The position numbers and the translations under genes were made by a program. Shown here piece by piece: positions 1-64,000 of a stretch of DNA of 64,000 nt (position 1 is its first letter; every line of letters starts with the position of its first letter). The DNA lies in the NCBI RefSeq assembly GCF_002245895.1, contig NZ_NPJZ01000001.1, positions 3,012,501 to 3,076,500 on the forward strand. Direction: 5' to 3'. The notes under the pieces were generated by a model, which was not told where the DNA came from, did not search any database, and was given only the letters and a program-made list of their open reading frames with translations. Origin of the DNA: Rhodococcus sp. OK302. Lineage in GTDB: Bacteria; Actinomycetota; Actinomycetes; Mycobacteriales; Mycobacteriaceae.

Positions 1-334
1 GGCTATTCGAGAAGCCGACAACGCACACCTGCTGCGTCAGTCGGGTGCGGATTCGGTGGTCCTCTCCTCGGAGACGGCGGGTCGACTCCTCGGCATCGCT
101 ACGACCACACCCACTGTCGTCGAAATGATCGAAGATCTGCTCACGCCGGAGGCCGGGTTCGCCATTGCCGAGCGAGCCGTCGAACGCGACGAGGTCGGCG
201 GATCACCGCGCCACCTTTCGGACATCGTGCTCGGAGTCGTGCGCGACGGTCGACTGGTCCGCGTGGGTACACCCGAGGTCGACGCTATCGAAGCGGAAGA
301 TCGACTGCTCTACATCCGACGCGTCGCGAACTGA
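1..334 (+). CDS. Potassium channel/TrkA-C family protein, C-terminal fragment
   Basis: The reading frame is open from the window edge (codons begin at base 2), so only the last ~110 residues are present. The visible part contains a stretch like the end of a RCK/TrkA-N nucleotide-binding domain (LLRQSGADSVVLSSETAGRLLG) followed by a TrkA-C-like segment ending in RLLYIRRVAN. In M. tuberculosis the gene next to nudC (Rv3200c) is a TrkA-domain potassium channel, which fits both sequence and position. The protein would gate K+ flux at the membrane; the pore region lies outside the window. It ends 21 bp before nudC on the same strand. Confidence 0.75.
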   Translation, partial: AIREADNAHLLRQSGADSVVLSSETAGRLLGIATTTPTVVEMIEDLLTPEAGFAIAERAVERDEVGGSPRHLSDIVLGVVRDGRLVRVGTPEVDAIEAEDRLLYIRRVAN

Positions 335-355
335 TGAGAACCGCGCAGTAATGTC

Positions 356-1258
356 GTGAGCGTGAACGACTTCCAGCTGACCGAAACGCCGTTGCTATCC
401 CGTTCGAGCGTCGGCCGCGCCGAAGAATTGCGGTCTGACGAAGCTGCGCTGACAGGTGGTTGGAGCGACGCGCTGCTCCTGCGGGTTACTTCGCGCGGAC
501 AGGTCAAGGCGTCGGACGGACAGTTGGTGTTCGGCGAAGCCACCGAACTCGGCGCGGAACCGGTTCGCGGCGCGGTGTTCCTGGGCATTCGGGACAACCG
601 CCACGTCTGGGCCGTACGGGTGTCCTTGCTTGCCGGTGCGTTGTCGGATCTGCGGGTGTTGGGCGGAACTCTCGACGACGCCGACGCAGGTTTGTTGACC
701 GGCGCGATCGCCATTCTGAACTGGCACGACAGTGCCGGATTCAGCGCGATCGACGGGGCTCCGAGCGAGCCGACGATGTCCGGGTGGTCGCGCATTTCCA
801 CGACTACCGGACATGAAGAGTTTCCCCGCACCGACCCCGCAGTGATCTGCCTGGTGCATGACGGCGCGGATCGCGTTTTGCTGGCGCGGCAGCCGACGTG
901 GCCACCGCGCAGGTTTTCGATCTTGGCCGGCTTCGTCGAAGCCGGGGAGTCGCTCGAGACGTGTGTGGTCCGTGAGATCAAGGAAGAAGTGGGCGTCGAC
1001 GTCCACAGCGTGCGCTATCTGGGCAGTCAGCCGTGGCCGTTCCCACGCTCGGTGATGTTGGGGTTCACGGCAATCGGCGACCCCGCCGCTCCGCTGGTGT
1101 TCGCGGACGGCGAGATCGCCGAAGGAAACTGGTTCACAAAAGACGAGGTGCGCGCGGCTCTCGAGTTGGGCGATTGGGCGTCCGACGCCGATGCGCCGTT
1201 GCTCCTGCCCGGCTCGATCTCGATTGCGCGAGGCATGCTCGAAAGCTGGGTCAAATAA
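356..1258 (+). CDS. nudC: NAD(+)/NADH pyrophosphatase NudC (NUDIX)
   Basis: Protein of 300 residues that hydrolyses NAD(H) to NMN(H) and AMP. The C-terminal half carries a complete NUDIX box (GFVEAGESLE... REIKEEVGV) followed by the NudC signature SQPWPFPRS. The zinc-ribbon cysteines seen in the E. coli enzyme are missing, as I recall for the mycobacterial protein. The motif has Pro in SQPWPF. GTG at 356 is used; a second in-frame GTG at 362 is possible and no strong Shine-Dalgarno separates them. It converges on the mycoredoxin gene with a 3 bp gap. The neighbourhood matches M. tuberculosis Rv3199c. Confidence 0.93.
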   Translation: MSVNDFQLTETPLLSRSSVGRAEELRSDEAALTGGWSDALLLRVTSRGQVKASDGQLVFGEATELGAEPVRGAVFLGIRDNRHVWAVRVSLLAGALSDLRVLGGTLDDADAGLLTGAIAILNWHDSAGFSAIDGAPSEPTMSGWSRISTTTGHEEFPRTDPAVICLVHDGADRVLLARQPTWPPRRFSILAGFVEAGESLETCVVREIKEEVGVDVHSVRYLGSQPWPFPRSVMLGFTAIGDPAAPLVFADGEIAEGNWFTKDEVRAALELGDWASDADAPLLLPGSISIARGMLESWVK

Positions 1259-1261
1259 CCA

Positions 1262-1519
1262 CTACAACCCCAGTGCAGCCTTCACCTGATTGAGCGACGG
1301 GTTCGTTTCGACGCTTCCGTCGGCGTACTTCACGGTCGGGACGATGTGGTTGCCGTCATTGACGCTGCCGACAAATTCGGCTGCAGCCGGATCGTTCTCG
1401 ATGTCGATCTCGGTGTACTCGATGCCCGACGCGTTGAGCTGAGTCTTGAGGCGGCGGCAGTAGCCGCACCACGTCGTCGAGTAGATGGTTAGGGCCGGTG
1501 CATTTTCGGTAGTGGTCAC
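1262..1519 (-). CDS. Mycoredoxin (glutaredoxin-like, CGYC)
   Basis: Small 85-residue thioredoxin-fold protein with the active site WCGYC near residues 17-21 and a cis-Pro segment HIVPTVKYADG. The CGYC motif is typical of mycoredoxin-1, which reduces mixed disulfides with mycothiol in actinobacteria; this is family knowledge. The GTG at 1519 gives the expected length. It sits between nudC and uvrD2 as does Rv3198A in M. tuberculosis and is divergent from uvrD2. Confidence 0.9.
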   Translation of the reverse strand: MTTTENAPALTIYSTTWCGYCRRLKTQLNASGIEYTEIDIENDPAAAEFVGSVNDGNHIVPTVKYADGSVETNPSLNQVKAALGL

Positions 1520-1634
1520 GGCGCCTATAACACCATGACTGCGGCTGTTGTTCCGCAATCGAGGGTGTTCTCTTCCCCACATCGTGGTGGGCAGGCCGAC
1601 GGACGTGTCGGTCCTTCCTGCCATGATGGTGCTC

Positions 1635-3740
1635 ATGCCTGCGGACACCGGACTGGACCCCGAACAATCAGCCGCCGTGCTCGCTCCGCGCGGCCCGGTT
1701 TGTGTTCTTGCGGGCGCCGGAACAGGCAAGACCCGCACCATCACCCGGCGGATCGCGCATCTGGTTGCCGACGGACATGTGTCGGCCGGACAGGTGCTGG
1801 CCGTGACATTCACGGCCCGTGCGGCCGGTGAGATGCGTGGTCGTCTGCGTGAACTCGGTGTCGGTGGCAGTGGCCCGCAAGTGCAGGCCCGCACCTTCCA
1901 CGCTGCAGCACTGCGGCAGCTCAAGTACTTCTGGCCACAGGTGGTCGGTGACTCGGAGTGGCGGCTGCTGGACCGAAAGTTCTCGGTTGTCAGCAGCGCC
2001 GCGGCTCGGGTGGGATTGCCGACCAGTTCCGAAAGTATTCGCGACCTCGCGAGCGAGATTGAGTGGTCCAAGGCTTCGTTGATCGCGCCGGAGGACTATC
2101 CACGCGCCATCGCCAAGATTCGCCGTGAAGCTCCGGTTGATCCCGAGAAGGTCGCTGCGGTCTACTTGGCTTACGAAGAGTTGAAGGCGCGCGGCCAGGA
2201 CGGCATGCTGCTCGACTTCGACGATCTCCTGCTGCACACAGCGGCGGCGCTCGAAGAGCATTCGTCGGTAGCCGACGAGTTCCGCGAGCGGTACCGATGC
2301 TTCGTAGTGGACGAGTACCAGGACGTCACCCCGTTGCAGCAGCGAGTTCTCGACGCGTGGCTCGGTGACCGTGACGATCTCACTGTGGTCGGCGACGCCA
2401 ACCAGACCATCTACTCGTTCACCGGCGCCACCCCGAACTACCTTCTCGACTTCTCGCGGAAGTTTCCCGAGGCGACGGTGGTCCGGCTCGAGCGGGACTA
2501 CCGATCGACTCCCGAAGTGGTCTCACTCGCCAACCGCGTCATCGGCGCCGCGAGTGGGCGTATCGCGGGTACCCGTTTGCAACTCATCGGTCAGCGGGCG
2601 CCGGGTCCGGAACCGGAGTTTGCGGAGTTCAACGACGAGCCGTCCGAGGCTCTCGGTATCGCTCGTGCGGTCAAACGTCTGATCGCGGCGGGCACGCCGG
2701 CAGCCGAGATCGCGATTCTGTACCGGATCAACGCACAATCCGAAGTGCACGAGCAAGCATTGACCAAGTTGGGCATACCGTTTCAGGTGCGCGGCGGCGA
2801 GGGATTCTTCACCCGTACCGAGGTCCGCCAAGCGGTAACCGCCCTGCGGCAGGCGGGTAACCGTGACGATCTACCCGACGGGGCAGACAGCGGCACCGGT
2901 CTTCTTGCGTTGGTCCGCGCTGTGCTGGCGCCACTCGGGCTCACCAACGAGGAACCGTCGGGCACCCAGGCACGTGAACGCTGGGCGTCCCTGACGGCTC
3001 TGGTGGCACTCACCGAGGAGCAGTTGGTCCACGAACCTGAACTCACGCTGCCGGGTCTCTTGCAGGAGCTCACAGCGCGTGCCGAATCGCGGCACCCACC
3101 GACAGTGCAAGGTGTCACCCTGGCGTCACTGCACGCGGCCAAGGGCCTCGAATGGGACGCGGTGTTCCTGGTCGGCCTCAACGACGGAACCCTGCCGATC
3201 CAACATGTGCTCGGCGATTCCAATTCGGCCCCCGACGAGGTCGCGGTGGAAGAAGAGCGTCGACTCCTCTACGTCGGTGTGACGCGCGCCCGTGAGCACC
3301 TTCACTTGTCGTGGGCATTGGCGCGGAACGAGGGCGGCCGCAAATCGCGTCGACGCTCCCGTTTCCTCAATGGTTTGATCCCCGAAGACTCGCCGGCTTC
3401 GCGTGTTGCTGCTCCGGCAGCGTCGAACAAGAAGCGTCCGCGCTGCCGGATCTGCGGAAAACCGCTGATCGGAACGTCGTCGACCATGCTGGGCCGATGC
3501 GAGAAGTGCCCGTCCGACATCGACGTCGAACTGCTCGAGAGCTTGCGAGCCTGGCGTCTGGACAAGTCGCGGGAACTGAAGGTGCCGGCGTACGTCGTGT
3601 TCAGCGACAACACGCTGACCGCGATTGCCGAACAGCGACCGCAGGACAACCGCGGGTTGGTTGCGATTCCGGGCATCGGGCCGAAGAAACTCGAGAATTT
3701 CGGTGAAGACGTCCTGGCGGTCATCAAGGGAAAGCAGTAG
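1635..3740 (+). CDS. uvrD2: ATP-dependent DNA helicase UvrD2
   Basis: Superfamily 1A 3'-5' helicase of about 701 residues from ATG 1635, close to the 700 of M. tuberculosis UvrD2; in-frame ATGs at 1623 and 1626 and an upstream extension from 1548 are alternatives. Near the N-terminus is Walker A GAGTGKT; later come [11 protein letters not shown] (motif II), [10 protein letters not shown] (motif III), [15 protein letters not shown] (motif V) and [11 protein letters not shown] (motif VI). The C-terminal part has the tetracysteine linker (CRIC...CEKC) and an HRDC domain (ending [18 protein letters not shown]) that distinguish UvrD2 from UvrD1. It lies immediately upstream of the whiB7 regulatory region. 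Confidence 0.95.
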
Positions 3741-3763
3741 CTGTCCCTGAATAACCGCAGGTC

Positions 3764-3801
3764 AAAAATAGGTTGTGCAGATTCACGGAGTTCTCTAGTC
3801 T
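3764..3801 (+). promoter_or_regulatory. whiB7 promoter with WhiB7-type AT box
   Basis: A sigma-A-like promoter: -35 TTGTGC (3773-3778), 17 bp spacer, -10 TAGTCT (3796-3801). An AT run, AAAAAT (3764-3769), ends three bases before the -35. WhiB7 is known to activate its own and other promoters by binding an AT-rich patch a few bases upstream of a sigma-A -35, so this arrangement fits autoactivation. The transcript would start near 3808 and carry a leader of nearly 390 nt before whiB7. Confidence 0.7.
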
Positions 3802-3871
3802 GGATTCCAGCGTTACGGGGAAACTCGTGCGCAGAAATTATCCGGACCGAATAGAAATGGAGGTGGCAAAA

Positions 3872-4033
3872 ATGACGAACTTGATTTCCTATGAAGCGTG
3901 CGCTCACGCAAAGTTCGCTGTTGCCGCCCCCGTGCGGCCCGAAGCAGCGGCCAAGGCGCAACATGCGTCGCGCCTGCGCTTCCTAGCAGCTGCACCGTCC
4001 GTGGTCCGAAGCTATCGAGGTTTTTCTCGGTAA
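3872..4033 (+). CDS. whiB7 leader peptide (uORF)
   Basis: A 53-codon open frame (start MTNLISYEACAHAKF, end RSYRGFSR) in the whiB7 leader. ATG 3872 is preceded by a strong GGAGG at 3859-3863 with 8 nt spacing. It is Ala-rich (AAAPS, EAAAKA) with no recognisable domain. The stop codon is followed after 20 bases by an intrinsic terminator. Upstream ORFs that sense ribosome stalling and control readthrough into whiB7 are established in actinobacteria, so the peptide is probably a translation sensor, not a functional product. The role is inferred from position. Confidence 0.75.
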   Translation: MTNLISYEACAHAKFAVAAPVRPEAAAKAQHASRLRFLAAAPSVVRSYRGFSR

Positions 4034-4053
4034 GGACCCACCCGTTCACTTAC

Positions 4054-4091
4054 GGCCACGGACCCGCACTTATGCGGACCGTGGCCTTTTT
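4054..4091 (+). terminator. Transcription attenuator in the whiB7 leader
   Basis: Arms GGCCACGG (4054-4061) and CCGTGGCC (4079-4086) pair perfectly. An inner hairpin CCGCA/TGCGG (4064-4068 with 4073-4077) has loop CTTA, and T5 follows at 4087-4091. It lies 20 bp after the leader-peptide stop and 104 bp before whiB7, so it would end most transcripts before the gene unless translation of the leader is perturbed. An anti-terminator pairing was not worked out. Confidence 0.85.
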
Positions 4092-4194
4092 GTTGGATCG
4101 CCCATTTCGGGGCTTCCGGCTCGGCTCAGGTTCGCGTCCATCGAACCCATTTTTTTGCGACACACGTTTCGCATCCGAGCACCAGGAGACCGAG

Positions 4195-4500
4195 TTGTCT
4201 ACGCAGACAAACCCAGGGACATCCGAAAATTCCGTAACTTTTATCGAGGTCGCTTCCACCCGCCGCGACCTGCCCTGCCGGGCATCCAACCCCGACCTCT
4301 GGTTCGCCGAGTCCCCGACAGAACTCGAGCAAGCCAAGGCGCTCTGCGCGCAGTGCCCCATCCGGTCTCGTTGTCTACGCGCAGCTATCGACCGCGCTGA
4401 GCCCTGGGGTGTCTGGGGCGGTGAAATTCTCGAGCAGGGGTCCGTCATCGCACGTAAGAGGCCGAGGGGTCGACCGCGTAAGCAGTTGGTGTGTGCGTGA
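4195..4500 (+). CDS. whiB7: Redox/antibiotic-response regulator WhiB7
   Basis: 101-residue [4Fe-4S] WhiB protein. Four cluster cysteines are visible (C28, C51, C54, C60, the last three in CAQCPIRSRC), followed by the GVWGG turn and a C-terminal AT-hook RGRPRK, the feature that marks WhiB7. WhiB7 binds sigma-A and activates intrinsic antibiotic-resistance genes. The best start is TTG 4195, with AGGAGA at 4184-4189; longer upstream readings cross the attenuator and are unlikely. Expression is probably controlled by autoactivation and by attenuation (see the promoter, leader peptide and terminator entries). It converges on the ABC1 gene with an 8 bp gap. Confidence 0.93.
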   Translation: MSTQTNPGTSENSVTFIEVASTRRDLPCRASNPDLWFAESPTELEQAKALCAQCPIRSRCLRAAIDRAEPWGVWGGEILEQGSVIARKRPRGRPRKQLVCA

Positions 4501-4508
4501 ATTGGCGC

Positions 4509-5849
4509 TTATTCGGCGGCCGGTTCCTCGATAACAGGATCCGCGAATCCCGGCAGCCACCGAGTCAGGATTTCCATGTACGGGGCATACGCGTCCAACT
4601 GGGCGCAGATGCCCACCGAGCCGAGAAGAACCCGGAAGATCATCAGATATTCAGGCGGCAGGTTGAGCGCTCGGGCCGTACGGAACTGCGCGCTGCTGAG
4701 ATCAGTGGCAGTTCCGGCGGCTCGCTGCAGCCATGATCGTGTGAAGTGGAACGACTCGGTCTGAATGGGATCGGTGAACGGACGCAGGTAATTGGCAATC
4801 TCCTGGTCGGTGACCGTGCGTCCGGGAATGACAAACCCGTTGGCGCGCAACAGTTCTGTGAGTTCGTCGAATCTTTCCTCGACGGCCAGACGGACCATGG
4901 TTCCCAGAATTGTGGGCAAGCCGTGCGGGAACGGCGCCGCAGCACCGAAGTCGATGACGCCCAAGCGGCCGTCGTCGAGGAGCATGAAGTTTCCGGGATG
5001 CGGATCGCAGTGAAGTAGTCCGACTCGCGCCGGTGAGGCGAAGTGGAATTCGGCGAGGAGCGCGCCTGCTGCATTGCGCTGCTCGGGTGTTCCGCTTTCG
5101 ATAATCCTGGTCAGAGGTGTGGCTGTCATCCATTCGGTGACAACAACTTTCGGCGCACTGGCCACGACACGCGGAACGACGAATTGAGGATCCCCGTCGA
5201 ACTCCTTCGCGAAGGCCCGTTGGTTGTCGGCCTCGATCCGGTAGTCGAGTTCTTCTTCCGTTCGCGCCGTGAACTCTTCGATGACCGGTCGCACGTCGAC
5301 GCCCGGCATCACCGAGCCGAAGAGGCCGGCAAATCTGCCGAGGGTCTTGAGATCGGCTCGCAAAGCTTCATCTGCGCCGGGGTACTGCACTTTGACGGCT
5401 ACGTCGCGGCCGTCCGACCACACGGCGCGGTGGACCTGTCCGATACTGGCCGATGCGGTGGGGGTGTCGTCGAACGACTGGAATCGCTCACGCCACTTCG
5501 TTCCCAGCTGCTGGTCCAACATTTTGTGAACCTGTTTGACGGGGAGCGGCGGAGCGGCGGCCTGGAGCTTGTTCAATGATTCGCGGTACGGCTCGGCGAA
5601 TTCCTCCGGAATTGCCGCCTCCATGACGCTGAGGGCCTGCCCGAGCTTCATGGCGCCGCCCTTGAGTTCCCCGAGAACTGCGAACAACTGCTCGGCGGCT
5701 CTTGCGCTCAACTGCGCGTCGATCGCGCCCTTATCGCCGCCGGCGAGCTTGCGCCCGAAGCCCATGGCAGCACGCCCTGCCATGCCGATCGGAATGCTTG
5801 CGAGTTTGGCAGTTCGGGCGGAGCTCTTGCGTGGGATCTCAGACACCAC
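4509..5849 (-). CDS. ABC1/UbiB (AarF) family atypical kinase
   Basis: 446 residues, GTG start (5849 or the adjacent 5846). The ABC1 signature KGGAMKLGQALS (KxGQ) lies near residues 62-73, the family Ala-rich loop ASASIGQVH near 130, the catalytic-loop equivalent HCDPHPGNFM near 280 and the metal-binding VIDFGAA shortly after. UbiB-type proteins have ATPase activity linked to isoprenoid lipid and quinone metabolism; the substrate here is unknown. It corresponds to M. tuberculosis Rv3197, also beside whiB7 and reported in the WhiB7 regulon. It starts 4 bp after the stop of the next upstream gene, so the two are probably co-transcribed. Confidence 0.85.
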   Translation of the reverse strand: MVSEIPRKSSARTAKLASIPIGMAGRAAMGFGRKLAGGDKGAIDAQLSARAAEQLFAVLGELKGGAMKLGQALSVMEAAIPEEFAEPYRESLNKLQAAAPPLPVKQVHKMLDQQLGTKWRERFQSFDDTPTASASIGQVHRAVWSDGRDVAVKVQYPGADEALRADLKTLGRFAGLFGSVMPGVDVRPVIEEFTARTEEELDYRIEADNQRAFAKEFDGDPQFVVPRVVASAPKVVVTEWMTATPLTRIIESGTPEQRNAAGALLAEFHFASPARVGLLHCDPHPGNFMLLDDGRLGVIDFGAAAPFPHGLPTILGTMVRLAVEERFDELTELLRANGFVIPGRTVTDQEIANYLRPFTDPIQTESFHFTRSWLQRAAGTATDLSSAQFRTARALNLPPEYLMIFRVLLGSVGICAQLDAYAPYMEILTRWLPGFADPVIEEPAAE

Positions 5850-5853
5850 ACCA

Positions 5854-6783
5854 TCATGTCTGACGGACGCGTCCGGCGCCCGTCACCGGGGCGAGGTAGA
5901 AGCAACTGCACGACGTTTGTCGAGGCCAGTGGCGCATTGTGATTCGATACGGGACCAGATCGATTTCGAGGGTCGTGAACAAACTTGCGGGTGGTGTTGC
6001 TTCGCTCGCCCTCATTGCCGACGATATCTCGGACAACGCGAGTGCCGTTGTCGCGTGGATCATCGCCGGATCGGCGTACCCGGCGCTGCCCAGCAACTGG
6101 GACGCGAGGTGCAGCCAATCCGGATCATGAGCGGCTCGGGTGATGTCCGCGCACCGCAGGCAACTCGAGTGGCCGGGCAGAACCAGCGGTCCGACGACGC
6201 CGGATCCGTCACGAACGTGCACGGCGAGGTGGGGGATTCCGGCACGAACGAGGTCGGCAACCAGGCGCGGATCGGTGACGACGTTGTCGGTCAGGACAAC
6301 CAAGGCGTTCTGCCAATCGGCTACGAGGTGACTGCCGCGGTACCCGTGCGAACGTTGGACCGGTGAGTTTCCGTGGCGTAGCGCCTGCCTGATCGTGTCG
6401 GAGAGTGGACCTTGCCCGTGGATCCGGATCGATCCGGCGCGAACGGTCTCCTGACGACTCGGCCGCAGAAACCCGGCCGCGGTGAGTTCGGACACAAGCG
6501 CGGTCATGACGTCGGAGCTGATTCCTCGCTGAGCTGCCGTCCACGTCATCGTGGCGACACTCGTGTGCCCGTCCATCATGCGGAGCAACGACTGCATATC
6601 CCGGGCATCGACTCCGGGCGGCGGGGTCAGGACCACTGCTCGTTCGGGTTGCCAGCCCAACTGCAACCGGCCGTCGGGCCGCAAGAGCACAACGATCCGT
6701 GGGTCCCATTCGGGTCCCACGGATCGTGTGGTGTTCGGGGTGACGCTGGTGTTCGAGGTGAAGCGGCGATCGAGTGTGCTCAT
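5854..6783 (-). CDS. E1/ThiF-like, cyclodehydratase-domain-like protein
   Basis: About 309 residues. The middle has a ThiF/E1-like pattern (TDNVVTDPRLVADLVRAG) and the segment GPLVLPGHSSCLRC, which resembles the partner (E1-like) domain of azol(in)e cyclodehydratases. Cysteine pairs CLRC and, near the C-terminus, CSC could form a zinc site. No YcaO partner or precursor peptide is visible nearby. It matches M. tuberculosis Rv3196 in position. ATG 6783 is preferred over TTG 6786. It is tightly followed by the ABC1 kinase. Family resemblance was judged by eye; activity is unknown. Confidence 0.6.
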   Translation of the reverse strand: MSTLDRRFTSNTSVTPNTTRSVGPEWDPRIVVLLRPDGRLQLGWQPERAVVLTPPPGVDARDMQSLLRMMDGHTSVATMTWTAAQRGISSDVMTALVSELTAAGFLRPSRQETVRAGSIRIHGQGPLSDTIRQALRHGNSPVQRSHGYRGSHLVADWQNALVVLTDNVVTDPRLVADLVRAGIPHLAVHVRDGSGVVGPLVLPGHSSCLRCADITRAAHDPDWLHLASQLLGSAGYADPAMIHATTALALSEISSAMRASEATPPASLFTTLEIDLVPYRITMRHWPRQTSCSCFYLAPVTGAGRVRQT

Positions 6784-6893
6784 CAACCGATGGTGGCACT
6801 CGGCCAGACCGGCCAGGTGTCGAAAAAGCTAGTTATCCACAGACTCTCGCCGGGTCTGACCTGGCAATAGTCGTCGGATGAAAACTTTCTCGG

Positions 6894-8324
6894 TTACTTC
6901 TTGTCGTTGCTGCCGGAGTCGTTGGTACCGGAGTCTTCGTCGCGAGTCTTGTCCATTGCTTCCTCGGCGGCGCGTTCCTTGGCGAGCAATGCCTCGAGTT
7001 GAGCCATCGGATCGTCGAAGTTTCCGGATTCTCCGACGCCGGTGACGCGCTCGACAAACGAGTTCGGGGCATCGAGATCACTGGAATCAGGGAGCAAATC
7101 CGGGTGTGACCAGATGCCGTCGCGGGTTTCCATTCCGGCTTCTGCTGTCAACCGCTGCCACAGTGCTGCGGCTTCACGAACCTTGCGCGGGCGCAGTTCG
7201 AGGCCGACCAGCGTTGCGAAGGTCTGCTCGGCCGGTCCGCCGGTAGCGCGTCGACGACGCAGCGTTTCACTCATCGCGGCAACGCCGGGAAGACGTTCAC
7301 CGAGTCCTGCGGTCACCACTGTTTCGACCCAGCCTTCAACCAGGGCGAGAAGGGTTTCGAGGCGCTCGAGTGCGGCCTTCTGCTCCGGAGTCGTCTGCGG
7401 TTCGAAGGTGCCCTGCTGCAACAGTGCTTCGAGCTTGGACGGATCTGCGAGGGCAGACGGGTCCAGGTCCTTGGCAAAATCTTCCATTGCCGAGAAGTCC
7501 ATCGTGATTCCGCGGGCGTATTCCTCGACGGTGGCGAGGACACGCTGACGCAACCACGGCACGTGGCTGTACAGGCGCTGATGCGCGGCTTCGCGGGCGG
7601 CGAGGAAAACCAGGATCTCCTGGTTGGGCTGTTCGAGTCCCTCGCTGAACGCCTGCACTGCTGCCGGCAGGAGTGCGGCCGTGCCGGCGGGGCCGAGGGG
7701 GAGTCCGATGTCGGTGGAGGAGAGAACTTCCTTGGACAGCTGCCCGAGGGCCTGACCGAGCTGTGAACCGAATGCGAGTCCACCCATCTGACCGAGCATT
7801 CCCAGCATCGGACCGGCCATTTGCGCAGCTTCGGGCGGTAGGCCCTGAGTCCACATGCCCGATACCTTCTCGGCAACCGGATCGCACAGGCGCTTCCAGG
7901 TGTCGATGGTGTTGTCGAGCCAGTCGTTGGGCGTCCAGGCGAGTGTCTTGGTTGCGCCGGCGGGCAGTGTTGTCACGGCGTCCAGCCACAATTCGGCGAG
8001 ATGGGCGGCGTCGGCAATGGCCTTGACGTTGCCTTCGGTGATGGGTGTCACCGAACCGATCTGCTGGCGAGCCAGCTTCTTCGCGACGTCGTAGTTGACG
8101 GGCCCGGATCCGCCGGATCCCATCGACGAACCCATGCCGCTGAGCATCTGGCCGAACTGGGTCAGCATTTGCCCGAGCTGCGCGGGATCGAAGCCGCCTT
8201 CGGGGCCGCCGGCGCCGAACCCGAATGGCATGTCACCGCCCCCGAACGGATTGCCACCGGCCGCGTTCTTGTCACGGTCGGGGTCGTCGTCGGAGTTGGA
8301 GAAGCCGAAGGGCGTGTTGCTCAT
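6894..8324 (-). CDS. DUF2342 family protein (zinc-metalloprotease/hydrolase-like)
   Basis: 476 residues. The N-terminal ~70 residues are Gly/Pro/Asp-rich and low-complexity (FGFGAGGPEGGFDPAQLGQM); the rest is the conserved helical domain of the actinobacterial DUF2342 family, recognised from LYSHVPWLRQRVLATVEEYA and LLALVEGWVETVV. Databases label the family a zinc-dependent metalloprotease, but no clean HExxH is visible here, so catalysis is uncertain. It corresponds to Rv3195. The C-terminus is acidic (TRDEDSGTNDSGSNDKK). It is divergent from the PDZ-Lon protease gene. Confidence 0.7.
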   Translation of the reverse strand: MSNTPFGFSNSDDDPDRDKNAAGGNPFGGGDMPFGFGAGGPEGGFDPAQLGQMLTQFGQMLSGMGSSMGSGGSGPVNYDVAKKLARQQIGSVTPITEGNVKAIADAAHLAELWLDAVTTLPAGATKTLAWTPNDWLDNTIDTWKRLCDPVAEKVSGMWTQGLPPEAAQMAGPMLGMLGQMGGLAFGSQLGQALGQLSKEVLSSTDIGLPLGPAGTAALLPAAVQAFSEGLEQPNQEILVFLAAREAAHQRLYSHVPWLRQRVLATVEEYARGITMDFSAMEDFAKDLDPSALADPSKLEALLQQGTFEPQTTPEQKAALERLETLLALVEGWVETVVTAGLGERLPGVAAMSETLRRRRATGGPAEQTFATLVGLELRPRKVREAAALWQRLTAEAGMETRDGIWSHPDLLPDSSDLDAPNSFVERVTGVGESGNFDDPMAQLEALLAKERAAEEAMDKTRDEDSGTNDSGSNDKK

Positions 8325-8376
8325 ACCTCAACGGTACAAGGGTTCTGGGGCTCGAGTAATGCACGCAGTCACGCTG

Positions 8377-9462
8377 ATGGCGAACACAGACGGCAATAGC
8401 TCTACCCTGGACCAGGTGAACCGACGGATCGTGACCCTATTGGCCGCACTTGCCCCCATTCTCGTTTTGGGAATCGTCGGATCCGTTGTCACGGTTCCTT
8501 ACGTCGCACTCGGTCCGGGGCCGACGTTCAATACGTTGGGCACAGTCGAGGTGGACGCCGACGGAAAGACGGTAACCAAGCCGGTCGTCGACATCGAGGG
8601 CACGGAACTCGATCCCACTACCGGCAACCTCAACATGACGACGGTGTCGGTTCGCGACCAGCTCACACTATTTAGGGCGTTCGGGCTGTGGGCGAGTGGA
8701 AATCACGGGTTGGTCCCGCGTGCCGAGGTGTATCCGCCGACCAAGTCGAAAGAGGAAATTCAGCAGGAAAATAGTGCCGACTTCCAACAGTCGGAGAACA
8801 GTGCCGAGCTGGCTGCCCTCCACTATCTCGGTAAGCCGGTCGCGTTGAAGATCGCGTCGGTCTCGCCTGACGGTCCGGCTGCGGGCGCGCTCCGCGAAGG
8901 TGACACGTTGCGCAAGATCGGTGACACCCCGGTCACGACGGTCGGGGGCGTGCAAGAGACTGTCGGTGCGATCACGCCCGGCACCGAGGTTCCGGTCACC
9001 GTACTTCGAGACGGCACCGAAACTGTTGTACCCATCACGATCGGGGCCAGGCCTAATCATCCGGAAACCGGCTATCTGGGGATCACACCGGACGAGGTGC
9101 CGGACGTCCCGTTCGACGTGACGTTCAACCTCGCCGACATCGGTGGACCGTCGGCCGGTCTGATGTTCACCTTGGCCTTGATCGACAAGTTGAGCCCCGG
9201 GGAACTTAACGGCGGCGACTTCATTGCGGGCACCGGAACAATCGATTCGGACGGAGCGGTGGGGCCGATCGGCGGAATTCGCTACAAGTTGATTGCCGCG
9301 TCCGAGGCCGGCGCCACGACATTCCTCGTCCCTGCCAAGAATTGTGACGAAGCGAAACAGGATGCGCCGGACGGGCTTCGACTGGTGAAGGTCGACAACC
9401 TGTCCGGCGCAGTGGATGCCTTGGACAGCCTTGATGCGGGCGGCGACGCGCCCAGCTGCTAG
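8377..9462 (+). CDS. PDZ-domain Lon-type serine protease (YlbL family)
   Basis: Membrane-anchored protease of ~361 residues. A single N-terminal transmembrane helix (LLAALAPILVLGIVGSVV) is followed by an extracytoplasmic PDZ domain (SVSPDGPAAGALREGDTLRK) and a C-terminal Lon-like domain. The catalytic Ser lies in GGPSAGLMFTLAL and the Lys in GGIRYKLIAA. Family members such as YlbL and SepM process exported peptides. Starts at ATG 8359, ATG 8377 or GTG 8416 (VNRRIVTLL, matching the M. tuberculosis Rv3194c N-terminus) are all possible. Confidence 0.85.
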   Translation: MANTDGNSSTLDQVNRRIVTLLAALAPILVLGIVGSVVTVPYVALGPGPTFNTLGTVEVDADGKTVTKPVVDIEGTELDPTTGNLNMTTVSVRDQLTLFRAFGLWASGNHGLVPRAEVYPPTKSKEEIQQENSADFQQSENSAELAALHYLGKPVALKIASVSPDGPAAGALREGDTLRKIGDTPVTTVGGVQETVGAITPGTEVPVTVLRDGTETVVPITIGARPNHPETGYLGITPDEVPDVPFDVTFNLADIGGPSAGLMFTLALIDKLSPGELNGGDFIAGTGTIDSDGAVGPIGGIRYKLIAASEAGATTFLVPAKNCDEAKQDAPDGLRLVKVDNLSGAVDALDSLDAGGDAPSC

Positions 9463-9473
9463 GTCTTCCGGGG

Positions 9474-10076
9474 TCAGTCCTCTTCGACCTCGTCCAACGT
9501 CGCATACAAGGCGTGGACGAGATGAGGTGCCAGACCGTCGTACGTCAGAAGCTGGAGATCGCCGTACGGATCGGCGTCCTCGTCGGGTCGCATCTGCAGC
9601 AGTGACAGTGACGGGCCGTCACGCAGAACTCCGACGAACAGACGTGCCTGGCGACGATCGGGGTGAGCGTCGGCGGTGAGCCGGGCTACCTCGTCGGCGG
9701 CATGTTCGTCGGTGAGGACGGGTTCGACGGCGTGGTCGAGATCGGATTCCGCGGTCGGCGGCAGAACCACGATCTCCTGGACGAGGATGCAACCTTCGAC
9801 GGAGTCGGGCCAGTTGGTGGTGGCCAGGAATTCGTCGAGAGCGCGGGATCCGCCGATGATGTCCTCGGGCAGGGCTTCCTGCTCGATGGGGGTGTATTCG
9901 GCCCCGTCGGCGAGTTGGTCGAGCAACCCGGGTTCGGCTGCGGCAAGCAACTCGGTCGGCACGAGCGCGTACAGCCTCGGCGGCTGATCCCAGCCCTCGG
10001 CGTCGATGTGGTCGACAACTTCATGAACGCACCGGGCCAAAGCCTTGGGTGATCTGATCGGATTTTCTTCACTCAC
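9474..10076 (-). CDS. PPA1309 family protein
   Basis: 200-residue acidic cytoplasmic protein of the actinobacterial PPA1309 family, recognised from RLYALVPTELLAA near the start and LLTYDGLAPHLVHALYATL near the end. No catalytic motif or membrane segment is seen and the function is unknown. GTG 10076 is preceded by GGATG. It lies between, and opposite in strand to, the PDZ protease and UPF0182 genes, converging on the former with an 11 bp gap. Confidence 0.7.
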   Translation of the reverse strand: MSEENPIRSPKALARCVHEVVDHIDAEGWDQPPRLYALVPTELLAAAEPGLLDQLADGAEYTPIEQEALPEDIIGGSRALDEFLATTNWPDSVEGCILVQEIVVLPPTAESDLDHAVEPVLTDEHAADEVARLTADAHPDRRQARLFVGVLRDGPSLSLLQMRPDEDADPYGDLQLLTYDGLAPHLVHALYATLDEVEED

Positions 10077-10244
10077 CCGTTCATCCTTGCACCTCGGGCG
10101 GGAAGTCCGACTCGCCGTGTTGTCACCTCGTGACTGTTGTTACGTAGAGTGGTTCGAAACTGCCAAGCCCACTCGGGCCTGGCTGCACTGATCGATGCAC
10201 TCGGTTGCGACGCTGTGGCGTCGCCGAATCTTGGAGCGTGGCAC

Positions 10245-13205
10245 GTGGGCATGCGGCCCCCCGCAGGTTTACCCTCTCTGTCCAGACGCAGTCGAATCCT
10301 GTTGGTGGTGGCCGTAATTGTGGCGGCGCTGCTACTGGTGGGCCCGCGACTGATCAGCATGTACACCGATTGGTTGTGGTTCGGCGAGGTCGGATTCCGC
10401 GGTGTCTTCACCAAGGTTCTGCTGACCCGTGTCCTTCTCTTCCTCGTGGTGGGTGCCGTTGTCGGTGCAATCGTGTGGTTGGCGATGCTGCTCGCGTACC
10501 GAGCGCGTCCGGTTTTTGTACCGGTCTCGGGACCGAATGATCCCATCGCTCGCTACCGGACCACGGTTATGTCGCGTCTGCGACTGTTCGGTGTGGTCAT
10601 TCCGATCGCGATCGGACTGCTGTCCGGATTGATAGCTCAGGCGAACTGGGTCACGATCCAGTTGTTCTTCAACGGCGGAAAATTCGGAGTCACCGACCCG
10701 CAGTTCAATCTCGACGTCAGCTTCTACACTTTCGATCTGCCGTTCTACCGCTTCGTTCTGAACTGGTTGTTCGTCGCGATTCTTCTGGCGTTCCTGGCGA
10801 ATCTGCTCACGCATTACATCTTCGGTGGTATCAAGCTGTCCGGTCGCGCCGGAACGTTCACCACAGCCGCTCGCGTTCAATTGGCACTGCTTGCAGGAAC
10901 TTTCGTACTCCTCAAGGCGGTTGCGTACTGGCTCGATCGCTACTCGTTGCTCTCGAGTGACCGCAAGGAACCCACCTTTACCGGCCCGGGCTACACCGAT
11001 ATCAACGCGGTGCTCCCGGCCAAACTGATTCTGCTGTCCATCGCGGTTATCTGCGCGTTGGCGTTCTTTGCTGCGATCTTCACGCGTGACCTGCGGATTC
11101 CGGCTATGGCCGTGGCGCTGCTCGTCCTGTCGTCGGTGCTCGTCGGTGCGGTCTGGCCGATGATCGTCGAACAGTTCTCGGTCAAGCCGAACGCTGCCGA
11201 CAAGGAAAGTACGTACATCGAGCGGAACATCGCGGCCACCAGGCAGGCGTACGGGATCACCGACGACAAGGTGAATTACCAGCCGTATTCGGGTGACGCC
11301 ACCGCAATTCCGCGTGACGTGCCGGCCGACGTCACGACGATCGCAAATGCGCGTCTGCTGGATCCCAATATTCTCTCGCCCACGTTCACGCAGCAGCAGC
11401 AGCGTCAGAACTTCTACGGCTTCCCGCCGTCGCTCGACATCGACCGGTACGAGGTCGGGGGAGAGAAGCAGGACTACATTGTCGCGGCGCGTGAACTTTC
11501 GCCGAACAACCTGCAGGGCAACCAGACGGACTGGATCAACAAGCACACCGTCTACACCCACGGTGACGGCCTTGTTGCAGCGCCGGCCAACAGGATCACG
11601 GCTCCGGTTCTGGATCCGACCAAGGAAGCCGCGAACAACAACGCGGGCTACCCGATCTACACGGTCAGTGACATCGCGTCGTTGGCTGCGGGAACGCAGG
11701 TCATCAAGGTCGATCAGCCTCGCGTTTACTACGGCGAGGTCATCGCCCAAGGCACTGCAGACTACGCAATCGTCGGCGGCGGGGGTGGTTCGGAACCACG
11801 CGAGTACGACACCGAGCAGACTAAGTACACCTACTCGGGTTCCGGTGGTGTCCCGATCGGCAACTGGATCAACCGTCTCGCCTTCGCGGCCAAGTACACC
11901 GAACGCAACATCCTGTTCTCCGGTGCCGTCGGATCCGATTCCAAGATCATCTACAACCGTGACCCGCGCGATCGCGTCGGCCAGGTTGCACCGTGGTTGA
12001 CGACGGACGGCGACGCGTACCCGGCCGCTGTCGACGGCAAGATCGTCTGGATCGTCGACGCCTACACAACTCTCGAGAATTACCCCTACGCCCAGCGCAG
12101 TTCTCTCGAGGGTTTGGTGGCCGACAGTGTTGACGCCACCACGGGCCGACTTCTCCCCAAGAAGGAGGTCTCGTACATCCGTAACTCGGTGAAGGCGACA
12201 GTCGACGCGTACGACGGCACAGTGACGCTGTACCAGGTAGACGACAACGATCCGGTTCTCGACGCGTGGAAGGGCGTGTTCCCGAACACGGTCAAGCCGC
12301 AGAGCGATATCTCCGACGACTTGCGTGCTCACTTCCGTTACCCCGAGGACCTGTTCAAGGTTCAGCGCGAGATGCTGGCGAAGTACCACGTCGACAACCC
12401 GACCGAGTTCTTCACCAACAACGCCTTCTGGTCGGTACCCAACGAGCCCACAGTCGAAGGCTCGAACCAGAACGAACCGCCGTTCTATGTGATGGTCGGC
12501 GATCAGGAGACTGGCGAGCCGGTGTTCCGACTCATCAGCCCGATGGTGGGCTTCCGTCGAGAGTTCCTGTCTGCCCACATCTCGGTGGACTCGGATCCGA
12601 AGAACTACGGCAAGATCACCGTCTTGCAGTTGCCGACGGACAAACAGACGCAGGGTCCGTCGCAGTCTCAGAACTCGATGATCTCGGATCCTCGAGTGGG
12701 TTCGGAGAAATCGATCCTCGAGAGAACCAACACCATCCGGTACGGCAACCAGTTGGCGTTGCCGATCGCGAAGGGCGGCATTCTCTACGTCGAGCCGATG
12801 TACACCGAGCGCAGTAATGCCAGCACGTCGTTCCCTCAGCTGTCCCGCGTTTTGGCCAGCTACCAGGAACCGGGTGTGTCCGGACGAGTTCGAGTCGGTT
12901 ACGCCTCTACCCTCGCCGAGGCTCTGAATCAGATCTTCGACAATGGTGGCGCTGCGGGCGCGGCAACGGCTCCGGGTGGAACAGCCGAAACGGCGCCGGG
13001 ACCGGATACGTCTACCGAGGCCAATCCGACGCCGGGTGCTCCGGCACCTGCACCGGGTACTGATACCGCGGCCGTGGTAGCGGAGCTCGATGCGGCGCTG
13101 GCGAATTTGCGTGCAACTCAGCAGAGTGGCGATTTTGCTGCCTACGGTGCAGCGTTGGATCGCCTGCAGAAGGCAGTGGACGCGTACCAAGGTCTGCCGA
13201 AGTAG
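10245..13205 (+). CDS. UPF0182 family large membrane protein
   Basis: 986 residues; orthologue of M. tuberculosis Rv3193c. GTG 10245 has GGAG at 10233-10236. The N-terminal ~330 residues hold about seven transmembrane helices (LLVVAVIVAALLLV; VLLFLVVGAVVGAIVWLAM; and others) with a conserved YTDWLWFGEVGFRGVF. The large remainder is predicted outside the membrane and includes the family segment ERNIAATRQAYG and a Gly-rich GGGGGSEPREYD. The C-terminal ~100 residues include a Pro/Ala/Thr linker and an Ala-rich helix. The function is not established. A perfect hairpin follows the stop. Confidence 0.88.
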   Translation: MGMRPPAGLPSLSRRSRILLVVAVIVAALLLVGPRLISMYTDWLWFGEVGFRGVFTKVLLTRVLLFLVVGAVVGAIVWLAMLLAYRARPVFVPVSGPNDPIARYRTTVMSRLRLFGVVIPIAIGLLSGLIAQANWVTIQLFFNGGKFGVTDPQFNLDVSFYTFDLPFYRFVLNWLFVAILLAFLANLLTHYIFGGIKLSGRAGTFTTAARVQLALLAGTFVLLKAVAYWLDRYSLLSSDRKEPTFTGPGYTDINAVLPAKLILLSIAVICALAFFAAIFTRDLRIPAMAVALLVLSSVLVGAVWPMIVEQFSVKPNAADKESTYIERNIAATRQAYGITDDKVNYQPYSGDATAIPRDVPADVTTIANARLLDPNILSPTFTQQQQRQNFYGFPPSLDIDRYEVGGEKQDYIVAARELSPNNLQGNQTDWINKHTVYTHGDGLVAAPANRITAPVLDPTKEAANNNAGYPIYTVSDIASLAAGTQVIKVDQPRVYYGEVIAQGTADYAIVGGGGGSEPREYDTEQTKYTYSGSGGVPIGNWINRLAFAAKYTERNILFSGAVGSDSKIIYNRDPRDRVGQVAPWLTTDGDAYPAAVDGKIVWIVDAYTTLENYPYAQRSSLEGLVADSVDATTGRLLPKKEVSYIRNSVKATVDAYDGTVTLYQVDDNDPVLDAWKGVFPNTVKPQSDISDDLRAHFRYPEDLFKVQREMLAKYHVDNPTEFFTNNAFWSVPNEPTVEGSNQNEPPFYVMVGDQETGEPVFRLISPMVGFRREFLSAHISVDSDPKNYGKITVLQLPTDKQTQGPSQSQNSMISDPRVGSEKSILERTNTIRYGNQLALPIAKGGILYVEPMYTERSNASTSFPQLSRVLASYQEPGVSGRVRVGYASTLAEALNQIFDNGGAAGAATAPGGTAETAPGPDTSTEANPTPGAPAPAPGTDTAAVVAELDAALANLRATQQSGDFAAYGAALDRLQKAVDAYQGLPK

Positions 13206-13225
13206 TTCTCGGCCAGTCAAAGCAT

Positions 13226-13261
13226 GAATGCCCGCTATCCGAATTCGGATAGCGGGCATTC
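13226..13261. terminator. Perfect 36-bp palindrome between convergent genes
   Basis: Two 18-bp arms meet without a gap at GAATTC (13241-13246); the outer arm reads GAATGCCCGCTATCC. It lies between the ends of the convergent UPF0182 and rpf genes, so it can act as a bidirectional terminator, although neither side has a long T tract. Confidence 0.75.
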
Positions 13262-13292
13262 ACGTTTGTGGAGATTGTTGCTGAAGAACCGA

Positions 13293-14111
<819 letters not shown>

Positions 14112-14135
14112 TCAGATGATGACGATGCATTTTCG

Positions 14136-14156
14136 AGGCATGTTCGTTACATGCCT
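14136..14156. promoter_or_regulatory. Palindromic operator-like site upstream of rpf
   Basis: Inverted repeat AGGCATGT (14136-14143), TCGTT spacer, ACATGCCT (14149-14156), with perfect 8-bp arms. It lies between the CRP-like sites and the rpf leader and could bind a dimeric regulator. The regulator is not identified. Confidence 0.45.
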
Positions 14157-14160
14157 GTTA

Positions 14161-14199
14161 TGTGGGAATGCTCACGGGGAAACTGTGAAGCCGGTCACC
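14161..14199. promoter_or_regulatory. Tandem CRP/GlxR-like sites upstream of rpf
   Basis: Two sites resemble TGTGA-N6-TCACA: TGTGG-N6-TCACG at 14161-14176 and TGTGA-N6-TCACC at 14184-14199 (9 of 10 consensus bases). Their centres are 23 bp apart, about two helical turns. rpf genes of M. tuberculosis and Corynebacterium are known targets of CRP/GlxR-family regulators, so these probably control the leftward rpf gene. They also lie 46 bp upstream of the tRNA promoter -35. Confidence 0.5.
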
Positions 14200-14244
14200 G
14201 GATTTTCGCGGTCGTCGTACGTAATTCCCTCGGATGCAGGCGAT

Positions 14245-14274
14245 TTGCATTCCGTTCACCGGCTCGTGTAACTT
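14245..14274 (+). promoter_or_regulatory. Promoter of the initiator tRNA gene
   Basis: -35 TTGCAT (14245-14250), 18 bp spacer, -10 TAACTT (14269-14274), placing the start just before the tRNA at 14286. The tRNA-Ala gene in this window has the same form (TTGTAG-N18-TAACTT), which supports both. Confidence 0.55.
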
Positions 14275-14285
14275 TATCAATGCAT

Positions 14286-14359
14286 CGCGGGGTGGAGCAG
14301 CTCGGTAGCTCGCTGGGCTCATAACCCAGAGGTCGCAGGTTCAAATCCTGTCCCCGCTA
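14286..14359 (+). tRNA. Initiator tRNA-fMet (CAU)
   Basis: 74-nt cloverleaf with anticodon CAT in GGGCTCATAACCC. It shows initiator features: an unpaired first base (C1 against T72), the GGG/CCC pairs at the base of the anticodon stem, and the D-arm GGAGCAGCTCGGTAGCTC. The acceptor is GCGGGG/CCCCGC with discriminator A at 14359. CCA is not encoded. It is followed by a strong terminator. Confidence 0.95.
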
Positions 14360-14367
14360 CTAAAGAA

Positions 14368-14407
14368 AGAACCGCCGTACTGGATTCCAGTGCGGCGGTT
14401 CTTTTTT
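14368..14407 (+). terminator. Intrinsic terminator of tRNA-fMet
   Basis: A 16-bp stem with one G-T pair (AGAACCGCCG... paired with ...CGGCGGTTCT, 14368-14402), a short ATT loop region and a T6 tract at 14402-14407. It also lies just past the stop of the convergent paaX-like gene. Confidence 0.9.
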
Positions 14408-14421
14408 GTCTGCAGTCCGAA

Positions 14422-15282
14422 TCAGATCGGACCGTCACCGTTCAGGTCGGCGAGCCATTTCGATGCCACCGGGAACCACGTGTCATGGAGTTCGTAGAAC
14501 TTTTTTGCCGCGGTATGCCCGGCCCAGCCCTGAGGTAGTAGTTCATGGGGGAGTCCGGGATCGACAAGCAGGAAGTTGCGCCATCGATGGACTAGGCCGG
14601 TCAGCATCTGGAACGTCTCCAGTGGTGTAGCCGGCGTCGGCATGGCCTCCATATCCATGAGGAATCCCTGATAGTCGCGGGAGAGGCTCATGATGTCCCA
14701 CGCTTCGTGGACTACTTCGTATTCACTGCCGAGTGGTCCGACGTTGCCGACGAAGGAGATGACATTGCGGGACAGTTCGAGTTCCTCGAGTACGGGTGCG
14801 ACGCGATGCGCAATGCCCGGGCGCGGGCTGATCCAAATTCCCCGTCCGACTGCACCGAAACCCAACCACAGCAGGCGGGTTCGCAATGCGTGACGCAGAG
14901 GCCTTTGTGTTTCGCTGACTGTGGTGATCAGGATGAGGAACTTGCCGTTCCACGCTTCGGGGTTCCGGCGCCGGACGTACGCCTCCTCCCGGGCCTCGGT
15001 GAACAATGCGACGGCAGTGGGGGTCGCTTTCCAAAAGACTTGGCGTCCGGCACGTTCCGACTCGATCCAGCCTGATTCGCCGGCCCGGGCAAGTGCGCGC
15101 CGAGCTGCTGCCTCGGCGATACCCATCGCGCCGAGTGCCTCGATGAGCGTATTGCTCCAGAGTCGGGACTCGGGGTCGCGTAGATACTCGGCAAGGATCG
15201 TGAAAGTCAGTGCCCGAGCGCTTGGGGATCGCTCAGACACGACTTGTGGGTGCGAGTCGTGGCCAGTAGCGATTCCATTCAT
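14422..15282 (-). CDS. PaaX family transcriptional regulator
   Basis: 286 residues. The N-terminal winged helix (SARALTFTILAEYLRDPESRL ... ALGAMGIAEAAARRALAR) and the following PaaX domain (GKFLILITTVSE, RHALRTRLLWLGFGAVGRG) define the family, whose members repress phenylacetate or acyl-CoA catabolic genes and respond to acyl-CoA ligands. It is the last gene of a minus-strand group with the thiolase and thioesterase (27 bp gap), so it is probably autoregulated with them. No paaABCDE genes are in the window, so the ligand need not be phenylacetyl-CoA. Confidence 0.85.
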   Translation of the reverse strand: MNGIATGHDSHPQVVSERSPSARALTFTILAEYLRDPESRLWSNTLIEALGAMGIAEAAARRALARAGESGWIESERAGRQVFWKATPTAVALFTEAREEAYVRRRNPEAWNGKFLILITTVSETQRPLRHALRTRLLWLGFGAVGRGIWISPRPGIAHRVAPVLEELELSRNVISFVGNVGPLGSEYEVVHEAWDIMSLSRDYQGFLMDMEAMPTPATPLETFQMLTGLVHRWRNFLLVDPGLPHELLPQGWAGHTAAKKFYELHDTWFPVASKWLADLNGDGPI

Positions 15283-15309
15283 TCGGACATGCTACGACAG
15301 CGGATGTTG

Positions 15310-15747
15310 TCACTTCGGGCGTACCTGCACGCAGCGGCCATTGAGTTCGGCGACGACGCTACCGGAAGAGTCGGTAATTACGGTGTGACACAGCATATTA
15401 CGGCCGAATGTTGTGCCCCGCGTGCCGGTCGCAGTCAATGTGGTGCCTAACGTCACCGGGCGGATGAAGTTCATGGAAGTGTCGGCCCCGACCGCATTCG
15501 GCTCTCCATCGGAATTGCACGCCATGCCGAACGCGGTATCTGCAACCATGAAGACGAAGCCTCCATGGCAATGTCCGAATCCGTTGAGCATGAATTCCGT
15601 GACCTTCATCGTCACGGTGGCGTGACCGCGACGATGATCCACGACATGAATCCCCATGCCGGCCGTGGCCGGCCCACCGGGAATGCTGTCGATATGGTCA
15701 TCTGCGACGGTGGCAGTGGTGTTTCGGACCCCTGTCGTATTGCTCAT
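15310..15747 (-). CDS. PaaI-type hotdog-fold acyl-CoA thioesterase
   Basis: 145 residues with the hotdog signature GHCHGGFVFMVADTAFGMAC, containing the expected Asp, and the FIRPVTLGTTLTATG strand. PaaI enzymes hydrolyse aromatic or unusual acyl-CoAs to rescue trapped CoA. The ATG at 15747 overlaps the thiolase stop by 4 bp (ATGA), showing translational coupling. The next gene downstream encodes the PaaX regulator. Confidence 0.85.
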   Translation of the reverse strand: MSNTTGVRNTTATVADDHIDSIPGGPATAGMGIHVVDHRRGHATVTMKVTEFMLNGFGHCHGGFVFMVADTAFGMACNSDGEPNAVGADTSMNFIRPVTLGTTLTATGTRGTTFGRNMLCHTVITDSSGSVVAELNGRCVQVRPK

Positions 15748-16913
15748 GCGCCTACCCGCCGCAGGATCGAGCCGGTGGCGAGGCCTCCGCCGCAGCATAC
15801 GGTGACCAAGGCGTGTGCCTGGTCGGTTCGTACGAGTTCGTGAGTTGCCTTGGCTATCAAGGCAGTTCCCGTGGCTCCGAGGGGGTGACCCATCGCGATC
15901 GCACCGCCGTTGGGGTTCACCTTCTCCATGTCCGGTTCGATTTCCCGGGCCCACGCGAGCACCACAGATGCGAAGGCTTCGTTGATCTCGAACGTGTCGA
16001 TGTCGGCGACAGTGAGCCCGTTGCGGTCGAGAAGTTGACGGGTTGCGGGGATGGGGCCGGTCAGCATCAGGATCGGATCGCTGCCTACCAGGATGGAATC
16101 GAGGATTTCAACTTGTGGCATCAGGCCGTACTTTGCAGCGGCTGCTTCGGAGACGAGGAGAACGGCGGAGGCACCATCGGCTATTTGTGAGGCGGTGCCG
16201 GCTGTGTGGACCCCGGTAGGGGAATGCACCGCTTTCAGTTGAGCGAGTTTCTCGAGGCTTGTCTCGCGCAGTCCTTGATCTCGATCGAATGCGGGCGCGT
16301 CGGGTTGCGCCGGGTCCAGTGTCGAGATTGGAACCGGAATGATCTGCGTGTCGAATACGCCATTGCTCCAGGCCTTTTCGGCTCGATTCTGTGAGCTCAG
16401 TCCCAGCCTGTCGGTTTCGTCGCGGGTGATCCCCCACTTCTTGGCGATGCGTTCCCCGGATTCGAATTGCAGCACGAACTCGCCGTAGCGATCGTAGTAG
16501 CCGGGGGACGCCGGATGTCCGGGTCCGTTCATCGTGCACTGAATCGGCACTCGCGTCATCGACTCGACGCCGCAGGCGATGGCTACCTCTGCTGCGCCGG
16601 ATGCGATCAGTGCCCGGGCAAGGGTGAGTGCCTGCTGCGAGGAGCCGCATTGGCTGTCGATGGTGGTGGCGGCTACGGACTCCGGCAGGCCGGCTACCAG
16701 CCATGCGGTGCGCGTGATGTTCGCGGTCTGCTCCCCGACCTGGTCGATACAGCCGCCGATCACCTGGGTGACGTCCTCGGCCGGCACTCCGGTTCGCTCG
16801 AGCAGAACTTTCAAGGTGTGACCCAGTAGGTCGGCCGGATGTACACCGGCCAGGTGGCCGCCCTTCTTTCCGAAGGGTGTACGCACGGCATCGGCAATCA
16901 AGACTTGACGCAT
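15744..16913 (-). CDS. Thiolase (acetyl-CoA C-acyltransferase)
   Basis: 389 residues. The nucleophilic Cys is in DSQCGSSQQA (near residue 90), followed by CGVESMTRVP. The C-terminal catalytic segments NEAFASVVLAW, GGAIAMGHPLGATG and CCGGGLATGS are intact. It performs thiolytic cleavage of 3-ketoacyl-CoA. RBS AAGGAG precedes the ATG. It heads the thiolase-paaI-paaX operon and is divergent from an acyl-CoA ligase gene, so the cluster probably degrades a specific acid. The substrate is not determinable. Confidence 0.88.
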   Translation of the reverse strand: MRQVLIADAVRTPFGKKGGHLAGVHPADLLGHTLKVLLERTGVPAEDVTQVIGGCIDQVGEQTANITRTAWLVAGLPESVAATTIDSQCGSSQQALTLARALIASGAAEVAIACGVESMTRVPIQCTMNGPGHPASPGYYDRYGEFVLQFESGERIAKKWGITRDETDRLGLSSQNRAEKAWSNGVFDTQIIPVPISTLDPAQPDAPAFDRDQGLRETSLEKLAQLKAVHSPTGVHTAGTASQIADGASAVLLVSEAAAAKYGLMPQVEILDSILVGSDPILMLTGPIPATRQLLDRNGLTVADIDTFEINEAFASVVLAWAREIEPDMEKVNPNGGAIAMGHPLGATGTALIAKATHELVRTDQAHALVTVCCGGGLATGSILRRVGA

Positions 16914-16943
16914 CGATTCAGCTCCTTAGAAAGATTTGACGAA

Positions 16944-16972
16944 ACTATAACGATCGTCGTGAATTACGTCTA
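16944..16972 (-). promoter_or_regulatory. Thiolase operon promoter with ACGATCGT palindrome
   Basis: On the minus strand: -35 TAGACG (16967-16972), 17 bp spacer, -10 TATAGT (16944-16949). The spacer holds the palindrome ACGATCGT (16950-16957) directly abutting the -10, a position suited to repression, perhaps by the PaaX protein encoded in the operon. Confidence 0.5.
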
Positions 16973-17066
16973 CTATCGGTGAGAAGGCCACGGCTGAAGT
17001 TCGACATCTATGCAGGCAGTGAGCAGTTTTCTAATTCCTCAAGCATTAGCAATTTTGCATGACGGT

Positions 17067-18665
17067 ATGAACAGAACAGTCCCAAGTAGAGTGGAGAGCG
17101 CGTTGCAGACTCTGAAAACCTTGCCGGAAGTGGTCGAGGGCCACGCTCGCAACTACCCCACGGATATTGCGATCATTTGTGGCGATCGGCGTGTCTCGTT
17201 CCAGGATCTGGGATCCCTGGTGCGCCGTACCGCGCAAGCCCTTCGAGCCTCGGGAGTGCGGGCGGGCGACCGCATTGCGTACATGGACAAGAACGGGTGG
17301 GAGTTCGCGGTGCTCTCCCTTGCTGCAATGGAAGCGGGAGTTGTTCTGGTACCGGTGAACTGGCGTCTCTCCGGTCCCGAAATCGTGTACATCGTGCGTC
17401 ACTCGGAATGTGTCCTCGCAGTTGTCGGGGCCGAGTTCTTCGACGATTTCGCTAGCTTGGGTGGTGAACTTCCGGCGCTGCGCGAGATTCTCGCGGCCGG
17501 AAAGGGCGACGGAAGCCGACCGTCGTTCGAGAACTGGCTGGACGGCGGTATCGATCAGCCGCTCGGTGATCCGATCGATCCGTCGGCTGTGGCATTTCAG
17601 ATGTACACCTCCGGCACCACCGGTAAGCCCAAGGGGGCGATGATCACCAATGAGAACTTCTCGGTCGCGCTTCCTGTCACAGCGGTCACGTGGGGTATTG
17701 ATCCGCACTCGACCCCACTGATTTCCAGCCCCGTATTTCATATCGCCGGCATTGCCTATGCACTGGCTGGACTGTGGAACGCGGGCACATTGGTCATCGT
17801 GCGTGAGGCGACCCCCGTCAACCTTCTTGAAGCCATCGCAACCCACCGGGTAACTTCCAGCCTCTTGGTGCCGGCCATGATCCTGATGTTGCTCGATTGT
17901 CCGGAATCGTCGCAGACAGATCTGTCCTCGTTGCGCCGGATCGCCTACGGAGCTGCGCCGATCAGCCAAGACGTTCTCACTCGCGCAATGGCATTGTTCC
18001 GTTGCGATTTCGTGCAAGCCTACGGTTTGACCGAGACGACCGGCGTGGTCGTCGAACTGCCGACGGACGTACACCGTCCCGGATACGAGCGCCCGGATCG
18101 CCTTCGTGCGGCCGGACGTCCACTCGACGGAGTGGAGATCCGAATTTCCGAGGGCTTCGGCGAAGAACTCCCCGATGGGGAAGTAGGCGAAATTTGGATC
18201 CGGACCAAGCAGAACATGATCGGCTACTGGTCGGACGTGGCGGCAACCGCAGACGCTCTCACCGTCGACGGTTGGTTTCGATCCGGCGACGTCGGTTATC
18301 TGCGGGACGGCTACCTGTTCATCAACGACCGACTCAAGGACATGATCATCACGGGCGGTGAAAACGTATATTCGTCCGAGGTCGAGAACGCGCTCATGGG
18401 TCATCCTGACGTTGCAGACTGTGCCGTAATCGGTATTCCGCACGAAACCTGGGGCGAGACCGTCAAAGCCGTCGTGGTTCTGCGGTCCGATGCCGATGTT
18501 GACGATCAGCAGATTCTGGACTTCTGCCGCGAACGACTTGCGCGTTTCAAGTGTCCGTCCAGCATCGACTTCGTCGATGTTCTTCCGCGCAATGCAGCCG
18601 GAAAGATATTGAAACGCGAACTGAGACTTCCCTATTGGGAGTCGGAATCGCGGATGATCAGTTGA
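17067..18665 (+). CDS. Acyl-CoA ligase (AMP-forming, FadD family)
   Basis: About 532 residues. It has the P-loop motif YTSGTTGKPKGA, the adenylate motif AYGLTETTG, WFRSGDVGYL, the hinge DRLKDMIITGGENVYSSEVE, and the catalytic Lys in RNAAGKILKREL. It activates a carboxylic acid to its CoA ester. The start is uncertain: ATG 17010, ATG 17067, or TTG 17103, which has the best Shine-Dalgarno (GGAG at 17093-17096). It is divergent from the thiolase gene and 31 bp upstream of an acyl-CoA dehydrogenase, so ligase and dehydrogenase probably form an operon. Confidence 0.87.
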   Translation: MNRTVPSRVESALQTLKTLPEVVEGHARNYPTDIAIICGDRRVSFQDLGSLVRRTAQALRASGVRAGDRIAYMDKNGWEFAVLSLAAMEAGVVLVPVNWRLSGPEIVYIVRHSECVLAVVGAEFFDDFASLGGELPALREILAAGKGDGSRPSFENWLDGGIDQPLGDPIDPSAVAFQMYTSGTTGKPKGAMITNENFSVALPVTAVTWGIDPHSTPLISSPVFHIAGIAYALAGLWNAGTLVIVREATPVNLLEAIATHRVTSSLLVPAMILMLLDCPESSQTDLSSLRRIAYGAAPISQDVLTRAMALFRCDFVQAYGLTETTGVVVELPTDVHRPGYERPDRLRAAGRPLDGVEIRISEGFGEELPDGEVGEIWIRTKQNMIGYWSDVAATADALTVDGWFRSGDVGYLRDGYLFINDRLKDMIITGGENVYSSEVENALMGHPDVADCAVIGIPHETWGETVKAVVVLRSDADVDDQQILDFCRERLARFKCPSSIDFVDVLPRNAAGKILKRELRLPYWESESRMIS

Positions 18666-18696
18666 ACGGAGCTAGGTCGGCAGAAGGAGGCGCGTC

Positions 18697-19866
18697 ATGT
18701 TGAGTCGGTCGGTGTTCACTCAGGATCACGACGACGTCCGGTCCATGGTCCGGGACTTCGTTGCACAGGAGATAGTCCCCAATCACGAGAAATGGGAACG
18801 GGAAGGGAAGGTTGATCCTGAGCTCTTCCGGCGAGCCGGCGCCGCAGGCTTGCTAGGGATGGCACTTCCTGTCGAGTACGGCGGAGCCGGAGTGGATGAT
18901 TTCCGCTACAACGCAGTACTCATCGAGGAGATCGCCTACCAAGGCGCGTTCGGTTCGGGTCTTGGACTGACCTTGCACAACGACCTGTGTATTCCGTATT
19001 TCAATGCGTACGCGAACGACGAGCAGCGAGCACGATGGATGCCTGGTCTGGCAAGCGGGCAACTGATCGGTGCGATCGCCATGACCGAACCGTCAGGAGG
19101 GTCGGATCTGGCGGCCATCCGGACCCGAGCGGTTCGCGACGGTGATGAGTACGTCATCAACGGTTCGAAGATTTTCATCAGCAACGGGATCAACGCGACC
19201 TGTCTGTTGGTTGTCGTTCGCACCGAGCAGGACGACCGATACGGAGGGCTGACGATTCTCGTGGTCGAGGAAGGAACTCCTGGCTTCGAACGCGGACGCT
19301 CGCTGGAAAAGATCGGTTTGCATTCGCAGGACACCGCTGAGCTGTTTTTCGACGACGCGCGGGTGCCGGTGCGGAACCGATTGGGTGAAGAAGGTCAAGC
19401 CTGGCTTCAGTTGATGCATAATCTCCCTCAAGAGCGGTTGTCTCTGGCAGTGTCAGCGGTCGCTCAGGCGCGTGCGGCGTTCTTGGATACGTGTGCATAT
19501 GCCCGCAGTCGCAAGGCATTTGGGAAACCGATTGGGACACGCGAGCACATCAAATTTGTCCTGGCCGAAATTCGGACCGAGATCGACATTGCTCAGACCT
19601 TCGTGGATCGTTGTCTCGCCGACCATTCCTCGGGCGAACTGAGCGCGGTAACTGCTGCTGAAGCCAAATGGTGGTGTACCGAGATGCAAGTGCGCGTCGT
19701 GGACCGTTGCCTACAAATCCACGGAGGTTACGGCTTGATGCGGGAACAGTCGGTGGCACGGGCGTACGTCGACAGTCGTGCTCAGACCATCTACGGCGGA
19801 ACCACCGAGATCATGAAGCAGATCATTGCCAAGGATCTCGACCTCGACCGGGCAATTGATCGGTAA
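18697..19866 (+). CDS. Acyl-CoA dehydrogenase (long-chain/isovaleryl type)
   Basis: 389 residues, full-length FAD enzyme: IGAIAMTEPSGGSDLAA, the KIFISNG strand, RSRKAFGKPI, QIHGGYG and IYGGTTEIMKQIIAKDL. The usual C-terminal base position is Gly (IYGGT), while LPQERL carries Glu, so the base is probably the LCAD/isovaleryl-type Glu in that helix. It catalyses the first beta-oxidation step. It follows the FadD gene by 31 bp and converges on another fadD with a 5 bp gap. Confidence 0.9.
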   Translation: MLSRSVFTQDHDDVRSMVRDFVAQEIVPNHEKWEREGKVDPELFRRAGAAGLLGMALPVEYGGAGVDDFRYNAVLIEEIAYQGAFGSGLGLTLHNDLCIPYFNAYANDEQRARWMPGLASGQLIGAIAMTEPSGGSDLAAIRTRAVRDGDEYVINGSKIFISNGINATCLLVVVRTEQDDRYGGLTILVVEEGTPGFERGRSLEKIGLHSQDTAELFFDDARVPVRNRLGEEGQAWLQLMHNLPQERLSLAVSAVAQARAAFLDTCAYARSRKAFGKPIGTREHIKFVLAEIRTEIDIAQTFVDRCLADHSSGELSAVTAAEAKWWCTEMQVRVVDRCLQIHGGYGLMREQSVARAYVDSRAQTIYGGTTEIMKQIIAKDLDLDRAIDR

Positions 19867-19871
19867 CGCCG

Positions 19872-21467
19872 TCAGCCTTCGTCGATCTCCATCTCGATCA
19901 GTACGCGGCGCAACAGCTTTCCGGTGGCATTGCGCGGGAGTTCGTCGATGAAGACGATGTCGCGGGGCACCTTGTAACGCGCCAAGTTGGAGCGGACATG
20001 AGCTTTGAGCTCTTCGGAGTTCTTGTCCGCTCCGGGCGCGATGACAACAAACGCGCGCAGACGGTGCCCGAAGTCTGCGTCCTCCACCCCGATCACTGCC
20101 GCTTCCAACACATCCACGCGGTCCGCGAGTAGGTTCTCGACCTCGAGTGGATAGACGTTCTCGCCTCCCGAGACGATCATGTCGTCGTCGCGGCCGTCGA
20201 CGAAGAGCAAGCCGTTGGCGTCGAAGTGCCCGACGTCGCCGGTGGAGAGGAGGCCGCCGATGCGTTCCTTGTCTCGGCCGTCGGTGTAACCCTCGAAGCT
20301 CAACCCGCTGGCGACAAAGATCCGTCCGATGGTGTGGGGCGTCGTGATCTTGCGGTTCTTTTCGTCGAACAGTTCGACATGGCACGTGACGGGTGCACGG
20401 CCGGCGGTTCCGGGTGCAATTGTCAGATCCTCCGGCGTAGCGACGGTGGCGACGGCCACCTCGGTGGATCCGTACAGGTTGTAGAGCACGTAACCGAAGG
20501 ATGCAGTCACTCGCTTACACAGATCGGGGGACAGCGACGCACCGGCCGAGAAGATGATCTTCAGATTCGACGTGTCGTACTTCGACAACACATCGGGTCC
20601 GAGGTCGATGATGCGTTGCAACATCGTCGGAACGACGACGAGGCTGTCGCATTTATGTTGCGCGACAAGCTTGACAGTGTTCTCGGGATCAAATTTCCGA
20701 TGCATCACCACGGTCTGGCCCAAACCCAGCGCAAGCGCGAACTGCGAGACGCCGGTGCCGTGGAATGCCGGTGCCGCCATCATCATGGTCTGGCCGCGGC
20801 GTAGCGGGACGCGATCGAGGAACTGCGCCGACGCCAACGGGGAGGTATGGCCGCGGGGCGCTCCCTTGGGTGTGCCGGTGGTGCCGCTGGTGAGAAGGAC
20901 AAATCCGCCGTTCGTTGCTGGTGCGGGGACCGCGGAAGTGCCGCGTCCGGCAATAGTGTCGTCGAAGGACGAGCGGTATTTCTTCACGTTGGTCGGTAGC
21001 GCGTCGGCGATGTCGGCGAATTCGTCGTCGTAGACAAACGCGACGACCATTTCCCGGGCAGCCACGTCGACCAGTTGGGGACGGGCAAATCCGGTGTTCA
21101 TCAGTACCAGTTTGGTGCCGTTCTTGGCGGCTGCCAGCATCGTGAGCACCAGGCCGCGGTGGTTGCGGCACATTGCGCCCATCACCGAATCGGCGGTGAT
21201 GCCTTCGGCCTGCCACGCCCGGACCAGCGCGTTACTCTGCCGTTCCAGTTCTGCGTAGGTAATCGGTCCGCGTTCGTCGATGATCGCCACGGCATCGAGG
21301 CCGTTCTCGGCGTGCGCGTGCACCGGTCCGGCAAAGGGTCCGTACTTGTCCACTGCGGCAATGGACTTCAAGCCCTTGTCGAGGCGTGGAAACGGAATCA
21401 GTCCGGCCCGCATCATGACCCCCGCAGCGCCGATGGTGTCCGTGACTTTGGTGACCAATCCAGGCAT
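19872..21467 (-). CDS. Acyl-CoA synthetase, FadD12-like
   Basis: 531 residues from ATG 21467 (MPGLVTKV, with AGAGG upstream); an upstream reading to 21521 is less likely. Motifs: LLTSGTTGTPKGA, YNLYGSTEVAVA, LLSTGDVGHFDANG, GGENVYPLEVENLL and ELPRNATGKLLRRVL. The N-terminal ~45 residues (MMRAGLIPFPRLDKG) resemble the M. tuberculosis FadD12 type. It is the last gene of a minus-strand operon with two acyl-CoA dehydrogenases (103 bp gap). The fatty acid substrate is not known. Confidence 0.85.
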   Translation of the reverse strand: MPGLVTKVTDTIGAAGVMMRAGLIPFPRLDKGLKSIAAVDKYGPFAGPVHAHAENGLDAVAIIDERGPITYAELERQSNALVRAWQAEGITADSVMGAMCRNHRGLVLTMLAAAKNGTKLVLMNTGFARPQLVDVAAREMVVAFVYDDEFADIADALPTNVKKYRSSFDDTIAGRGTSAVPAPATNGGFVLLTSGTTGTPKGAPRGHTSPLASAQFLDRVPLRRGQTMMMAAPAFHGTGVSQFALALGLGQTVVMHRKFDPENTVKLVAQHKCDSLVVVPTMLQRIIDLGPDVLSKYDTSNLKIIFSAGASLSPDLCKRVTASFGYVLYNLYGSTEVAVATVATPEDLTIAPGTAGRAPVTCHVELFDEKNRKITTPHTIGRIFVASGLSFEGYTDGRDKERIGGLLSTGDVGHFDANGLLFVDGRDDDMIVSGGENVYPLEVENLLADRVDVLEAAVIGVEDADFGHRLRAFVVIAPGADKNSEELKAHVRSNLARYKVPRDIVFIDELPRNATGKLLRRVLIEMEIDEG

Positions 21468-21570
21468 CCGTGAACCTCTTTCGGGCGTCGCAGTGGTGCG
21501 GTCCTCCACCCTAACGCGCACTCGCCCCCGCCGCGGTGGATCAGCGACGGGGGCGAGTGGTGGGACACTG

Positions 21571-22773
21571 CTACTTCAGTTGAGCAGACGACTTTCCGAG
21601 CAGACGTCGCGCAATGATGAGCTGCTGAATCTGCTGCGTGCCCTCGAAGATGTCGAGAATCTTGGAGTCGCGGCCCCACTTCTCGAGCAACGGGCGCTGT
21701 GAGTAGCCGTACGTGCCGGCCAACTCGACAGCCTTGAGTGTGACGTCGGTGCCCGTGCGACCGGCCTTGGCCTTGGACATGGAAGCTTCGAGCGAGTTGG
21801 GCTTCTTGTTGTCGGCCATCCAGGCGGCGCGCAGGGAGAGCAGGTAGGCGGCTTCCCAATCGGCTTCCAGACGGATGAACTCGGCGGCGGCAGCATGCTG
21901 GTTGTATACCGGTGTGTCGTAAGAGATCTCGACTCCGGCTTCGGTGAGGATGCTACGAAGCTCCTCGAGTGCGGCGCGGCCGACACCCACAGCCATGGCG
22001 GCAACCAGGGGGCGGGTGTTGTCGAACGTCTGCATGACGCCGGCAAAGCCCTTCTCCACGTTGACCTCTGCGCTGCCGAGGATGTTGTCGGCCGGGATGC
22101 GGCAGTCCTGGAGCAGGAGCACCGCGGTGTCGGAAGCCTTGATGCCCAGCTTGTGCTCGAGACGGGCGACGCTCAGACCTGGAGCGTCACGCGGGACGAC
22201 AAACGACTTGATTGCCGCGCGGCCCTTCGACTTGTCGACCGACGCCCACACCACGATGTGGGTGGAACGCTCACCGGCGGTGACAAAGATCTTCTCGCCG
22301 TTGAGGACCCACTCGTCGCCGTCGAGAACTGCAGTGGCGGTGACGGCTGCCGAGTCGGAACCGAAACTCGGTTCCGTGATAGCCATCGACGCCCACACCT
22401 TGCCGAAGCGTTCGAGCTGCTCGTCGGTGGAGACAGCGGCGATGGCCGCGTTGCCCAGACCTTGATAGGGGATCGAGAGCATGAGGCCGACGTCGCCCCA
22501 GGAGGTTTCGAGCGAGTTGAGCAGAGCGGACATGTTGCCGCCGTTGGCATTACCGGTCTTGCCGGAATCGGCGCGGCCACCCGCAGCGCCGCCGATGTCA
22601 CCGCCGGAGTCGGACAGGCCCTCGACCATGGCAGCCATGGTGTCGAGTTCGACGGGGTATTCATGTTCGGCCAGATCGTATTTACGTGAGATGGGCCGGA
22701 AGATCTGAGCCGCGACCTGATGTGCCTGGTTCGCAGATGCATTGAGCTTCCGGGGAAGTTCGAGATTGATCAT
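21571..22773 (-). CDS. Acyl-CoA dehydrogenase (FadE), MCAD-type base
   Basis: 400 residues. FAD-binding motif MAITEPSFGSDSAAV, KIFVTAGER, and C-terminal ILDIFEGTQQIQQL, whose Glu occupies the medium-chain-type catalytic base position. An Asp/Gly-rich insertion (SDSGGDIGGAAGGRADSGKT, around residues 55-75) near the N-terminus is unusual. Start ATG 22773 is preceded by AAGGAG. It lies 28 bp after a second, larger dehydrogenase gene on the same strand; adjacent actinobacterial FadE pairs can form mixed tetramers, which is only a possibility here. Confidence 0.88.
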   Translation of the reverse strand: MINLELPRKLNASANQAHQVAAQIFRPISRKYDLAEHEYPVELDTMAAMVEGLSDSGGDIGGAAGGRADSGKTGNANGGNMSALLNSLETSWGDVGLMLSIPYQGLGNAAIAAVSTDEQLERFGKVWASMAITEPSFGSDSAAVTATAVLDGDEWVLNGEKIFVTAGERSTHIVVWASVDKSKGRAAIKSFVVPRDAPGLSVARLEHKLGIKASDTAVLLLQDCRIPADNILGSAEVNVEKGFAGVMQTFDNTRPLVAAMAVGVGRAALEELRSILTEAGVEISYDTPVYNQHAAAAEFIRLEADWEAAYLLSLRAAWMADNKKPNSLEASMSKAKAGRTGTDVTLKAVELAGTYGYSQRPLLEKWGRDSKILDIFEGTQQIQQLIIARRLLGKSSAQLK

Positions 22774-22801
22774 CGTGGTTCTCCTTGGAAGGTCAGCGGC
22801 G

Positions 22802-24211
22802 TCAGATAAGGACGATGCCCTCGGCAACGCCGATGGCACGAAGATCGCGGTACCAGCGCTCGACCGGGTGCTCCTTGGTGAACCCGTGTCCACCGAGGAG
22901 TTGTACGCCGTCGAGGCCGATCTGCATGCCCTTCTCGGAAGCCAACTTCCGGGCGAGAGCGGATTCACGAGCGAAGGACAGTCCCTGCTCGGCACGTGAG
23001 GCGCCGCGCAGCGTGACGAGGCGCATGCCGTCCAATTCGATGGCGATGTTGGCCACCATGAAGGCAACTGCCTGACGGTGGCTGATCGGCTCGCCGAAGG
23101 CTTCGCGCTCGTTGACGTACGGAATCACGTAGTCCAGGACGGCCTGGCTGGTGCCGACAGCCATCGAGGCCCAACCCAAGCGTGCCAGGCGAATTGCGTC
23201 GGCGTATTCGGCCTTGCGCTGATCAGCGTCGCCGTCGCCGAGAAGTGCAGACTCGGAAACCGAGACGTCGGTGAGGATCAAACGGCCCAGGCCGGCAGCG
23301 CGCAGACCCATGCTGGGATCGGCTTCGACAATCAAGCCTTTGGTGTCGGATTCGACGATGAAGAACGACGGCTTGCCGTCGAGTTCTGCGGCGACGATGA
23401 AGAGTTCGGAGGTGGCTGCGGCGGGTACGAGGCTCTTGACGCCGTTGAGCTTGTATCCACTGGGGGAGCGAACAGCCTTGGTCTGCAGGGCAAACGGATC
23501 GAACAATGCGCGAGGCTCGTTGACGACGACTGCTGCACCGGGCACCTGCTCGCCGGTGAAGGCGGGGAGGTACGTCTTCTGCTGAGCGTCCGTGCCCCAC
23601 TGAGTGAGGGCGACTGCGACACCGCTGGGCGCGAGGATCGGCAGGGCGAGGCCCATATCTCCGTGCGCAAGTGCTTCGGCGACAAGAGAGTTGGTTACCG
23701 CGCCGCGGTCGGCGGCTGCACCGTCGAGTTCTTCCGGAACGTTGATCAGCGTGATGCCGAGTTCGGCAGCTCGCTTGGAGAGATCCGCGGGAGCAGTGGC
23801 CGCACCATCCGCGTCGTGTGCTGCCGGACGCAGAATCTCGGACGCGAAGTCGCGGACCGTTTCCACGATCATCTTCTGATCTTCGTCGGGGGTCAGATCG
23901 AAGTAGTCGGCGTTCTTGGTGGGGTTGTCGGCCAGACGCTTGGGTGCGTCGTTGCCGGCTACCTTCTTGAAGCCGCGAGTGGCAGCACCGAGGGTCTTGA
24001 AGCCGGTCTTGGTGCTCTCGTACGTCACGCGATCGATTGTCTGGCGCAGGTTGAACTTGTCTGCGAACTCCGAACCGGTGATCTTGGTAAGCACGCGCAT
24101 GGCTGCGCCCATTGCGTCCCGTTTGATCGGGTTCAGTCCGACGGCGGACGTGTCGCGGGGCTGCGCCGTGGCATGGCTCTTGCTTGGGGCCACACTGTCT
24201 TGCTTGGTCAT
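22802..24211 (-). CDS. Acyl-CoA dehydrogenase-like protein with N-terminal extension
   Basis: 469 residues, about 80 more than a normal acyl-CoA dehydrogenase. The first ~105 residues are a basic, helical extension (KFNLRQTIDRVTYESTKTGF) before the dehydrogenase domain (DQKMIVETVRDFASEILRPA). The FAD region is degenerate (VVVNEPRALFDPFAL replaces the usual TEP..GSD). The protein stops at VAEGIVLI, just past the base motif, lacking the last helix. It may be a non-catalytic partner of the next FadE. It is first in the operon; a palindrome lies upstream. Confidence 0.8.
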   Translation of the reverse strand: MTKQDSVAPSKSHATAQPRDTSAVGLNPIKRDAMGAAMRVLTKITGSEFADKFNLRQTIDRVTYESTKTGFKTLGAATRGFKKVAGNDAPKRLADNPTKNADYFDLTPDEDQKMIVETVRDFASEILRPAAHDADGAATAPADLSKRAAELGITLINVPEELDGAAADRGAVTNSLVAEALAHGDMGLALPILAPSGVAVALTQWGTDAQQKTYLPAFTGEQVPGAAVVVNEPRALFDPFALQTKAVRSPSGYKLNGVKSLVPAAATSELFIVAAELDGKPSFFIVESDTKGLIVEADPSMGLRAAGLGRLILTDVSVSESALLGDGDADQRKAEYADAIRLARLGWASMAVGTSQAVLDYVIPYVNEREAFGEPISHRQAVAFMVANIAIELDGMRLVTLRGASRAEQGLSFARESALARKLASEKGMQIGLDGVQLLGGHGFTKEHPVERWYRDLRAIGVAEGIVLI

Positions 24212-24256
24212 GATCACCAGCTGTTTCTCGGTGTCGGGGCATTGGACGATCACTAT

Positions 24257-24272
24257 CTTACTCAGGAGTAAG
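24257..24272. promoter_or_regulatory. TetR-type operator at the fadE operon promoter
   Basis: Perfect palindrome CTTACTC-AG-GAGTAAG. On the minus strand it overlaps a -10 (TAAGAT, from 24254-24259) with TCGACA 18 bp upstream, so a bound repressor would block the fadE-fadE-fadD operon. TTACT...AGTAA half-sites are common for TetR-family lipid regulators. No such regulator gene is adjacent. Confidence 0.55.
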
Positions 24273-24316
24273 GAGCGTTGTCGAGAAACCCCGAGAATTC
24301 GTTCTAGGCTCGACTG

Positions 24317-25432
24317 GTGAAGCGGACGGAAATGCCAGACCGACTCCAGGGATTAGCGCGATACGCGCCACTGGTGTTGGTGCCGTGCCTACTGCTCGCC
24401 AGCACGTATCCGGGGGAGTACCGAGTCCCGGCCTCGTACTGGGCGCTCTCGGTGGCTGCGGCGCTGGTGTTCGTGGCAGGGCGCCGTTGGCCGATAGCAG
24501 CGTCGCTCGCCATCTCTGCTCTGGCTGTTCCCATGTTCGGGGTCGACGCGTGGGGTTTGTCGGAACTTGTCCCGTATCTGGGCGCGGTCGCAGTCGTGGA
24601 CGTCACCATGCGGACTGTGCGGCGCGAACTGATCGCGGTTTCTGCGGCGGGATGGTGCGCCGCTGTGCTGGCGGGTATCTGGTTCGAACCGCACGAGAGT
24701 ATGTGGTCGGTGACGACGGCGGTGAAAGTGCTTGCGTACGTGGGATTACCATTGCTGCTGGGGCTGTATTTCCGTTCGCAGCGCGAGTTGGCGGCCCAAG
24801 CCGAAGTGCATACCCGCGCAGCCGAGCGAAGTGCTCTCGCGCGAGAACTACACGACCTCGTCGCTCACCATATGGCGTCGATAGTCCTGAGAATTGGTGT
24901 CGCTCAACATGTATTGGCACCCCAGGATGAAGCAGTGCAAGAGGTGTTCGCCGACGTGCGAGCGACAGCGTCCGACGCCCTGGCTGATATTCGACGTTTG
25001 CTGAGCGCACTGCGCGATCCCTCGCTGGGTGAAGTTGCACTGGTGGAACCGAAGGCTGTCGCTTCGGAACTCGAGGCGGCAGTGCAACGAGTGCGGGCAG
25101 CAGGATTCGACGTCGACGCGGCCATCGACGACGACATCACCGGACTCGACGCCATCGGCAGATTGACGCTGCTTCGTGTTGTTCAGGAATCGCTCACGAA
25201 TGTCATGAAGCATGGTGACCCGACGGCCACCGTTGTGGTGTCGGTACGCCGAGTGGGAGAGGTTGTTGATGTGCGCGTAGTCAACTCGGCTGTGGGGCCG
25301 CATCATCAGCCGGGACACGGATTGATCGGTATGGCAGAACGCGTGCAGTTGGTAGGTGGTTCGATGACCTTCGGCGAACAAAGCGACGGGAAATGGGAAG
25401 TACACGTGAAGATCCCCGGGAGCGACTCGTGA
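24317..25432 (+). CDS. Sensor histidine kinase (NarL-type, HisKA_3)
   Basis: 371 residues. The N-terminal half has about five transmembrane helices (APLVLVPCLLLAS, LSVAAALVFVAG, VLAYVGLPLLLGLYF) without a large external sensor. The phosphoacceptor is His in ALARELHDLVAHHM, and an ATPase domain follows (VVQESLTNVMKHG, HGLIGMAERVQL). The GTG start at 24317 (ATG 24332 is an alternative) lies 105 bp from the divergent fadE operon. Its stop overlaps the response-regulator start (GTGA), so the two are coupled. Confidence 0.9.
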   Translation: MKRTEMPDRLQGLARYAPLVLVPCLLLASTYPGEYRVPASYWALSVAAALVFVAGRRWPIAASLAISALAVPMFGVDAWGLSELVPYLGAVAVVDVTMRTVRRELIAVSAAGWCAAVLAGIWFEPHESMWSVTTAVKVLAYVGLPLLLGLYFRSQRELAAQAEVHTRAAERSALARELHDLVAHHMASIVLRIGVAQHVLAPQDEAVQEVFADVRATASDALADIRRLLSALRDPSLGEVALVEPKAVASELEAAVQRVRAAGFDVDAAIDDDITGLDAIGRLTLLRVVQESLTNVMKHGDPTATVVVSVRRVGEVVDVRVVNSAVGPHHQPGHGLIGMAERVQLVGGSMTFGEQSDGKWEVHVKIPGSDS

Positions 25433-26067
25433 TCGGAGTCTTGATCGTCGACGACCAGCGCTTGGTTCGCGCCGGTCTACGGATGCTGTGTGAATCTGCC
25501 GACGGCATCGAGGTGGTCGGGGAAGCATCGAACGGAGTGGAAGCGATTGCGCTGGCCGCTGAGTTCGATCCGGATGTCATTCTGATGGACCTGCGTATGC
25601 CCGGACTCGACGGAATCGGTGCGACGCAGCAGATCGTGAAGTCGGGCCGCGGTGCCAGAATCCTCGTGCTGACCACATTCGACGACGACGATCACCTGTA
25701 TCCGGCGCTCGCGGCCGGGGCGTCGGGATTTCTCGTGAAAGACACAGAACCGTCCGAACTGTTGGACGGTATCCGCCGAACCGCGGAGGGTGAGATGGTG
25801 TTCTCGCCCGAGTTACTGCGTCGTGTCGTGGATCGCGCGGTACTCGGCGGGCAGGCTGAATCCACTGTGGTGGAAACAGTTCCGCTCACCGACCGCGAAG
25901 CGCAGGTTCTCGCGTTGGTCGCCGAAGGCAAAAGTAATCAGGAAATCGCGGATGCACTTCACCTCGGGGTGACGACGGTGAAGACGCACGTGGCGAACCT
26001 GATGTCGAAGACGGGTTGCGACAATCGGGTTCGCCTCGCGGTCCACTACCTGCAGCGAGGTCAGTAA
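25429..26067 (+). CDS. LuxR/NarL-family response regulator
   Basis: 212 residues from GTG 25429. Receiver domain with acidic pocket (VLIVDDQRLVRAG), phospho-Asp in DVILMDLRMPG and Lys in GFLVKDTEPS. C-terminal LuxR helix-turn-helix: LTDREAQVLALVAEGKSNQE and TTVKTHVANLMSKTG. Partner of the upstream histidine kinase. The targets are unknown; the convergent multicopper oxidase gene ends 8 bp away. Confidence 0.92.
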   Translation: MIGVLIVDDQRLVRAGLRMLCESADGIEVVGEASNGVEAIALAAEFDPDVILMDLRMPGLDGIGATQQIVKSGRGARILVLTTFDDDDHLYPALAAGASGFLVKDTEPSELLDGIRRTAEGEMVFSPELLRRVVDRAVLGGQAESTVVETVPLTDREAQVLALVAEGKSNQEIADALHLGVTTVKTHVANLMSKTGCDNRVRLAVHYLQRGQ

Positions 26068-26075
26068 CAGGCAGG

Positions 26076-27593
26076 TCAGTGGCCCGGCATGTCCATCGGC
26101 ATGTCCATCTGCATCGGTGTGGCTTTCTGTCCCGGTTCGAGGACGAGGAACTGTCCCATCATTCCCTGGTCCTCGTGCATCAATAGGTGGCAGTGGAACA
26201 TGTAAGGAAACGTCGGATCGCTGTACTCGGACCACTTCAAGGCCAGGCGGATTCGACTTCCCGGCGGTGTGTAGACGGTGTCCTTGAGTCCGCGTAGGTG
26301 CGGCGGGGGAGTGCGGCCGTCCACGTCGAGGACTTCGAACTGCACGTCGTGAACGTGAAAGTTGTGCGGCCAGTTGTCCTTGTTAGTGACAGTCCACACT
26401 TCGGTGGAACCGACTTCTGCCTCGAAATCGATGCGGTTCATATCCATTCGTTGGTTGTTGATCATGAACCACTGGAGATCGAACTCTCGGTGAACGCTTG
26501 CTGCAGTCGGATCGATTCGCGAAATCGTCGCCAGTTTTTCCGGTAGTTCCGAACGTGAAATCCGGGTACCGGTTCCACGCAGTTGGACAATGTCGAAACG
26601 ATCACTCATCCCGTAACCGGCTGCGTCAGAACGATTCACTCCACCGCCGTCCTCGATCGGGAACGACGTCAGAGTTGGCGTGGTACCAGGATCGACACGA
26701 ACTACGATCTCGGCACGCTCACCGGGGCTGAGCTGAATTCGCTTCACACTGATGGGAGATTCGAGCAAACCGCCGTCGGTGGCGATCAGATCGAATGCCC
26801 GGTCGTCGGGGAATCCGAGGTTGTAGAGGCGTCCCGACGAACCGTTCAACAATCTCAATCGTATTGTGCCCGTGGTGACGTCGAGGTAGGCGTCGGAGAT
26901 TCCGTTGGTGACTATGGTGTCGCCGAGCAGTCCGACGTCCGTCGGGTCGGATTCGTCGAAGGCACCGGTAGCGGTGAATCGTCGATCTTGAATGACGATC
27001 GGAACATCATCGACTCCATAGGTTTTCGGGATGTCGAGGGATTCGGTCTCGGCGTCGTCGATCAGGAACAGACCCGCCAAGCCTCGCATGACGTGCCGTT
27101 CGGTAGAACCGTGCGGGTGTGGGTGGTACCAGAGCGTCGACGCCGGCTGATCGATTATCCACTCAGGCTCCCAGCGTCCACCCGCCTCGATGGTCTGGTG
27201 TGGTCCGCCGTCGAACTTGGCGGGGAGGTGCATGCCGTGCCAGTGGACGGTCGTTGGCTCGTCGAGTGTGTTGTCGACGGTGAATGTCACCGACTCTCCG
27301 CGTTTCGCTCGGATGGTCGGTCCCAGGACCGAGCCGTTGAATCCCCAGGTCTCCGTGAGCGTTCCGGCGACAATTTCTGTGGTCCCCGCGCCTGCGCTGA
27401 GAGCGAAGTGACGCACGCCCGCGCTGTCGACGGTTGACGGTGCCAGCGGTGGGATGGGGAGGGGACGTGATGTGCCCGCTTCCGTACCTCGCGATTTCGG
27501 ACCGACAGTTGTGCCGGTACTGCAACCCAGCGCGAGTCCGAGCGGTGCGGCTGCAAAGCTCCACAGGATTGTGCGTCTGGAAATCCGGTTCAT
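26076..27593 (-). CDS. Tat-exported multicopper oxidase
   Basis: About 505 residues. A twin-arginine signal (ISRRTILWSFAAAPLGLALG) is followed by Cys, so Tat export with possible lipidation. Copper ligands are complete: HWHG, WYHPHPHG, HNFHVH, and the type 1/type 3 motif HCHLLMHEDQGMM with the axial Met. The C-terminus is Met-rich (MQMDMPMDMPGH), as in copper-detoxifying oxidases of the CueO/McoA type. ATG 27593 has better spacing from AGGAG than ATG 27596. It lies 125 bp downstream of hisN on the same strand. Substrate unknown. Confidence 0.9.
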   Translation of the reverse strand: MNRISRRTILWSFAAAPLGLALGCSTGTTVGPKSRGTEAGTSRPLPIPPLAPSTVDSAGVRHFALSAGAGTTEIVAGTLTETWGFNGSVLGPTIRAKRGESVTFTVDNTLDEPTTVHWHGMHLPAKFDGGPHQTIEAGGRWEPEWIIDQPASTLWYHPHPHGSTERHVMRGLAGLFLIDDAETESLDIPKTYGVDDVPIVIQDRRFTATGAFDESDPTDVGLLGDTIVTNGISDAYLDVTTGTIRLRLLNGSSGRLYNLGFPDDRAFDLIATDGGLLESPISVKRIQLSPGERAEIVVRVDPGTTPTLTSFPIEDGGGVNRSDAAGYGMSDRFDIVQLRGTGTRISRSELPEKLATISRIDPTAASVHREFDLQWFMINNQRMDMNRIDFEAEVGSTEVWTVTNKDNWPHNFHVHDVQFEVLDVDGRTPPPHLRGLKDTVYTPPGSRIRLALKWSEYSDPTFPYMFHCHLLMHEDQGMMGQFLVLEPGQKATPMQMDMPMDMPGH

Positions 27594-27718
27594 CATGCTC
27601 CTGGAAGTAGTACGTGATCGACTACGTCCAGTGTTCGGGGATGACGGATCTGCCGAATCCTGCTTGCGGACCCGTCGCGCATCCTCCCGCGGACCCTTGC
27701 GGACCGCTCAAAGTTTTG

Positions 27719-28501
27719 CTACCGCAGGCGCGCCAGCACATCCTCGTGCAGCAAACCGTTGGTCGCGACGGCACTGCCACCGTGTGGGCCGGCGCCGCCG
27801 TCCAAGTCGGTGAACACGCCACCGGCTTCGCGAACCAGTACGTCCAGGGCGGCGAGATCCCAGAGTGAGACTTCGGGTTCGGCAGCGATGTCCACTGCGC
27901 CTTCCGCAACGAGGCAGTAGGAGAAGAAGTCGCCGTAGCCGCGCACTCGCCAGACGTGGTCGGTGAGTTCGATGAACTGGTCGCGGATGCCGCGGTCCTT
28001 CCATCCGGACAGGCTCGAAAAGCTCAGGCTCGAAGATTCGCTGCGGTCGACGGCAGAGACCTGGATGCGGCGAGCATCGGCGTCGTCATGTGACGTGAAT
28101 GCGCCCAAACCTGTTGCTGCCCACCAGCGCCGGTTCAGTGCCGGTGCGCTGACGACGCCCACGACCGGTACGCCGTCCTCGAGCAAACTGATCAGGGTTG
28201 CCCAGACCGGGACGTTGCGCACGAAGTTCTTGGTGCCGTCGATCGGGTCGACCACCCACTGCCGACCTTCGAAGATCGCGTCGCCGCCGAACTCTTCACC
28301 GAGGACGGAGTCGCCCGGCCGTTGTTCCGCAAGAGTTGTGCGCACGGCCCGCTCGACGGCGAGGTCGGCGTCGGATACCGGCGTGAGGTCGGGCTTGTCG
28401 TCCACCCGAAGGTCGAGTGCGCCGAAGCGGGCGCGAGTGATCGCATCAGCCTCGTCCGCGATACGGAGGGCCAGAGCAAGGTCGGAAGCAAGATCGGTCA
28501 C
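27719..28501 (-). CDS. hisN: Histidinol-phosphatase / inositol monophosphatase family
   Basis: 260 residues. It has the IMPase metal motifs: [26 protein letters not shown] (Asp-Pro-x-Asp-Gly-Thr) and [15 protein letters not shown]. The [15 protein letters not shown] variant matches the actinobacterial HisN subfamily, which performs the last phosphatase step of histidine synthesis. A general inositol-phosphate phosphatase is the alternative. It is followed, same strand, by the multicopper oxidase and preceded by carbonic anhydrase with a 19 bp gap. Confidence 0.82.
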
Positions 28502-28520
28502 GGGTAGACAACCTACCGCC

Positions 28521-29015
28521 TCAGCCAGGTGTGGCTTCGTTCAGCTTTCCGGTTGCGACGTCGAAGACAAAACCTCGAAGTGAGGTCGTCGCGGTGATGA
28601 ACGGACTGCTCTCGATGCGTCGCAGAGATTGACGGACATCTTCTTCCACATCGGGGAAGGACTCGGCGGACCAATTCGGCTTGATTCCGGTTTCGTCCTG
28701 GATGGAACGTTTGAAGGCGTCGTCGGTGAATGTCAGCATCCCGCAGTCCGTGTGGTGGATGAGAATGATCTCAGTGGTACCGAGGAGTCGTTGGCTGATC
28801 GCCAGCGAACGGATCTCGTCGTCGGTGACCACACCGCCCGCGTTGCGGATGACGTGTGATTCGCCTTCTTTGATGCCGAGCATTCGAAACACGTCGAGGC
28901 GGGCATCCATGCAGGCCAGAACTGCGACGTGCTTGCTGGGTGGTAGGGGGAGTGGCCCGGAGAATTGCTCCGCATAGGCGGCATTGTTCTGTAGGTATTC
29001 ATCGGTGACGGTCAT
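28521..29015 (-). CDS. Beta-class carbonic anhydrase
   Basis: 164 residues. Zinc ligands are visible: C35 and D37 in ACMDARLD, H88 and C91 in HHTDCGM, plus the conserved RNAGG loop. The short form resembles M. tuberculosis Rv1284. It interconverts CO2 and bicarbonate. ATG 29015 is preferred; an upstream reading to 29084 lacks support. It is divergent from prfB with 142 bp between starts. Confidence 0.92.
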
Positions 29016-29157
29016 CTCGGACGTGCCTTTCGAGAGTGCGGACTGTTCCCTTTCCAGTAGGTGCTTTCGCCGACGCGACCGCAAGGGTTCGCGTCTTGCT
29101 GATCAGAAGGGTGATAGGCGACAGAGCTGTCGGTGACACCCGGTAGCCTTGAGAACC

Positions 29158-30264
29158 GTGCATCCTGACGTAATTGCAGACCTGAACGCGCTCGACACCA
29201 CCCTTCGCACCTGCGAATCGGTTGTGGACGTCGAGGAGCTGCGCCGACGCATCGACGAGCTCGAGCATCAGGCCGCAGATCCGGGCCTGTGGAACGACCA
29301 GGACCACGCGCAACAGGTCACCAGTGCTCTCTCACACGCGCAGGCAGAACTGCGTCGTATCGTCGCACTGCGTGAGCGGCTCGACGAGATGCCGATTCTC
29401 TACGAGTTGGCCGAAGACGAGGGTGCAGATGCACTTGCCGACGCAGACGCCGAGCGGGCAAGCCTGCGCGAGGACATCGCGGCCATGGAAGTCAAGACAA
29501 TGCTCTCAGGCGAATACGACGAGCGTGACGCGCTGATCAACATCCGCTCCGGTGCCGGCGGCATCGATGCTGCGGACTGGGCCGAGATGCTCATGCGCAT
29601 GTACATCCGCTGGGCCGAGAAGCATGACTACGGCGTCGAGGTCTACGACACGTCGTATGCCGAAGAAGCCGGTCTCAAGAGTGCGACCTTCGCGATCAAG
29701 GGTCCGTACACGTACGGCACCCTGTCTGTGGAGATGGGCACGCACCGGCTCGTCCGTATCAGCCCGTTCGACAACCAGGGCCGTCGTCAGACGTCGTTTG
29801 CTGAGGTCGAGGTCCTGCCCGTCGTCGAGACCACCGACCACATCGAGATCAACGAAAACGACATCCGCGTCGACGTCTATCGCTCCTCGGGCCCCGGCGG
29901 TCAGTCCGTGAACACCACCGACTCTGCGGTGCGTCTGACACACATCCCGACGGGCATCGTCGTGACGTGTCAGAACGAGAAGTCGCAGCTCCAGAACAAG
30001 GTGTCCGCGATGCGCGTCCTGCAGGCCAAGTTGCTGGCCGTCAAGCGTCAGGAAGAGCGCGCCGAGATGGACGCGCTCAAGGGCGACAGCGGCAGTTCGT
30101 GGGGTAACCAGATGCGTTCCTACGTCCTGCACCCGTACCAGATGGTCAAGGACCTGCGTACCGAGTACGAGGTCAACAACCCGTCGGCAGTGCTCGACGG
30201 CGATATCGACGGTTTCCTCGAGGCCGGCATCCGCTGGCGCATGAGCGAAGACCAGACCACATAG
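29158..30264 (+). CDS. prfB: Peptide chain release factor 2
   Basis: 368 residues from GTG 29158 ([16 protein letters not shown]). It contains the RF2 stop-codon-reading tripeptide SPF ([12 protein letters not shown]) and the peptidyl-hydrolysis motif GGQ ([17 protein letters not shown]), so it terminates at UGA and UAA. The frame is continuous: the programmed +1 frameshift seen in many bacterial prfB genes is absent. It starts the prfB-mscS-ftsE-ftsX-smpB block conserved with mycobacteria. Confidence 0.97.
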
Positions 30265-30282
30265 CTTTTACAGAAAGGCACG

Positions 30283-31176
30283 ATGAATTTTCTGCAACCA
30301 GGTGAAACACTGGTCGCGTGGCTGAAGGACGATGGGTTGTCGATTCTGACAACCGTGCTCGGAGCGTTGCTCTTGGCTCGTTTTGTCAGTTGGGGCGGCA
30401 ACAAGGTCACCGATCAGATCGACTCCAACTATCAGTTGGGTGACGCGCTGGTCCGCTCGGAGGCCACCAAGCATCGCCATTCGGTAGCGCAGGTGATCAC
30501 GTGGGTGATCATCACGTTCATCTACGTCATCGCGACGATGAAGGTGCTCGACCAGTTGAACCTGCCGATCGGAAGTCTGGTTGCGCCGGCGACAGTTCTC
30601 GGTGCGGCGCTCGGTTTCGGCGCCCAGCGCGTTGTGCAGGACATTCTTGCTGGATTCTTCATCATCACCGAACGTCAGTACGGGTTCGGTGACACCGTGC
30701 GACTAGCCATTACCGGTTCGTCCGACGATGCCGAAGGCGTCATCGAGGACGTGACATTGCGTGTCACCCGTATGCGCAACGCGGATGGCGAGGTGATCAC
30801 GGTTCCGAACGGTCAGATCGTGAAAGCGACCAACCTGTCCAAGGATTGGGCGCGTGCCGTCATCGACGTCCCGGTTCCGGCGACTGCAGATCTCACCCGA
30901 GTCAACGAGGTGTTGCGCCAGGTCGGAGTCGACGCGATGGCCGATCGTGGACTCAAGAAACTGCTCCTCGACGAGCCGACGGTCATGGGCGTCGAAAGCC
31001 TCGAAGTCGACCAGGTCATGATTCGAATGGTTGCGCGCACCCTGCCGGGCAAGCAGTTCCAGGTGAGCCGTGCATTGCGAGTTCGCGTTGCTGCGGCATT
31101 GCGGCGGCAGGGCATCACCGTCACACCCGGAATTCATACAGCCAGTACGGCCAGTACCGAGGAGGCGGGCGAATGA
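30283..31176 (+). CDS. MscS-family mechanosensitive channel
   Basis: 297 residues. Three N-terminal transmembrane segments are visible (SILTTVLGALLLARFVSW; VITWVIITFIYVIATM; and the pore-lining VAPATVLGAALGFGAQRVVQ). The beta domain follows (GFGDTVRLAI, VTRMRNADGEVITVPNGQIV). It would open under membrane tension to release solutes. RBS AGAAAGG. It lies 18 bp after prfB and overlaps the next gene by 4 bp (ATGA). It corresponds to M. tuberculosis Rv3104c. Confidence 0.88.
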   Translation: MNFLQPGETLVAWLKDDGLSILTTVLGALLLARFVSWGGNKVTDQIDSNYQLGDALVRSEATKHRHSVAQVITWVIITFIYVIATMKVLDQLNLPIGSLVAPATVLGAALGFGAQRVVQDILAGFFIITERQYGFGDTVRLAITGSSDDAEGVIEDVTLRVTRMRNADGEVITVPNGQIVKATNLSKDWARAVIDVPVPATADLTRVNEVLRQVGVDAMADRGLKKLLLDEPTVMGVESLEVDQVMIRMVARTLPGKQFQVSRALRVRVAAALRRQGITVTPGIHTASTASTEEAGE

Positions 31177-31652
31177 CCGATCAGGAACCTCGTCGTGGCA
31201 TCGAAAAATTCTTGCATCTGGACTGGTTGCCGGCGATGTTGTTCGGCGGCCGAATGCGGACGTCCACATTCATCTTGATCGTGGCGTGGCTTCTCGCCGG
31301 CTTCGCTCACTCGTATTTCAACCCGGCACCGCCGGCGGCAGCGCCGGCACCTGCTGCCGAATCGTCGGTGACGGAGCCGTACGTGCCGCCCCGGGAAAAT
31401 ACGTCGACAGCAAGTACGACGACAACAACGACCGCGGTGCCGACCACCACGGAGTCCACACCCGCCGGCGCCGGTGAATCCACCACCCAACGGGCTCCGG
31501 GAGCGTCGACGACTACCGGTGTACCACCGGGACCTCCGCCGGTCCCCGAGGAGATACCGGCGAATCCGGGTCAGGCCAGCGTCACGACGCCCACTGCGAC
31601 CACCGCGTCACCCCCGGTGACGCAAACTCCGATAGTCACCGAAACGCGGTAA
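31173..31652 (+). CDS. Small membrane protein with Pro/Thr-rich exported tail
   Basis: 159 residues. A short cytoplasmic N-terminus (MTDQEPRRGIEKFLHLDWL), one transmembrane helix (STFILIVAWLLAGFAHSYF), then a ~110-residue low-complexity Pro/Ala/Thr/Ser tail with runs of Thr and PPGPPPVPEE. The tail probably crosses the cell wall. It is translationally coupled to the mscS gene and sits before ftsE, as does Rv3103c in M. tuberculosis. The function is unknown; a role near the FtsEX complex is only suggested by position. Confidence 0.75.
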   Translation: MTDQEPRRGIEKFLHLDWLPAMLFGGRMRTSTFILIVAWLLAGFAHSYFNPAPPAAAPAPAAESSVTEPYVPPRENTSTASTTTTTTAVPTTTESTPAGAGESTTQRAPGASTTTGVPPGPPPVPEEIPANPGQASVTTPTATTASPPVTQTPIVTETR

Positions 31653-31716
31653 ATCGGGCAGTGTCGCAGCGCGTTGCTCCAAGGTCACTGTTATATAACG
31701 GCTAGACTGGCTCGTT

Positions 31717-32406
31717 GTGATCAGCATGAAGAATGTGTCGAAGTCCTACAAGGCCTCCACCAGGCCGGCGCTCGACAACGTCAGTGTGGAGGTGGAAAAG
31801 GGGGAGTTCGTCTTCCTCATCGGCCCCTCCGGCTCCGGCAAGTCGACCTTCATGCGCCTACTCCTCAAGATGGAGTCGCCCACGTCGGGTGATATCGAAG
31901 TCGGTGAATTCCACGTCAACAAGTTGGCGGCGCGTCGAGTTCCGAAGCTTCGCCAGAGCATGGGATGCGTATTCCAGGACTTCCGGCTGCTCCAGCAGAA
32001 GACTGTGTCCGAAAACGTCGCGTTTGCCTTGGAAGTTATCGGCAAACCGCGAAACGTGATCGCCCGAACCGTCCCCGAGGTCCTCGAAATGGTGGGCCTG
32101 TCCGGAAAAGCTGATCGCCTTCCGACCGAACTGTCCGGCGGTGAGCAGCAGCGCGTCGCGATTGCACGAGCCTTCGTCAACCGTCCGCTCGTTCTGCTGG
32201 CCGACGAACCCACCGGCAACCTGGACCCCGAAACCAGCCAGGACATCATGCTGCTTCTCGAACGGATCAACCGCACGGGAACCACCGTCGTCATGGCAAC
32301 CCACGACCACCACATCGTCGACTCCATGCGTCGACGCGTCATCGAACTCGATCTCGGCAAGGTCAGCAGAGACGAAGCGCGGGGTGTGTACGGCGTCGGC
32401 AGATAA
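31717..32406 (+). CDS. ftsE: Cell division ATP-binding protein FtsE
   Basis: 229-residue ABC ATPase. Walker [11 protein letters not shown]-loop [10 protein letters not shown], signature [14 protein letters not shown], Walker [14 protein letters not shown] and His switch ATHDHHI are all intact. With FtsX it forms the FtsEX complex, which activates peptidoglycan hydrolases at the division site. GTG 31717 start ([11 protein letters not shown]). It is followed by ftsX 84 bp downstream. Confidence 0.96.
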
Positions 32407-32490
32407 ACGCCGACGGCTCTACCTTTCATCCCGTACGCCCACCGGTTGCTGTGAAGCGGCCGATCATTCGAGAAGGAATCGGATTCCCCG

Positions 32491-33396
32491 ATGCGCGCCA
32501 GTTTTATTTTCAGCGAGGTCCTGACCGGCCTGCGCCGCAACATCACGATGACTATCGCCATGATCTTGACGACGGCGATTTCGTTGGGTCTCTTCGGTGG
32601 CGGACTGCTCGTCGTGCAGATGGCGGGCAAGACGCAGCAGATCTTCCTCGAGCGAGTTGAGGTCCAGATCTTCCTGACCGACGACATTTCGTCGACGGAC
32701 CCCGGTTGTGAGCAGGAAATCTGCAGCTCTCTGCGGAAAGAGCTCGAGCAGACTCCGTCAGTCGTGGCGGTGCAGTTCCTCAACCGCGACGACGCGGTGA
32801 AGGATGCCACCGAGCGAGTGTTCAAGGACCAGCCCGAGCTGGCGGCATTGGTGAGCCCGGACAGCTTCCCGGCGTCGTTCAAGGTCAGGCTCAGCGATCC
32901 GGAGCGATTCGGCGTCATCAACGACACCTTCGGCACCAGGCCGGGCGTCGAGAGCGTTCTCAACCAGCGTGAGCTCGTCGACCGTCTGTTCAGCGTTCTC
33001 GGGGGAGTGCGCAACGCCGCGTTCGCTATTGCCATCGTTCAGGCTGTTGCTGCAATTCTGTTGATTGCCAACATGGTTCAGATCGCGGCATTCACGCGTC
33101 GTACCGAGGTCAGCATTATGCGATTGGTGGGCGCGACGCGTTGGTACACGCAGCTTCCGTTCCTCCTCGAAGCTATGGTTGCCGCGTTGATCGGTGCAGT
33201 GCTTGCTATCGCGGGACTGTTCACAGCCAAAAATGTCTTCATCGACGGTGTGCTGGCCGACGTATACGAAGCCAACATCGTCGCCCGGATTTCCAACAGT
33301 GACATCCTGTTCGTCTCGCCGTTCCTGGTTCTTGCAGGTGTAGGAATGGCCGCGATTACGTCGTACATCACCTTGCGTCTGTACGTCCGGGAATAA
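32491..33396 (+). CDS. ftsX: Cell division protein FtsX
   Basis: 301 residues. One N-terminal helix (ITMTIAMILTTAISLGLFGG), an extracellular domain with two Cys (PGCEQEICSSL) that probably form a disulfide as in mycobacterial FtsX, then three helices (FAIAIVQAVAAILLIANMVQ, the AALIGAVLAIAGLF region, and LFVSPFLVLAGVGMAAI). The cytoplasmic coupling segment TRRTEVSIMRLVGA fits FtsE. Partner of FtsE in controlling cell-wall hydrolysis. Confidence 0.95.
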   Translation: MRASFIFSEVLTGLRRNITMTIAMILTTAISLGLFGGGLLVVQMAGKTQQIFLERVEVQIFLTDDISSTDPGCEQEICSSLRKELEQTPSVVAVQFLNRDDAVKDATERVFKDQPELAALVSPDSFPASFKVRLSDPERFGVINDTFGTRPGVESVLNQRELVDRLFSVLGGVRNAAFAIAIVQAVAAILLIANMVQIAAFTRRTEVSIMRLVGATRWYTQLPFLLEAMVAALIGAVLAIAGLFTAKNVFIDGVLADVYEANIVARISNSDILFVSPFLVLAGVGMAAITSYITLRLYVRE

Positions 33397-33476
33397 TCAG
33401 TTTGCGTGAGCTTCTATGCTGGAGCCAGAAGTACAGACATTCGAGAAGATAGACAGCGGACTGAGAGGCCCGGACA

Positions 33477-33953
33477 GTGAAGGAACAGGGCCGCAAGGTC
33501 ATTGCGACCAATCGCAAAGCGCGTCACAACTACACGATCATCGACACCTACGAAGCCGGAATCGCGCTCGTCGGTACCGAGGTCAAGAGTTTGCGTGAAG
33601 GAAAAGCGTCGCTCGTCGACGCGTTCGCAACAGTCGACAATGGTGAGGTGTGGCTGCGATCGCTGCACATCCCGGAGTACACGCAGGGTAGTTGGACCAA
33701 CCATTCGCCGCTGCGTGTTCGAAAACTGTTGCTGCACAAGCGTGAGATCGAGCATCTTGTGGGCAAGACCCGCGAGGGCAACCAGACACTGGTTCCGCTG
33801 TCGATGTATTTTGTCGACGGCAAGGTCAAGGTCGAGCTGGCTCTCGCGAAGGGCAAGCAGGACTACGACAAGCGTCAGGACATGGCCAAGCGCACCGCTG
33901 AGCGTGAGGTGACCCGCGAGTTGGGCCGTCGCATCAAGGGAATGCGCGGATAG
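33477..33953 (+). CDS. smpB: SsrA-binding protein SmpB
   Basis: 158 residues, GTG 33477. Typical Smp[21 protein letters not shown] at the start, [31 protein letters not shown]-like [14 protein letters not shown] and the basic C-terminal tail [15 protein letters not shown]. It binds tmRNA (ssrA, at 37137) and delivers it to stalled ribosomes. Here smpB and ssrA are separated by three genes. Confidence 0.97.
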
Positions 33954-33972
33954 TACGTTTCTAGCCGCGCCT

Positions 33973-34557
33973 CTAGCCTCGGCGATCCGGCGGAGCCGCG
34001 CGCAAATGCACGCGTTCGCCTTGTTTGCCGAACAGGCTGATCACTTCTGCCGGCCTGCCGTCAGCGGCGCTGAACCGATGGGGAATGTGCGTGTCGAACT
34101 CGGCGGCCTCACCGGCGCCCATCACAAAATCACGGTCACCGAGTTGCAGTCGGACGCGACCGGACAGCACGTAAAGCCACTCGTATCCTTCGTGTGTTCC
34201 CTGCGGGTGATCGTCGTCGGTTGGCGCGATGATCATCTTGTAGGCCTGCAGATTTCCCGGCTGGCTGGTCAGCGGGATGATTGTCATCGAACCCACCTCG
34301 CGAGGTTCGGCGCGCACTCGCGGATCCTGGATCCCGCTGTTCACCAGGTCGTCCAGAGGAACGCCGTGTGCTTTGGCGATAGGGAGCAGAAGCTCCAAGT
34401 TCGCTTTGCGGCTACCGGATTCGAGGCGCGACAACGTGCTGACGCTGATGCCGGTTGCTTCGGATAAATCGGTCAGGGTCATGTCGGATTGCTGACGCAG
34501 GTTGCGCAGGCGCGGCCCGATTCCGGCAAGGACAGCTTCGAACGTTGCGTCGGTCAT
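33973..34557 (-). CDS. XRE-family regulator with C-terminal cupin domain
   Basis: 194 residues. N-terminal helix-turn-helix (LRNLRQQSDMTLTDLSEATG, ISVSTLSRLESGSRKAN) and a C-terminal cupin (GYEWLYVLSGRVRLQLGD, GEAAEFDTHIPHRF). Such proteins bind a small ligand through the cupin and usually control a neighbouring operon. It is divergent from a TrxR-like flavoprotein gene; the 65-bp gap holds a perfect inverted repeat (34567-34581), the likely operator. Confidence 0.88.
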   Translation of the reverse strand: MTDATFEAVLAGIGPRLRNLRQQSDMTLTDLSEATGISVSTLSRLESGSRKANLELLLPIAKAHGVPLDDLVNSGIQDPRVRAEPREVGSMTIIPLTSQPGNLQAYKMIIAPTDDDHPQGTHEGYEWLYVLSGRVRLQLGDRDFVMGAGEAAEFDTHIPHRFSAADGRPAEVISLFGKQGERVHLRAAPPDRRG

Positions 34558-34566
34558 GCCCTCAGT

Positions 34567-34581
34567 TTGCCAAACTGGCAA
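34567..34581. promoter_or_regulatory. Probable operator of the XRE-cupin regulator
   Basis: Inverted repeat TTGCCA-AAC-TGGCAA in the divergent promoter region between the regulator (start 34557) and the flavoprotein (start 34623). A related half-site TTTGTCAAG follows at 34587-34595. Its position 10 bp from the regulator start suggests autorepression as well as control of the flavoprotein. Confidence 0.55.
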
Positions 34582-34622
34582 TAGGGTTTGTCAAGTCTGG
34601 GACGCGGTGTCACTCTGGATTC

Positions 34623-35567
34623 ATGACGCAGAACTCCTATGACGTAGCAGTAATCGGTGGCGGCGCAGCAGGGCTGAACGCAGCACTCATCCTCGGCCAG
34701 ACGCGCAGGTCTGTCGTGGTCTTCGACAACGGCGCACCACGTAACGCGGCCGCCGCCCACATGAACGGATTCCTCTCCCGGGACGGAATGAACCCAGCTG
34801 AATTATTGACCGTCGGCCGCGGGGAGGTTCGGAAGTTCGGCGGCGAATTTCACGATGGAACCGTCGTGTCTGTCGACCGTGACGGTGCACGGTTCTCGAT
34901 CGAACTTGCCGACGGTGCAAGGATTTCCGTGCGCAAGATTCTCGTGGCTACCGGGTTGACGGACCGCCTACCGGAAGAGCTCCGTGGGTTCGGCGAGCGC
35001 TGGGGGCAAGACGTCCTGCACTGCCCCTACTGCCACGGATACTCCGTACGCGATCAGCCGCTAGGCGTAATCGGCAAGAGCGCAGAGTTTGCGATGCATC
35101 AGGCACTGATGATCCGGCAATGGTCAGACGACGTCGTCCTCTTCCTGCATCGGATTGCAGAGTTGAGCGCCGAGGATCGGGAAAAGCTTGCAGCCCGCGA
35201 CATTTCGATCGTGGAAGGCGAGGTATCTGGTCCCGTGATCGAAGGAGATCGCCTCGTCGGCGTTCGATTGGCGGACGGCACCACCGTCGCGAGGTCGGCG
35301 ATCTTTGTCGGCGGCGCGATCACGATGGACCCCAATGACTCGATCCTGCGCGCCTTCGGGGCGGAGCGCGCCGCGAACATGATGGGTGAGTTCGTGGTTG
35401 CCGACAATATGGGTGCCACCAGCGTTCCCGGGGTCTGGGCGGCGGGCAACGTCGTCGATCCGAGCGCGCAGGTCATCATGGCTGCAGCGGCCGGAGCTAA
35501 GGCCGGAGCGGCGATAAACATGGCGCTGACCACGGACGATCTCGAGGATGCACTCGCGAGACGCTGA
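34623..35567 (+). CDS. Thioredoxin-reductase-like FAD oxidoreductase (CPYC)
   Basis: 314 residues. FAD-binding VAVIGGGAAGLNAALIL at the N-terminus, redox motif HCPYCHGY near residue 139, and the C-terminal FAD motif VPGVWAAGNVVDPSAQVIMA. The NADPH-binding region (LGVIGKSAEFAMHQAL) departs from the usual GGGxSA. Length and CPYC match the bacterial TrxR-like group that is distinct from true TrxB. The electron acceptor is unknown. Likely regulated by the divergent XRE-cupin protein. Confidence 0.85.
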   Translation: MTQNSYDVAVIGGGAAGLNAALILGQTRRSVVVFDNGAPRNAAAAHMNGFLSRDGMNPAELLTVGRGEVRKFGGEFHDGTVVSVDRDGARFSIELADGARISVRKILVATGLTDRLPEELRGFGERWGQDVLHCPYCHGYSVRDQPLGVIGKSAEFAMHQALMIRQWSDDVVLFLHRIAELSAEDREKLAARDISIVEGEVSGPVIEGDRLVGVRLADGTTVARSAIFVGGAITMDPNDSILRAFGAERAANMMGEFVVADNMGATSVPGVWAAGNVVDPSAQVIMAAAAGAKAGAAINMALTTDDLEDALARR

Positions 35568-35600
35568 GACGCTGATGATGCTGCTGCGTACGGTGGGGTG

Positions 35601-37070
35601 ATGGACGCAGTGAGAGTGTTGATCACAGGCGCGACCGGCTACATCGGCGGACGACTGGTACCCCGCCTCCTGGAGGAGGGGTACCAGGTCCGGGTTCTGG
35701 TGCGCAGTCCCGAGAAGTTGCGCGACGTTCCGTGGCGTGATGGCGTTGAGATCGTCCGTGGAGATTTGACTGACAAGTCTTCCCTCGCAGCTGCTTTCGA
35801 GGGTATCGACGTTGTCTACTACCTCGTGCACGCGATGGGTGGTGGTGGCTCGTTTTCCGACGTCGACAAACGCAGTGCGGAGAATGTGGCTACGGACGCA
35901 GCTGCCGCAGGCGTGCGACGGATTGTCTATCTCGGCGGTCTGCATCCGTCGGACCGAGAGTTGTCGACGCATTTGAAGTCGCGACTCGAAGTCGGCCAAA
36001 TCCTGCTCGGCTCCGAAGTGCCGACGATCGTCTTCCAAGCGGGGGTCGTGATCGGGTCGGGATCCGCATCCTTCGAAATGGTGCGTCACCTGACTAATCG
36101 ACTTCCTGTGATGACCACTCCGAAGTGGGTGCACAACAATATTCAGCCGATCGCGGTGCGGGACGTTCTTCACTACCTCGTAGCGGCAGCGGCGGTGGAG
36201 CCCGTTATCAATCGCGCCTTCGATATCGGAGGGCCGGACGTTATGCAGTACGGCGAAATGATGAACACGTACGCCGACGTCGCGGGGTTGGTGCGTCGGC
36301 GCATTGTGGTTCTTCCGGTGCTGACACCGAGACTTGCCGGCCACTGGGTGGGGCTGGTCACGCCGATTCCGCGACGGCTCGCGATGCCGCTCATCGAGTC
36401 ACTGCAGAACGACGCGGTGATGGCTAACCACGATATCGACAGCTTCATCCCACCGCCGAAGGGTGGGCTGACTCCCTACCGGGAGGCCGTGCGGTTGGCT
36501 CTGCGCAAGATCGAGAACGGTGAGGTCGAGACGGCCTGGTCGGGAGCCTCGATCGAGGGCGCGCCGTCGGATCCCCTTCCGTCGGATCCGGATTGGGCGG
36601 GTGAGACTGTGTACGTCGACCATCGGGAACGCGACTGCGCTGCAGATCCACAAACCTTGTGGTCGGTCGTCGAATCCATCGGCGGTGAGAACGGTTGGTA
36701 CTCATTCCCTTTGGCGTGGGCCATTCGAGGGTGGATGGATCGCGCGGTCGGTGGTGTCGGTCTCCGGCGTGGTCGGCGCGATCGGCGCCGGCTCAATACC
36801 GGTGAGGCCTTGGACTTCTGGCGGGTCGAAGAAATCGATCGCGGAAGATTGCTACGACTTCGAGCGGAGATGAAAGTGCCCGGGGGAGCGTGGCTGGAGC
36901 TGCGCGTATCCGAGGGGACGGATGGTGGTTCTCACCTCGATCAACGGGCTGTTTTCTTCCCCCGCGGTCTAGCCGGACGGATGTATTGGTACGCGATCCT
37001 GCCCTTCCACGGTGTCGTTTTCCAGGGCATGATCACCAACATCACCGGCGCAGCAGAACGTGCCAATTAA
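35601..37070 (+). CDS. NAD(P)-binding SDR with C-terminal DUF2867 domain
   Basis: 489 residues. The N-terminal ~280 residues are an atypical short-chain dehydrogenase/NmrA-like fold (VLITGATGYIGGRLVPRLLE, GDLTDKSSLAAAFEGIDVVY, YLGGLHP in place of YxxxK). A second domain from about residue 330 (YVDHRERDCAADPQTLWSVV, DFWRVEEIDRGRLLRLRAEM) resembles DUF2867 and the SRPBCC fold and may bind a lipid-like ligand. ATG 35601 follows a GGTGGGG. It is 33 bp after the TrxR-like gene and may be co-transcribed with it. Substrate unknown. Confidence 0.8.
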   Translation: MDAVRVLITGATGYIGGRLVPRLLEEGYQVRVLVRSPEKLRDVPWRDGVEIVRGDLTDKSSLAAAFEGIDVVYYLVHAMGGGGSFSDVDKRSAENVATDAAAAGVRRIVYLGGLHPSDRELSTHLKSRLEVGQILLGSEVPTIVFQAGVVIGSGSASFEMVRHLTNRLPVMTTPKWVHNNIQPIAVRDVLHYLVAAAAVEPVINRAFDIGGPDVMQYGEMMNTYADVAGLVRRRIVVLPVLTPRLAGHWVGLVTPIPRRLAMPLIESLQNDAVMANHDIDSFIPPPKGGLTPYREAVRLALRKIENGEVETAWSGASIEGAPSDPLPSDPDWAGETVYVDHRERDCAADPQTLWSVVESIGGENGWYSFPLAWAIRGWMDRAVGGVGLRRGRRDRRRLNTGEALDFWRVEEIDRGRLLRLRAEMKVPGGAWLELRVSEGTDGGSHLDQRAVFFPRGLAGRMYWYAILPFHGVVFQGMITNITGAAERAN

Positions 37071-37136
37071 TTGGTATGACTTCCGAACGTCGGCGCGTTA
37101 TAGTAGGTGGCCCCACGAAAGACGCGGGGCACACAC

Positions 37137-37504
37137 GGGGCTGAACGGTTTCGACTGCGTGTGTTGAGTTAGGGGAAGCGTGTCGGTGCAGGCAAGAGAC
37201 CACCGTAAGCGTCGCTGCAAACCTATAAGCGCCGATTCCAATCAGCGCGACTACGCTCTCGCTGCCTAAGTAGCGAAGCGTGTCTGTCAGCCCGGGGTTG
37301 CCCTCGACCCGGTTCCTGGCATCAGCTAGAGGGCTTTACTGTTCGGCTCGGTCACGGAGTCGAATGGGACATCAAACAGTGACTGGGATCGTCATCCTGG
37401 CTTGTCTGCGAGACTGGGAGATCCAAGTAGAGACTTAGCAGACTGCACACGGAGAAGCCCTAGCGATTCAACGTAGGACCCGGGTTCAATTCCCGGCAGC
37501 TCCA
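37137..37504 (+). ncRNA. ssrA: Transfer-messenger RNA (tmRNA)
   Basis: 368 nt. The 5' end GGGGCTGAACGGTTTCGACT pairs with the 3' acceptor CAGCTCC, and the T-arm is GGGTTCAATTCCC. The tag reading frame (37231-37266, stop TAA 37267-37269) encodes ADSNQRDYALAA, nearly identical to the mycobacterial tag. It rescues stalled ribosomes with SmpB and marks nascent proteins for proteolysis. CCA is not encoded. A strong terminator follows. Confidence 0.97.
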
Positions 37505-37508
37505 CAAC

Positions 37509-37550
37509 AGGTCGGGTCGGAGAGTTCACACTCTCCGGCCCGACCTTTTT
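37509..37550 (+). terminator. Intrinsic terminator of ssrA
   Basis: A 16-bp stem with one mismatch (37509-37524 with 37531-37546; AGGTCGGG...CCCGACCT), hexaloop TTCACA and a T tract at 37545-37550. Confidence 0.92.
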
Positions 37551-37552
37551 GT

Positions 37553-37594
37553 GTTGTCAGCGGCGCTTGCGTTGTCAGTGGCGTTGTCAGTGGC
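37553..37594. repeat. Three direct copies of GTTGTCAGYGGC
   Basis: Copies at 37553-37564 (GTTGTCAGCGGC), 37571-37582 and 37583-37594 (both GTTGTCAGTGGC), between the ssrA terminator and the 3' end of the convergent phosphatase gene. The core TTGTCAGTG resembles the -35 part of mycobacterial DNA-damage (PafBC/RecA-NDp) promoters, but no matching -10 follows. The role is unknown. Confidence 0.6.
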
Positions 37595-37616
37595 TCTGTG
37601 CGGTGAGCGGTGTCGA

Positions 37617-38651
37617 TCAGGAACCGAAGAATCCAAGGTCGATGGAACCGAAGAAGCCGGGAGCTTCCTTCGCCAGCGGCTTTCCGTCGAGCGTTGCGGG
37701 CAATGCCATGCCGGGGCTCCGCAGAACGGTCGGGGTAGTGTCGAGGTTTCCGGGTACTGATATATCGAGGCTCCGCAGAATGGTCGGGGTAATGTCCGCG
37801 ATCGTGTAGTCGCCCGTGGCCTTGCCTGGCATGTATCCGGCGCCGCGTGCGATCACAAATGAGGTTGCCTCTGCTGCGGATTGTCCGCCGTGGCCGCCCC
37901 ACGGCTTGTGACCGTGATCGGCGGTGACGAGGACCGTCCACTGCTCGCCGGTCGTCGCGGCCCGGGCATCGACAGCGGCGACGATTTTTCCGACCTCTAC
38001 GTCGACAGTCTCGATGCCCTTTTTGTATCCAGGTCCGTTGGTGCCGGCAGCGTGCCCCGCACCGTCGACCTGATCCAGTTGGGTGAAGATGAGGTCTGGG
38101 CCTCTGTCTGTGATGGCAGCAACGACTGCGTTTGCCGTCGCAATGTCCGTGGCAGCAATCGATCCGGCGTCGGGTGTGGTGATGACGACGTCGGCCTTCG
38201 GCGTGCCGCTGGATGCGATGTTGCTGATGCCGCCCCAGGTGGAGATCGACTCGGTCACCAGAGCGGGGTTGGCTGCTTCGATCCGGGTGAAGACAGTGGG
38301 GTAGAGATCGTAGCGAGCACCGGCAAACGTGTTGTCCATCACGCGGTGCTTGGTGTCCCAGACACCGGTGAGGATCGTGGACCACGACGGCCCGGAGATG
38401 GTGGTGTGGCCGAGGATGGACGATTCTCCGCTGGTGCCTTCGGCGATCAGCTTGTGCAGGTTGGGTGCATCAGCGGTCTTGACGTGGCTGAGCATTGTGC
38501 CGTCGAGTCCGATGACTACCGTCTTCTGGGTGGCAGCCGGAGTGAGCGCGGATGAGCCGGGACTGGCTGCAGCAGTCATAGTTCCGGCGACTACCGCGCC
38601 GGCAAAGAGGAATGTGAGAGCGGCTGAGGTACGTGCGATTTTCTGGGTCAC
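37617..38651 (-). CDS. Secreted alkaline-phosphatase-fold phosphodiesterase/pyrophosphatase
   Basis: 344 residues. Signal peptide (AALTFLFAGAVVAGTMTAAA), then a type I phosphodiesterase/nucleotide pyrophosphatase domain: metal Asp in VVIGLDGTML, likely nucleophile region GHTTISGPSWSTILTG, DQVDGAGHAAG, and the metal pair TADHGHKPWGGHGG. It would hydrolyse phosphodiesters outside the cell; substrate unknown. The C-terminus carries an 18-residue tandem duplication (TPTILRS... / TPTVLRS...). GTG start at 38651. Confidence 0.85.
   Translation of the reverse strand: MTQKIARTSAALTFLFAGAVVAGTMTAAASPGSSALTPAATQKTVVIGLDGTMLSHVKTADAPNLHKLIAEGTSGESSILGHTTISGPSWSTILTGVWDTKHRVMDNTFAGARYDLYPTVFTRIEAANPALVTESISTWGGISNIASSGTPKADVVITTPDAGSIAATDIATANAVVAAITDRGPDLIFTQLDQVDGAGHAAGTNGPGYKKGIETVDVEVGKIVAAVDARAATTGEQWTVLVTADHGHKPWGGHGGQSAAEATSFVIARGAGYMPGKATGDYTIADITPTILRSLDISVPGNLDTTPTVLRSPGMALPATLDGKPLAKEAPGFFGSIDLGFFGS
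37683..37790. repeat. 54-bp tandem duplication inside the phosphatase gene
   Basis: Two 54-bp units (37737-37790 and 37683-37736) encode TPTILRSLDISVPGNLDT and TPTVLRSPGMALPATLDG. DNA identity is highest over the first ~27 bases (…GCTCCGCAGAA…GGTCGGGGTA…). The frame is kept, so the protein is lengthened by one unit. Confidence 0.75.
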
Positions 38652-38704
38652 GCGACGGATCCTAAGCCCGTTGCACTACCGGAATGTGAGGATGATCCGA
38701 TTGT

Positions 38705-40036
38705 CTATTTTGGGGCCCAACCGTCGAGAATGACACTGACTGCATGGTCCAGGTGCAGGGGTTCGCCTCCCCAGTTCGGAATGATCGCGTTGTCGGGGAT
38801 ACCGTCGCGCAAGAGTTGATCTGCCAGGCCGCTGATTGGCGGGGAGGGCGCCAAAACATCTCCGTCCGGGGTGTGAAACTCGAATTGTTGATCGCCGTGT
38901 GCAGTGATCGTGAATTGGTCGCGGTGCAAAGCCCGATGGCACGTGCCGCACAGCAGAATCAGATTGTCGAGATCGGTCTTTCCGCCGCGCCCCCAGAATT
39001 GGACGTGGTGAGCGTGTAGAAATCTGGTGCGCCCGCAACCTGGTGTGCGGCAGTAGCCGTCGCGGTAGGTGAGAGCCAGCATCTGTTTGGCGCTGGTGAC
39101 ACGGGTCCGTCGGCCCAGGCTCAGGACGCAGCCCTTTTTGGTTTTCGCCAGTCGGAGGCGGGCGTTGCAGAGTACTTCCTCCGTGTCGTTTTCGGGCAAT
39201 GCTGGTCCGCCGGGTATCCGGACGGTGTCGTGTTCATGGAAAAACACCACTTCGGCGGCGCTACTGGCTCCCGTTGCAGGGTTTGCGACGGCTGCCGCGG
39301 AGAGGTCAGCCATCGTGAGGAGTGCGGGCCCGATATCGCCCGGCGGTTTCTTGGCTGCATTCGCGTGTGTAACAGGTTCTTCCGGCGCGGCTTGTTCTGG
39401 CCCGGCTTGTTCCGGCGATGTGCGGGTGCGCTCACGCTCGGATGCGGTGATTGCTGCCATGAGTCGGGCTCCGTCTTGCGCCGGGAGTCGGCCTTTGAGG
39501 ACAAAATCTCCGGTGTCCGGATCCCAATGCCAGCGGATCTGGAAGCGATCGGGTGATTTCCGGCGTGCGATTTCCTTATCGGAGGCGGTATGGAGGCCGG
39601 CGACAAGGCGGTCGATCTGGGCGGCGGGCGCTTCGCGGCCCATACGGACCATTTGCGCCTCGTTGGCCGGCGTGGCGACGCGGGTGAGGGCACGAACCTT
39701 GGAATACGACAATCGACCTTGCTCGAATGCCTGTTGCATCTTCGGTAGAGGGCGGAGCGCTTTGGCCACGCGCACGTATTCGCGACCGGTATGCAGACTT
39801 AGTCCGCATTTCCAGGACAGCCAGTGGGCGCAGGAGTGAAGGCCGGGGCCGGTCCATCCGCGCTGTTCGTCGAAGTCGCCGAGGAGTGCGAGGAATCGGG
39901 CGGTAGCCGCCGCAATTTGGCCGGCGAGTGCACAGATTTCCACACCGATATTGTCGACAGCCGCCCTCTCGGATTCCTTGTCAGCACCCCTCTCCGTGAC
40001 TCCGTCTGCTGCTCTGTCCAATTCCATCGTGTTCAT
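38705..40036 (-). CDS. DUF222 / HNH endonuclease domain protein (13E12-like)
   Basis: 443 residues from ATG 40036 with AGGGGG upstream; the frame runs open further upstream but without support. The N-terminal DUF222 domain (RFLALLGDFDEQRGW, CAHWLSWKCGLSLHTGREYV, ALTRVATPANEAQMV) leads to a C-terminal HNH nuclease: CRTPGCGRTRFLHAHHVQFW and NLILLCGTCHRALHRDQF. This is the 13E12-repeat family, often multicopy and damage-inducible in mycobacteria. A LexA-type box lies 16 bp before the start codon. Biological role unclear. Confidence 0.88.
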   Translation of the reverse strand: MNTMELDRAADGVTERGADKESERAAVDNIGVEICALAGQIAAATARFLALLGDFDEQRGWTGPGLHSCAHWLSWKCGLSLHTGREYVRVAKALRPLPKMQQAFEQGRLSYSKVRALTRVATPANEAQMVRMGREAPAAQIDRLVAGLHTASDKEIARRKSPDRFQIRWHWDPDTGDFVLKGRLPAQDGARLMAAITASERERTRTSPEQAGPEQAAPEEPVTHANAAKKPPGDIGPALLTMADLSAAAVANPATGASSAAEVVFFHEHDTVRIPGGPALPENDTEEVLCNARLRLAKTKKGCVLSLGRRTRVTSAKQMLALTYRDGYCRTPGCGRTRFLHAHHVQFWGRGGKTDLDNLILLCGTCHRALHRDQFTITAHGDQQFEFHTPDGDVLAPSPPISGLADQLLRDGIPDNAIIPNWGGEPLHLDHAVSVILDGWAPK

Positions 40037-40051
40037 CGCCAACCCCCTGGC

Positions 40052-40067
40052 TCGAATATTCGTTCGA
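40052..40067. promoter_or_regulatory. LexA-type SOS box upstream of the HNH gene
   Basis: TCGAAT-ATTC-GTTCGA matches the actinobacterial LexA consensus TCGAAC-N4-GTTCGA at 11 of 12 fixed bases. It lies 16-31 bp upstream of the leftward HNH gene. Several mycobacterial 13E12-family genes are established LexA targets, which supports the call. Confidence 0.7.
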
Positions 40068-40149
40068 CAGTAAACCGGGGTACCGACAAACTTCGACAGA
40101 CACTGAAAAGCGTCCCCGCGGGGACGTGGACAAAAAATCATTGCAGTCC

Positions 40150-40177
40150 CCATCCAAGTGGCTTGCGGCTCCGAATA
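40150..40177 (+). promoter_or_regulatory. SigK-type ECF promoter of the lipid-modification operon
   Basis: CCATCC (40150-40155), 16-bp spacer, CGAATA (40172-40177). This matches the -35/-10 pattern reported for mycobacterial sigma-K. The predicted start falls at about 40184, the first base of the ATG of the hydrolase gene, so the mRNA would be leaderless. A second site of the same form and spacing precedes the lipocalin gene (54077-54104). Confidence 0.7.
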
Positions 40178-40183
40178 CTGCCT

Positions 40184-40831
40184 ATGACGCCTCAACATTC
40201 GACGACGCCTGGCAAAAGACCCAGGGTGGTGGTGATGGTTCTGCCTGGTGGCAAGGTTTTGAGTCGCCGACGGTCGAGATTGTGGCACCTGTCGAACCTG
40301 CGGATGCTTCCGTTCACTGCCGCACTTCGGCGGCAGGGGTTCGAGGCAGTTCAGGTCCGATATCGCACACGTGGGTGGAACGGGGCCGAGCAAAGTCCAG
40401 TGGCAGATGCTCGGCAGGCGCTCAATCGGATCACAGCGAGCGACCCTGGCGCCACAGTGGTTTTGCTCGGTCATTCGATGGGTGGGCGGGTGGCTGCCGC
40501 TTTGCTGAGTGACGGGTTGTCGGGTGACGCGGCAATTGCCGGCGTCGTCGCACTTGCGCCGTGGTGGCCCGCCGGGACGTCACTGGAACTTGATCAAGGC
40601 ACTCGACTGCTGGTCATCCACGGCACTGCGGATCGCTGGACCGATCCGGCCGCTTCACAATCGACGGTCGAGATGGCGCAGCGGTCCGGTGCCGACGCCG
40701 AGTGGATCGGCGTCGAAGGTGCGGGGCACTTCATGTTGAGTCGACCCCGTTGCTGGCACCGATTGGCCATCATCGCTGTTTCGGGCATGGCGCGGGGAGT
40801 AACCGAATTGAAGCAAGGAGAACGACGATGA
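40184..40831 (+). CDS. Alpha/beta hydrolase
   Basis: 215 residues. Nucleophile elbow GHSMGG near residue 90, acid in GTADRWTDP, His in GAGHFML; an oxyanion region MVLPGGKVLSRR follows the N-terminus. It is a probable esterase or lipase-like enzyme; substrate unknown. It is the first gene of a chain in which each later gene overlaps the one before it by 1-4 bp, so it probably acts on lipids with the downstream oxidoreductase and methyltransferases. Its ATG coincides with the predicted start of a SigK-type transcript. Confidence 0.82.
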   Translation: MTPQHSTTPGKRPRVVVMVLPGGKVLSRRRSRLWHLSNLRMLPFTAALRRQGFEAVQVRYRTRGWNGAEQSPVADARQALNRITASDPGATVVLLGHSMGGRVAAALLSDGLSGDAAIAGVVALAPWWPAGTSLELDQGTRLLVIHGTADRWTDPAASQSTVEMAQRSGADAEWIGVEGAGHFMLSRPRCWHRLAIIAVSGMARGVTELKQGERR

Positions 40832-42108
40832 GTTCGGAAAAGCGCAAGGTTGCCGTTGTGGGCAGCGGAGTCGCCGGGCTGACTGCAGCGTGGGTGCTGA
40901 GCAAAGACTCGGATGTGACTTTGTACGAGGTGGACTCGCGCTTGGGCGGGCATGCGGACACCCACTCGGTGACGGACCCTGAGGGTCGGTATCTTGCAAT
41001 CGACACCGGGTTCATCGTCCACAACGACCGTACCTATCCGACGTTGCTGCGACTCTTCTCCGAACTCGGTGTCGTAACGCAGGAGTCGGACATGAGTATG
41101 TCGGTGCGTTGTGGAGGTTGTGGTCTCGAATACTCCGGTGGGCAGGGTTTGCGCGGAGTGCTCCCCACGCCCGGGTTGTTGGTCAACGGCAGCTTCCTCT
41201 CGATGCTGATGGAGGTCAAGCGGTTTCATCGGCGAGCGCGTGCTGTGCTGGATTCGACAGATGCATCGATGCCGGATCAGACGCTGGGTGCCTTCTTGCA
41301 GAAGGGTCGATTCTCCGAATACTTCACGGCGCATTTCATGACACCGTTGGTGTCAGCGGTGTGGTCGTGCAATCCGTCATCGGCGCTCGAGTATCCGGCG
41401 CGATACTTGTTTTCCTTCCTCGACCATCACGGGATGCTCAGCATTGCCGGCTCGCCGAGCTGGAGAACGGTCACGGGCGGCTCGGTCGAGTACGTGAACG
41501 CTGTGGCCCGGGGCATCGGTGATGTTCGGCTCAGCACTCCCGCGCGGGCGATATACCGGCACAACGATTCCGTTGAAATTCGTGGGGGAGACGATCGGCT
41601 GGAGAGCTACGCCGCCGTGGTTGTCGCAACGCATCCCCAGCAGGCGTTGAAGATTCTGGCGGATCCGACGGCGACGGAACACGAGGTGCTCGGTGCTATG
41701 CCGTACACAATCAATCACACGCAGTTGCACACGGATGAGACTGTACTGCCGCAGAATTGGAATGCTCGGGCGTCGTGGAACTACTATCTTCCGGATTGTG
41801 GCGCGCCGTCCGATCATGTTCTGGTGAGTTACGACATGACTCGCCTGCAGCGTCTCCCCGACACGGGTCGTCGGTACATGGTGACCTTGGGTGGGGATGA
41901 CATGGTGGCTGCGGATTCCGTGATCGACAAGATGATGTATGAGCACCCGCAGTACACGCCGGCTTCTGTTGCGGCGCAGGGGCGCCTTCCCGAACTCGAC
42001 ACGAATGTACTCGCCTTTGCGGGCGCCTATCACGGTTGGGGGTTTCACGAGGACGGTGCGTTGTCCGGATTGCGTGCTGCTGAACGAGTGGGCGGGCGAT
42101 GGTCATGA
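40828..42108 (+). CDS. FAD-dependent oxidoreductase (amine-oxidase fold; Rv0449c-like)
   Basis: 426 residues. FAD dinucleotide motif VAVVGSGVAGLTAAWVL with GG-doublet-like RLGGHADTH, substrate region TGFIVHNDRTYPTLLRLF, and a C-terminal FAD segment FAGAYHGWGFHEDGALSGL. The family (NAD(P)/FAD amine-oxidase-like) occurs next to DUF1365 and CFA-type genes in many bacteria and may desaturate or reduce modified acyl chains. AAGGAG precedes ATG 40828; ATGA overlap with the hydrolase gene. Confidence 0.87.
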   Translation: MSSEKRKVAVVGSGVAGLTAAWVLSKDSDVTLYEVDSRLGGHADTHSVTDPEGRYLAIDTGFIVHNDRTYPTLLRLFSELGVVTQESDMSMSVRCGGCGLEYSGGQGLRGVLPTPGLLVNGSFLSMLMEVKRFHRRARAVLDSTDASMPDQTLGAFLQKGRFSEYFTAHFMTPLVSAVWSCNPSSALEYPARYLFSFLDHHGMLSIAGSPSWRTVTGGSVEYVNAVARGIGDVRLSTPARAIYRHNDSVEIRGGDDRLESYAAVVVATHPQQALKILADPTATEHEVLGAMPYTINHTQLHTDETVLPQNWNARASWNYYLPDCGAPSDHVLVSYDMTRLQRLPDTGRRYMVTLGGDDMVAADSVIDKMMYEHPQYTPASVAAQGRLPELDTNVLAFAGAYHGWGFHEDGALSGLRAAERVGGRWS

Positions 42109-42842
42109 GCATGCCTTGTCTACCTGCCATCATTCACATGAGCATTCGGCACGTGCGATCCGAACCGCTGCGCAACGAGTTCGAATACCGGAGCTACAGT
42201 TGGCTTGTCGATGTCGACCAGCTCCCGGTACTCCCGAAACCTCTGCGGCCGTTGGCCGGATTCGATACCGGAGATCACTTGGGTGATCCGATGAAGACCC
42301 TTCGAGGAAATGTTGAAGCGTTCCTCGCCGCCAACAACACAGATTTTTCCGGTGGGCGCATCGTGATGCTAGCGAATGCGCGGGTGTTCGGTTATGTGTT
42401 CAACCCGTTGAGTGTTTTCTGGTGCTTGGACGACGTCGGCAGTGTGGTTGCTGTGGTGGCAGAAGTTCACAACACCTACGGGGAACGGCATTGTTACCTG
42501 CTCAATCCCGACGACCGGGGTTCGGCCCGAACGGCTAAGGCTTTCTACGTCTCGCCGTTCAACGACGTCTCGGGCGAGTATCGAATGCACTTGCCTCTGC
42601 CGGAGGAGTCTTTGAATCTGTCGATCGTGCTCGCTCGCGACGGGCAGGCACCGTTCGTGGCAACGGTGTCCGGTCGGTGTTCGCCGGCAACCACGAGCGA
42701 AATTCTGCGCAGTGCGTTGGCTATCCCACTCGCACCACTTCTGGCATCCGCGCAGATCCGATACCAGGGAATCCGATTGTGGGCCAAACGCTTACCGATA
42801 GTTCCCAGACCTCGACACCAACCACAGGAGGCAGTGCAATGA
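42105..42842 (+). CDS. DUF1365 family protein (Rv0448c-like)
   Basis: 245 residues. Recognised from RHVRSEPLRNEFEYRSYSW, GRIVMLANARVFGYVFNPLS, VFWCLDD, EVHNTYGERHCYLL and KAFYVSPFNDVSGEYRM. DUF1365 proteins accompany the FAD oxidoreductase and cyclopropane-type methyltransferase in diverse bacteria; the biochemical role is not established. It has 4-bp ATGA overlaps at both ends. Confidence 0.87.
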   Translation: MSMPCLPAIIHMSIRHVRSEPLRNEFEYRSYSWLVDVDQLPVLPKPLRPLAGFDTGDHLGDPMKTLRGNVEAFLAANNTDFSGGRIVMLANARVFGYVFNPLSVFWCLDDVGSVVAVVAEVHNTYGERHCYLLNPDDRGSARTAKAFYVSPFNDVSGEYRMHLPLPEESLNLSIVLARDGQAPFVATVSGRCSPATTSEILRSALAIPLAPLLASAQIRYQGIRLWAKRLPIVPRPRHQPQEAVQ

Positions 42843-44107
42843 CCACAACCACTCTGGCCGCTGAGGTTGATCGATGGCCCGGCGTTGCTACAGTTCCGGG
42901 CGGTCTGAAGGTGCGTATCGCGGCACCAGTTGCACGATCGCTGTTCCATAAAGCTGTGGCGCGCTTGCCCTTGCGGGTCCAGATGCCGAACGGTGACGTC
43001 TCCGGCGGTGGGGGCGTCGGCGCTCCGTTGATGATCATTCATCGACCTGAGGATTTTGCAGCGAGGGTCGGTGACAGTGGCCTGATCGGTTTCGGCGAAT
43101 CGTATATGGCCGGGGACTGGGAGGCGTCGGATCTCACTGCAGTCCTCGAAGTGTTTGCATCTCGCGTCGCGACATTGATTCCCGGGTTCTTGCAGCGTCT
43201 GCGTGGATTGTACATTCCGAAACAGCCTCGTAATGAACGTAATTCGACGCAGAACACACGCTCGAACATATCCCGGCACTACGACCTGTCCAACGAGTTG
43301 TTCGAACTTTTCCTCGACGACACGATGACTTACTCGAGTGCGTTGTTCGAGAACCTCGCGACGGGAGCGTTGCCGTCGTGGAACGTGTTTGCCGCCGCGC
43401 AGCACCGCAAGATAGATCGACTCCTCGACGGCGCCGGCGTGGGGCCAGGCTCACGGGTTCTCGAGATCGGAACGGGCTGGGGTGAACTGGCGCTTCGCGC
43501 GGCGCAACGTGGTGCGACGGTGCGATCGGTGACCTTGTCGGTGGAGCAACAGGAGTTGGCATCCAAGCGGATCAGTGCTGTTGGCCTTGCCGATCGCGTG
43601 CAGGTGGACCTCCTGGATTACCGGCTGGTGGAGGGTGAGTACGACGCGGTGGTGTCGGTCGAGATGATCGAGGCCGTCGGCCACCAGTATTGGGGGAGCT
43701 ACTTCCAGAAAATCGATTCTCTGTTGGCTCCCGGCGGACGGGCCGCGATTCAGGCCATCACCATGCCGCATGATCGAATGTTGGCTACCCGCAACACCTA
43801 TACGTGGGTACACAAGTACATTTTCCCCGGCGGATTCCTGCCTTCGGTACGCGCGATCGAGGATGTGACCGAACGGCTGACCACGCTGCGGGTGCGTGAG
43901 CGAATGTCCATGGGTGATCACTATGCACAAACCTTGCGTCTGTGGGATGAGAAGTTCACTGCCAGAACCGAAGAAGTCGAAGAACTCGGATTTGATGCGG
44001 TGTTCGCCCGGATGTGGCACTTCTATCTCTGCTACTCCGAAGCCGGATTCCGGTCCGGGTATCTCGACGTCCAGCAAGTGATTCTCGATCGGAGGAACCC
44101 GCAATGA
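42839..44107 (+). CDS. Cyclopropane-fatty-acid-synthase-type methyltransferase (UfaA1-like)
   Basis: 422 residues, RBS AGGAGG at 42826-42831. N-terminal LIGFGESYMAGDWEASDL; SAM-binding VLEIGTGWGELALRAA; SVEMIEAVGHQYW; and the CFA active-site segment AITMPHDRMLATRNTYTW followed by HKYIFPGGFLPS. Highly similar in pattern to M. tuberculosis UfaA1 (Rv0447c), which methylates oleoyl chains in phospholipids on the way to tuberculostearic acid or cyclopropane products. Product here not known. Confidence 0.88.
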   Translation: MTTTTLAAEVDRWPGVATVPGGLKVRIAAPVARSLFHKAVARLPLRVQMPNGDVSGGGGVGAPLMIIHRPEDFAARVGDSGLIGFGESYMAGDWEASDLTAVLEVFASRVATLIPGFLQRLRGLYIPKQPRNERNSTQNTRSNISRHYDLSNELFELFLDDTMTYSSALFENLATGALPSWNVFAAAQHRKIDRLLDGAGVGPGSRVLEIGTGWGELALRAAQRGATVRSVTLSVEQQELASKRISAVGLADRVQVDLLDYRLVEGEYDAVVSVEMIEAVGHQYWGSYFQKIDSLLAPGGRAAIQAITMPHDRMLATRNTYTWVHKYIFPGGFLPSVRAIEDVTERLTTLRVRERMSMGDHYAQTLRLWDEKFTARTEEVEELGFDAVFARMWHFYLCYSEAGFRSGYLDVQQVILDRRNPQ

Positions 44108-45336
44108 CTGCCACTGTTGCTGCTCGATTGGCCGAATTGATAGAGCCGCTTGTCGGGGGTGAGCTTCCGGTTCGTCTCACCGCCTGGGACGGTAGCTCTG
44201 CAGGGCCGTCAAACGCGCCGAAAGTGACTCTGCGCAACGCGAATGTGTTGCGTCGGCTCCTGTGGAATCCTGGCGAGTTGGGCGCCGCGCAGGCGTATGT
44301 TCTGGGAGAGTTGGACGTCGAAGGTGATCTCGGCGACGCGCTTACCCACGTGTGGAAAGTCTCGGCCGAGCGCGGGTTGGGTTCGGTGACAACGACTCCG
44401 GCCGTTGTACTCGCGGCAGTCAAGGCTGCGCGTTCGCTGGGGGCATTCGGACGGCCGCTACCGCCGCCGAATTCGCAGGCTCAGGTCAGGGGGCGTCTGC
44501 ACAGTCTCGCAAGGGATCGGGCTGCGATCGGGCACCATTACGACCTCTCCAATGACTTCTACCAGCTAATTCTCGACGAGAACATGGCCTACTCCTCCGG
44601 GTACTGGACGTCGGAGGATCCCGATTACACGCTCGAGGATTCTCAGCGCGACAAACTGGACCTGGTGTGTCGCAAGATCGGCCTCGATCAGTCCCGAGGA
44701 CGTCGTCTGCTTGACGTTGGCTGCGGTTGGGGTTCCCTGAGCTTGCAAGCTGCCCGTGAATACGGTGCACATGTTGTCGGAGTAACGATTTCGGCGGAGC
44801 AGAAGGCTTTCATAGACGCGAAGGTCCGGATGCTCGGACTCGAGGATTGGGTGGAGATCCGTTTGCAGGACTACCGCGAAATTCCCGACGGTCCGTTTGA
44901 CGCTGTTGCTTCGATCGAGATGGGTGAGCATGTCGGTGAAGACAACTATCCGACTTACGTGAAAGCGCTGCATGACAACGTAATCGAGGGTGGTCGAGTG
45001 CTGATTCAGCAAATGTCCCGTACGGGCGCGTATCCCGGCGGCGGGCCTTTCATCGAATCATTCATCGCGCCCGATATGTTCATGCGCCCGCTGGGGCGCA
45101 CGGTCGCGATGATCGAGGAGGGTGGCCTCGAGGTGCGTGACGTCCAGGGCCTCCGTGAGCACTATGTGCGGACTGTGGACGCATGGATCGACACCTTCGA
45201 ATCCAACTTCGAGCGGGTTGTCGAACTGGTCGGACTCGAGGTTGCTCGCGTCTGGCGCCTCTATCTTGTGGGCGGCGGTATGGCTTTCCGGGACGGCCGT
45301 ATGGGCGTTCACCAGATTCTTTCGGTGCGACCGTAA
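44104..45336 (+). CDS. Second, divergent CFA-synthase-family methyltransferase
   Basis: 410 residues. The SAM site is canonical (LLDVGCGWGSLSLQAA, VVGVTISAEQ) and HHYDLSNDFYQLILDENMAY is typical of the family. The C-terminal catalytic region differs from true CFA synthases: the KYIFPGG segment is replaced by ESFIAPDMFMRPLGRT, with QQMSRTGAYPGGGPF before it. It may act on a different position or substrate. ATGA overlap with the UfaA1-like gene; 1-bp overlap with the next. I recall no second copy in the M. tuberculosis locus. Confidence 0.85.
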   Translation: MTATVAARLAELIEPLVGGELPVRLTAWDGSSAGPSNAPKVTLRNANVLRRLLWNPGELGAAQAYVLGELDVEGDLGDALTHVWKVSAERGLGSVTTTPAVVLAAVKAARSLGAFGRPLPPPNSQAQVRGRLHSLARDRAAIGHHYDLSNDFYQLILDENMAYSSGYWTSEDPDYTLEDSQRDKLDLVCRKIGLDQSRGRRLLDVGCGWGSLSLQAAREYGAHVVGVTISAEQKAFIDAKVRMLGLEDWVEIRLQDYREIPDGPFDAVASIEMGEHVGEDNYPTYVKALHDNVIEGGRVLIQQMSRTGAYPGGGPFIESFIAPDMFMRPLGRTVAMIEEGGLEVRDVQGLREHYVRTVDAWIDTFESNFERVVELVGLEVARVWRLYLVGGGMAFRDGRMGVHQILSVRP

Positions 45337-46115
45337 TGGGTACGGTTGCGCTCGCGAGTCTGCTGGCGATTGTTGTCACTATGGCGGTGACGGCGGTGAT
45401 CGGTGTGCGGATCGGCCGCCACAACGTCGTCGACGTGTCCTGGGGTGTTGGCTTTGTGGTGATCGCTGCTGTGTCCGCGGCGGTGGGTACGGGCGATCTG
45501 TGGCGTCGACTCTTGATGCTTGCGCTGGTGGGGATGTGGGGATTGCGATTGGCGTCGCACATGGCTGTGCGTTCCCGAGGAAAGGGTGAAGACCCGCGCT
45601 ACGAGGAACTGCTGGGCAAAGCGAGTGGCAATCGCACTCTCCATGCGATTCGGAAAATCTATGTGACACAAGGTATTTCCTTATGGTTTGTCTCGCTTCC
45701 GGTGCAGGTGTCGGCACAGTCGAGTGGCGGGTTCAACGTCATTGTTGTGCTCGGCGTGCTGTTGTGGCTGCTGGGAGTGACATTCGAGGCGGTGGGTGAC
45801 CGGCAGATGGCGGCCTTCAAATCCGATCCCGGTAGTCGCGGGCACATCATGGATCAGGGACTGTGGGCCTGGACGCGTCATCCGAACTATTTCGGTGACG
45901 CGTGCGTGTGGTGGGGGATCTTCCTCGTCGCTGCATCCGCCTGGCCGGGAGTGCTGACAATTCTCTCGCCCGTCGCAATGACGTATTTTCTGGTGTTCGC
46001 CACCGGAGCGCGACTCCTCGAAAGGCATATGGCTCAGCGTCCCGGGTATCGGGAGTATCAGGAGCGCACAAGCTACTTCGTTCCGCGACGCCCACGATCC
46101 GCACCCGGGGCTTGA
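45336..46115 (+). CDS. DUF1295 membrane protein (steroid 5-alpha-reductase-like; Rv0446c-like)
   Basis: 259 residues with about six transmembrane helices. The ICMT/steroid-reductase-like C-terminal core is present: DQGLWAWTRHPNYFGDACVWWG and LLERHMAQRPGYREYQERT. Such proteins are NADPH-dependent reductases or methyltransferases of lipids. TAATG overlap with the preceding methyltransferase. As the last gene of the operon, it may reduce a methylated or unsaturated acyl intermediate (inference). In M. tuberculosis its orthologue sits beside sigK. Confidence 0.85.
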   Translation: MGTVALASLLAIVVTMAVTAVIGVRIGRHNVVDVSWGVGFVVIAAVSAAVGTGDLWRRLLMLALVGMWGLRLASHMAVRSRGKGEDPRYEELLGKASGNRTLHAIRKIYVTQGISLWFVSLPVQVSAQSSGGFNVIVVLGVLLWLLGVTFEAVGDRQMAAFKSDPGSRGHIMDQGLWAWTRHPNYFGDACVWWGIFLVAASAWPGVLTILSPVAMTYFLVFATGARLLERHMAQRPGYREYQERTSYFVPRRPRSAPGA

Positions 46116-46165
46116 CTCTCGGCCTAGCTCTCGCCGAATCGGTCGAACAGTGCAAAGGTAGTCGT

Positions 46166-46549
46166 GTGAGCGTGAGTGAATTGAAACTACCGGCGGCCAT
46201 CGGTGCGGTGGCCGCCGGCGGCGCGCTCGGGGCGCTGACACGATATGGCCTCGGTGAGCTGTTCCCGCACATCTGGACGACGCTCGTCATCAATGTGGTC
46301 GGCTCGTTGATCCTCGGAATCCTTGCCGCACTGTTGGTTCACAACAAGGGGTGGTACGTCTTCCTCGGTACAGGATTTTGTGGCGGCTTCACTACGTTCT
46401 CGTCGTTCGCGGTTCATGCGGTGACCGAAAGCCCGATTCGATCGATCCTGTACGTGCTCGGCACGTTGATTCCGGCCATTCTTGCTGCGGCGTTGGGCAA
46501 GGAACTCGGTGAGCGGTGGATACGTAATCGTGAAGGGGCAGTGGCATGA
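46166..46549 (+). CDS. crcB: Fluoride exporter CrcB/Fluc subunit 1
   Basis: 127 residues, GTG 46166 with AAAGGT upstream. Four helices; signature GALGALTRYGLGE, TLVINVVGSLILG and GTGFCGGFTTFSSFAVHAV. Fluc channels are dual-topology dimers exporting F-. Its stop overlaps the second crcB by 4 bp, and paired genes usually make heterodimers. No fluoride riboswitch was recognised upstream. Corresponds to the Rv3069/Rv3070 pair. Confidence 0.92.
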   Translation: MSVSELKLPAAIGAVAAGGALGALTRYGLGELFPHIWTTLVINVVGSLILGILAALLVHNKGWYVFLGTGFCGGFTTFSSFAVHAVTESPIRSILYVLGTLIPAILAAALGKELGERWIRNREGAVA

Positions 46550-46890
46550 CCGTTGTCCTCGTAGCTCTCGGCGGAGGTGCCGGTGCCACCGGCCGATACC
46601 TCCTTGCGAAATACGTCCCTGCCTACAAGGGATTTCCGGCCGCAACATTCGCGGCTAACGTCCTGGGTTGCTTCCTGCTCGGATTGTTCACCGGCGCAAC
46701 GCTCTCCACCCCGTTGGCTGCCTTGCTCGCGACGGGCTTTTGTGGCGGTTTGTCCACGTACTCGACCTTTTCGAACGAAAATGTCGGCATGCTCGAGAAG
46801 CGTCAGACGGCCCTCTCGTTGGTGTACATCATCGTCAGTCTTGTCGTCGGTCTCAGCGCTGCCTGGTTGGGAATTCAGATCACAGAGTAG
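46546..46890 (+). CDS. crcB: Fluoride exporter CrcB/Fluc subunit 2
   Basis: 114 residues. [29 protein letters not shown] and [18 protein letters not shown] are the second Fluc signature set. Translationally coupled (ATGA) to the first subunit, consistent with an oppositely oriented partner. It is followed 56 bp later by pgm. Confidence 0.92.
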
Positions 46891-46946
46891 AGAATGGGCT
46901 TCAGTCGTGTCGGCTTCGTGGCCGACCACCGTGCTTAGGGGGAGTC

Positions 46947-48584
<1,638 letters not shown>

Positions 48585-48597
48585 AATCCTGGGCGAC

Positions 48598-49809
48598 ATG
48601 AAAACTCGCGCAGCCAGACTGCCACAGGAAATCTGGGTACTGGTTTCCGCCAGCTTCGTCATTGCCCTCGGGTTCGGTGTAGTTGCCCCGGCGCTACCGC
48701 AGTTCGCCCGCAGCTTCGACGTATCGGTGACCGCCGCCACCGTCGTCATCTCGTCGTTTGCATTCATGCGTTTGGTGTTTGCGCCGATGAGCGGCACCTT
48801 GGTGCAAAAGCTCGGTGAGCGGCCCGTCTACATCACCGGACTTCTGATCGTTGCGTTGTCCACCGGTGCGTGTGCGTTTGCGCAGGATTACTGGCAACTG
48901 CTGCTGTTCCGTTCGGCCGGCGGCATCGGTTCGACCATGTTCACGGTCTCCGCGCTGGGGTTGCTCATCCGGATCTCACCGCCGGACAGCCGGGGCAGGG
49001 TCTCCGGCCTGTACGCGACGAGTTTCCTGATGGGCTCGATCACGGGTCCGATCTTCGGTGGTGCGCTCCTGCAGTTCGGTCTGCGGATGCCGTTCATCAT
49101 CTACGCGGTCACGCTTGTCGTCGCCGCTGCGGTGGTGTTTGTCAGCTTGCGCGGCTCGCATCTGGCGTCGCCGGAGAAGGGCGAGGTCGTCACACCGATG
49201 ACGTTGGCCGAGGGTTTGCGTTCGCCGGTGTATCGGGCGGCGCTGGGCTCGAACCTGGCCTTCGGTGGTGTCATCTTCGGCGTCCGCGTCGCCATGGTTC
49301 CGCTCTTCGTGGTGGAGGCACTGGAGCGCGAGGATTCGGTCGCGGCCTACGCGTTGGCGGTCTTCGCCGTCGGAAATGCGTTGGTCTTGACGTTCTCCGG
49401 TCGACTATCCGATAAGTACGGGCGCAAGCCGTTTGTCATCGCGGGCTTGCTTGTGTGCGGGTTCGGCACCATCGCGATCGGATTCACCGAAAACTTGGTT
49501 GCGTTCTTCGTGATCGCCGCGATTACCGGCGCAGGTTCGGGTTTGATGAGTCCGTCGCAGCAGGCTGCGGTTGCCGACGTTGTCGGTTCGAAGGCTCGCG
49601 GAGGCCCGGTTCTGGCGGTGTTCCAGATGATGTCCGACGTCGGCGGGGTTGTTGCTCCGATCTGTGCGGGCCTGCTGGCTCAGAATTTCTCGTACTCCGT
49701 GGCGTTCGCCGCGATGGGATCCGTGGTTGTCCTCGCTACGGTGGGCTGGCTTCTGGTGCCGGGGAAGTCAGTGACTGCCAAGGCAGTCAGCTCTGAGCCT
49801 GCTCACTAG
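48598..49809 (+). CDS. MFS transporter, drug-efflux-like
   Basis: 403 residues with 12 predicted helices. MFS motif regions are seen at FAPMSGTLVQKLGERPVYIT (loop 2-3) and GRLSDKYGRKPFVIAG (loop 8-9), and LGFGVVAPALPQFARSF in helix 1. Substrate not predictable; antiporter-type efflux is likely from the short form. It starts 13 bp after pgm and may share its transcript. Confidence 0.85.
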   Translation: MKTRAARLPQEIWVLVSASFVIALGFGVVAPALPQFARSFDVSVTAATVVISSFAFMRLVFAPMSGTLVQKLGERPVYITGLLIVALSTGACAFAQDYWQLLLFRSAGGIGSTMFTVSALGLLIRISPPDSRGRVSGLYATSFLMGSITGPIFGGALLQFGLRMPFIIYAVTLVVAAAVVFVSLRGSHLASPEKGEVVTPMTLAEGLRSPVYRAALGSNLAFGGVIFGVRVAMVPLFVVEALEREDSVAAYALAVFAVGNALVLTFSGRLSDKYGRKPFVIAGLLVCGFGTIAIGFTENLVAFFVIAAITGAGSGLMSPSQQAAVADVVGSKARGGPVLAVFQMMSDVGGVVAPICAGLLAQNFSYSVAFAAMGSVVVLATVGWLLVPGKSVTAKAVSSEPAH

Positions 49810-49830
49810 GTCGCTCTGTAGGCTCGGCTC

Positions 49831-50319
49831 GTGGCGATTCGCATCGTGAGTCTTGTGGCCCGGTTGGGCTTGGCGGCTGTCTGGTTGATTTCGGGTGGGC
49901 TGAAGTTCCTCGATCCCGTGCAGACGAAGATCGCTGTCCGGGCGTACCAACTTCTGCCCGAGAGCCTCGTCGGACCCGTTGCGATGGCATTGCCGTTGAT
50001 CGAGATCATCCTCGGATTGCTTCTGCTCGTCGGTCTTGCCGTCCGGGCATCGGCCGTTGTCTCCGTGCTGGTACTCGTCGTGTTGATCGGCGTGATCATT
50101 TCGGTGTGGGCCCGTGGATTGTCCATCGACTGTGGTTGTTTCGGCGGTGGTGGAGCGGCCGACGTGGGCGCGTGGGATTACCTCAGCGAGATCTTGCGGG
50201 ACATCGGTTTCTTGGCGCTGGCAGTGTGGTTGTGTGTCTTCCCGCGCTCACCGTTGGCATTGGGACAGGGATCACGTGTGGGTTTCTCAGTTGAAGCTCA
50301 GTCTTCAGTGGCAAGGTAG
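49831..50319 (+). CDS. MauE/DoxX-family membrane protein
   Basis: 162 residues with four helices, GTG 49831. The N-terminus LVARLGLAAVWLISGGLKF and the motif DCGCFGGGG after helix 3 are typical of MauE-like proteins, which support disulfide formation or electron transfer for exported proteins. The next gene encodes a membrane-anchored DsbA-like protein 34 bp downstream, a recurrent actinobacterial pair. No sign of methylamine dehydrogenase genes. Confidence 0.8.
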   Translation: MAIRIVSLVARLGLAAVWLISGGLKFLDPVQTKIAVRAYQLLPESLVGPVAMALPLIEIILGLLLLVGLAVRASAVVSVLVLVVLIGVIISVWARGLSIDCGCFGGGGAADVGAWDYLSEILRDIGFLALAVWLCVFPRSPLALGQGSRVGFSVEAQSSVAR

Positions 50320-50353
50320 ACAAAACTACCGACGCACGAAGGACTGCATCAGC

Positions 50354-51091
50354 GTGAGCGCCCAGAACAAGAAGTACACCCCGGAACCGGTATCGAGTCG
50401 TTCTACCTACATCATCGGCGGGTTGGCGATCGTAGTCATCGCAGCCTTGGTGTTCGGCGGCATCTGGTGGCAGAGCAGCAAGAACAAAGTGCAGAACGAG
50501 GGCTACGGCTCGGTGCAGAACTCCGAGGTTGTGGTCACAGTCCAGGACAACGGCGTCGTACTGCTCGGAAAGCCTGATGCGCGTACCACTCTCGACATCT
50601 TCGAGGATCCGCTGTGCCCAGCGTGCGCGGCACTCGAGCACCTGAGCGGACAGGCAGTCGCGCAGGCAATCGACAACGGTGACATCGCCGTTCGCTATCA
50701 CATGCTCAACTTCCTCAACAAGGCATCGAGTAGCGGCGACTACTCCACCCGCGCCGGCGCTGCGTTGATGTGCGTCGCGCAGGACGGCAACGCCATCGCG
50801 TACTCACGCTTGCACACGGCACTGTTTTCGCCGGACAACCAGCCGGCCGAGAGCGGAAAGAGTGATCACAGCAACGACGAACTGGCGAGCCTCGCCACCG
50901 AGAACGGTGCGTCTCCGGCCGCAGCCACCTGCATCTCCTCGGGAGTGAACGTAGAGGCCGCTGCGGCCAACGCAGCTGCAGCCAGTGAAGCGCTCTCGGC
51001 GGCCGGCAGCACTGGCACCCCGACGGTGGTTGCGGACGGCAAGATCGTCAGCACCAAGAACAGCGACTGGGTCTCGCAGTTCACTTCCTGA
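50354..51091 (+). CDS. Membrane-anchored DsbA-like thiol-disulfide oxidoreductase
   Basis: 245 residues, GTG 50354. One N-terminal helix (YIIGGLAIVVIAALVFGGIW), then an exported thioredoxin-fold domain with active site DPLCPACAALE, a cis-Pro segment TGTPTVVADG, and two more Cys (ALMCVAQ, AATCISS) that could form a structural disulfide. It is likely to form disulfides in exported proteins, re-oxidised by the MauE-like neighbour (inference). Confidence 0.85.
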   Translation: MSAQNKKYTPEPVSSRSTYIIGGLAIVVIAALVFGGIWWQSSKNKVQNEGYGSVQNSEVVVTVQDNGVVLLGKPDARTTLDIFEDPLCPACAALEHLSGQAVAQAIDNGDIAVRYHMLNFLNKASSSGDYSTRAGAALMCVAQDGNAIAYSRLHTALFSPDNQPAESGKSDHSNDELASLATENGASPAAATCISSGVNVEAAAANAAAASEALSAAGSTGTPTVVADGKIVSTKNSDWVSQFTS

Positions 51092-51145
51092 GGCGATTGC
51101 GGCCGCTCTGAAGTGAGAGCGGCCGCACCCTTCTGACCAGCCGAT

Positions 51146-51175
51146 TTGTAGCCCGACGCGCAAGTGGTGTAACTT
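51146..51175 (+). promoter_or_regulatory. Promoter of the tRNA-Ala gene
   Basis: -35 TTGTAG (51146-51151), 18 bp, -10 TAACTT (51170-51175). Same spacing and identical -10 as the initiator tRNA promoter. Start near 51182, about 45 nt before the mature tRNA. Confidence 0.55.
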
Positions 51176-51226
51176 TCTTCGAGCAAGCGGAAAGCAGAAC
51201 AGTCGCCTGCAAGATCAACTGAATAC

Positions 51227-51299
51227 GGGGCTATGGCGCAGCTGGTAGCGCACCACACTGGCAGTGTGGGGGTCAGGGGTTCGAGTCCCCTTAGCTCCA
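51227..51299 (+). tRNA. tRNA-Ala (GGC)
   Basis: 73-nt cloverleaf. Acceptor GGGGCTA/TAGCTCC, anticodon stem CCACA/TGTGG with loop CTGGCAG (anticodon GGC), T-arm GGGGTTCGAGTCCCC, discriminator A. CCA not encoded. Confidence 0.95.
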
Positions 51300-51309
51300 C
51301 CCGAGAAAA

Positions 51310-51350
51310 AGCTCCTCACTTGCGAACCTTCGCGAGTGAGGAGCTTTTTT
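51310..51350 (+). terminator. Intrinsic terminator after tRNA-Ala
   Basis: Long stem (AGCTCCTCACT... with ...AGTGAGGAGCT, 51310-51345) containing one G-T pair, tight loop around AACC, and a T6 tract at 51345-51350. Confidence 0.92.
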
Positions 51351-51416
51351 GTGTCTCGAGCTTGGTAGTACTCGCCGCAGCAGGCGGTTAAGGGGGACAC
51401 GCCTGCTGCGGGAGGA

Positions 51417-53975
51417 TTATGTGCGGATTCCCGCGGTCTGTGACGCCAGGGCGCGCTCGACGGCCTCGCCGGCAGCAACTGCGTACGGGGCCCGCAGGAT
51501 GTCCTCATGGGATCCGAGGATGTCTTCGAAGGTGACACGGCCTGTGGCGACAGCCGACCAGTCAGCGGCGCTCTGACGGTTGTCCTCACCGCGGATGACG
51601 GTTACCGCACCGCGGTACGGGCACGGGACGTAGTTTCGAAGCGAGGCGAGTCCGCGGTGATAGAAGAGGTACCACTGCATCGAGGTGTCGAACTGCATGA
51701 CTCCGGCAAACTGGTATCGGAACCAAATTCCCAGGACTGATTTCCGCGACGTGCGTGCTCGCGCATTGAGAACGGGTTCGGGGCTCGTTGTCTCGGGGCC
51801 TTCTTCTTCGCGCACAGCGTCAGGGTTCGGCGCAATCATGTTCTCGCGCAGGTGGGTGTCCAGAATGACAACGTGCTCGACGGTCTCGCCTTCGTCGTGG
51901 AGGCGACTGGCGATTTCCAGGGCAACGAAACCGCCGTGCGAGTAGCCGCCGAGGACATAGGGTCCGTGCTGCTGGACCTTCCTGATCTCACGGATATACC
52001 GATCAGCCATCTTCGAGATAGTTCGATCGGGGAGGCCGCGCGATTCCATTCCATGCGCTTGCAGGGCGTACACCGGTCGGTTTCCGGACATTGCCTGCGT
52101 CATTGCGAGGAAGCTCAGTGCCGGCGCTCCGGCACCGGTGATCAGGAAGAGCGGGGTTCGCGAACCTTCGGTGGTGAGAGGAACCAAGTCGGAAGCCCGA
52201 CCTTCGTCACGTTTCCTGTTGCAGAGCATGGCGTCGACGAGCGCAGCCAGTTCTCGAATGGTTGTGGCCGTGGCAAATTGGGCTCCGGTGACGGTGACCA
52301 GGACCGCTGCCCGAACGGCAGTCAGCATCTCGGCGGCAGCCAGTGAATCGCCGCCGAGCGCGAAGAAATCGTCGTCGCGGTCCAAGCTTTCGAGGCCGAT
52401 GATCTTGGACCAGATGATGGCAATGCGAAATTCGGTGATGGTTTCCAGCGTCGGTCCGGCCGTCGTGGTGGTGACGGGTGCCGGCGCGGGAAGTGCGGCG
52501 CGGTCGATCTTTCCGCGTTCGGTGCGAGGGATAGAAGTCAGCATGATGATGTGGCGGGGCACCATCCAGCCCGGCAGCCGTTGGGAAAGTTCACGTCGAA
52601 CTTCGGCGGGGGACAAGGTAATTCGATTCGGATTGCTGACGACGTAGGCGCACAGAACCGGGTCGTCGTTCTCGGTTTGCACAATGACGGCAACGTCCAC
52701 GACGCCGGAGATCGCGCGGAGTGAGGCGTCGACTTCGGTGGGTTCGACGAGATACCCGCGGATCTTCACAGCGTCGTCGAGACGGCCCCTGAGTTGTAGT
52801 TCCCCCTGGGTATCGATGCATCCACGGTCGCCCGTCCGGTAGCGGCTGACACCGTCAGCGAGGGCGGTGAAGCGTTGCGATGTCCGCTCAGGATCGCCGT
52901 GGTAGCCGTCGGCCAAGTCGCTGGAGATGATGTGGATTTCGCCGACCTCGCCGTCGGGGAGTGGGTTGCCATCGAGGTCGACGATCTGGACGTCTTTCCC
53001 GTCGCGAGCACGACCGGCCGGGACGATGCCCGACGGGAATGCCGAACCCGGAGGAAAAGCGTTGTACGCGACCACGCCGGTCTCGGTGGTGGCCATCCAG
53101 TTGACGTAGGTGACACCCGAGAATCCGTGATCGCGGTGTTGTTGGTAGTCACGGCCGTGCGCGGCCTCGCCGTACGTGACGACGACGCGCAGAGCGTTAT
53201 CGGAACTATCGCGCCGATCAGTGGGTTCGGCGGCGGTCCAGGCACGCAGGAAGGAGGGCGCGCAGTGGGCTGTGGTGATTGCGTTCCTGCGGAGCCAGTG
53301 GTCCAGGTTGGATGTGCCGTCGACCCGCGGGTCCCAGCAGTACACGGTGACGCCGTTCATCAGTCCCATGATGAGAGCGGTGATGCCGGCGCCGAAGCTG
53401 ACAGGCAGGAGGTTTCCGATGTGATCGTCCGGACGCAGATCAATTGCAGCGGCGAGTTCGTCGGCCTTGTTGAGACACATCGAGTGGCTGAGCACGACAC
53501 CTTTGGGAGCGCCGCTGGTACCGGAGGTGAACGCGATCATCGCCGGATCGGAACTGAGGGGCTCGAGTGCATTGCCGAACCGGAATTCGGTGGCTGCAGC
53601 TTCCTCGAGAACGGTGTGCAGGGCGACGGCTCCCGAGGTGGCGAGAATGTGTTCGCGTCGGGCGTCGGGTAGTTGCGGATCGATCATGACCAACGGTCGG
53701 CCGGAGATCAGGGTTGCGAGTAGGTAGACGACGGCCTGGGCGGTGGGCTCGAGGTCTACTGCGACGGGGCAGCTTCCGTGTGGGCCTCGAATGTCGAGTT
53801 CACGGGCGATTGCGTCGGCGCGCACTTCGAGATCGGCGAAGGTAATCTGATCGCGTGGGGTGACTATGGCTACGGTGTCGTGCTGCATCGAGGTGACACG
53901 GCGCCACCGGGATTCGATGGTCTCGTCGATGACGGCGTATCTCGTACGCTCGAGTCCCAAATCGACAACGTTCAT
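51417..53975 (-). CDS. A-T-TE enzyme (adenylation-carrier-thioesterase, no condensation domain)
   Basis: 852 residues. Adenylation domain ~1-500: A3 IAFTSGTSGAPKGV (147-160), YRTGDRG (379-385) and A10 Lys K489 in RTERGKIDRAAL. Carrier domain with phosphopantetheine Ser S544 in FFALGGDSLAAAE. C-terminal type I thioesterase with nucleophile S679 in GGYSHGGF. There is no condensation domain. In the A4 core, SFGAG has Gly195 where amino-acid-activating domains have the Asp that binds the alpha-amino group, so the substrate is probably a keto, hydroxy or aryl acid. The A-T-TE layout recalls furanone and quinone synthetases (RalA, AtrA). Product unknown; divergent from a lipocalin gene. Confidence 0.85.
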   Translation of the reverse strand: MNVVDLGLERTRYAVIDETIESRWRRVTSMQHDTVAIVTPRDQITFADLEVRADAIARELDIRGPHGSCPVAVDLEPTAQAVVYLLATLISGRPLVMIDPQLPDARREHILATSGAVALHTVLEEAAATEFRFGNALEPLSSDPAMIAFTSGTSGAPKGVVLSHSMCLNKADELAAAIDLRPDDHIGNLLPVSFGAGITALIMGLMNGVTVYCWDPRVDGTSNLDHWLRRNAITTAHCAPSFLRAWTAAEPTDRRDSSDNALRVVVTYGEAAHGRDYQQHRDHGFSGVTYVNWMATTETGVVAYNAFPPGSAFPSGIVPAGRARDGKDVQIVDLDGNPLPDGEVGEIHIISSDLADGYHGDPERTSQRFTALADGVSRYRTGDRGCIDTQGELQLRGRLDDAVKIRGYLVEPTEVDASLRAISGVVDVAVIVQTENDDPVLCAYVVSNPNRITLSPAEVRRELSQRLPGWMVPRHIIMLTSIPRTERGKIDRAALPAPAPVTTTTAGPTLETITEFRIAIIWSKIIGLESLDRDDDFFALGGDSLAAAEMLTAVRAAVLVTVTGAQFATATTIRELAALVDAMLCNRKRDEGRASDLVPLTTEGSRTPLFLITGAGAPALSFLAMTQAMSGNRPVYALQAHGMESRGLPDRTISKMADRYIREIRKVQQHGPYVLGGYSHGGFVALEIASRLHDEGETVEHVVILDTHLRENMIAPNPDAVREEEGPETTSPEPVLNARARTSRKSVLGIWFRYQFAGVMQFDTSMQWYLFYHRGLASLRNYVPCPYRGAVTVIRGEDNRQSAADWSAVATGRVTFEDILGSHEDILRAPYAVAAGEAVERALASQTAGIRT

Positions 53976-54026
53976 GTCTGAAGCTCCGTTCCAGCTATCA
54001 GTTACCGTAGAGCAAATACTACAGAA

Positions 54027-54054
54027 GGTTTGCTACAAAGGTCTATAACAAACC
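54027..54054. promoter_or_regulatory. Inverted repeat in the A-T-TE/lipocalin divergent region
   Basis: GGTTTGCTA (54027-54035) and TAACAAACC (54046-54054), one mismatch, 10-bp spacer, in the AT-rich gap 52 bp upstream of the A-T-TE start. Candidate operator for the leftward gene; regulator unknown. Confidence 0.4.
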
Positions 54055-54076
54055 AAAAGTAGTTTTCCATACCGGC

Positions 54077-54104
54077 CCATCCGTGCGGTAGTCCGCTCCG
54101 AATG
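54077..54104 (+). promoter_or_regulatory. SigK-type ECF promoter of the lipocalin gene
   Basis: CCATCC (54077-54082), 16-bp spacer, CGAATG (54099-54104), identical in elements and spacing to the site at 40150. Both spacers end in CTC just before CGAAT. Start near 54111, giving a ~57-nt leader that includes AGGAG before ATG 54168. Confidence 0.65.
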
Positions 54105-54167
54105 CCCTGTAGGAAGTCGAGCTGGAGCAGTGCTCGGCCAGAGCTGTGTGGTGAACAGGAGTGGGAC

Positions 54168-54770
54168 ATGAAACTGTCGGGGCGAAGTGTAATCATGCTG
54201 TTCGGAGCGTGTGCGTCTCTGGCGCTGCTGCCCGGTACGGCGCGGGCGGTGCCGATCTGGGAGCCGCTACAACCGGTGCAATCGCTGGACGTGGAGCGTT
54301 ACGTGGGCGATTGGTACCAATTGGCTGCTGTGCCGCAGCCGTTCAACCTGATGTGCGCAAAAGATACGCAGGCTCGATACGAGGTGCTTGATGCGTCGAA
54401 TGTGAGCGTTCGGAACACATGTACAACGTGGGCCGGGCAGCAGAGCGGCATCGCCGGTAATGCTCGAGTTATCGATTTGGTAACGAATGCCCAGTTGCAT
54501 GTGAGCTTTCCGAGCGTTCCCACACAAGACGGTCTGGACGGGCCACCCAATTACATCGTCACCTACATAGCCGACGACTATTCCTGGGCACTCGTGGGCG
54601 ATCCGCTTCGACTTTCGGGTTTCGTGCTTTCACGGTCACCGGTCGTCGATGCTGCACGATGGAATGAGATCCGCCGAGTGGCCGAGACTCACGGATACAA
54701 CGCCTGCACCATCCTGACGTCGCCGACTACGGAGGGGATGAAGGATATTCGACCGCTCTGTGTCCAATAG
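54168..54770 (+). CDS. Secreted lipocalin family protein
   Basis: 200 residues. Signal peptide (SVIMLFGACASLALLPGTA, cleavage likely after ARA) and the lipocalin signature VERYVGDWYQLAAVP (GxW). Three later Cys (LMCAKD, RNTCTTW, NACTI) plus a C-terminal LCVQ could form two disulfides. Bacterial lipocalins bind fatty acids or other hydrophobic ligands. RBS AGGAG at 54157-54161. A SigK-type promoter lies upstream, matching that of the lipid-modification operon. Confidence 0.87.
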   Translation: MKLSGRSVIMLFGACASLALLPGTARAVPIWEPLQPVQSLDVERYVGDWYQLAAVPQPFNLMCAKDTQARYEVLDASNVSVRNTCTTWAGQQSGIAGNARVIDLVTNAQLHVSFPSVPTQDGLDGPPNYIVTYIADDYSWALVGDPLRLSGFVLSRSPVVDAARWNEIRRVAETHGYNACTILTSPTTEGMKDIRPLCVQ

Positions 54771-54773
54771 GTT

Positions 54774-54801
54774 GGCCCACTCTGCTCCCGATAGAGTGGC
54801 C
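54774..54801 (+). terminator. Hairpin between lipocalin and cobW genes
   Basis: GGCCCACTCT (54774-54783) pairs with AGAGTGGCC (54793-54801) with one bulged base and a 9-nt loop. No T tract follows, so it may only partly terminate or may affect translation of cobW, whose GTG lies 3 bp downstream. Confidence 0.4.
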
Positions 54802-54803
54802 TC

Positions 54804-55835
54804 GTGAAGAAACAGATTCCCGTGATCGTGGTCGCCGGATTTCTGGGCTCGGGCAAGACGACACTGCTCAATCACCTGCTCCGCAACAACAACGGCGTCC
54901 GCATCGGTGTGATCGTCAACGATTTCGGGGCAGTCAACATCGATTCGATGATGGTTGCCGGTCAGGTCGACTCGATGGTCTCCCTCAGCAACGGGTGCAT
55001 GTGCTGCGCCGTCGACGTCTCCGATATGGACGAGATGCTCGACAAGTTGGCGCACCGCCAGTCCGAGATCGATGTCATCGTCATCGAAGCCAGCGGACTT
55101 GCCGAGCCGCGCAACATGATTCGACTGGTACTCGGCAGTGAGAATCCTCGTGTTGCCTACGGCGGACTGGTGGTTGTTGTCGACGGGGCAAATTTCCGCT
55201 CGACGCGCCGCGACCATCCGGAACTGGATCAGCACGTCGCCCTGGCGGATTTGTTGGTCGTCAACAAGATCGACTGCATCGGCGACGAGGATCGCACGGA
55301 GTTCACCGCGGTGATTCGTGGTCTTAACCCGAGAGCGCCTATCGCGGAGGCGACGCAGTCGAGGATCGATCCCGGACTGTTGTTCGACGCCGGCGCACCG
55401 TCTGCTCCGCGTCCGGGTGAGCAACTCAGCCTCGAGGAGTTGATGCGGGAGGATCACGACTCCTGCGGGCACGATCACGTGCATACACGATACGAGGCAG
55501 TCGATTTTGTTTCCGCCGCACCGCTCGACGCCAAGGCGGTCACCCGGTTTCTCGAGAATCAACCGGCAGGTGTCTACCGCATCAAGGGATACCTGAACTT
55601 CGAGATTCCTGGGTACACAGGCAAATTCGAGGTTCAGACGGTGGGGGATCATGTGCGGATCACGCCGCTGCGCTGGAAGGCCGGTGAACCCCGAACAACG
55701 CAGTTGGTTGTGATCGGCACCGGTATGGACAGTGCGGCCGTAGACGAGGCCCTACGCGAGTGTGTTCGAGGCGTCGGCGTCGAACCCCACCCGGACGCCA
55801 TGTTGGGATTACATCGCTATACCGTCGGAGCGTGA
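54804..55835 (+). CDS. CobW/COG0523 family GTPase
   Basis: 343 residues, GTG 54804. G3E P-loop GFLGSGKTTLLNHLL, metal-binding NGCMCCAV (CxCC), IEASGLAEPRNM, VVNKIDC, a His-rich linker (CGHDHVHTRYE) and the C-terminal CobW domain (GVYRIKGYLNF). These are metallochaperone GTPases for cobalt, zinc or other metals. The GTGA overlap with bluB suggests a cobalamin-related role. No Zur box was recognised. Confidence 0.88.
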   Translation: MKKQIPVIVVAGFLGSGKTTLLNHLLRNNNGVRIGVIVNDFGAVNIDSMMVAGQVDSMVSLSNGCMCCAVDVSDMDEMLDKLAHRQSEIDVIVIEASGLAEPRNMIRLVLGSENPRVAYGGLVVVVDGANFRSTRRDHPELDQHVALADLLVVNKIDCIGDEDRTEFTAVIRGLNPRAPIAEATQSRIDPGLLFDAGAPSAPRPGEQLSLEELMREDHDSCGHDHVHTRYEAVDFVSAAPLDAKAVTRFLENQPAGVYRIKGYLNFEIPGYTGKFEVQTVGDHVRITPLRWKAGEPRTTQLVVIGTGMDSAAVDEALRECVRGVGVEPHPDAMLGLHRYTVGA

Positions 55836-56461
55836 GTGAATCAGCTGTATCTGTATACGAAGCGATCCGGCGCCGACGTGATGTGCGCGCAGAGTTCTCA
55901 GGCGAGGTAATTCCGGACGACGTCTTGATGCGCATCCTCGACGCGGCTCACCGGGCACCGAGCGTCGGGAACACGCAACCCTGGGATTTTGTCGTCGTCC
56001 GCAAGCCCGAAACGCTCGAGACATTCGCTGCCCATGTGGCGGATGCGCGGGTGAATTTCGCGAAGTCTTTGCCCGAGGACCGGCGCGAAACATTCGATCC
56101 CATCAAGATCGAGGGGATCACGGAAAGCGGCACCGGGATCGTGGTCACCTACGACCCGTCGCGGGGCGGCCCCAATATCCTCGGTCGTCATACCGTCGAC
56201 GACACGGGACTGTTTTCCGCGGTACTCGCGATTCAGAACCTGTGGCTGGCGGCGGTCGCCGAGGACATCGGGATCGGGTGGGTGTCGTTCTACGACGAGG
56301 CCTATCTCACCGAACTGATGAACATTCCCGCGCCGGTGAGGCCGATCGCTTGGCTGTGTATCGGGAAAGTGACCGAGTTCCAACAGGTTCCGGACCTCGA
56401 ACGTTTCGGATGGAAACAGCGCCGGCCATTGGCCGACGCTGTCCATTTCGAAACGTATTGA
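55832..56461 (+). CDS. bluB: 5,6-Dimethylbenzimidazole synthase BluB
   Basis: 209 residues of the nitroreductase fold. RRRRDVRAEF at the start, HRAPSVGNTQPWDFVVV (FMN site), NLWLAAVAEDIGIGWVSFY and ELMNIPAPVRPIAWLCIGKV match BluB, which cleaves FMNH2 with O2 to make the lower ligand of vitamin B12. Translationally coupled to the CobW GTPase. It converges on the helicase gene with a 16 bp gap. A general nitroreductase is the alternative. Confidence 0.87.
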   Translation: MSESAVSVYEAIRRRRDVRAEFSGEVIPDDVLMRILDAAHRAPSVGNTQPWDFVVVRKPETLETFAAHVADARVNFAKSLPEDRRETFDPIKIEGITESGTGIVVTYDPSRGGPNILGRHTVDDTGLFSAVLAIQNLWLAAVAEDIGIGWVSFYDEAYLTELMNIPAPVRPIAWLCIGKVTEFQQVPDLERFGWKQRRPLADAVHFETY

Positions 56462-56477
56462 GTTGTAAGGCGGGCGT

Positions 56478-57857
56478 TTAGCGCGCTGCGGGCCGTGCGC
56501 CACCGGTGCGGGGACGGCCTGCGCCGCCGGTGCGGGCACCACGCGACTGTCCGCCCTGTCCGGAACGTGCCTGTCCGCCCTGTCCGGAACGAGCCTGTCC
56601 GGAGCGTGCCGGGCGCGCTCCGCGGCCGGGGCCCTGCGGCTGAACCGGCGCCTTGGGGGCCGGGGTGACGTGCGGGGCGATGTCGCCGACAAGCGCGATG
56701 ACGTGCTCGGAGTTGGCCGTCGAACGAATCGAGGTCACCTTGATGGAGGCCTTGCGCATGAGGATCGCGAGATCCTTGCGCTGCTCCGGCAGGACGACGG
56801 TGACAACGTCACCGGCACTGCCGGCGCGAGCGGTACGGCCACTGCGGTGCAGGTATGCCTTGTGCTCGGCCGGGGGATCGACGTGGACAACCAGCTGGAC
56901 GTCATCGACGTGAACGCCGCGAGCGGCAACGTCGGTGGCGACGAGGACGCGGGCTTCGCCGGCGGAGAACGCAGCGAGGTTGCGGTCACGAGCAGCCTGC
57001 GACAGGTTGCCGTGCAGGTCGACGGACGGGATACCCGATTCGGTGAGCTGGCGAGCCAGCTTGCGAGCCTGGTGCTTGGTGCGCATGAAGAGGATGCGTC
57101 GGCCGGTGCCGGAAGCGAGCTTCTCGACGAGAGCCTTCTTGGCTTCGACGCCGTCGACGTCGAAAATGTGGTGCGTCATTGCGGCGACGGGGGAGTTGGC
57201 CTCGTCGACGGAGTGCATGACCTCGTTCTTGAGGAAACGCTTGACGAGCTTGTCGACGCCGTTGTCCAGGGTGGCGGAGAACAGCAGGCGCTGACCGTTG
57301 GCCGGGGTGGCGGACAAGATGCGGGTGACGACGGGCAGGAAGCCGAGGTCGGCCATGTGATCGGCCTCGTCGAGGACGGTGATCTCGATGGCGTCGAGGC
57401 TGACGAACTTCTGCTTCATGAGGTCTTCGAGGCGCCCGGGGCAGGCGACGACGATGTCGACGCCGGCCTTGAGTGCCTGGACCTGACGGTGCTGCGAGAC
57501 GCCACCGAAGATGGTGGTGACGCGCAGGTCGTACGCGGAGGCCAGCGGCTCGAGGGCTGCGGTGATCTGGGTTGCGAGCTCGCGGGTCGGCGCGAGGATC
57601 AGTCCGAGCGGGCGACCCGGGCGACGCTTGCCACCGGCGAGGTCGCCGGCGAGGCGCGAGACCATGGGGATGGAGAAGGCAAGCGTCTTACCGCTGCCGG
57701 TCTTTCCGCGGCCCAGGACGTCGCGTCCCGACAGGGTGTCGGGGAGGGTGTCGATCTGGATCGGGAAGGGGGAGGTGATTCCGCCGTCTTCGAGGGCCTT
57801 GACCAAGGGTGCGCGTACACCGAGGGAAGCGAAGGTGGCAGTCGAGGTGTCAGACAA
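56478..57857 (-). CDS. rhlE: DEAD-box RNA helicase (RhlE-like)
   Basis: 459 residues. Q-motif FPIQIDTLP, motif I GKTGSGKT, APTRELATQI, motif II in its DEAD form (VLDEADHMADLG), motif III LFSATLD, and VATDVAARGVHVDDV, HRSGRTARAG. The C-terminal ~55 residues are a basic Gly/Gln/Arg-rich tail with repeats of SGQGGQAR, likely for RNA binding. It unwinds RNA in ribosome assembly or turnover; probably Rv3211-like. The apparent start is TTG 57857. Confidence 0.9.
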   Translation of the reverse strand: MSDTSTATFASLGVRAPLVKALEDGGITSPFPIQIDTLPDTLSGRDVLGRGKTGSGKTLAFSIPMVSRLAGDLAGGKRRPGRPLGLILAPTRELATQITAALEPLASAYDLRVTTIFGGVSQHRQVQALKAGVDIVVACPGRLEDLMKQKFVSLDAIEITVLDEADHMADLGFLPVVTRILSATPANGQRLLFSATLDNGVDKLVKRFLKNEVMHSVDEANSPVAAMTHHIFDVDGVEAKKALVEKLASGTGRRILFMRTKHQARKLARQLTESGIPSVDLHGNLSQAARDRNLAAFSAGEARVLVATDVAARGVHVDDVQLVVHVDPPAEHKAYLHRSGRTARAGSAGDVVTVVLPEQRKDLAILMRKASIKVTSIRSTANSEHVIALVGDIAPHVTPAPKAPVQPQGPGRGARPARSGQARSGQGGQARSGQGGQSRGARTGGAGRPRTGGARPAAR

Positions 57858-58089
57858 GTGTGTTCAGAGCCTTTCGGGGCACTTTGCGTGCCCGGATGTC
57901 GACACGGCAATATCCCGGTCTGACAATCAAGCACAATGGTGGCGGCGCTGCCGGTCGGCAGGCTTCTTCGCCGTAAGAAGTTCGGGTGCGTTAAGCACTC
58001 TGCGCGAACTGAAGTTGCGTTCTTTCGACGCTGGGTGCCCACTTTCGGACACCTAGTAGCGGCAACTCTACCTGCAGATGACCGTCCTC
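57858..58089. other. Intergenic region upstream of rhlE
   Basis: 232 bp between the helicase start and the 3' end of moaE on the same strand, long enough for a promoter and 5' leader. It contains the short inverted pair GGCACTTTGCGTGCC (57880-57894). No gene or strong promoter was recognised. Confidence 0.4.
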
Positions 58090-58503
58090 CTACAACCCGA
58101 CCCACTCGGAAATGCCGCTGGAGAAGTGTTGACGCTTCCAGATCGGGACTTCGGCTTTGATTCGCTCGACCAGTTCGGCGCACGCCGCAAATGCTTCGGC
58201 CCGATGCGGCGCAGCGACGGCAGCGACCAGTGCGAGGTCGCCGATTTCGAGATGCCCGACGCGATGAATTGCAGCGACAGGCAGACCGGTGGAGGCTGAT
58301 ACCTCCTCACAGCAGGTGCGCAGAAATCGTTCGGCGTCGGGATGCGCCTGGTATTCGAGGGCTGAAACTTCTTGCCCGCCATCATGATTGCGGACCGTTC
58401 CGGTAAAGGCGACGACGGCACCGTTTTTCGGCCCGGCAACGGCGGCGTCGACGGTTGCGGCCGAGATGGGGTGCTCGGAGATCTGTGCCAGTAATTCACT
58501 CAT
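58090..58503 (-). CDS. moaE: Molybdopterin synthase large subunit MoaE
   Basis: 137 residues from ATG 58503. GAVVAFTGTVRNHDGG, LEYQAHPDAERFL, IHRVGHLEIGDLALVAAVAA, HRAEAFAACAELVERIKAEV and PIWKRQ are the full MoaE set, including the active-site Lys in PIWK. It transfers sulfur from MoaD to precursor Z. Its start overlaps the moaC-mogA stop by 8 bp. Confidence 0.94.
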   Translation of the reverse strand: MSELLAQISEHPISAATVDAAVAGPKNGAVVAFTGTVRNHDGGQEVSALEYQAHPDAERFLRTCCEEVSASTGLPVAAIHRVGHLEIGDLALVAAVAAPHRAEAFAACAELVERIKAEVPIWKRQHFSSGISEWVGL

Positions 58504-59518
58504 CGTGCATTCCTTCGCCTGCAACCTGCGCGAGCAGGTGATCGATGATGGGTTCGAGGACGGAAAGTCCGTCCTTCACACCGCCCGGTGAACCGGGCAG
58601 ATTGACGATGACAGTGGTGTCTGTTGGGCCGCCTGTGAGTCCTGCCACTCCACGACTGAGGGAAGCGTGAGGGGTCTTTTCGACGCCCTTGTTCCGGATA
58701 GCTTCGGCGATGCCTGGCAGTTCGCGGGTGAGCACCGCGAGGGTGGCTTCGGGGGTTGCGTCGGTGGGGGATGCGCCGGTTCCGCCGGTACTGATGATCA
58801 GGGCGGGGGCACCTGATTTGGCATCCGTGATGCCGGCGGCGATCTCGGCATCTGCGTAGACCAGCGGCCCGCGGACCTCGAAATCGCGATCTCGGAGCCA
58901 CTGCGCGATGGCCGGTCCGGTGGTGTCGGGACGAGTGCCGGCGGCGCCGCCGGTGGAGGCGACCAGCACGACTGCGGACCGGGTGCTGGTGAAGGTGACT
59001 GGTGCAGTGGTTGGTGTAGCGGTTGGTGCAGCGGCTGGGGCCGGTTCGCTCGCACGCGTCCAATGTCCGCGTTTACCACCGTCTTTGGTGAGAAGGCGGA
59101 CCCCGTTCATCGTGGCACCCGGGTCGATTGCCTTGACCATGTCGTGCAAGGTGAGTCCGGCAATCGCCACTGCGGTGAGGGCTTCCATCTCGACGCCGGT
59201 CTGCCCACGAGTCTTAGCCGTTGCCTCGACGGTGATGGAGTTGTCCGTGAACCCGAATTCCACCTTGACGGACGAAAGGGCCAGTTGGTGGCACAGGGGA
59301 ATGAGTTCCGATGTTCTCTTGGCCCCGGAGATTCCGGCGATTCGGGCCGTCGACAGCACGTCGGCCTTGGGCATGCCGTCAGCGCGGACAAGTCGAACCA
59401 CCTCGGGCGTCGTCACCAGCTCGCCGGCAGCGACGGCAATGCGCGTCGTCTCGGCTTTGGCGCTCACGTCGACCATGCGGGCGCGGCCTTCACCGTCGAC
59501 GTGTGTCAGTTCTGTCAT
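58496..59518 (-). CDS. Fused MoaC-MogA molybdenum cofactor biosynthesis protein
   Basis: 340 residues. N-terminal MoaC (cyclic pyranopterin phosphate synthase) ~1-155: MVDVSAKAETTRIAVA, LIPLCHQLALSSVKVEF and MEALTAVAIAGLTLHDM. A ~25-residue Ala/Thr/Pro linker leads to a C-terminal MogA/MoaB adenylyltransferase domain: IISTGGTGASPTDATPEAT, with RGVAGLTGGPTDTTVIVNLPG. ATG 59518 has AGAGG. It lies between moeA (13 bp) and moaE (8-bp overlap) in one operon. Confidence 0.93.
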   Translation of the reverse strand: MTELTHVDGEGRARMVDVSAKAETTRIAVAAGELVTTPEVVRLVRADGMPKADVLSTARIAGISGAKRTSELIPLCHQLALSSVKVEFGFTDNSITVEATAKTRGQTGVEMEALTAVAIAGLTLHDMVKAIDPGATMNGVRLLTKDGGKRGHWTRASEPAPAAAPTATPTTAPVTFTSTRSAVVLVASTGGAAGTRPDTTGPAIAQWLRDRDFEVRGPLVYADAEIAAGITDAKSGAPALIISTGGTGASPTDATPEATLAVLTRELPGIAEAIRNKGVEKTPHASLSRGVAGLTGGPTDTTVIVNLPGSPGGVKDGLSVLEPIIDHLLAQVAGEGMHDE

Positions 59519-59531
59519 CAAATCCTCTTCT

Positions 59532-60752
59532 TCAGTACCAGGTGGAGAGCGGAATGACGTCGACGAGCGTACCGGCGTCGAGTTCGGTGACGTCGGCCGC
59601 AATGTCGAGTAGTGCGTCGGCCCAGGCCATTGCGGCCACGAGGTGAGAACCGGCACCCGAGACGAGTTCGACGCCGTCGTTGGTGCGTCGTGCTCGCAGG
59701 AATTGGCGCTTACCGGGAATGGATCGCAGGGGAGTGGTCAGGGCGTGACGCTGCGGTGCGATGGACGGGAGTCCGGCGGCATGTCGGATGTCGCCGCGCG
59801 CAAAGACTTCGAACGAGATCATCGTGCTCACCGGGTTGCCGGGGAAGCTCAGTATCGGAACTTCGTTGACGACGGCGGTGCCCTGAGGCCCGCCCGGTTG
59901 CATGGCGACGTGGCCGAACTGGGCACCTAGTGGTCCCAGTGTTTCCTTGACCACTTCGAAGTCGCCCATGGACACCCCGCCCGAGGTGAAAACCAGATCT
60001 GCGACAGATGTTGCGTACGAGAGTAGTTCGCGGAACATGTCAGGATCGTCGGTGCTGCGCGCAACGGATACGACGTCAGCGCCGTTGGCTCGGGCCAACG
60101 TCGCCAGGGCCGGACCGTTGGAATCGTAGATCTCGCCCGGTTCGAGTTGCGTTCCCGCACTCTTCAATTCGGCACCCGTGGTGATGATTGCGACCCGCGG
60201 CGGCGTGTACACGGTGACGGTGGCAGCGCCGACGGCGGCGAGTGCCGCGATGTGTCGAGGTTCGAGGCGAGTGCCTGACCGGACCAGCAGCATTCCCGCG
60301 GTGATATCGCTGCCGCGTTCGCGCACGTATTCACCCGCGGTGCGTCCACGCTCGATGGTGACCGTGTGCTCCGAGTGGTTGGTGGTGTCCTCGACCGGGA
60401 TGACGGCGTCCGCACCTTCCGGGATGGGCGCTCCGGTCATGATCCGAAAAGCTGAGCCTGCGAGGTGCTTCGGGGGCTTACCGCTGCCGGCTGCCAGAAC
60501 TCCTCGCACAGTAAGCGTGACGGGAACTGTGCGCACCGACTGCGCGTCGACGGCATATCCGTCCATCTGCGAGTTACGAAACAACGGTAGATCGACGGGT
60601 GAGTTGATGTCTGTCGCGACGATGGAACCGAGGGATTCGACGACGGGGAGTTCAGTGGGCGCAAGGGTATGCAACGCGGCCAGTAATCCGGACACATGGG
60701 CGCGATGATCTTCGACGGAACGTGCGCTCACAGCAGTAGCAGCCTCTTTCAT
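59532..60752 (-). CDS. moeA: Molybdopterin molybdenumtransferase MoeA
   Basis: 406 residues. [60 protein letters not shown] and [17 protein letters not shown] are conserved MoeA motifs. It inserts molybdate into adenylylated molybdopterin made by the MogA domain of the next gene. It heads the moeA-moaC/mogA-moaE operon and is divergent from moaA. Confidence 0.94.
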
Positions 60753-60866
60753 CTTCTGATTCTAGGCGGAGTGATCCGTCCGACACATCAGGCTCTGTCA
60801 CATCCCGTTGAACGCATGCTGTTGAATGCTGCGCCATACTGGAGTGATGCGGAACCTGGTGCGGCA

Positions 60867-61925
60867 ATGACTCCCGTGGTGATGGGGATTCCCACTGTCC
60901 GTGGCGATTCTGTATCAATGGCAGGTCGACCCGATACCGCTGTGTTGATCGACAAGTTCGGGCGCGTTGCCCGCGACTTCCGCGTCTCGATCACCGAAAA
61001 GTGTTCACTGCGTTGCACTTACTGCATGCCGGAAGAGGGCTTACCGGCCATCTCGCCACAAGATTTGCTGTCTGCGGACGAGATTGTTCGGGTAGTAGGT
61101 ATCGGCGTTGACCTAGTCGGTATTCGGGAAGTTCGATTTACTGGCGGTGAACCGCTGATGCGTAAGGATCTCGAGAAAATCATTTCGGGTTGCGCCCAGC
61201 GGGTTCCGGGAATTCCTTTGGCAATGACCACTAATGCTGTCGGTTTGGAACATCGCGCAGCGCAATTAGCGGCAGCCGGGTTGACGCGGGTGAATGTGTC
61301 CCTGGATTCAGTAGACCGCGCGCATTTTGCAGAATTGACGCGCCGCGACAGACTGCCTTCGGTATTAGCAGGTATTCGTGCCGCAGCGAAGGTCGGGCTG
61401 GCGCCACTGAAAGTTAACGCCGTGCTGATGCGCGAGACTCTCGCCGGAGCACGCGAACTACTTCAGTGGTGTTTGGATGCGGGCGTGGAGTTGCGATTCA
61501 TCGAGCAGATGCCGCTGGACGCCGATCACACTTGGGCACGGGCAAACATGGTGACTGCCGACGAGCTTCTTGCGGAGTTGGGCACACAATTCGAATTGGC
61601 GGAAATCGGCCGTGACGATCCCAGTGCACCGGCCGAGGAGTGGAGCGTCGACGGCGGGCCGGCCACGGTCGGAATCATTGCGTCGGTGACTCGCTCTTTC
61701 TGCGCGGATTGTGATCGCACTCGAATGACGGCGGAGGGCACGATTCGGTCCTGTCTGTTCAGTGACCGTGAGGTGGATCTGCGGGCAGCGCTGCGGTCCG
61801 GTGCCTCGGACCAGGAACTCGCAGATCTGTGGCGAGGCGCGATGTGGAATAAATGGGCAGGTCATGGGATCGCATCTGCGGATTTTGTGCCCCCGGAAAG
61901 AAGTATGGGTGCAATCGGTGGTTGA
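60867..61925 (+). CDS. moaA: GTP 3',8-cyclase MoaA (radical SAM)
   Basis: 352 residues. N-terminal [4Fe-4S] motif [11 protein letters not shown]-binding [13 protein letters not shown]-terminal second cluster cysteines in [19 protein letters not shown]; and the essential GG terminus (MGAIGG). It makes the first molybdopterin intermediate from GTP. ATG 60867 is chosen; upstream extension is unlikely. It is divergent from moeA and overlaps moaD. No Moco riboswitch was recognised. Confidence 0.94.
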
Positions 61926-62175
61926 TTCGGAAGCGATCTCGGTTCGGTATTTTGCGGCTGCAGTCGACATAACCGGTTGCAGTGAAGAGAGTGTTGCTCT
62001 GACGCAATCGAGCACTCTTGCCGATCTTGTTGCGGTGTTGACCGACAAATACGGCACCGAGATGGCTCGCATCTTGTCGGTGTCAGCGTTCCTCGTCGGA
62101 GACGAGTTGACTCGTGATGTCGAAAGGGCCACGGGGCCTGTCGTGGATGTCCTGCCGCCCTTTGCCGGCGGTTAA
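61909..62175 (+). CDS. moaD: Molybdopterin synthase small subunit MoaD
   Basis: 88 residues, ubiquitin-like. [14 protein letters not shown] at the start, [14 protein letters not shown], and the thiocarboxylate-forming GG C-terminus (VLPPFAGG). GTG 61909 (or 61918) lies inside the end of moaA, so the two are translationally coupled. It donates sulfur to precursor Z with MoaE. Confidence 0.9.
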
Positions 62176-62547
62176 AGAACCCTGTTTTCTACGTTTCTTC
62201 GGAATATTCCAGATGCGACCTCATTGTGTAGATACCGACCGAAATGATGAGAACACTTGTTCTGGTCAGATTTCTAGTTCATGACTCCGATTTCGTAGAA
62301 TTTCCTCATTTTCGCTGGATGTGCTGGTGATTCGCATTTTTATTGCGAATTTTGCCGGTAGGTCGCAATGAACCTTGGTACCAACGGATTAGTACTTTTG
62401 GGGGGTGTGCGCTGTTCTAGCTTTTCCGGGAGCGTGTCATTCAATTGAATGACGTCAGTATTTTCGGCGTGCGGAATGGTCGAATTGCCGTGCTAGGTTT
62501 TGTTTCAAATCCGATCCCCGAAAAGTCCTGTGAAAGGGAATTCTTTT
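62176..62547. other. AT-rich intergenic/leader region with two inverted repeats
   Basis: 372 bp without a credible gene and visibly lower in GC than its surroundings. It holds ATTCGCA/TGCGAAT (62330-62336 and 62344-62350, 7-nt T-rich loop, followed by TTTTG), a possible weak terminator for moaA-moaD, and a perfect 18-bp palindrome at 62436-62453 centred on AATT. The latter is 95 bp upstream of the secreted-protein start and is a probable operator. The T/G-rich run TACTTTTGGGGGG at 62393-62405 lies between them. Confidence 0.6.
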
Positions 62548-63366
62548 ATGTCTGTCAATTCCAAGCGCCGCGTTGGCTTCGTTTTTGCACTCGTCAGCGC
62601 AGCAGCCCTCACCGCTCCGGCAATGGCCGGCGCGACCACCGGTTCACTCGGTTCTTTGGGTGGCGGTTCTTTGAGCGGCGGCTCGCTCGGTTCTGCTGCG
62701 GAAGCTCCCACCGCAGCCCCGTGCTCGGCACTTTCGACCGGAACCACTCCGGCCGGCTGGGGAAATCCGTTCGGCGACGAGAAGGATTACGCATCCATCT
62801 ACGTGACTGACAAGGTCAAGGACGACGATGGTTCGCTGAAGCTTCACGTTCAGTCGATCACTGATCGTTCGGCGTCGTACCACTCGGCCGGCTCGATCAA
62901 GCTCGCAGAAATTGCCAAATCACCGATCAGCTTCTCCGAAAAGAGTCCGACCTCCATCGCGTCGTTCCAGTTGCGTCTGCTCGGCACCAAGGGTGGCAAG
63001 TGGGAAGACGGATTCACCACGCTCGTGTGGGAAGCCGGCAACAACACCGGCGCGGTGCCCACCGTTGACGGTGGAATTCACGCCGATCTGGAAGATGGCA
63101 AGTGGTGGAGCACCTCGAACATCAATGGCGCAAAGGACCGCGTGCCGGTGACGTTGGCTGAGATTGTCGCCGAGAACCCCAACGCTACGGTTGAGCACTA
63201 CGGAGTCGCGATCGGCAGCGGTTTGGCGGCCGACACGTTCACACTGGTTGACCAGGTGAAGTTCAACGGCTGCACCACCAACTTCGCAGCGAAGGACGTG
63301 GAGACCTCTGCCGGTTCGCTCGGCAGCTTGGGCTTCGGGAGCCTCTTCGGGAGCCTCGGCAGCTGA
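62548..63366 (+). CDS. Secreted protein with terminal GSLGS repeats
   Basis: 272 residues, ATG 62548 with GAAAGGGA upstream. Signal peptide (VGFVFALVSAAALTAPAMA, cleavage after AMA or AGA). Gly/Ser/Leu repeats flank the mature protein at both ends (TTGSLGSLGGGSLSGGSLGS and GSLGSLGFGSLFGSLGS). The middle ~200 residues look like a beta-rich domain (SIYVTDKVKDDDGSLKLHV, IASFQLRLLGTKGGKWEDGF) with two Cys (AAPCSAL, NGCTTNF). No named family recognised. The repeats suggest self-assembly or wall attachment (inference). Confidence 0.8.
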   Translation: MSVNSKRRVGFVFALVSAAALTAPAMAGATTGSLGSLGGGSLSGGSLGSAAEAPTAAPCSALSTGTTPAGWGNPFGDEKDYASIYVTDKVKDDDGSLKLHVQSITDRSASYHSAGSIKLAEIAKSPISFSEKSPTSIASFQLRLLGTKGGKWEDGFTTLVWEAGNNTGAVPTVDGGIHADLEDGKWWSTSNINGAKDRVPVTLAEIVAENPNATVEHYGVAIGSGLAADTFTLVDQVKFNGCTTNFAAKDVETSAGSLGSLGFGSLFGSLGS

Positions 63367-63397
63367 CTACAGCTTGGTATCTGAATGCAGCTTGGCG

Positions 63398-64000
63398 TCA
63401 GCGCCACCAGGTGTCTAGCGGTGTGACAGGCACAGTCCGCTTGTGACGCGTGTTCGTGTACATCTTCTCCAGTTTTTCGGCTACCTCGTCGGCAACATCC
63501 TTGCCTTCGAGGTAGTCGTCTATCTGGGTGTAGGTGAGCCCCAGTGCCACCTCGTCGGGAAGGGCCGGGCGGTCGTCCTCGAGATCGGCGGTGGGTACTT
63601 TGCGCCACGTGCTCTCCGGTGCGCCCAATTCCTGCAAGAGTGCGGCGCCCTGACGCTTGCTCAGGCCCGTCAGTGGAGTGATGTCGACTCCGCCGTCACC
63701 GAATTTGGTGAAGAAGCCGGTGATGGCCTCGGCGGCGTGGTCGGTACCGATCACCAGGTACCCCAGCTGACCGGCGATGGAGTACTGGATCATCATGCGC
63801 TCGCGGGCTTTGATGTTGCCGCGCACGAAGTCGCGAAGTTCGCCGTTACCCAGTGCCTCGGATGCTTCGCGGGCGGTGGCGTCGGCACCCGGCTTGACGT
63901 TGACGGTCAAGGAACGGTCGGGCTTGATGAAGCCGAGCGCGATCTGAGCGTCGGACTCGTCGGCTTGCTCGCCGTAGGGGAGTCGGACGGCCACGAACTC
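63398..64000 (-). CDS. nadE: NH3-dependent NAD+ synthetase NadE, C-terminal part
   Basis: The last ~200 residues of the enzyme; the start lies beyond the window edge (the frame is open to 64000). Conserved segments: [68 protein letters not shown] and [19 protein letters not shown]. This is the single-domain ammonia-using form, with no amidase segment after it. It makes NAD+ from deamido-NAD+ and ATP. It converges on the secreted GSLGS protein gene. Confidence 0.93.

What the first reader, a model, noticed from the sequence alone, without database searches (positions are those of the whole stretch)
40150..54104. Two matching SigK-type promoters 14 kb apart define a candidate lipid/lipocalin regulon
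CCATCC-N16-CGAAT occurs at 40150-40177 and 54077-54104. Both are intergenic, correctly oriented, and have the same spacing and the same CTC before the -10. I scanned both strands by eye for CCATCC followed at 16 bp by CGAAT and found no other. The pattern matches the promoter consensus reported for mycobacterial SigK, whose regulon in M. tuberculosis includes Rv0449c-Rv0446c, the core of the operon here. The lipocalin would be a new regulon member. sigK itself, adjacent to Rv0446c in M. tuberculosis, is not in this window.
Basis: partly seen in the sequence, partly recalled or inferred. Interest (0 to 1): 0.8.

Follow-up and report, generated by a model that had tools for sequence, protein, structure and literature searches.

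The report
SigK stress regulon with a lipocalin
Two matching DNA switches in a Rhodococcus-type bacterium are very probably read by the stress factor SigK; they tie a secreted lipid-binding protein to a set of enzymes that modify membrane fats, which suggests what this poorly understood stress response is for.

Summary
Observation confirmed: CCATCC-N16-CGAAT occurs exactly twice in the window (40150-40176, 54077-54103), intergenic, correctly oriented, 0.04 expected. The SigK reading is supported. The genome encodes SigK (303.6 bits, cut-off 226) and RskA, and the same motif precedes its mpt83-like/sigK/rskA cassette. With one mismatch allowed, the CTC form occurs 8 times genome-wide: 4 before genes, 4 inside genes. 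In the genus the site is conserved at lipocalin (22 of 25), operon head (22 of 24) and molybdoenzyme (25 of 28 loci, N16 or N17). In some species the lipocalin adjoins sigK-rskA or lies in its operon. The operon's ATG follows the -10 by exactly 7 nt in 21 of 24 loci: conserved leaderless start. Its genes resemble furan-fatty-acid enzymes of sigmaE-ChrR systems, so I infer a photo-oxidative or lipid-oxidation membrane response. Against: 48 of 80 lipocalin loci show neither motif nor linkage, and lipocalin and DUF1365 do not co-occur across the order. No expression data.

The parts
40150..40176 (+). SigK-type promoter of the operon: CCATCC-N16-CGAAT with CTC before the -10
   Evidence: motif at the operon head with at most 1 mismatch in 22 of 24 genus loci
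40184..40831 (+). alpha/beta hydrolase, first gene; ATG 7 nt after the -10, so probably leaderless
   Evidence: Pfam Hydrolase_4 and Abhydrolase_6; 7-nt spacing in 21 of 24 loci
40828..42108 (+). FAD-dependent oxidoreductase, UfaD-like (inferred fatty-acyl desaturase)
   Evidence: Pfam Amino_oxidase; 37-39% identity over 95-98% to FAD enzymes of ChrR-linked loci
42099..42842 (+). DUF1365 protein, UfaO-like (inferred furan-forming oxygenase)
   Evidence: PF07103 E 2.5e-67; 25-33% identity to DUF1365 proteins of ChrR-linked loci
42839..44107 (+). CMAS/CFA-family methyltransferase 1 (UfaM candidate)
   Evidence: PF02353; 58% identity to the methyltransferase of the Tsukamurella ufa-lipocalin-sigK run
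44104..45336 (+). CMAS/CFA-family methyltransferase 2 (FufM candidate, inference only)
   Evidence: PF02353; only 28-36% identity to the fetched counterparts
45333..46115 (+). DUF1295 membrane protein, last gene of the overlapping run (start GTG 45333 or ATG 45336)
   Evidence: PF06966
54077..54103 (+). SigK-type promoter of the lipocalin gene
   Evidence: at most 1 mismatch with N16 in 22 of 25 genus loci
54157..54161 (+). AGGAG, likely ribosome-binding site of the lipocalin gene
   Evidence: read from sequence
54168..54770 (+). secreted lipocalin of the Blc/ApoD/TIL type, Sec-like signal peptide
   Evidence: PF08212 E 7.2e-37; PDB relatives TIL, Blc, ApoD

Best explanation
Both sites are promoters read by the ECF sigma factor SigK, which is controlled by the membrane anti-sigma factor RskA. 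Both proteins are encoded about 0.27 Mb away in this genome in an mpt83-like/sigK/rskA cassette with the same promoter. When RskA releases SigK (signal unknown), at least four units are switched on: that cassette; the operon hydrolase-UfaD-UfaO-CMAS1-CMAS2-DUF1295; the secreted lipocalin; and a sulfite-oxidase-family molybdoenzyme. The operon RNA probably starts at its AUG (leaderless); the lipocalin RNA has a leader of about 57 nt with a ribosome site. Shown by sequence: genes, sites, conservation, linkage. Inferred: SigK binding, RNA starts and function. Most likely function: enzymes methylate and oxidise phospholipid acyl chains towards furan fatty acids while the lipocalin handles fatty or oxidised lipids at the envelope, as defence against photo-oxidative or lipid-oxidation stress. 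The stated confidence is for the regulon; I put the furan/photo-oxidative function at about 0.5.
For: Motif pair beyond chance. SigK over the curated cut-off, best solved relative M. tuberculosis SigK, E 7.9e-63; RskA_N and RskA_C met; motif before the cassette. Conservation with divergent spacers: lipocalin 22 of 25 at up to 1 mismatch against 0 of 1000 shuffles, 1.78 and 1.94 bits per base in -35 and -10 against 0.61 in the spacer; operon head 22 of 24; molybdoenzyme 25 of 28. Linkage of lipocalin to sigK-rskA or its neighbours. Motif directly upstream of DUF1365 in 2 further family members. Function: UfaD, UfaO and UfaM make furan fatty acids under sigmaE-ChrR (PMC7380195); the R. sphaeroides RpoE regulon includes a fasciclin, RSP_1409 (PMC7074977); the R. 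capsulatus RpoE, induced by photo-oxidative stress, is reported as closer to M. tuberculosis SigK (34%) than to R. sphaeroides RpoE (24%) (PMC7074977); a lipocalin in the S. maltophilia sigmaEc operon rises 165-fold without ChrR (PMC11832516); mpt83/mpt70 homologues with putative SigK sites are light-induced in M. kansasii (PMC9861118).
Against: No expression or binding data. 48 of 80 named lipocalin loci show neither motif nor linkage although SigK is over cut-off in 76 of 79 of these genomes. Lipocalin and DUF1365 co-occur in 4 of 61 genomes of the order, 4.7 expected. The motif is near DUF1365 in only 2 of the 11 other genomes given. N16 as such is not enriched genome-wide. In S. maltophilia the system affected superoxide, not singlet-oxygen, tolerance. 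That M. kansasii light result did not include dipZ, which also has a putative SigK site. Family membership does not fix the products of the two CMAS enzymes.
Confidence: 0.8

Rival explanations
1. The sites are ECF promoters, but read mainly by another ECF sigma factor of this genome with a similar consensus; SigK is only one reader or none.
For: The genome was not searched for all ECF sigma factors, and a second RskA_C-type protein exists at C1:3764910 (40.9 bits). In R. jostii, R. opacus, R. koreensis and R. wratislaviensis there are two SigK-type factors.
Against: The same motif precedes the sigK cassette itself, and in other species the lipocalin and ufa genes sit in one run with sigK-rskA behind that motif. 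PMC7509140 reports SigK sites as highly conserved within Actinobacteria.
Confidence: 0.1
2. The operon is a SigK unit, but its product is a cyclopropane or mid-chain methyl-branched fatty acid, not a furan fatty acid, and the stress is acid, membrane or superoxide stress.
For: Two CMAS-family enzymes, a family that also makes cyclopropane acids; the S. maltophilia counterpart changed superoxide and beta-lactam phenotypes, not singlet-oxygen tolerance.
Against: The UfaD-UfaO(DUF1365) pair, needed for the furan steps in R. sphaeroides, is present and homologous to the ChrR-linked pairs; light induction of mpt83/mpt70 homologues in M. kansasii.
Confidence: 0.35
3. The lipocalin match is chance or a relic; only the operon site is a SigK promoter.
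For: The motif is absent at most of the wider lipocalin loci (48 of 80 with neither motif nor linkage); spacer-free significance in the window is weak (7 of 100 shuffles).
Against: 22 of 25 genus lipocalins keep the site with the same N16 spacing while the spacer sequence diverges; several relatives have the lipocalin next to or inside the sigK locus.
Confidence: 0.06

Closest known systems
Mycobacterial SigK-RskA regulon (mpt83/mpt70, sigK operon; ECF19)
   Same: SigK over the curated model, RskA, MPT70/83-type fasciclin cassette, the promoter form, FAD oxidoreductase, DUF1365, CMAS and DUF1295 genes (gene numbers in M. tuberculosis recalled).
   Different: Here the operon is about 0.27 Mb from sigK, has a hydrolase at its head and a second CMAS, and the site also precedes a lipocalin and a molybdoenzyme. 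No paper in the held library holds both SigK and lipocalin as whole words.
sigmaE(RpoE)-ChrR singlet-oxygen regulon of Rhodobacter sphaeroides and relatives (ECF11)
   Same: UfaD/UfaO/CFA-type enzymes and a fasciclin under one ECF sigma factor (PMC7380195, PMC7074977); a lipocalin in the S. maltophilia version (PMC11832516). R. sphaeroides sigmaE is the second-best solved relative of this SigK (E 9.5e-20).
   Different: Anti-sigma factor is RskA, not ChrR; no photolyase found in the four units; promoter differs in so far as it follows the SigK form. Singlet oxygen as signal is untested here.
Bacterial lipocalin Blc / plant temperature-induced lipocalin / apolipoprotein D
   Same: Lipocalin_2 domain; best PDB matches TIL 1.7e-15, Blc, ApoD.
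   Different: Far below the NCBIfam Blc cut-off (46 against 267 bits); Sec-like signal with no lipobox that I can see, so probably secreted rather than lipid-anchored.

Membership tests
SigK sigma factor (NF007228) | Score over the curated model cut-off | tested here: met
   303.6 bits against 226
SigK-RskA system | Anti-sigma factor with RskA N- and C-terminal domains encoded next to sigK | tested here: met
   PF22618 and PF10099 over cut-off in the gene overlapping sigK's end region (coordinates)
SigK-RskA system | MPT70/83-type fasciclin gene in the cassette, with SigK-type site | tested here: met
   Fasciclin domain, MPT70 1nyo E 2.6e-66, motif upstream
SigK regulon (both window units) | Promoter of form CCATCC-N16-CGAAT before the gene, conserved in relatives | tested here: met
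   the consensus itself is recalled, the source paper is not held
SigK regulon (both window units) | Transcription depends on SigK | not testable with these tools
   needs RNA data from sigK and rskA deletions
Furan-fatty-acid pathway (UfaM, UfaD, UfaO) | FAD enzyme, DUF1365 protein and CFA-type methylase together, homologous to those of ChrR systems | tested here: met
   compared with Azospirillum, Phyllobacterium and Pseudoalteromonas loci, not with the R. sphaeroides proteins themselves
Furan-fatty-acid pathway (UfaM, UfaD, UfaO) | Product is a furan fatty acid | not testable with these tools
   needs GC-MS
Blc lipocalin (NF007786) | Score over the curated model cut-off | tested here: not met
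   46 bits against 267; Lipocalin_2 (PF08212) is met, 127 against 24 bits
sigmaE-ChrR regulon | ChrR-type anti-sigma factor | tested here: not met
   the partner has RskA domains; works like, not a member

The most novel reading that the evidence does not exclude
SigK-RskA is the actinobacterial counterpart of the sigmaE-ChrR photo-oxidative regulon: it responds to singlet oxygen or oxidised membrane lipid, makes furan fatty acids as scavengers in the membrane, and sends out a lipocalin and an MPT83-type fasciclin to manage lipids at the envelope. That would answer what stimulates SigK and hint at what the MPT70/MPT83 antigens are for.
Probability: 0.4. Interest if true: 0.8.

Novelty: new member of a known kind. 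Interest (0 to 1): 0.6.

Why it matters
The environmental stimuli of SigK are called obscure in a 2023 paper (PMC9861118, passage seen). A SigK regulon in a soil genus that holds a furan-fatty-acid-like gene set, a lipocalin and a molybdoenzyme gives measurable outputs (acyl-chain chemistry, survival under light and oxidants) with which signal and purpose can be tested in harmless strains. It also shows a leaderless operon start held at a fixed distance from one sigma factor's -10 even when the first gene changes.

Tried and rejected
Rejected: that N16 as such is enriched genome-wide (6 of 28 hits over six spacers). Tested and failed: that lipocalin and DUF1365 co-occur across the order (both in 4 of 61 genomes, 11 and 26 alone-or-both, 4.7 expected). 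Tested and failed: that presence of SigK explains which lipocalin loci carry the motif (SigK over cut-off in 76 of 79 genomes). Not a general rule: lipocalin near ufaO in Gram-negative plasmids, annotated in 2 of 8 regions viewed (Klebsiella, Cupriavidus; not); the plasmid gene tables are incomplete, and these 8 were picked by hand from the 77 and 92 records. Sigma-70 and terminator scan of the operon region: at the level of shuffles. Literature: no held paper has SigK and lipocalin as whole words, Rv0449c and furan as whole words, or furan fatty acid and Rv0447c (257 papers hold at least one; papers with both would be listed first and none of the 20 listed has both). SigK with ChrR: 8 papers, of which I looked at passages of two. 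A whole-genome weight-matrix scan was not possible. No structure prediction was run. My early note says 16 exact lipocalin sites; the right number is 15 of 25.
Full report
The observation. CCATCC-N16-CGAAT occurs at 40150-40176 and 54077-54103, plus strand, and nowhere else in the 64 kb on either strand; shuffles give 0.04 on average and two in none of 100. With the spacer free from 14 to 20 the expectation is 0.42 and 7 of 100 shuffles reach two, so the shared 16-base spacer matters. Both sites are intergenic and point at a start codon.

Genome-wide test. The genome (6.79 Mb, two contigs) has 28 matches to CCATCC-N14-19-CGAAT. N16 is not enriched as such (6 hits), but 5 of the 6 have CTC before CGAAT. 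Of these five, four stand before genes: the two in the window, one before a fasciclin lipoprotein-SigK-RskA cassette, and one before a molybdoenzyme; the fifth lies antisense inside a kynureninase-like gene. The sixth N16 hit, without CTC, lies within open frames. One mismatch to CCATCC-N13-CTCCGAAT adds three sites, all inside coding frames (DnaN-like, acyltransferase-like, transporter-binding-protein-like). These gene contexts come from open frames and my reading of translations, except those scanned with Pfam.

SigK and RskA. The sigma factor scores 303.6 bits on the NCBIfam SigK model (cut-off 226); the next model scores 130.1 against its cut-off of 265. Its best solved relative is M. tuberculosis SigK (4nqw, E 7.9e-63), then R. 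sphaeroides RpoE, the partner of ChrR (E 9.5e-20). RskA_N and RskA_C both pass. The fasciclin protein matches MPT70 (1nyo, E 2.6e-66). The molybdoenzyme is of the sulfite oxidase family. The mpt83-sigK-rskA cassette with a SigK site is described for Mycobacterium, Rhodococcus and Yersinia in PMC7509140 (outline, passages and section 12 seen).

Conservation. The lipocalin is in 25 of 28 genomes of the genus. A match with N16 lies in the 280 bases upstream of the matched start in 15 (exact), 22 (up to one mismatch) and 23 (up to two) of 25; shuffled upstream stretches reach one mismatch in 0 of 1000 and two in 5%. One of the two misses is a truncated lipocalin match with a stop (L055). Over 21 distinct sites the -35 and -10 carry 1.78 and 1.94 bits per base, the spacer 0.61. 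The operon head has the site at up to one mismatch in 22 of 24 loci, searched over about 1.5 kb. The molybdoenzyme has it in 25 of 28 loci (27 genomes), all exact, 13 with N16 and 12 with N17. The genomes share ancestry, so counts are not independent events; the divergence of the spacers is the better argument. Outside the genus, of 11 other genomes with DUF1365 (of the 25 found besides this one), two, G034 and G061, have the site directly upstream of DUF1365.

Linkage. Among 80 named lipocalin loci (the best 80 of 141), 17 have the site directly upstream at up to one mismatch, 7 more have it before an upstream gene in the same direction (four mpt83-lipocalin pairs, three Tsukamurella operons), 23 are linked within 10.5 kb to genes of the sigK locus, 15 show both, and 48 neither. 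In R. jostii, R. opacus, R. koreensis and R. wratislaviensis the lipocalin is divergent from mpt83-hydrolase-ufaD-ufaO-CMAS-CMAS-DUF1295-sigK-rskA, with SigK-type sites facing both ways. A Tsukamurella tyrosinosolvens plasmid carries, as annotated, FAD oxidoreductase-DUF1365-methyltransferase-lipocalin-SigK-anti-sigma factor in one run, with the site 7 nt before the first start codon. SigK is over cut-off in 76 of 79 of these lipocalin genomes, with or without the motif: the link holds in some lineages, not in all.

Leaderless start. At the operon head the ATG follows the -10 CGAAT after exactly 7 nt in 21 of 24 loci; the exceptions are L194, L201 and L203. In three of the 21 the first frame is about 440 aa, that is ufaD rather than the hydrolase (L190, L196, L202), so the spacing is kept when the head gene changes. 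The three Tsukamurella loci show the same spacing. With a usual ECF start distance (recalled) the RNA would start at or next to the AUG. The lipocalin instead has a leader of about 57 nt with AGGAG. No start site has been mapped.

Function. The operon genes overlap by 4 or 10 nt. The FAD enzyme and the DUF1365 protein are homologous (37-39% and 25-33% identity) to the pair in loci with ChrR-type anti-sigma genes in Azospirillum, Phyllobacterium and Pseudoalteromonas. In R. sphaeroides UfaM, UfaD and UfaO turn phospholipid-bound 18:1 chains into a furan fatty acid, UfaO being a DUF1365 protein; in R. palustris a further methylase, FufM, makes the dimethyl form (PMC7380195, passages). The two CMAS genes here could be such a pair; this is inference. 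The R. sphaeroides RpoE regulon also lists a fasciclin, RSP_1409, and the photo-oxidatively induced RpoE of R. capsulatus is reported as closer to M. tuberculosis SigK than to R. sphaeroides RpoE (PMC7074977, passages and a table); so a SigK-photo-oxidation tie has been touched on in print. In S. maltophilia a lipocalin gene sits in the sigmaEc-dependent operon with two CFA synthases and an FAD oxidoreductase and is up 165-fold in a chrR mutant; there superoxide, not singlet-oxygen, tolerance changed (PMC11832516, passages). mpt83 and mpt70 homologues with putative SigK sites are light-induced in M. kansasii, dipZ between them was not, and SigK's stimuli are called obscure (PMC9861118, passages). 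Together these suggest, without proof, a membrane-lipid response to photo-oxidative or lipid-oxidation stress. The lipocalin's solved relatives are a temperature-induced lipocalin, Blc and ApoD; that such proteins protect lipids against oxidation is recalled.

Results against. Lipocalin and DUF1365 do not co-occur beyond chance over 61 genomes of the order (both in 4; 4.7 expected). Most lipocalin loci outside Rhodococcus in the narrow sense lack motif and linkage. Of eight Gram-negative plasmid regions with ufaO viewed, two have an annotated lipocalin. The SigK consensus and the M. tuberculosis gene numbers are recalled; the 2008 paper is not held. PMC7406223 was seen in passages only and bears on the sigma/anti-sigma contacts, not on the regulon.

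Verdict. Observation confirmed; SigK interpretation supported; the lipocalin is a very likely regulon member, and a molybdoenzyme a further one; the furan-lipid, photo-oxidative role is plausible and testable.

Noticed in passing
40172-40186; L180-L202: ATG of the operon's first gene stands exactly 7 nt after the -10 in 21 of 24 genus loci, also where ufaD is the first gene: a conserved leaderless start.
   Followed up: yes
G000:C1:5352791-5354426 (L150, L152): Sulfite-oxidase-family molybdoenzyme with a SigK-type promoter conserved in 25 of 28 genus loci, N16 or N17.
   Followed up: partly
L141: In R. erythropolis KB1 a 31-kb circular record with a site-specific integrase carries the same gene order as this part of the window, ufa operon included: perhaps an excised island or an assembly matter.
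   Followed up: no
46166-46890: A pair of CrcB-type fluoride exporter genes follows the operon closely; the same order is annotated in L141.
   Followed up: no
51417-53975: An NRPS-like protein (adenylation, carrier and thioesterase domains) is divergent from the lipocalin gene.
   Followed up: no
G000:C1:3764910-3765260: A second protein over the RskA_C cut-off (40.9 bits), so possibly a second anti-sigma factor of this type.
   Followed up: no
L085, L094, L095, L096: R. wratislaviensis, R. jostii, R. koreensis and R. opacus genomes each hold two SigK-type factors over cut-off.
   Followed up: no
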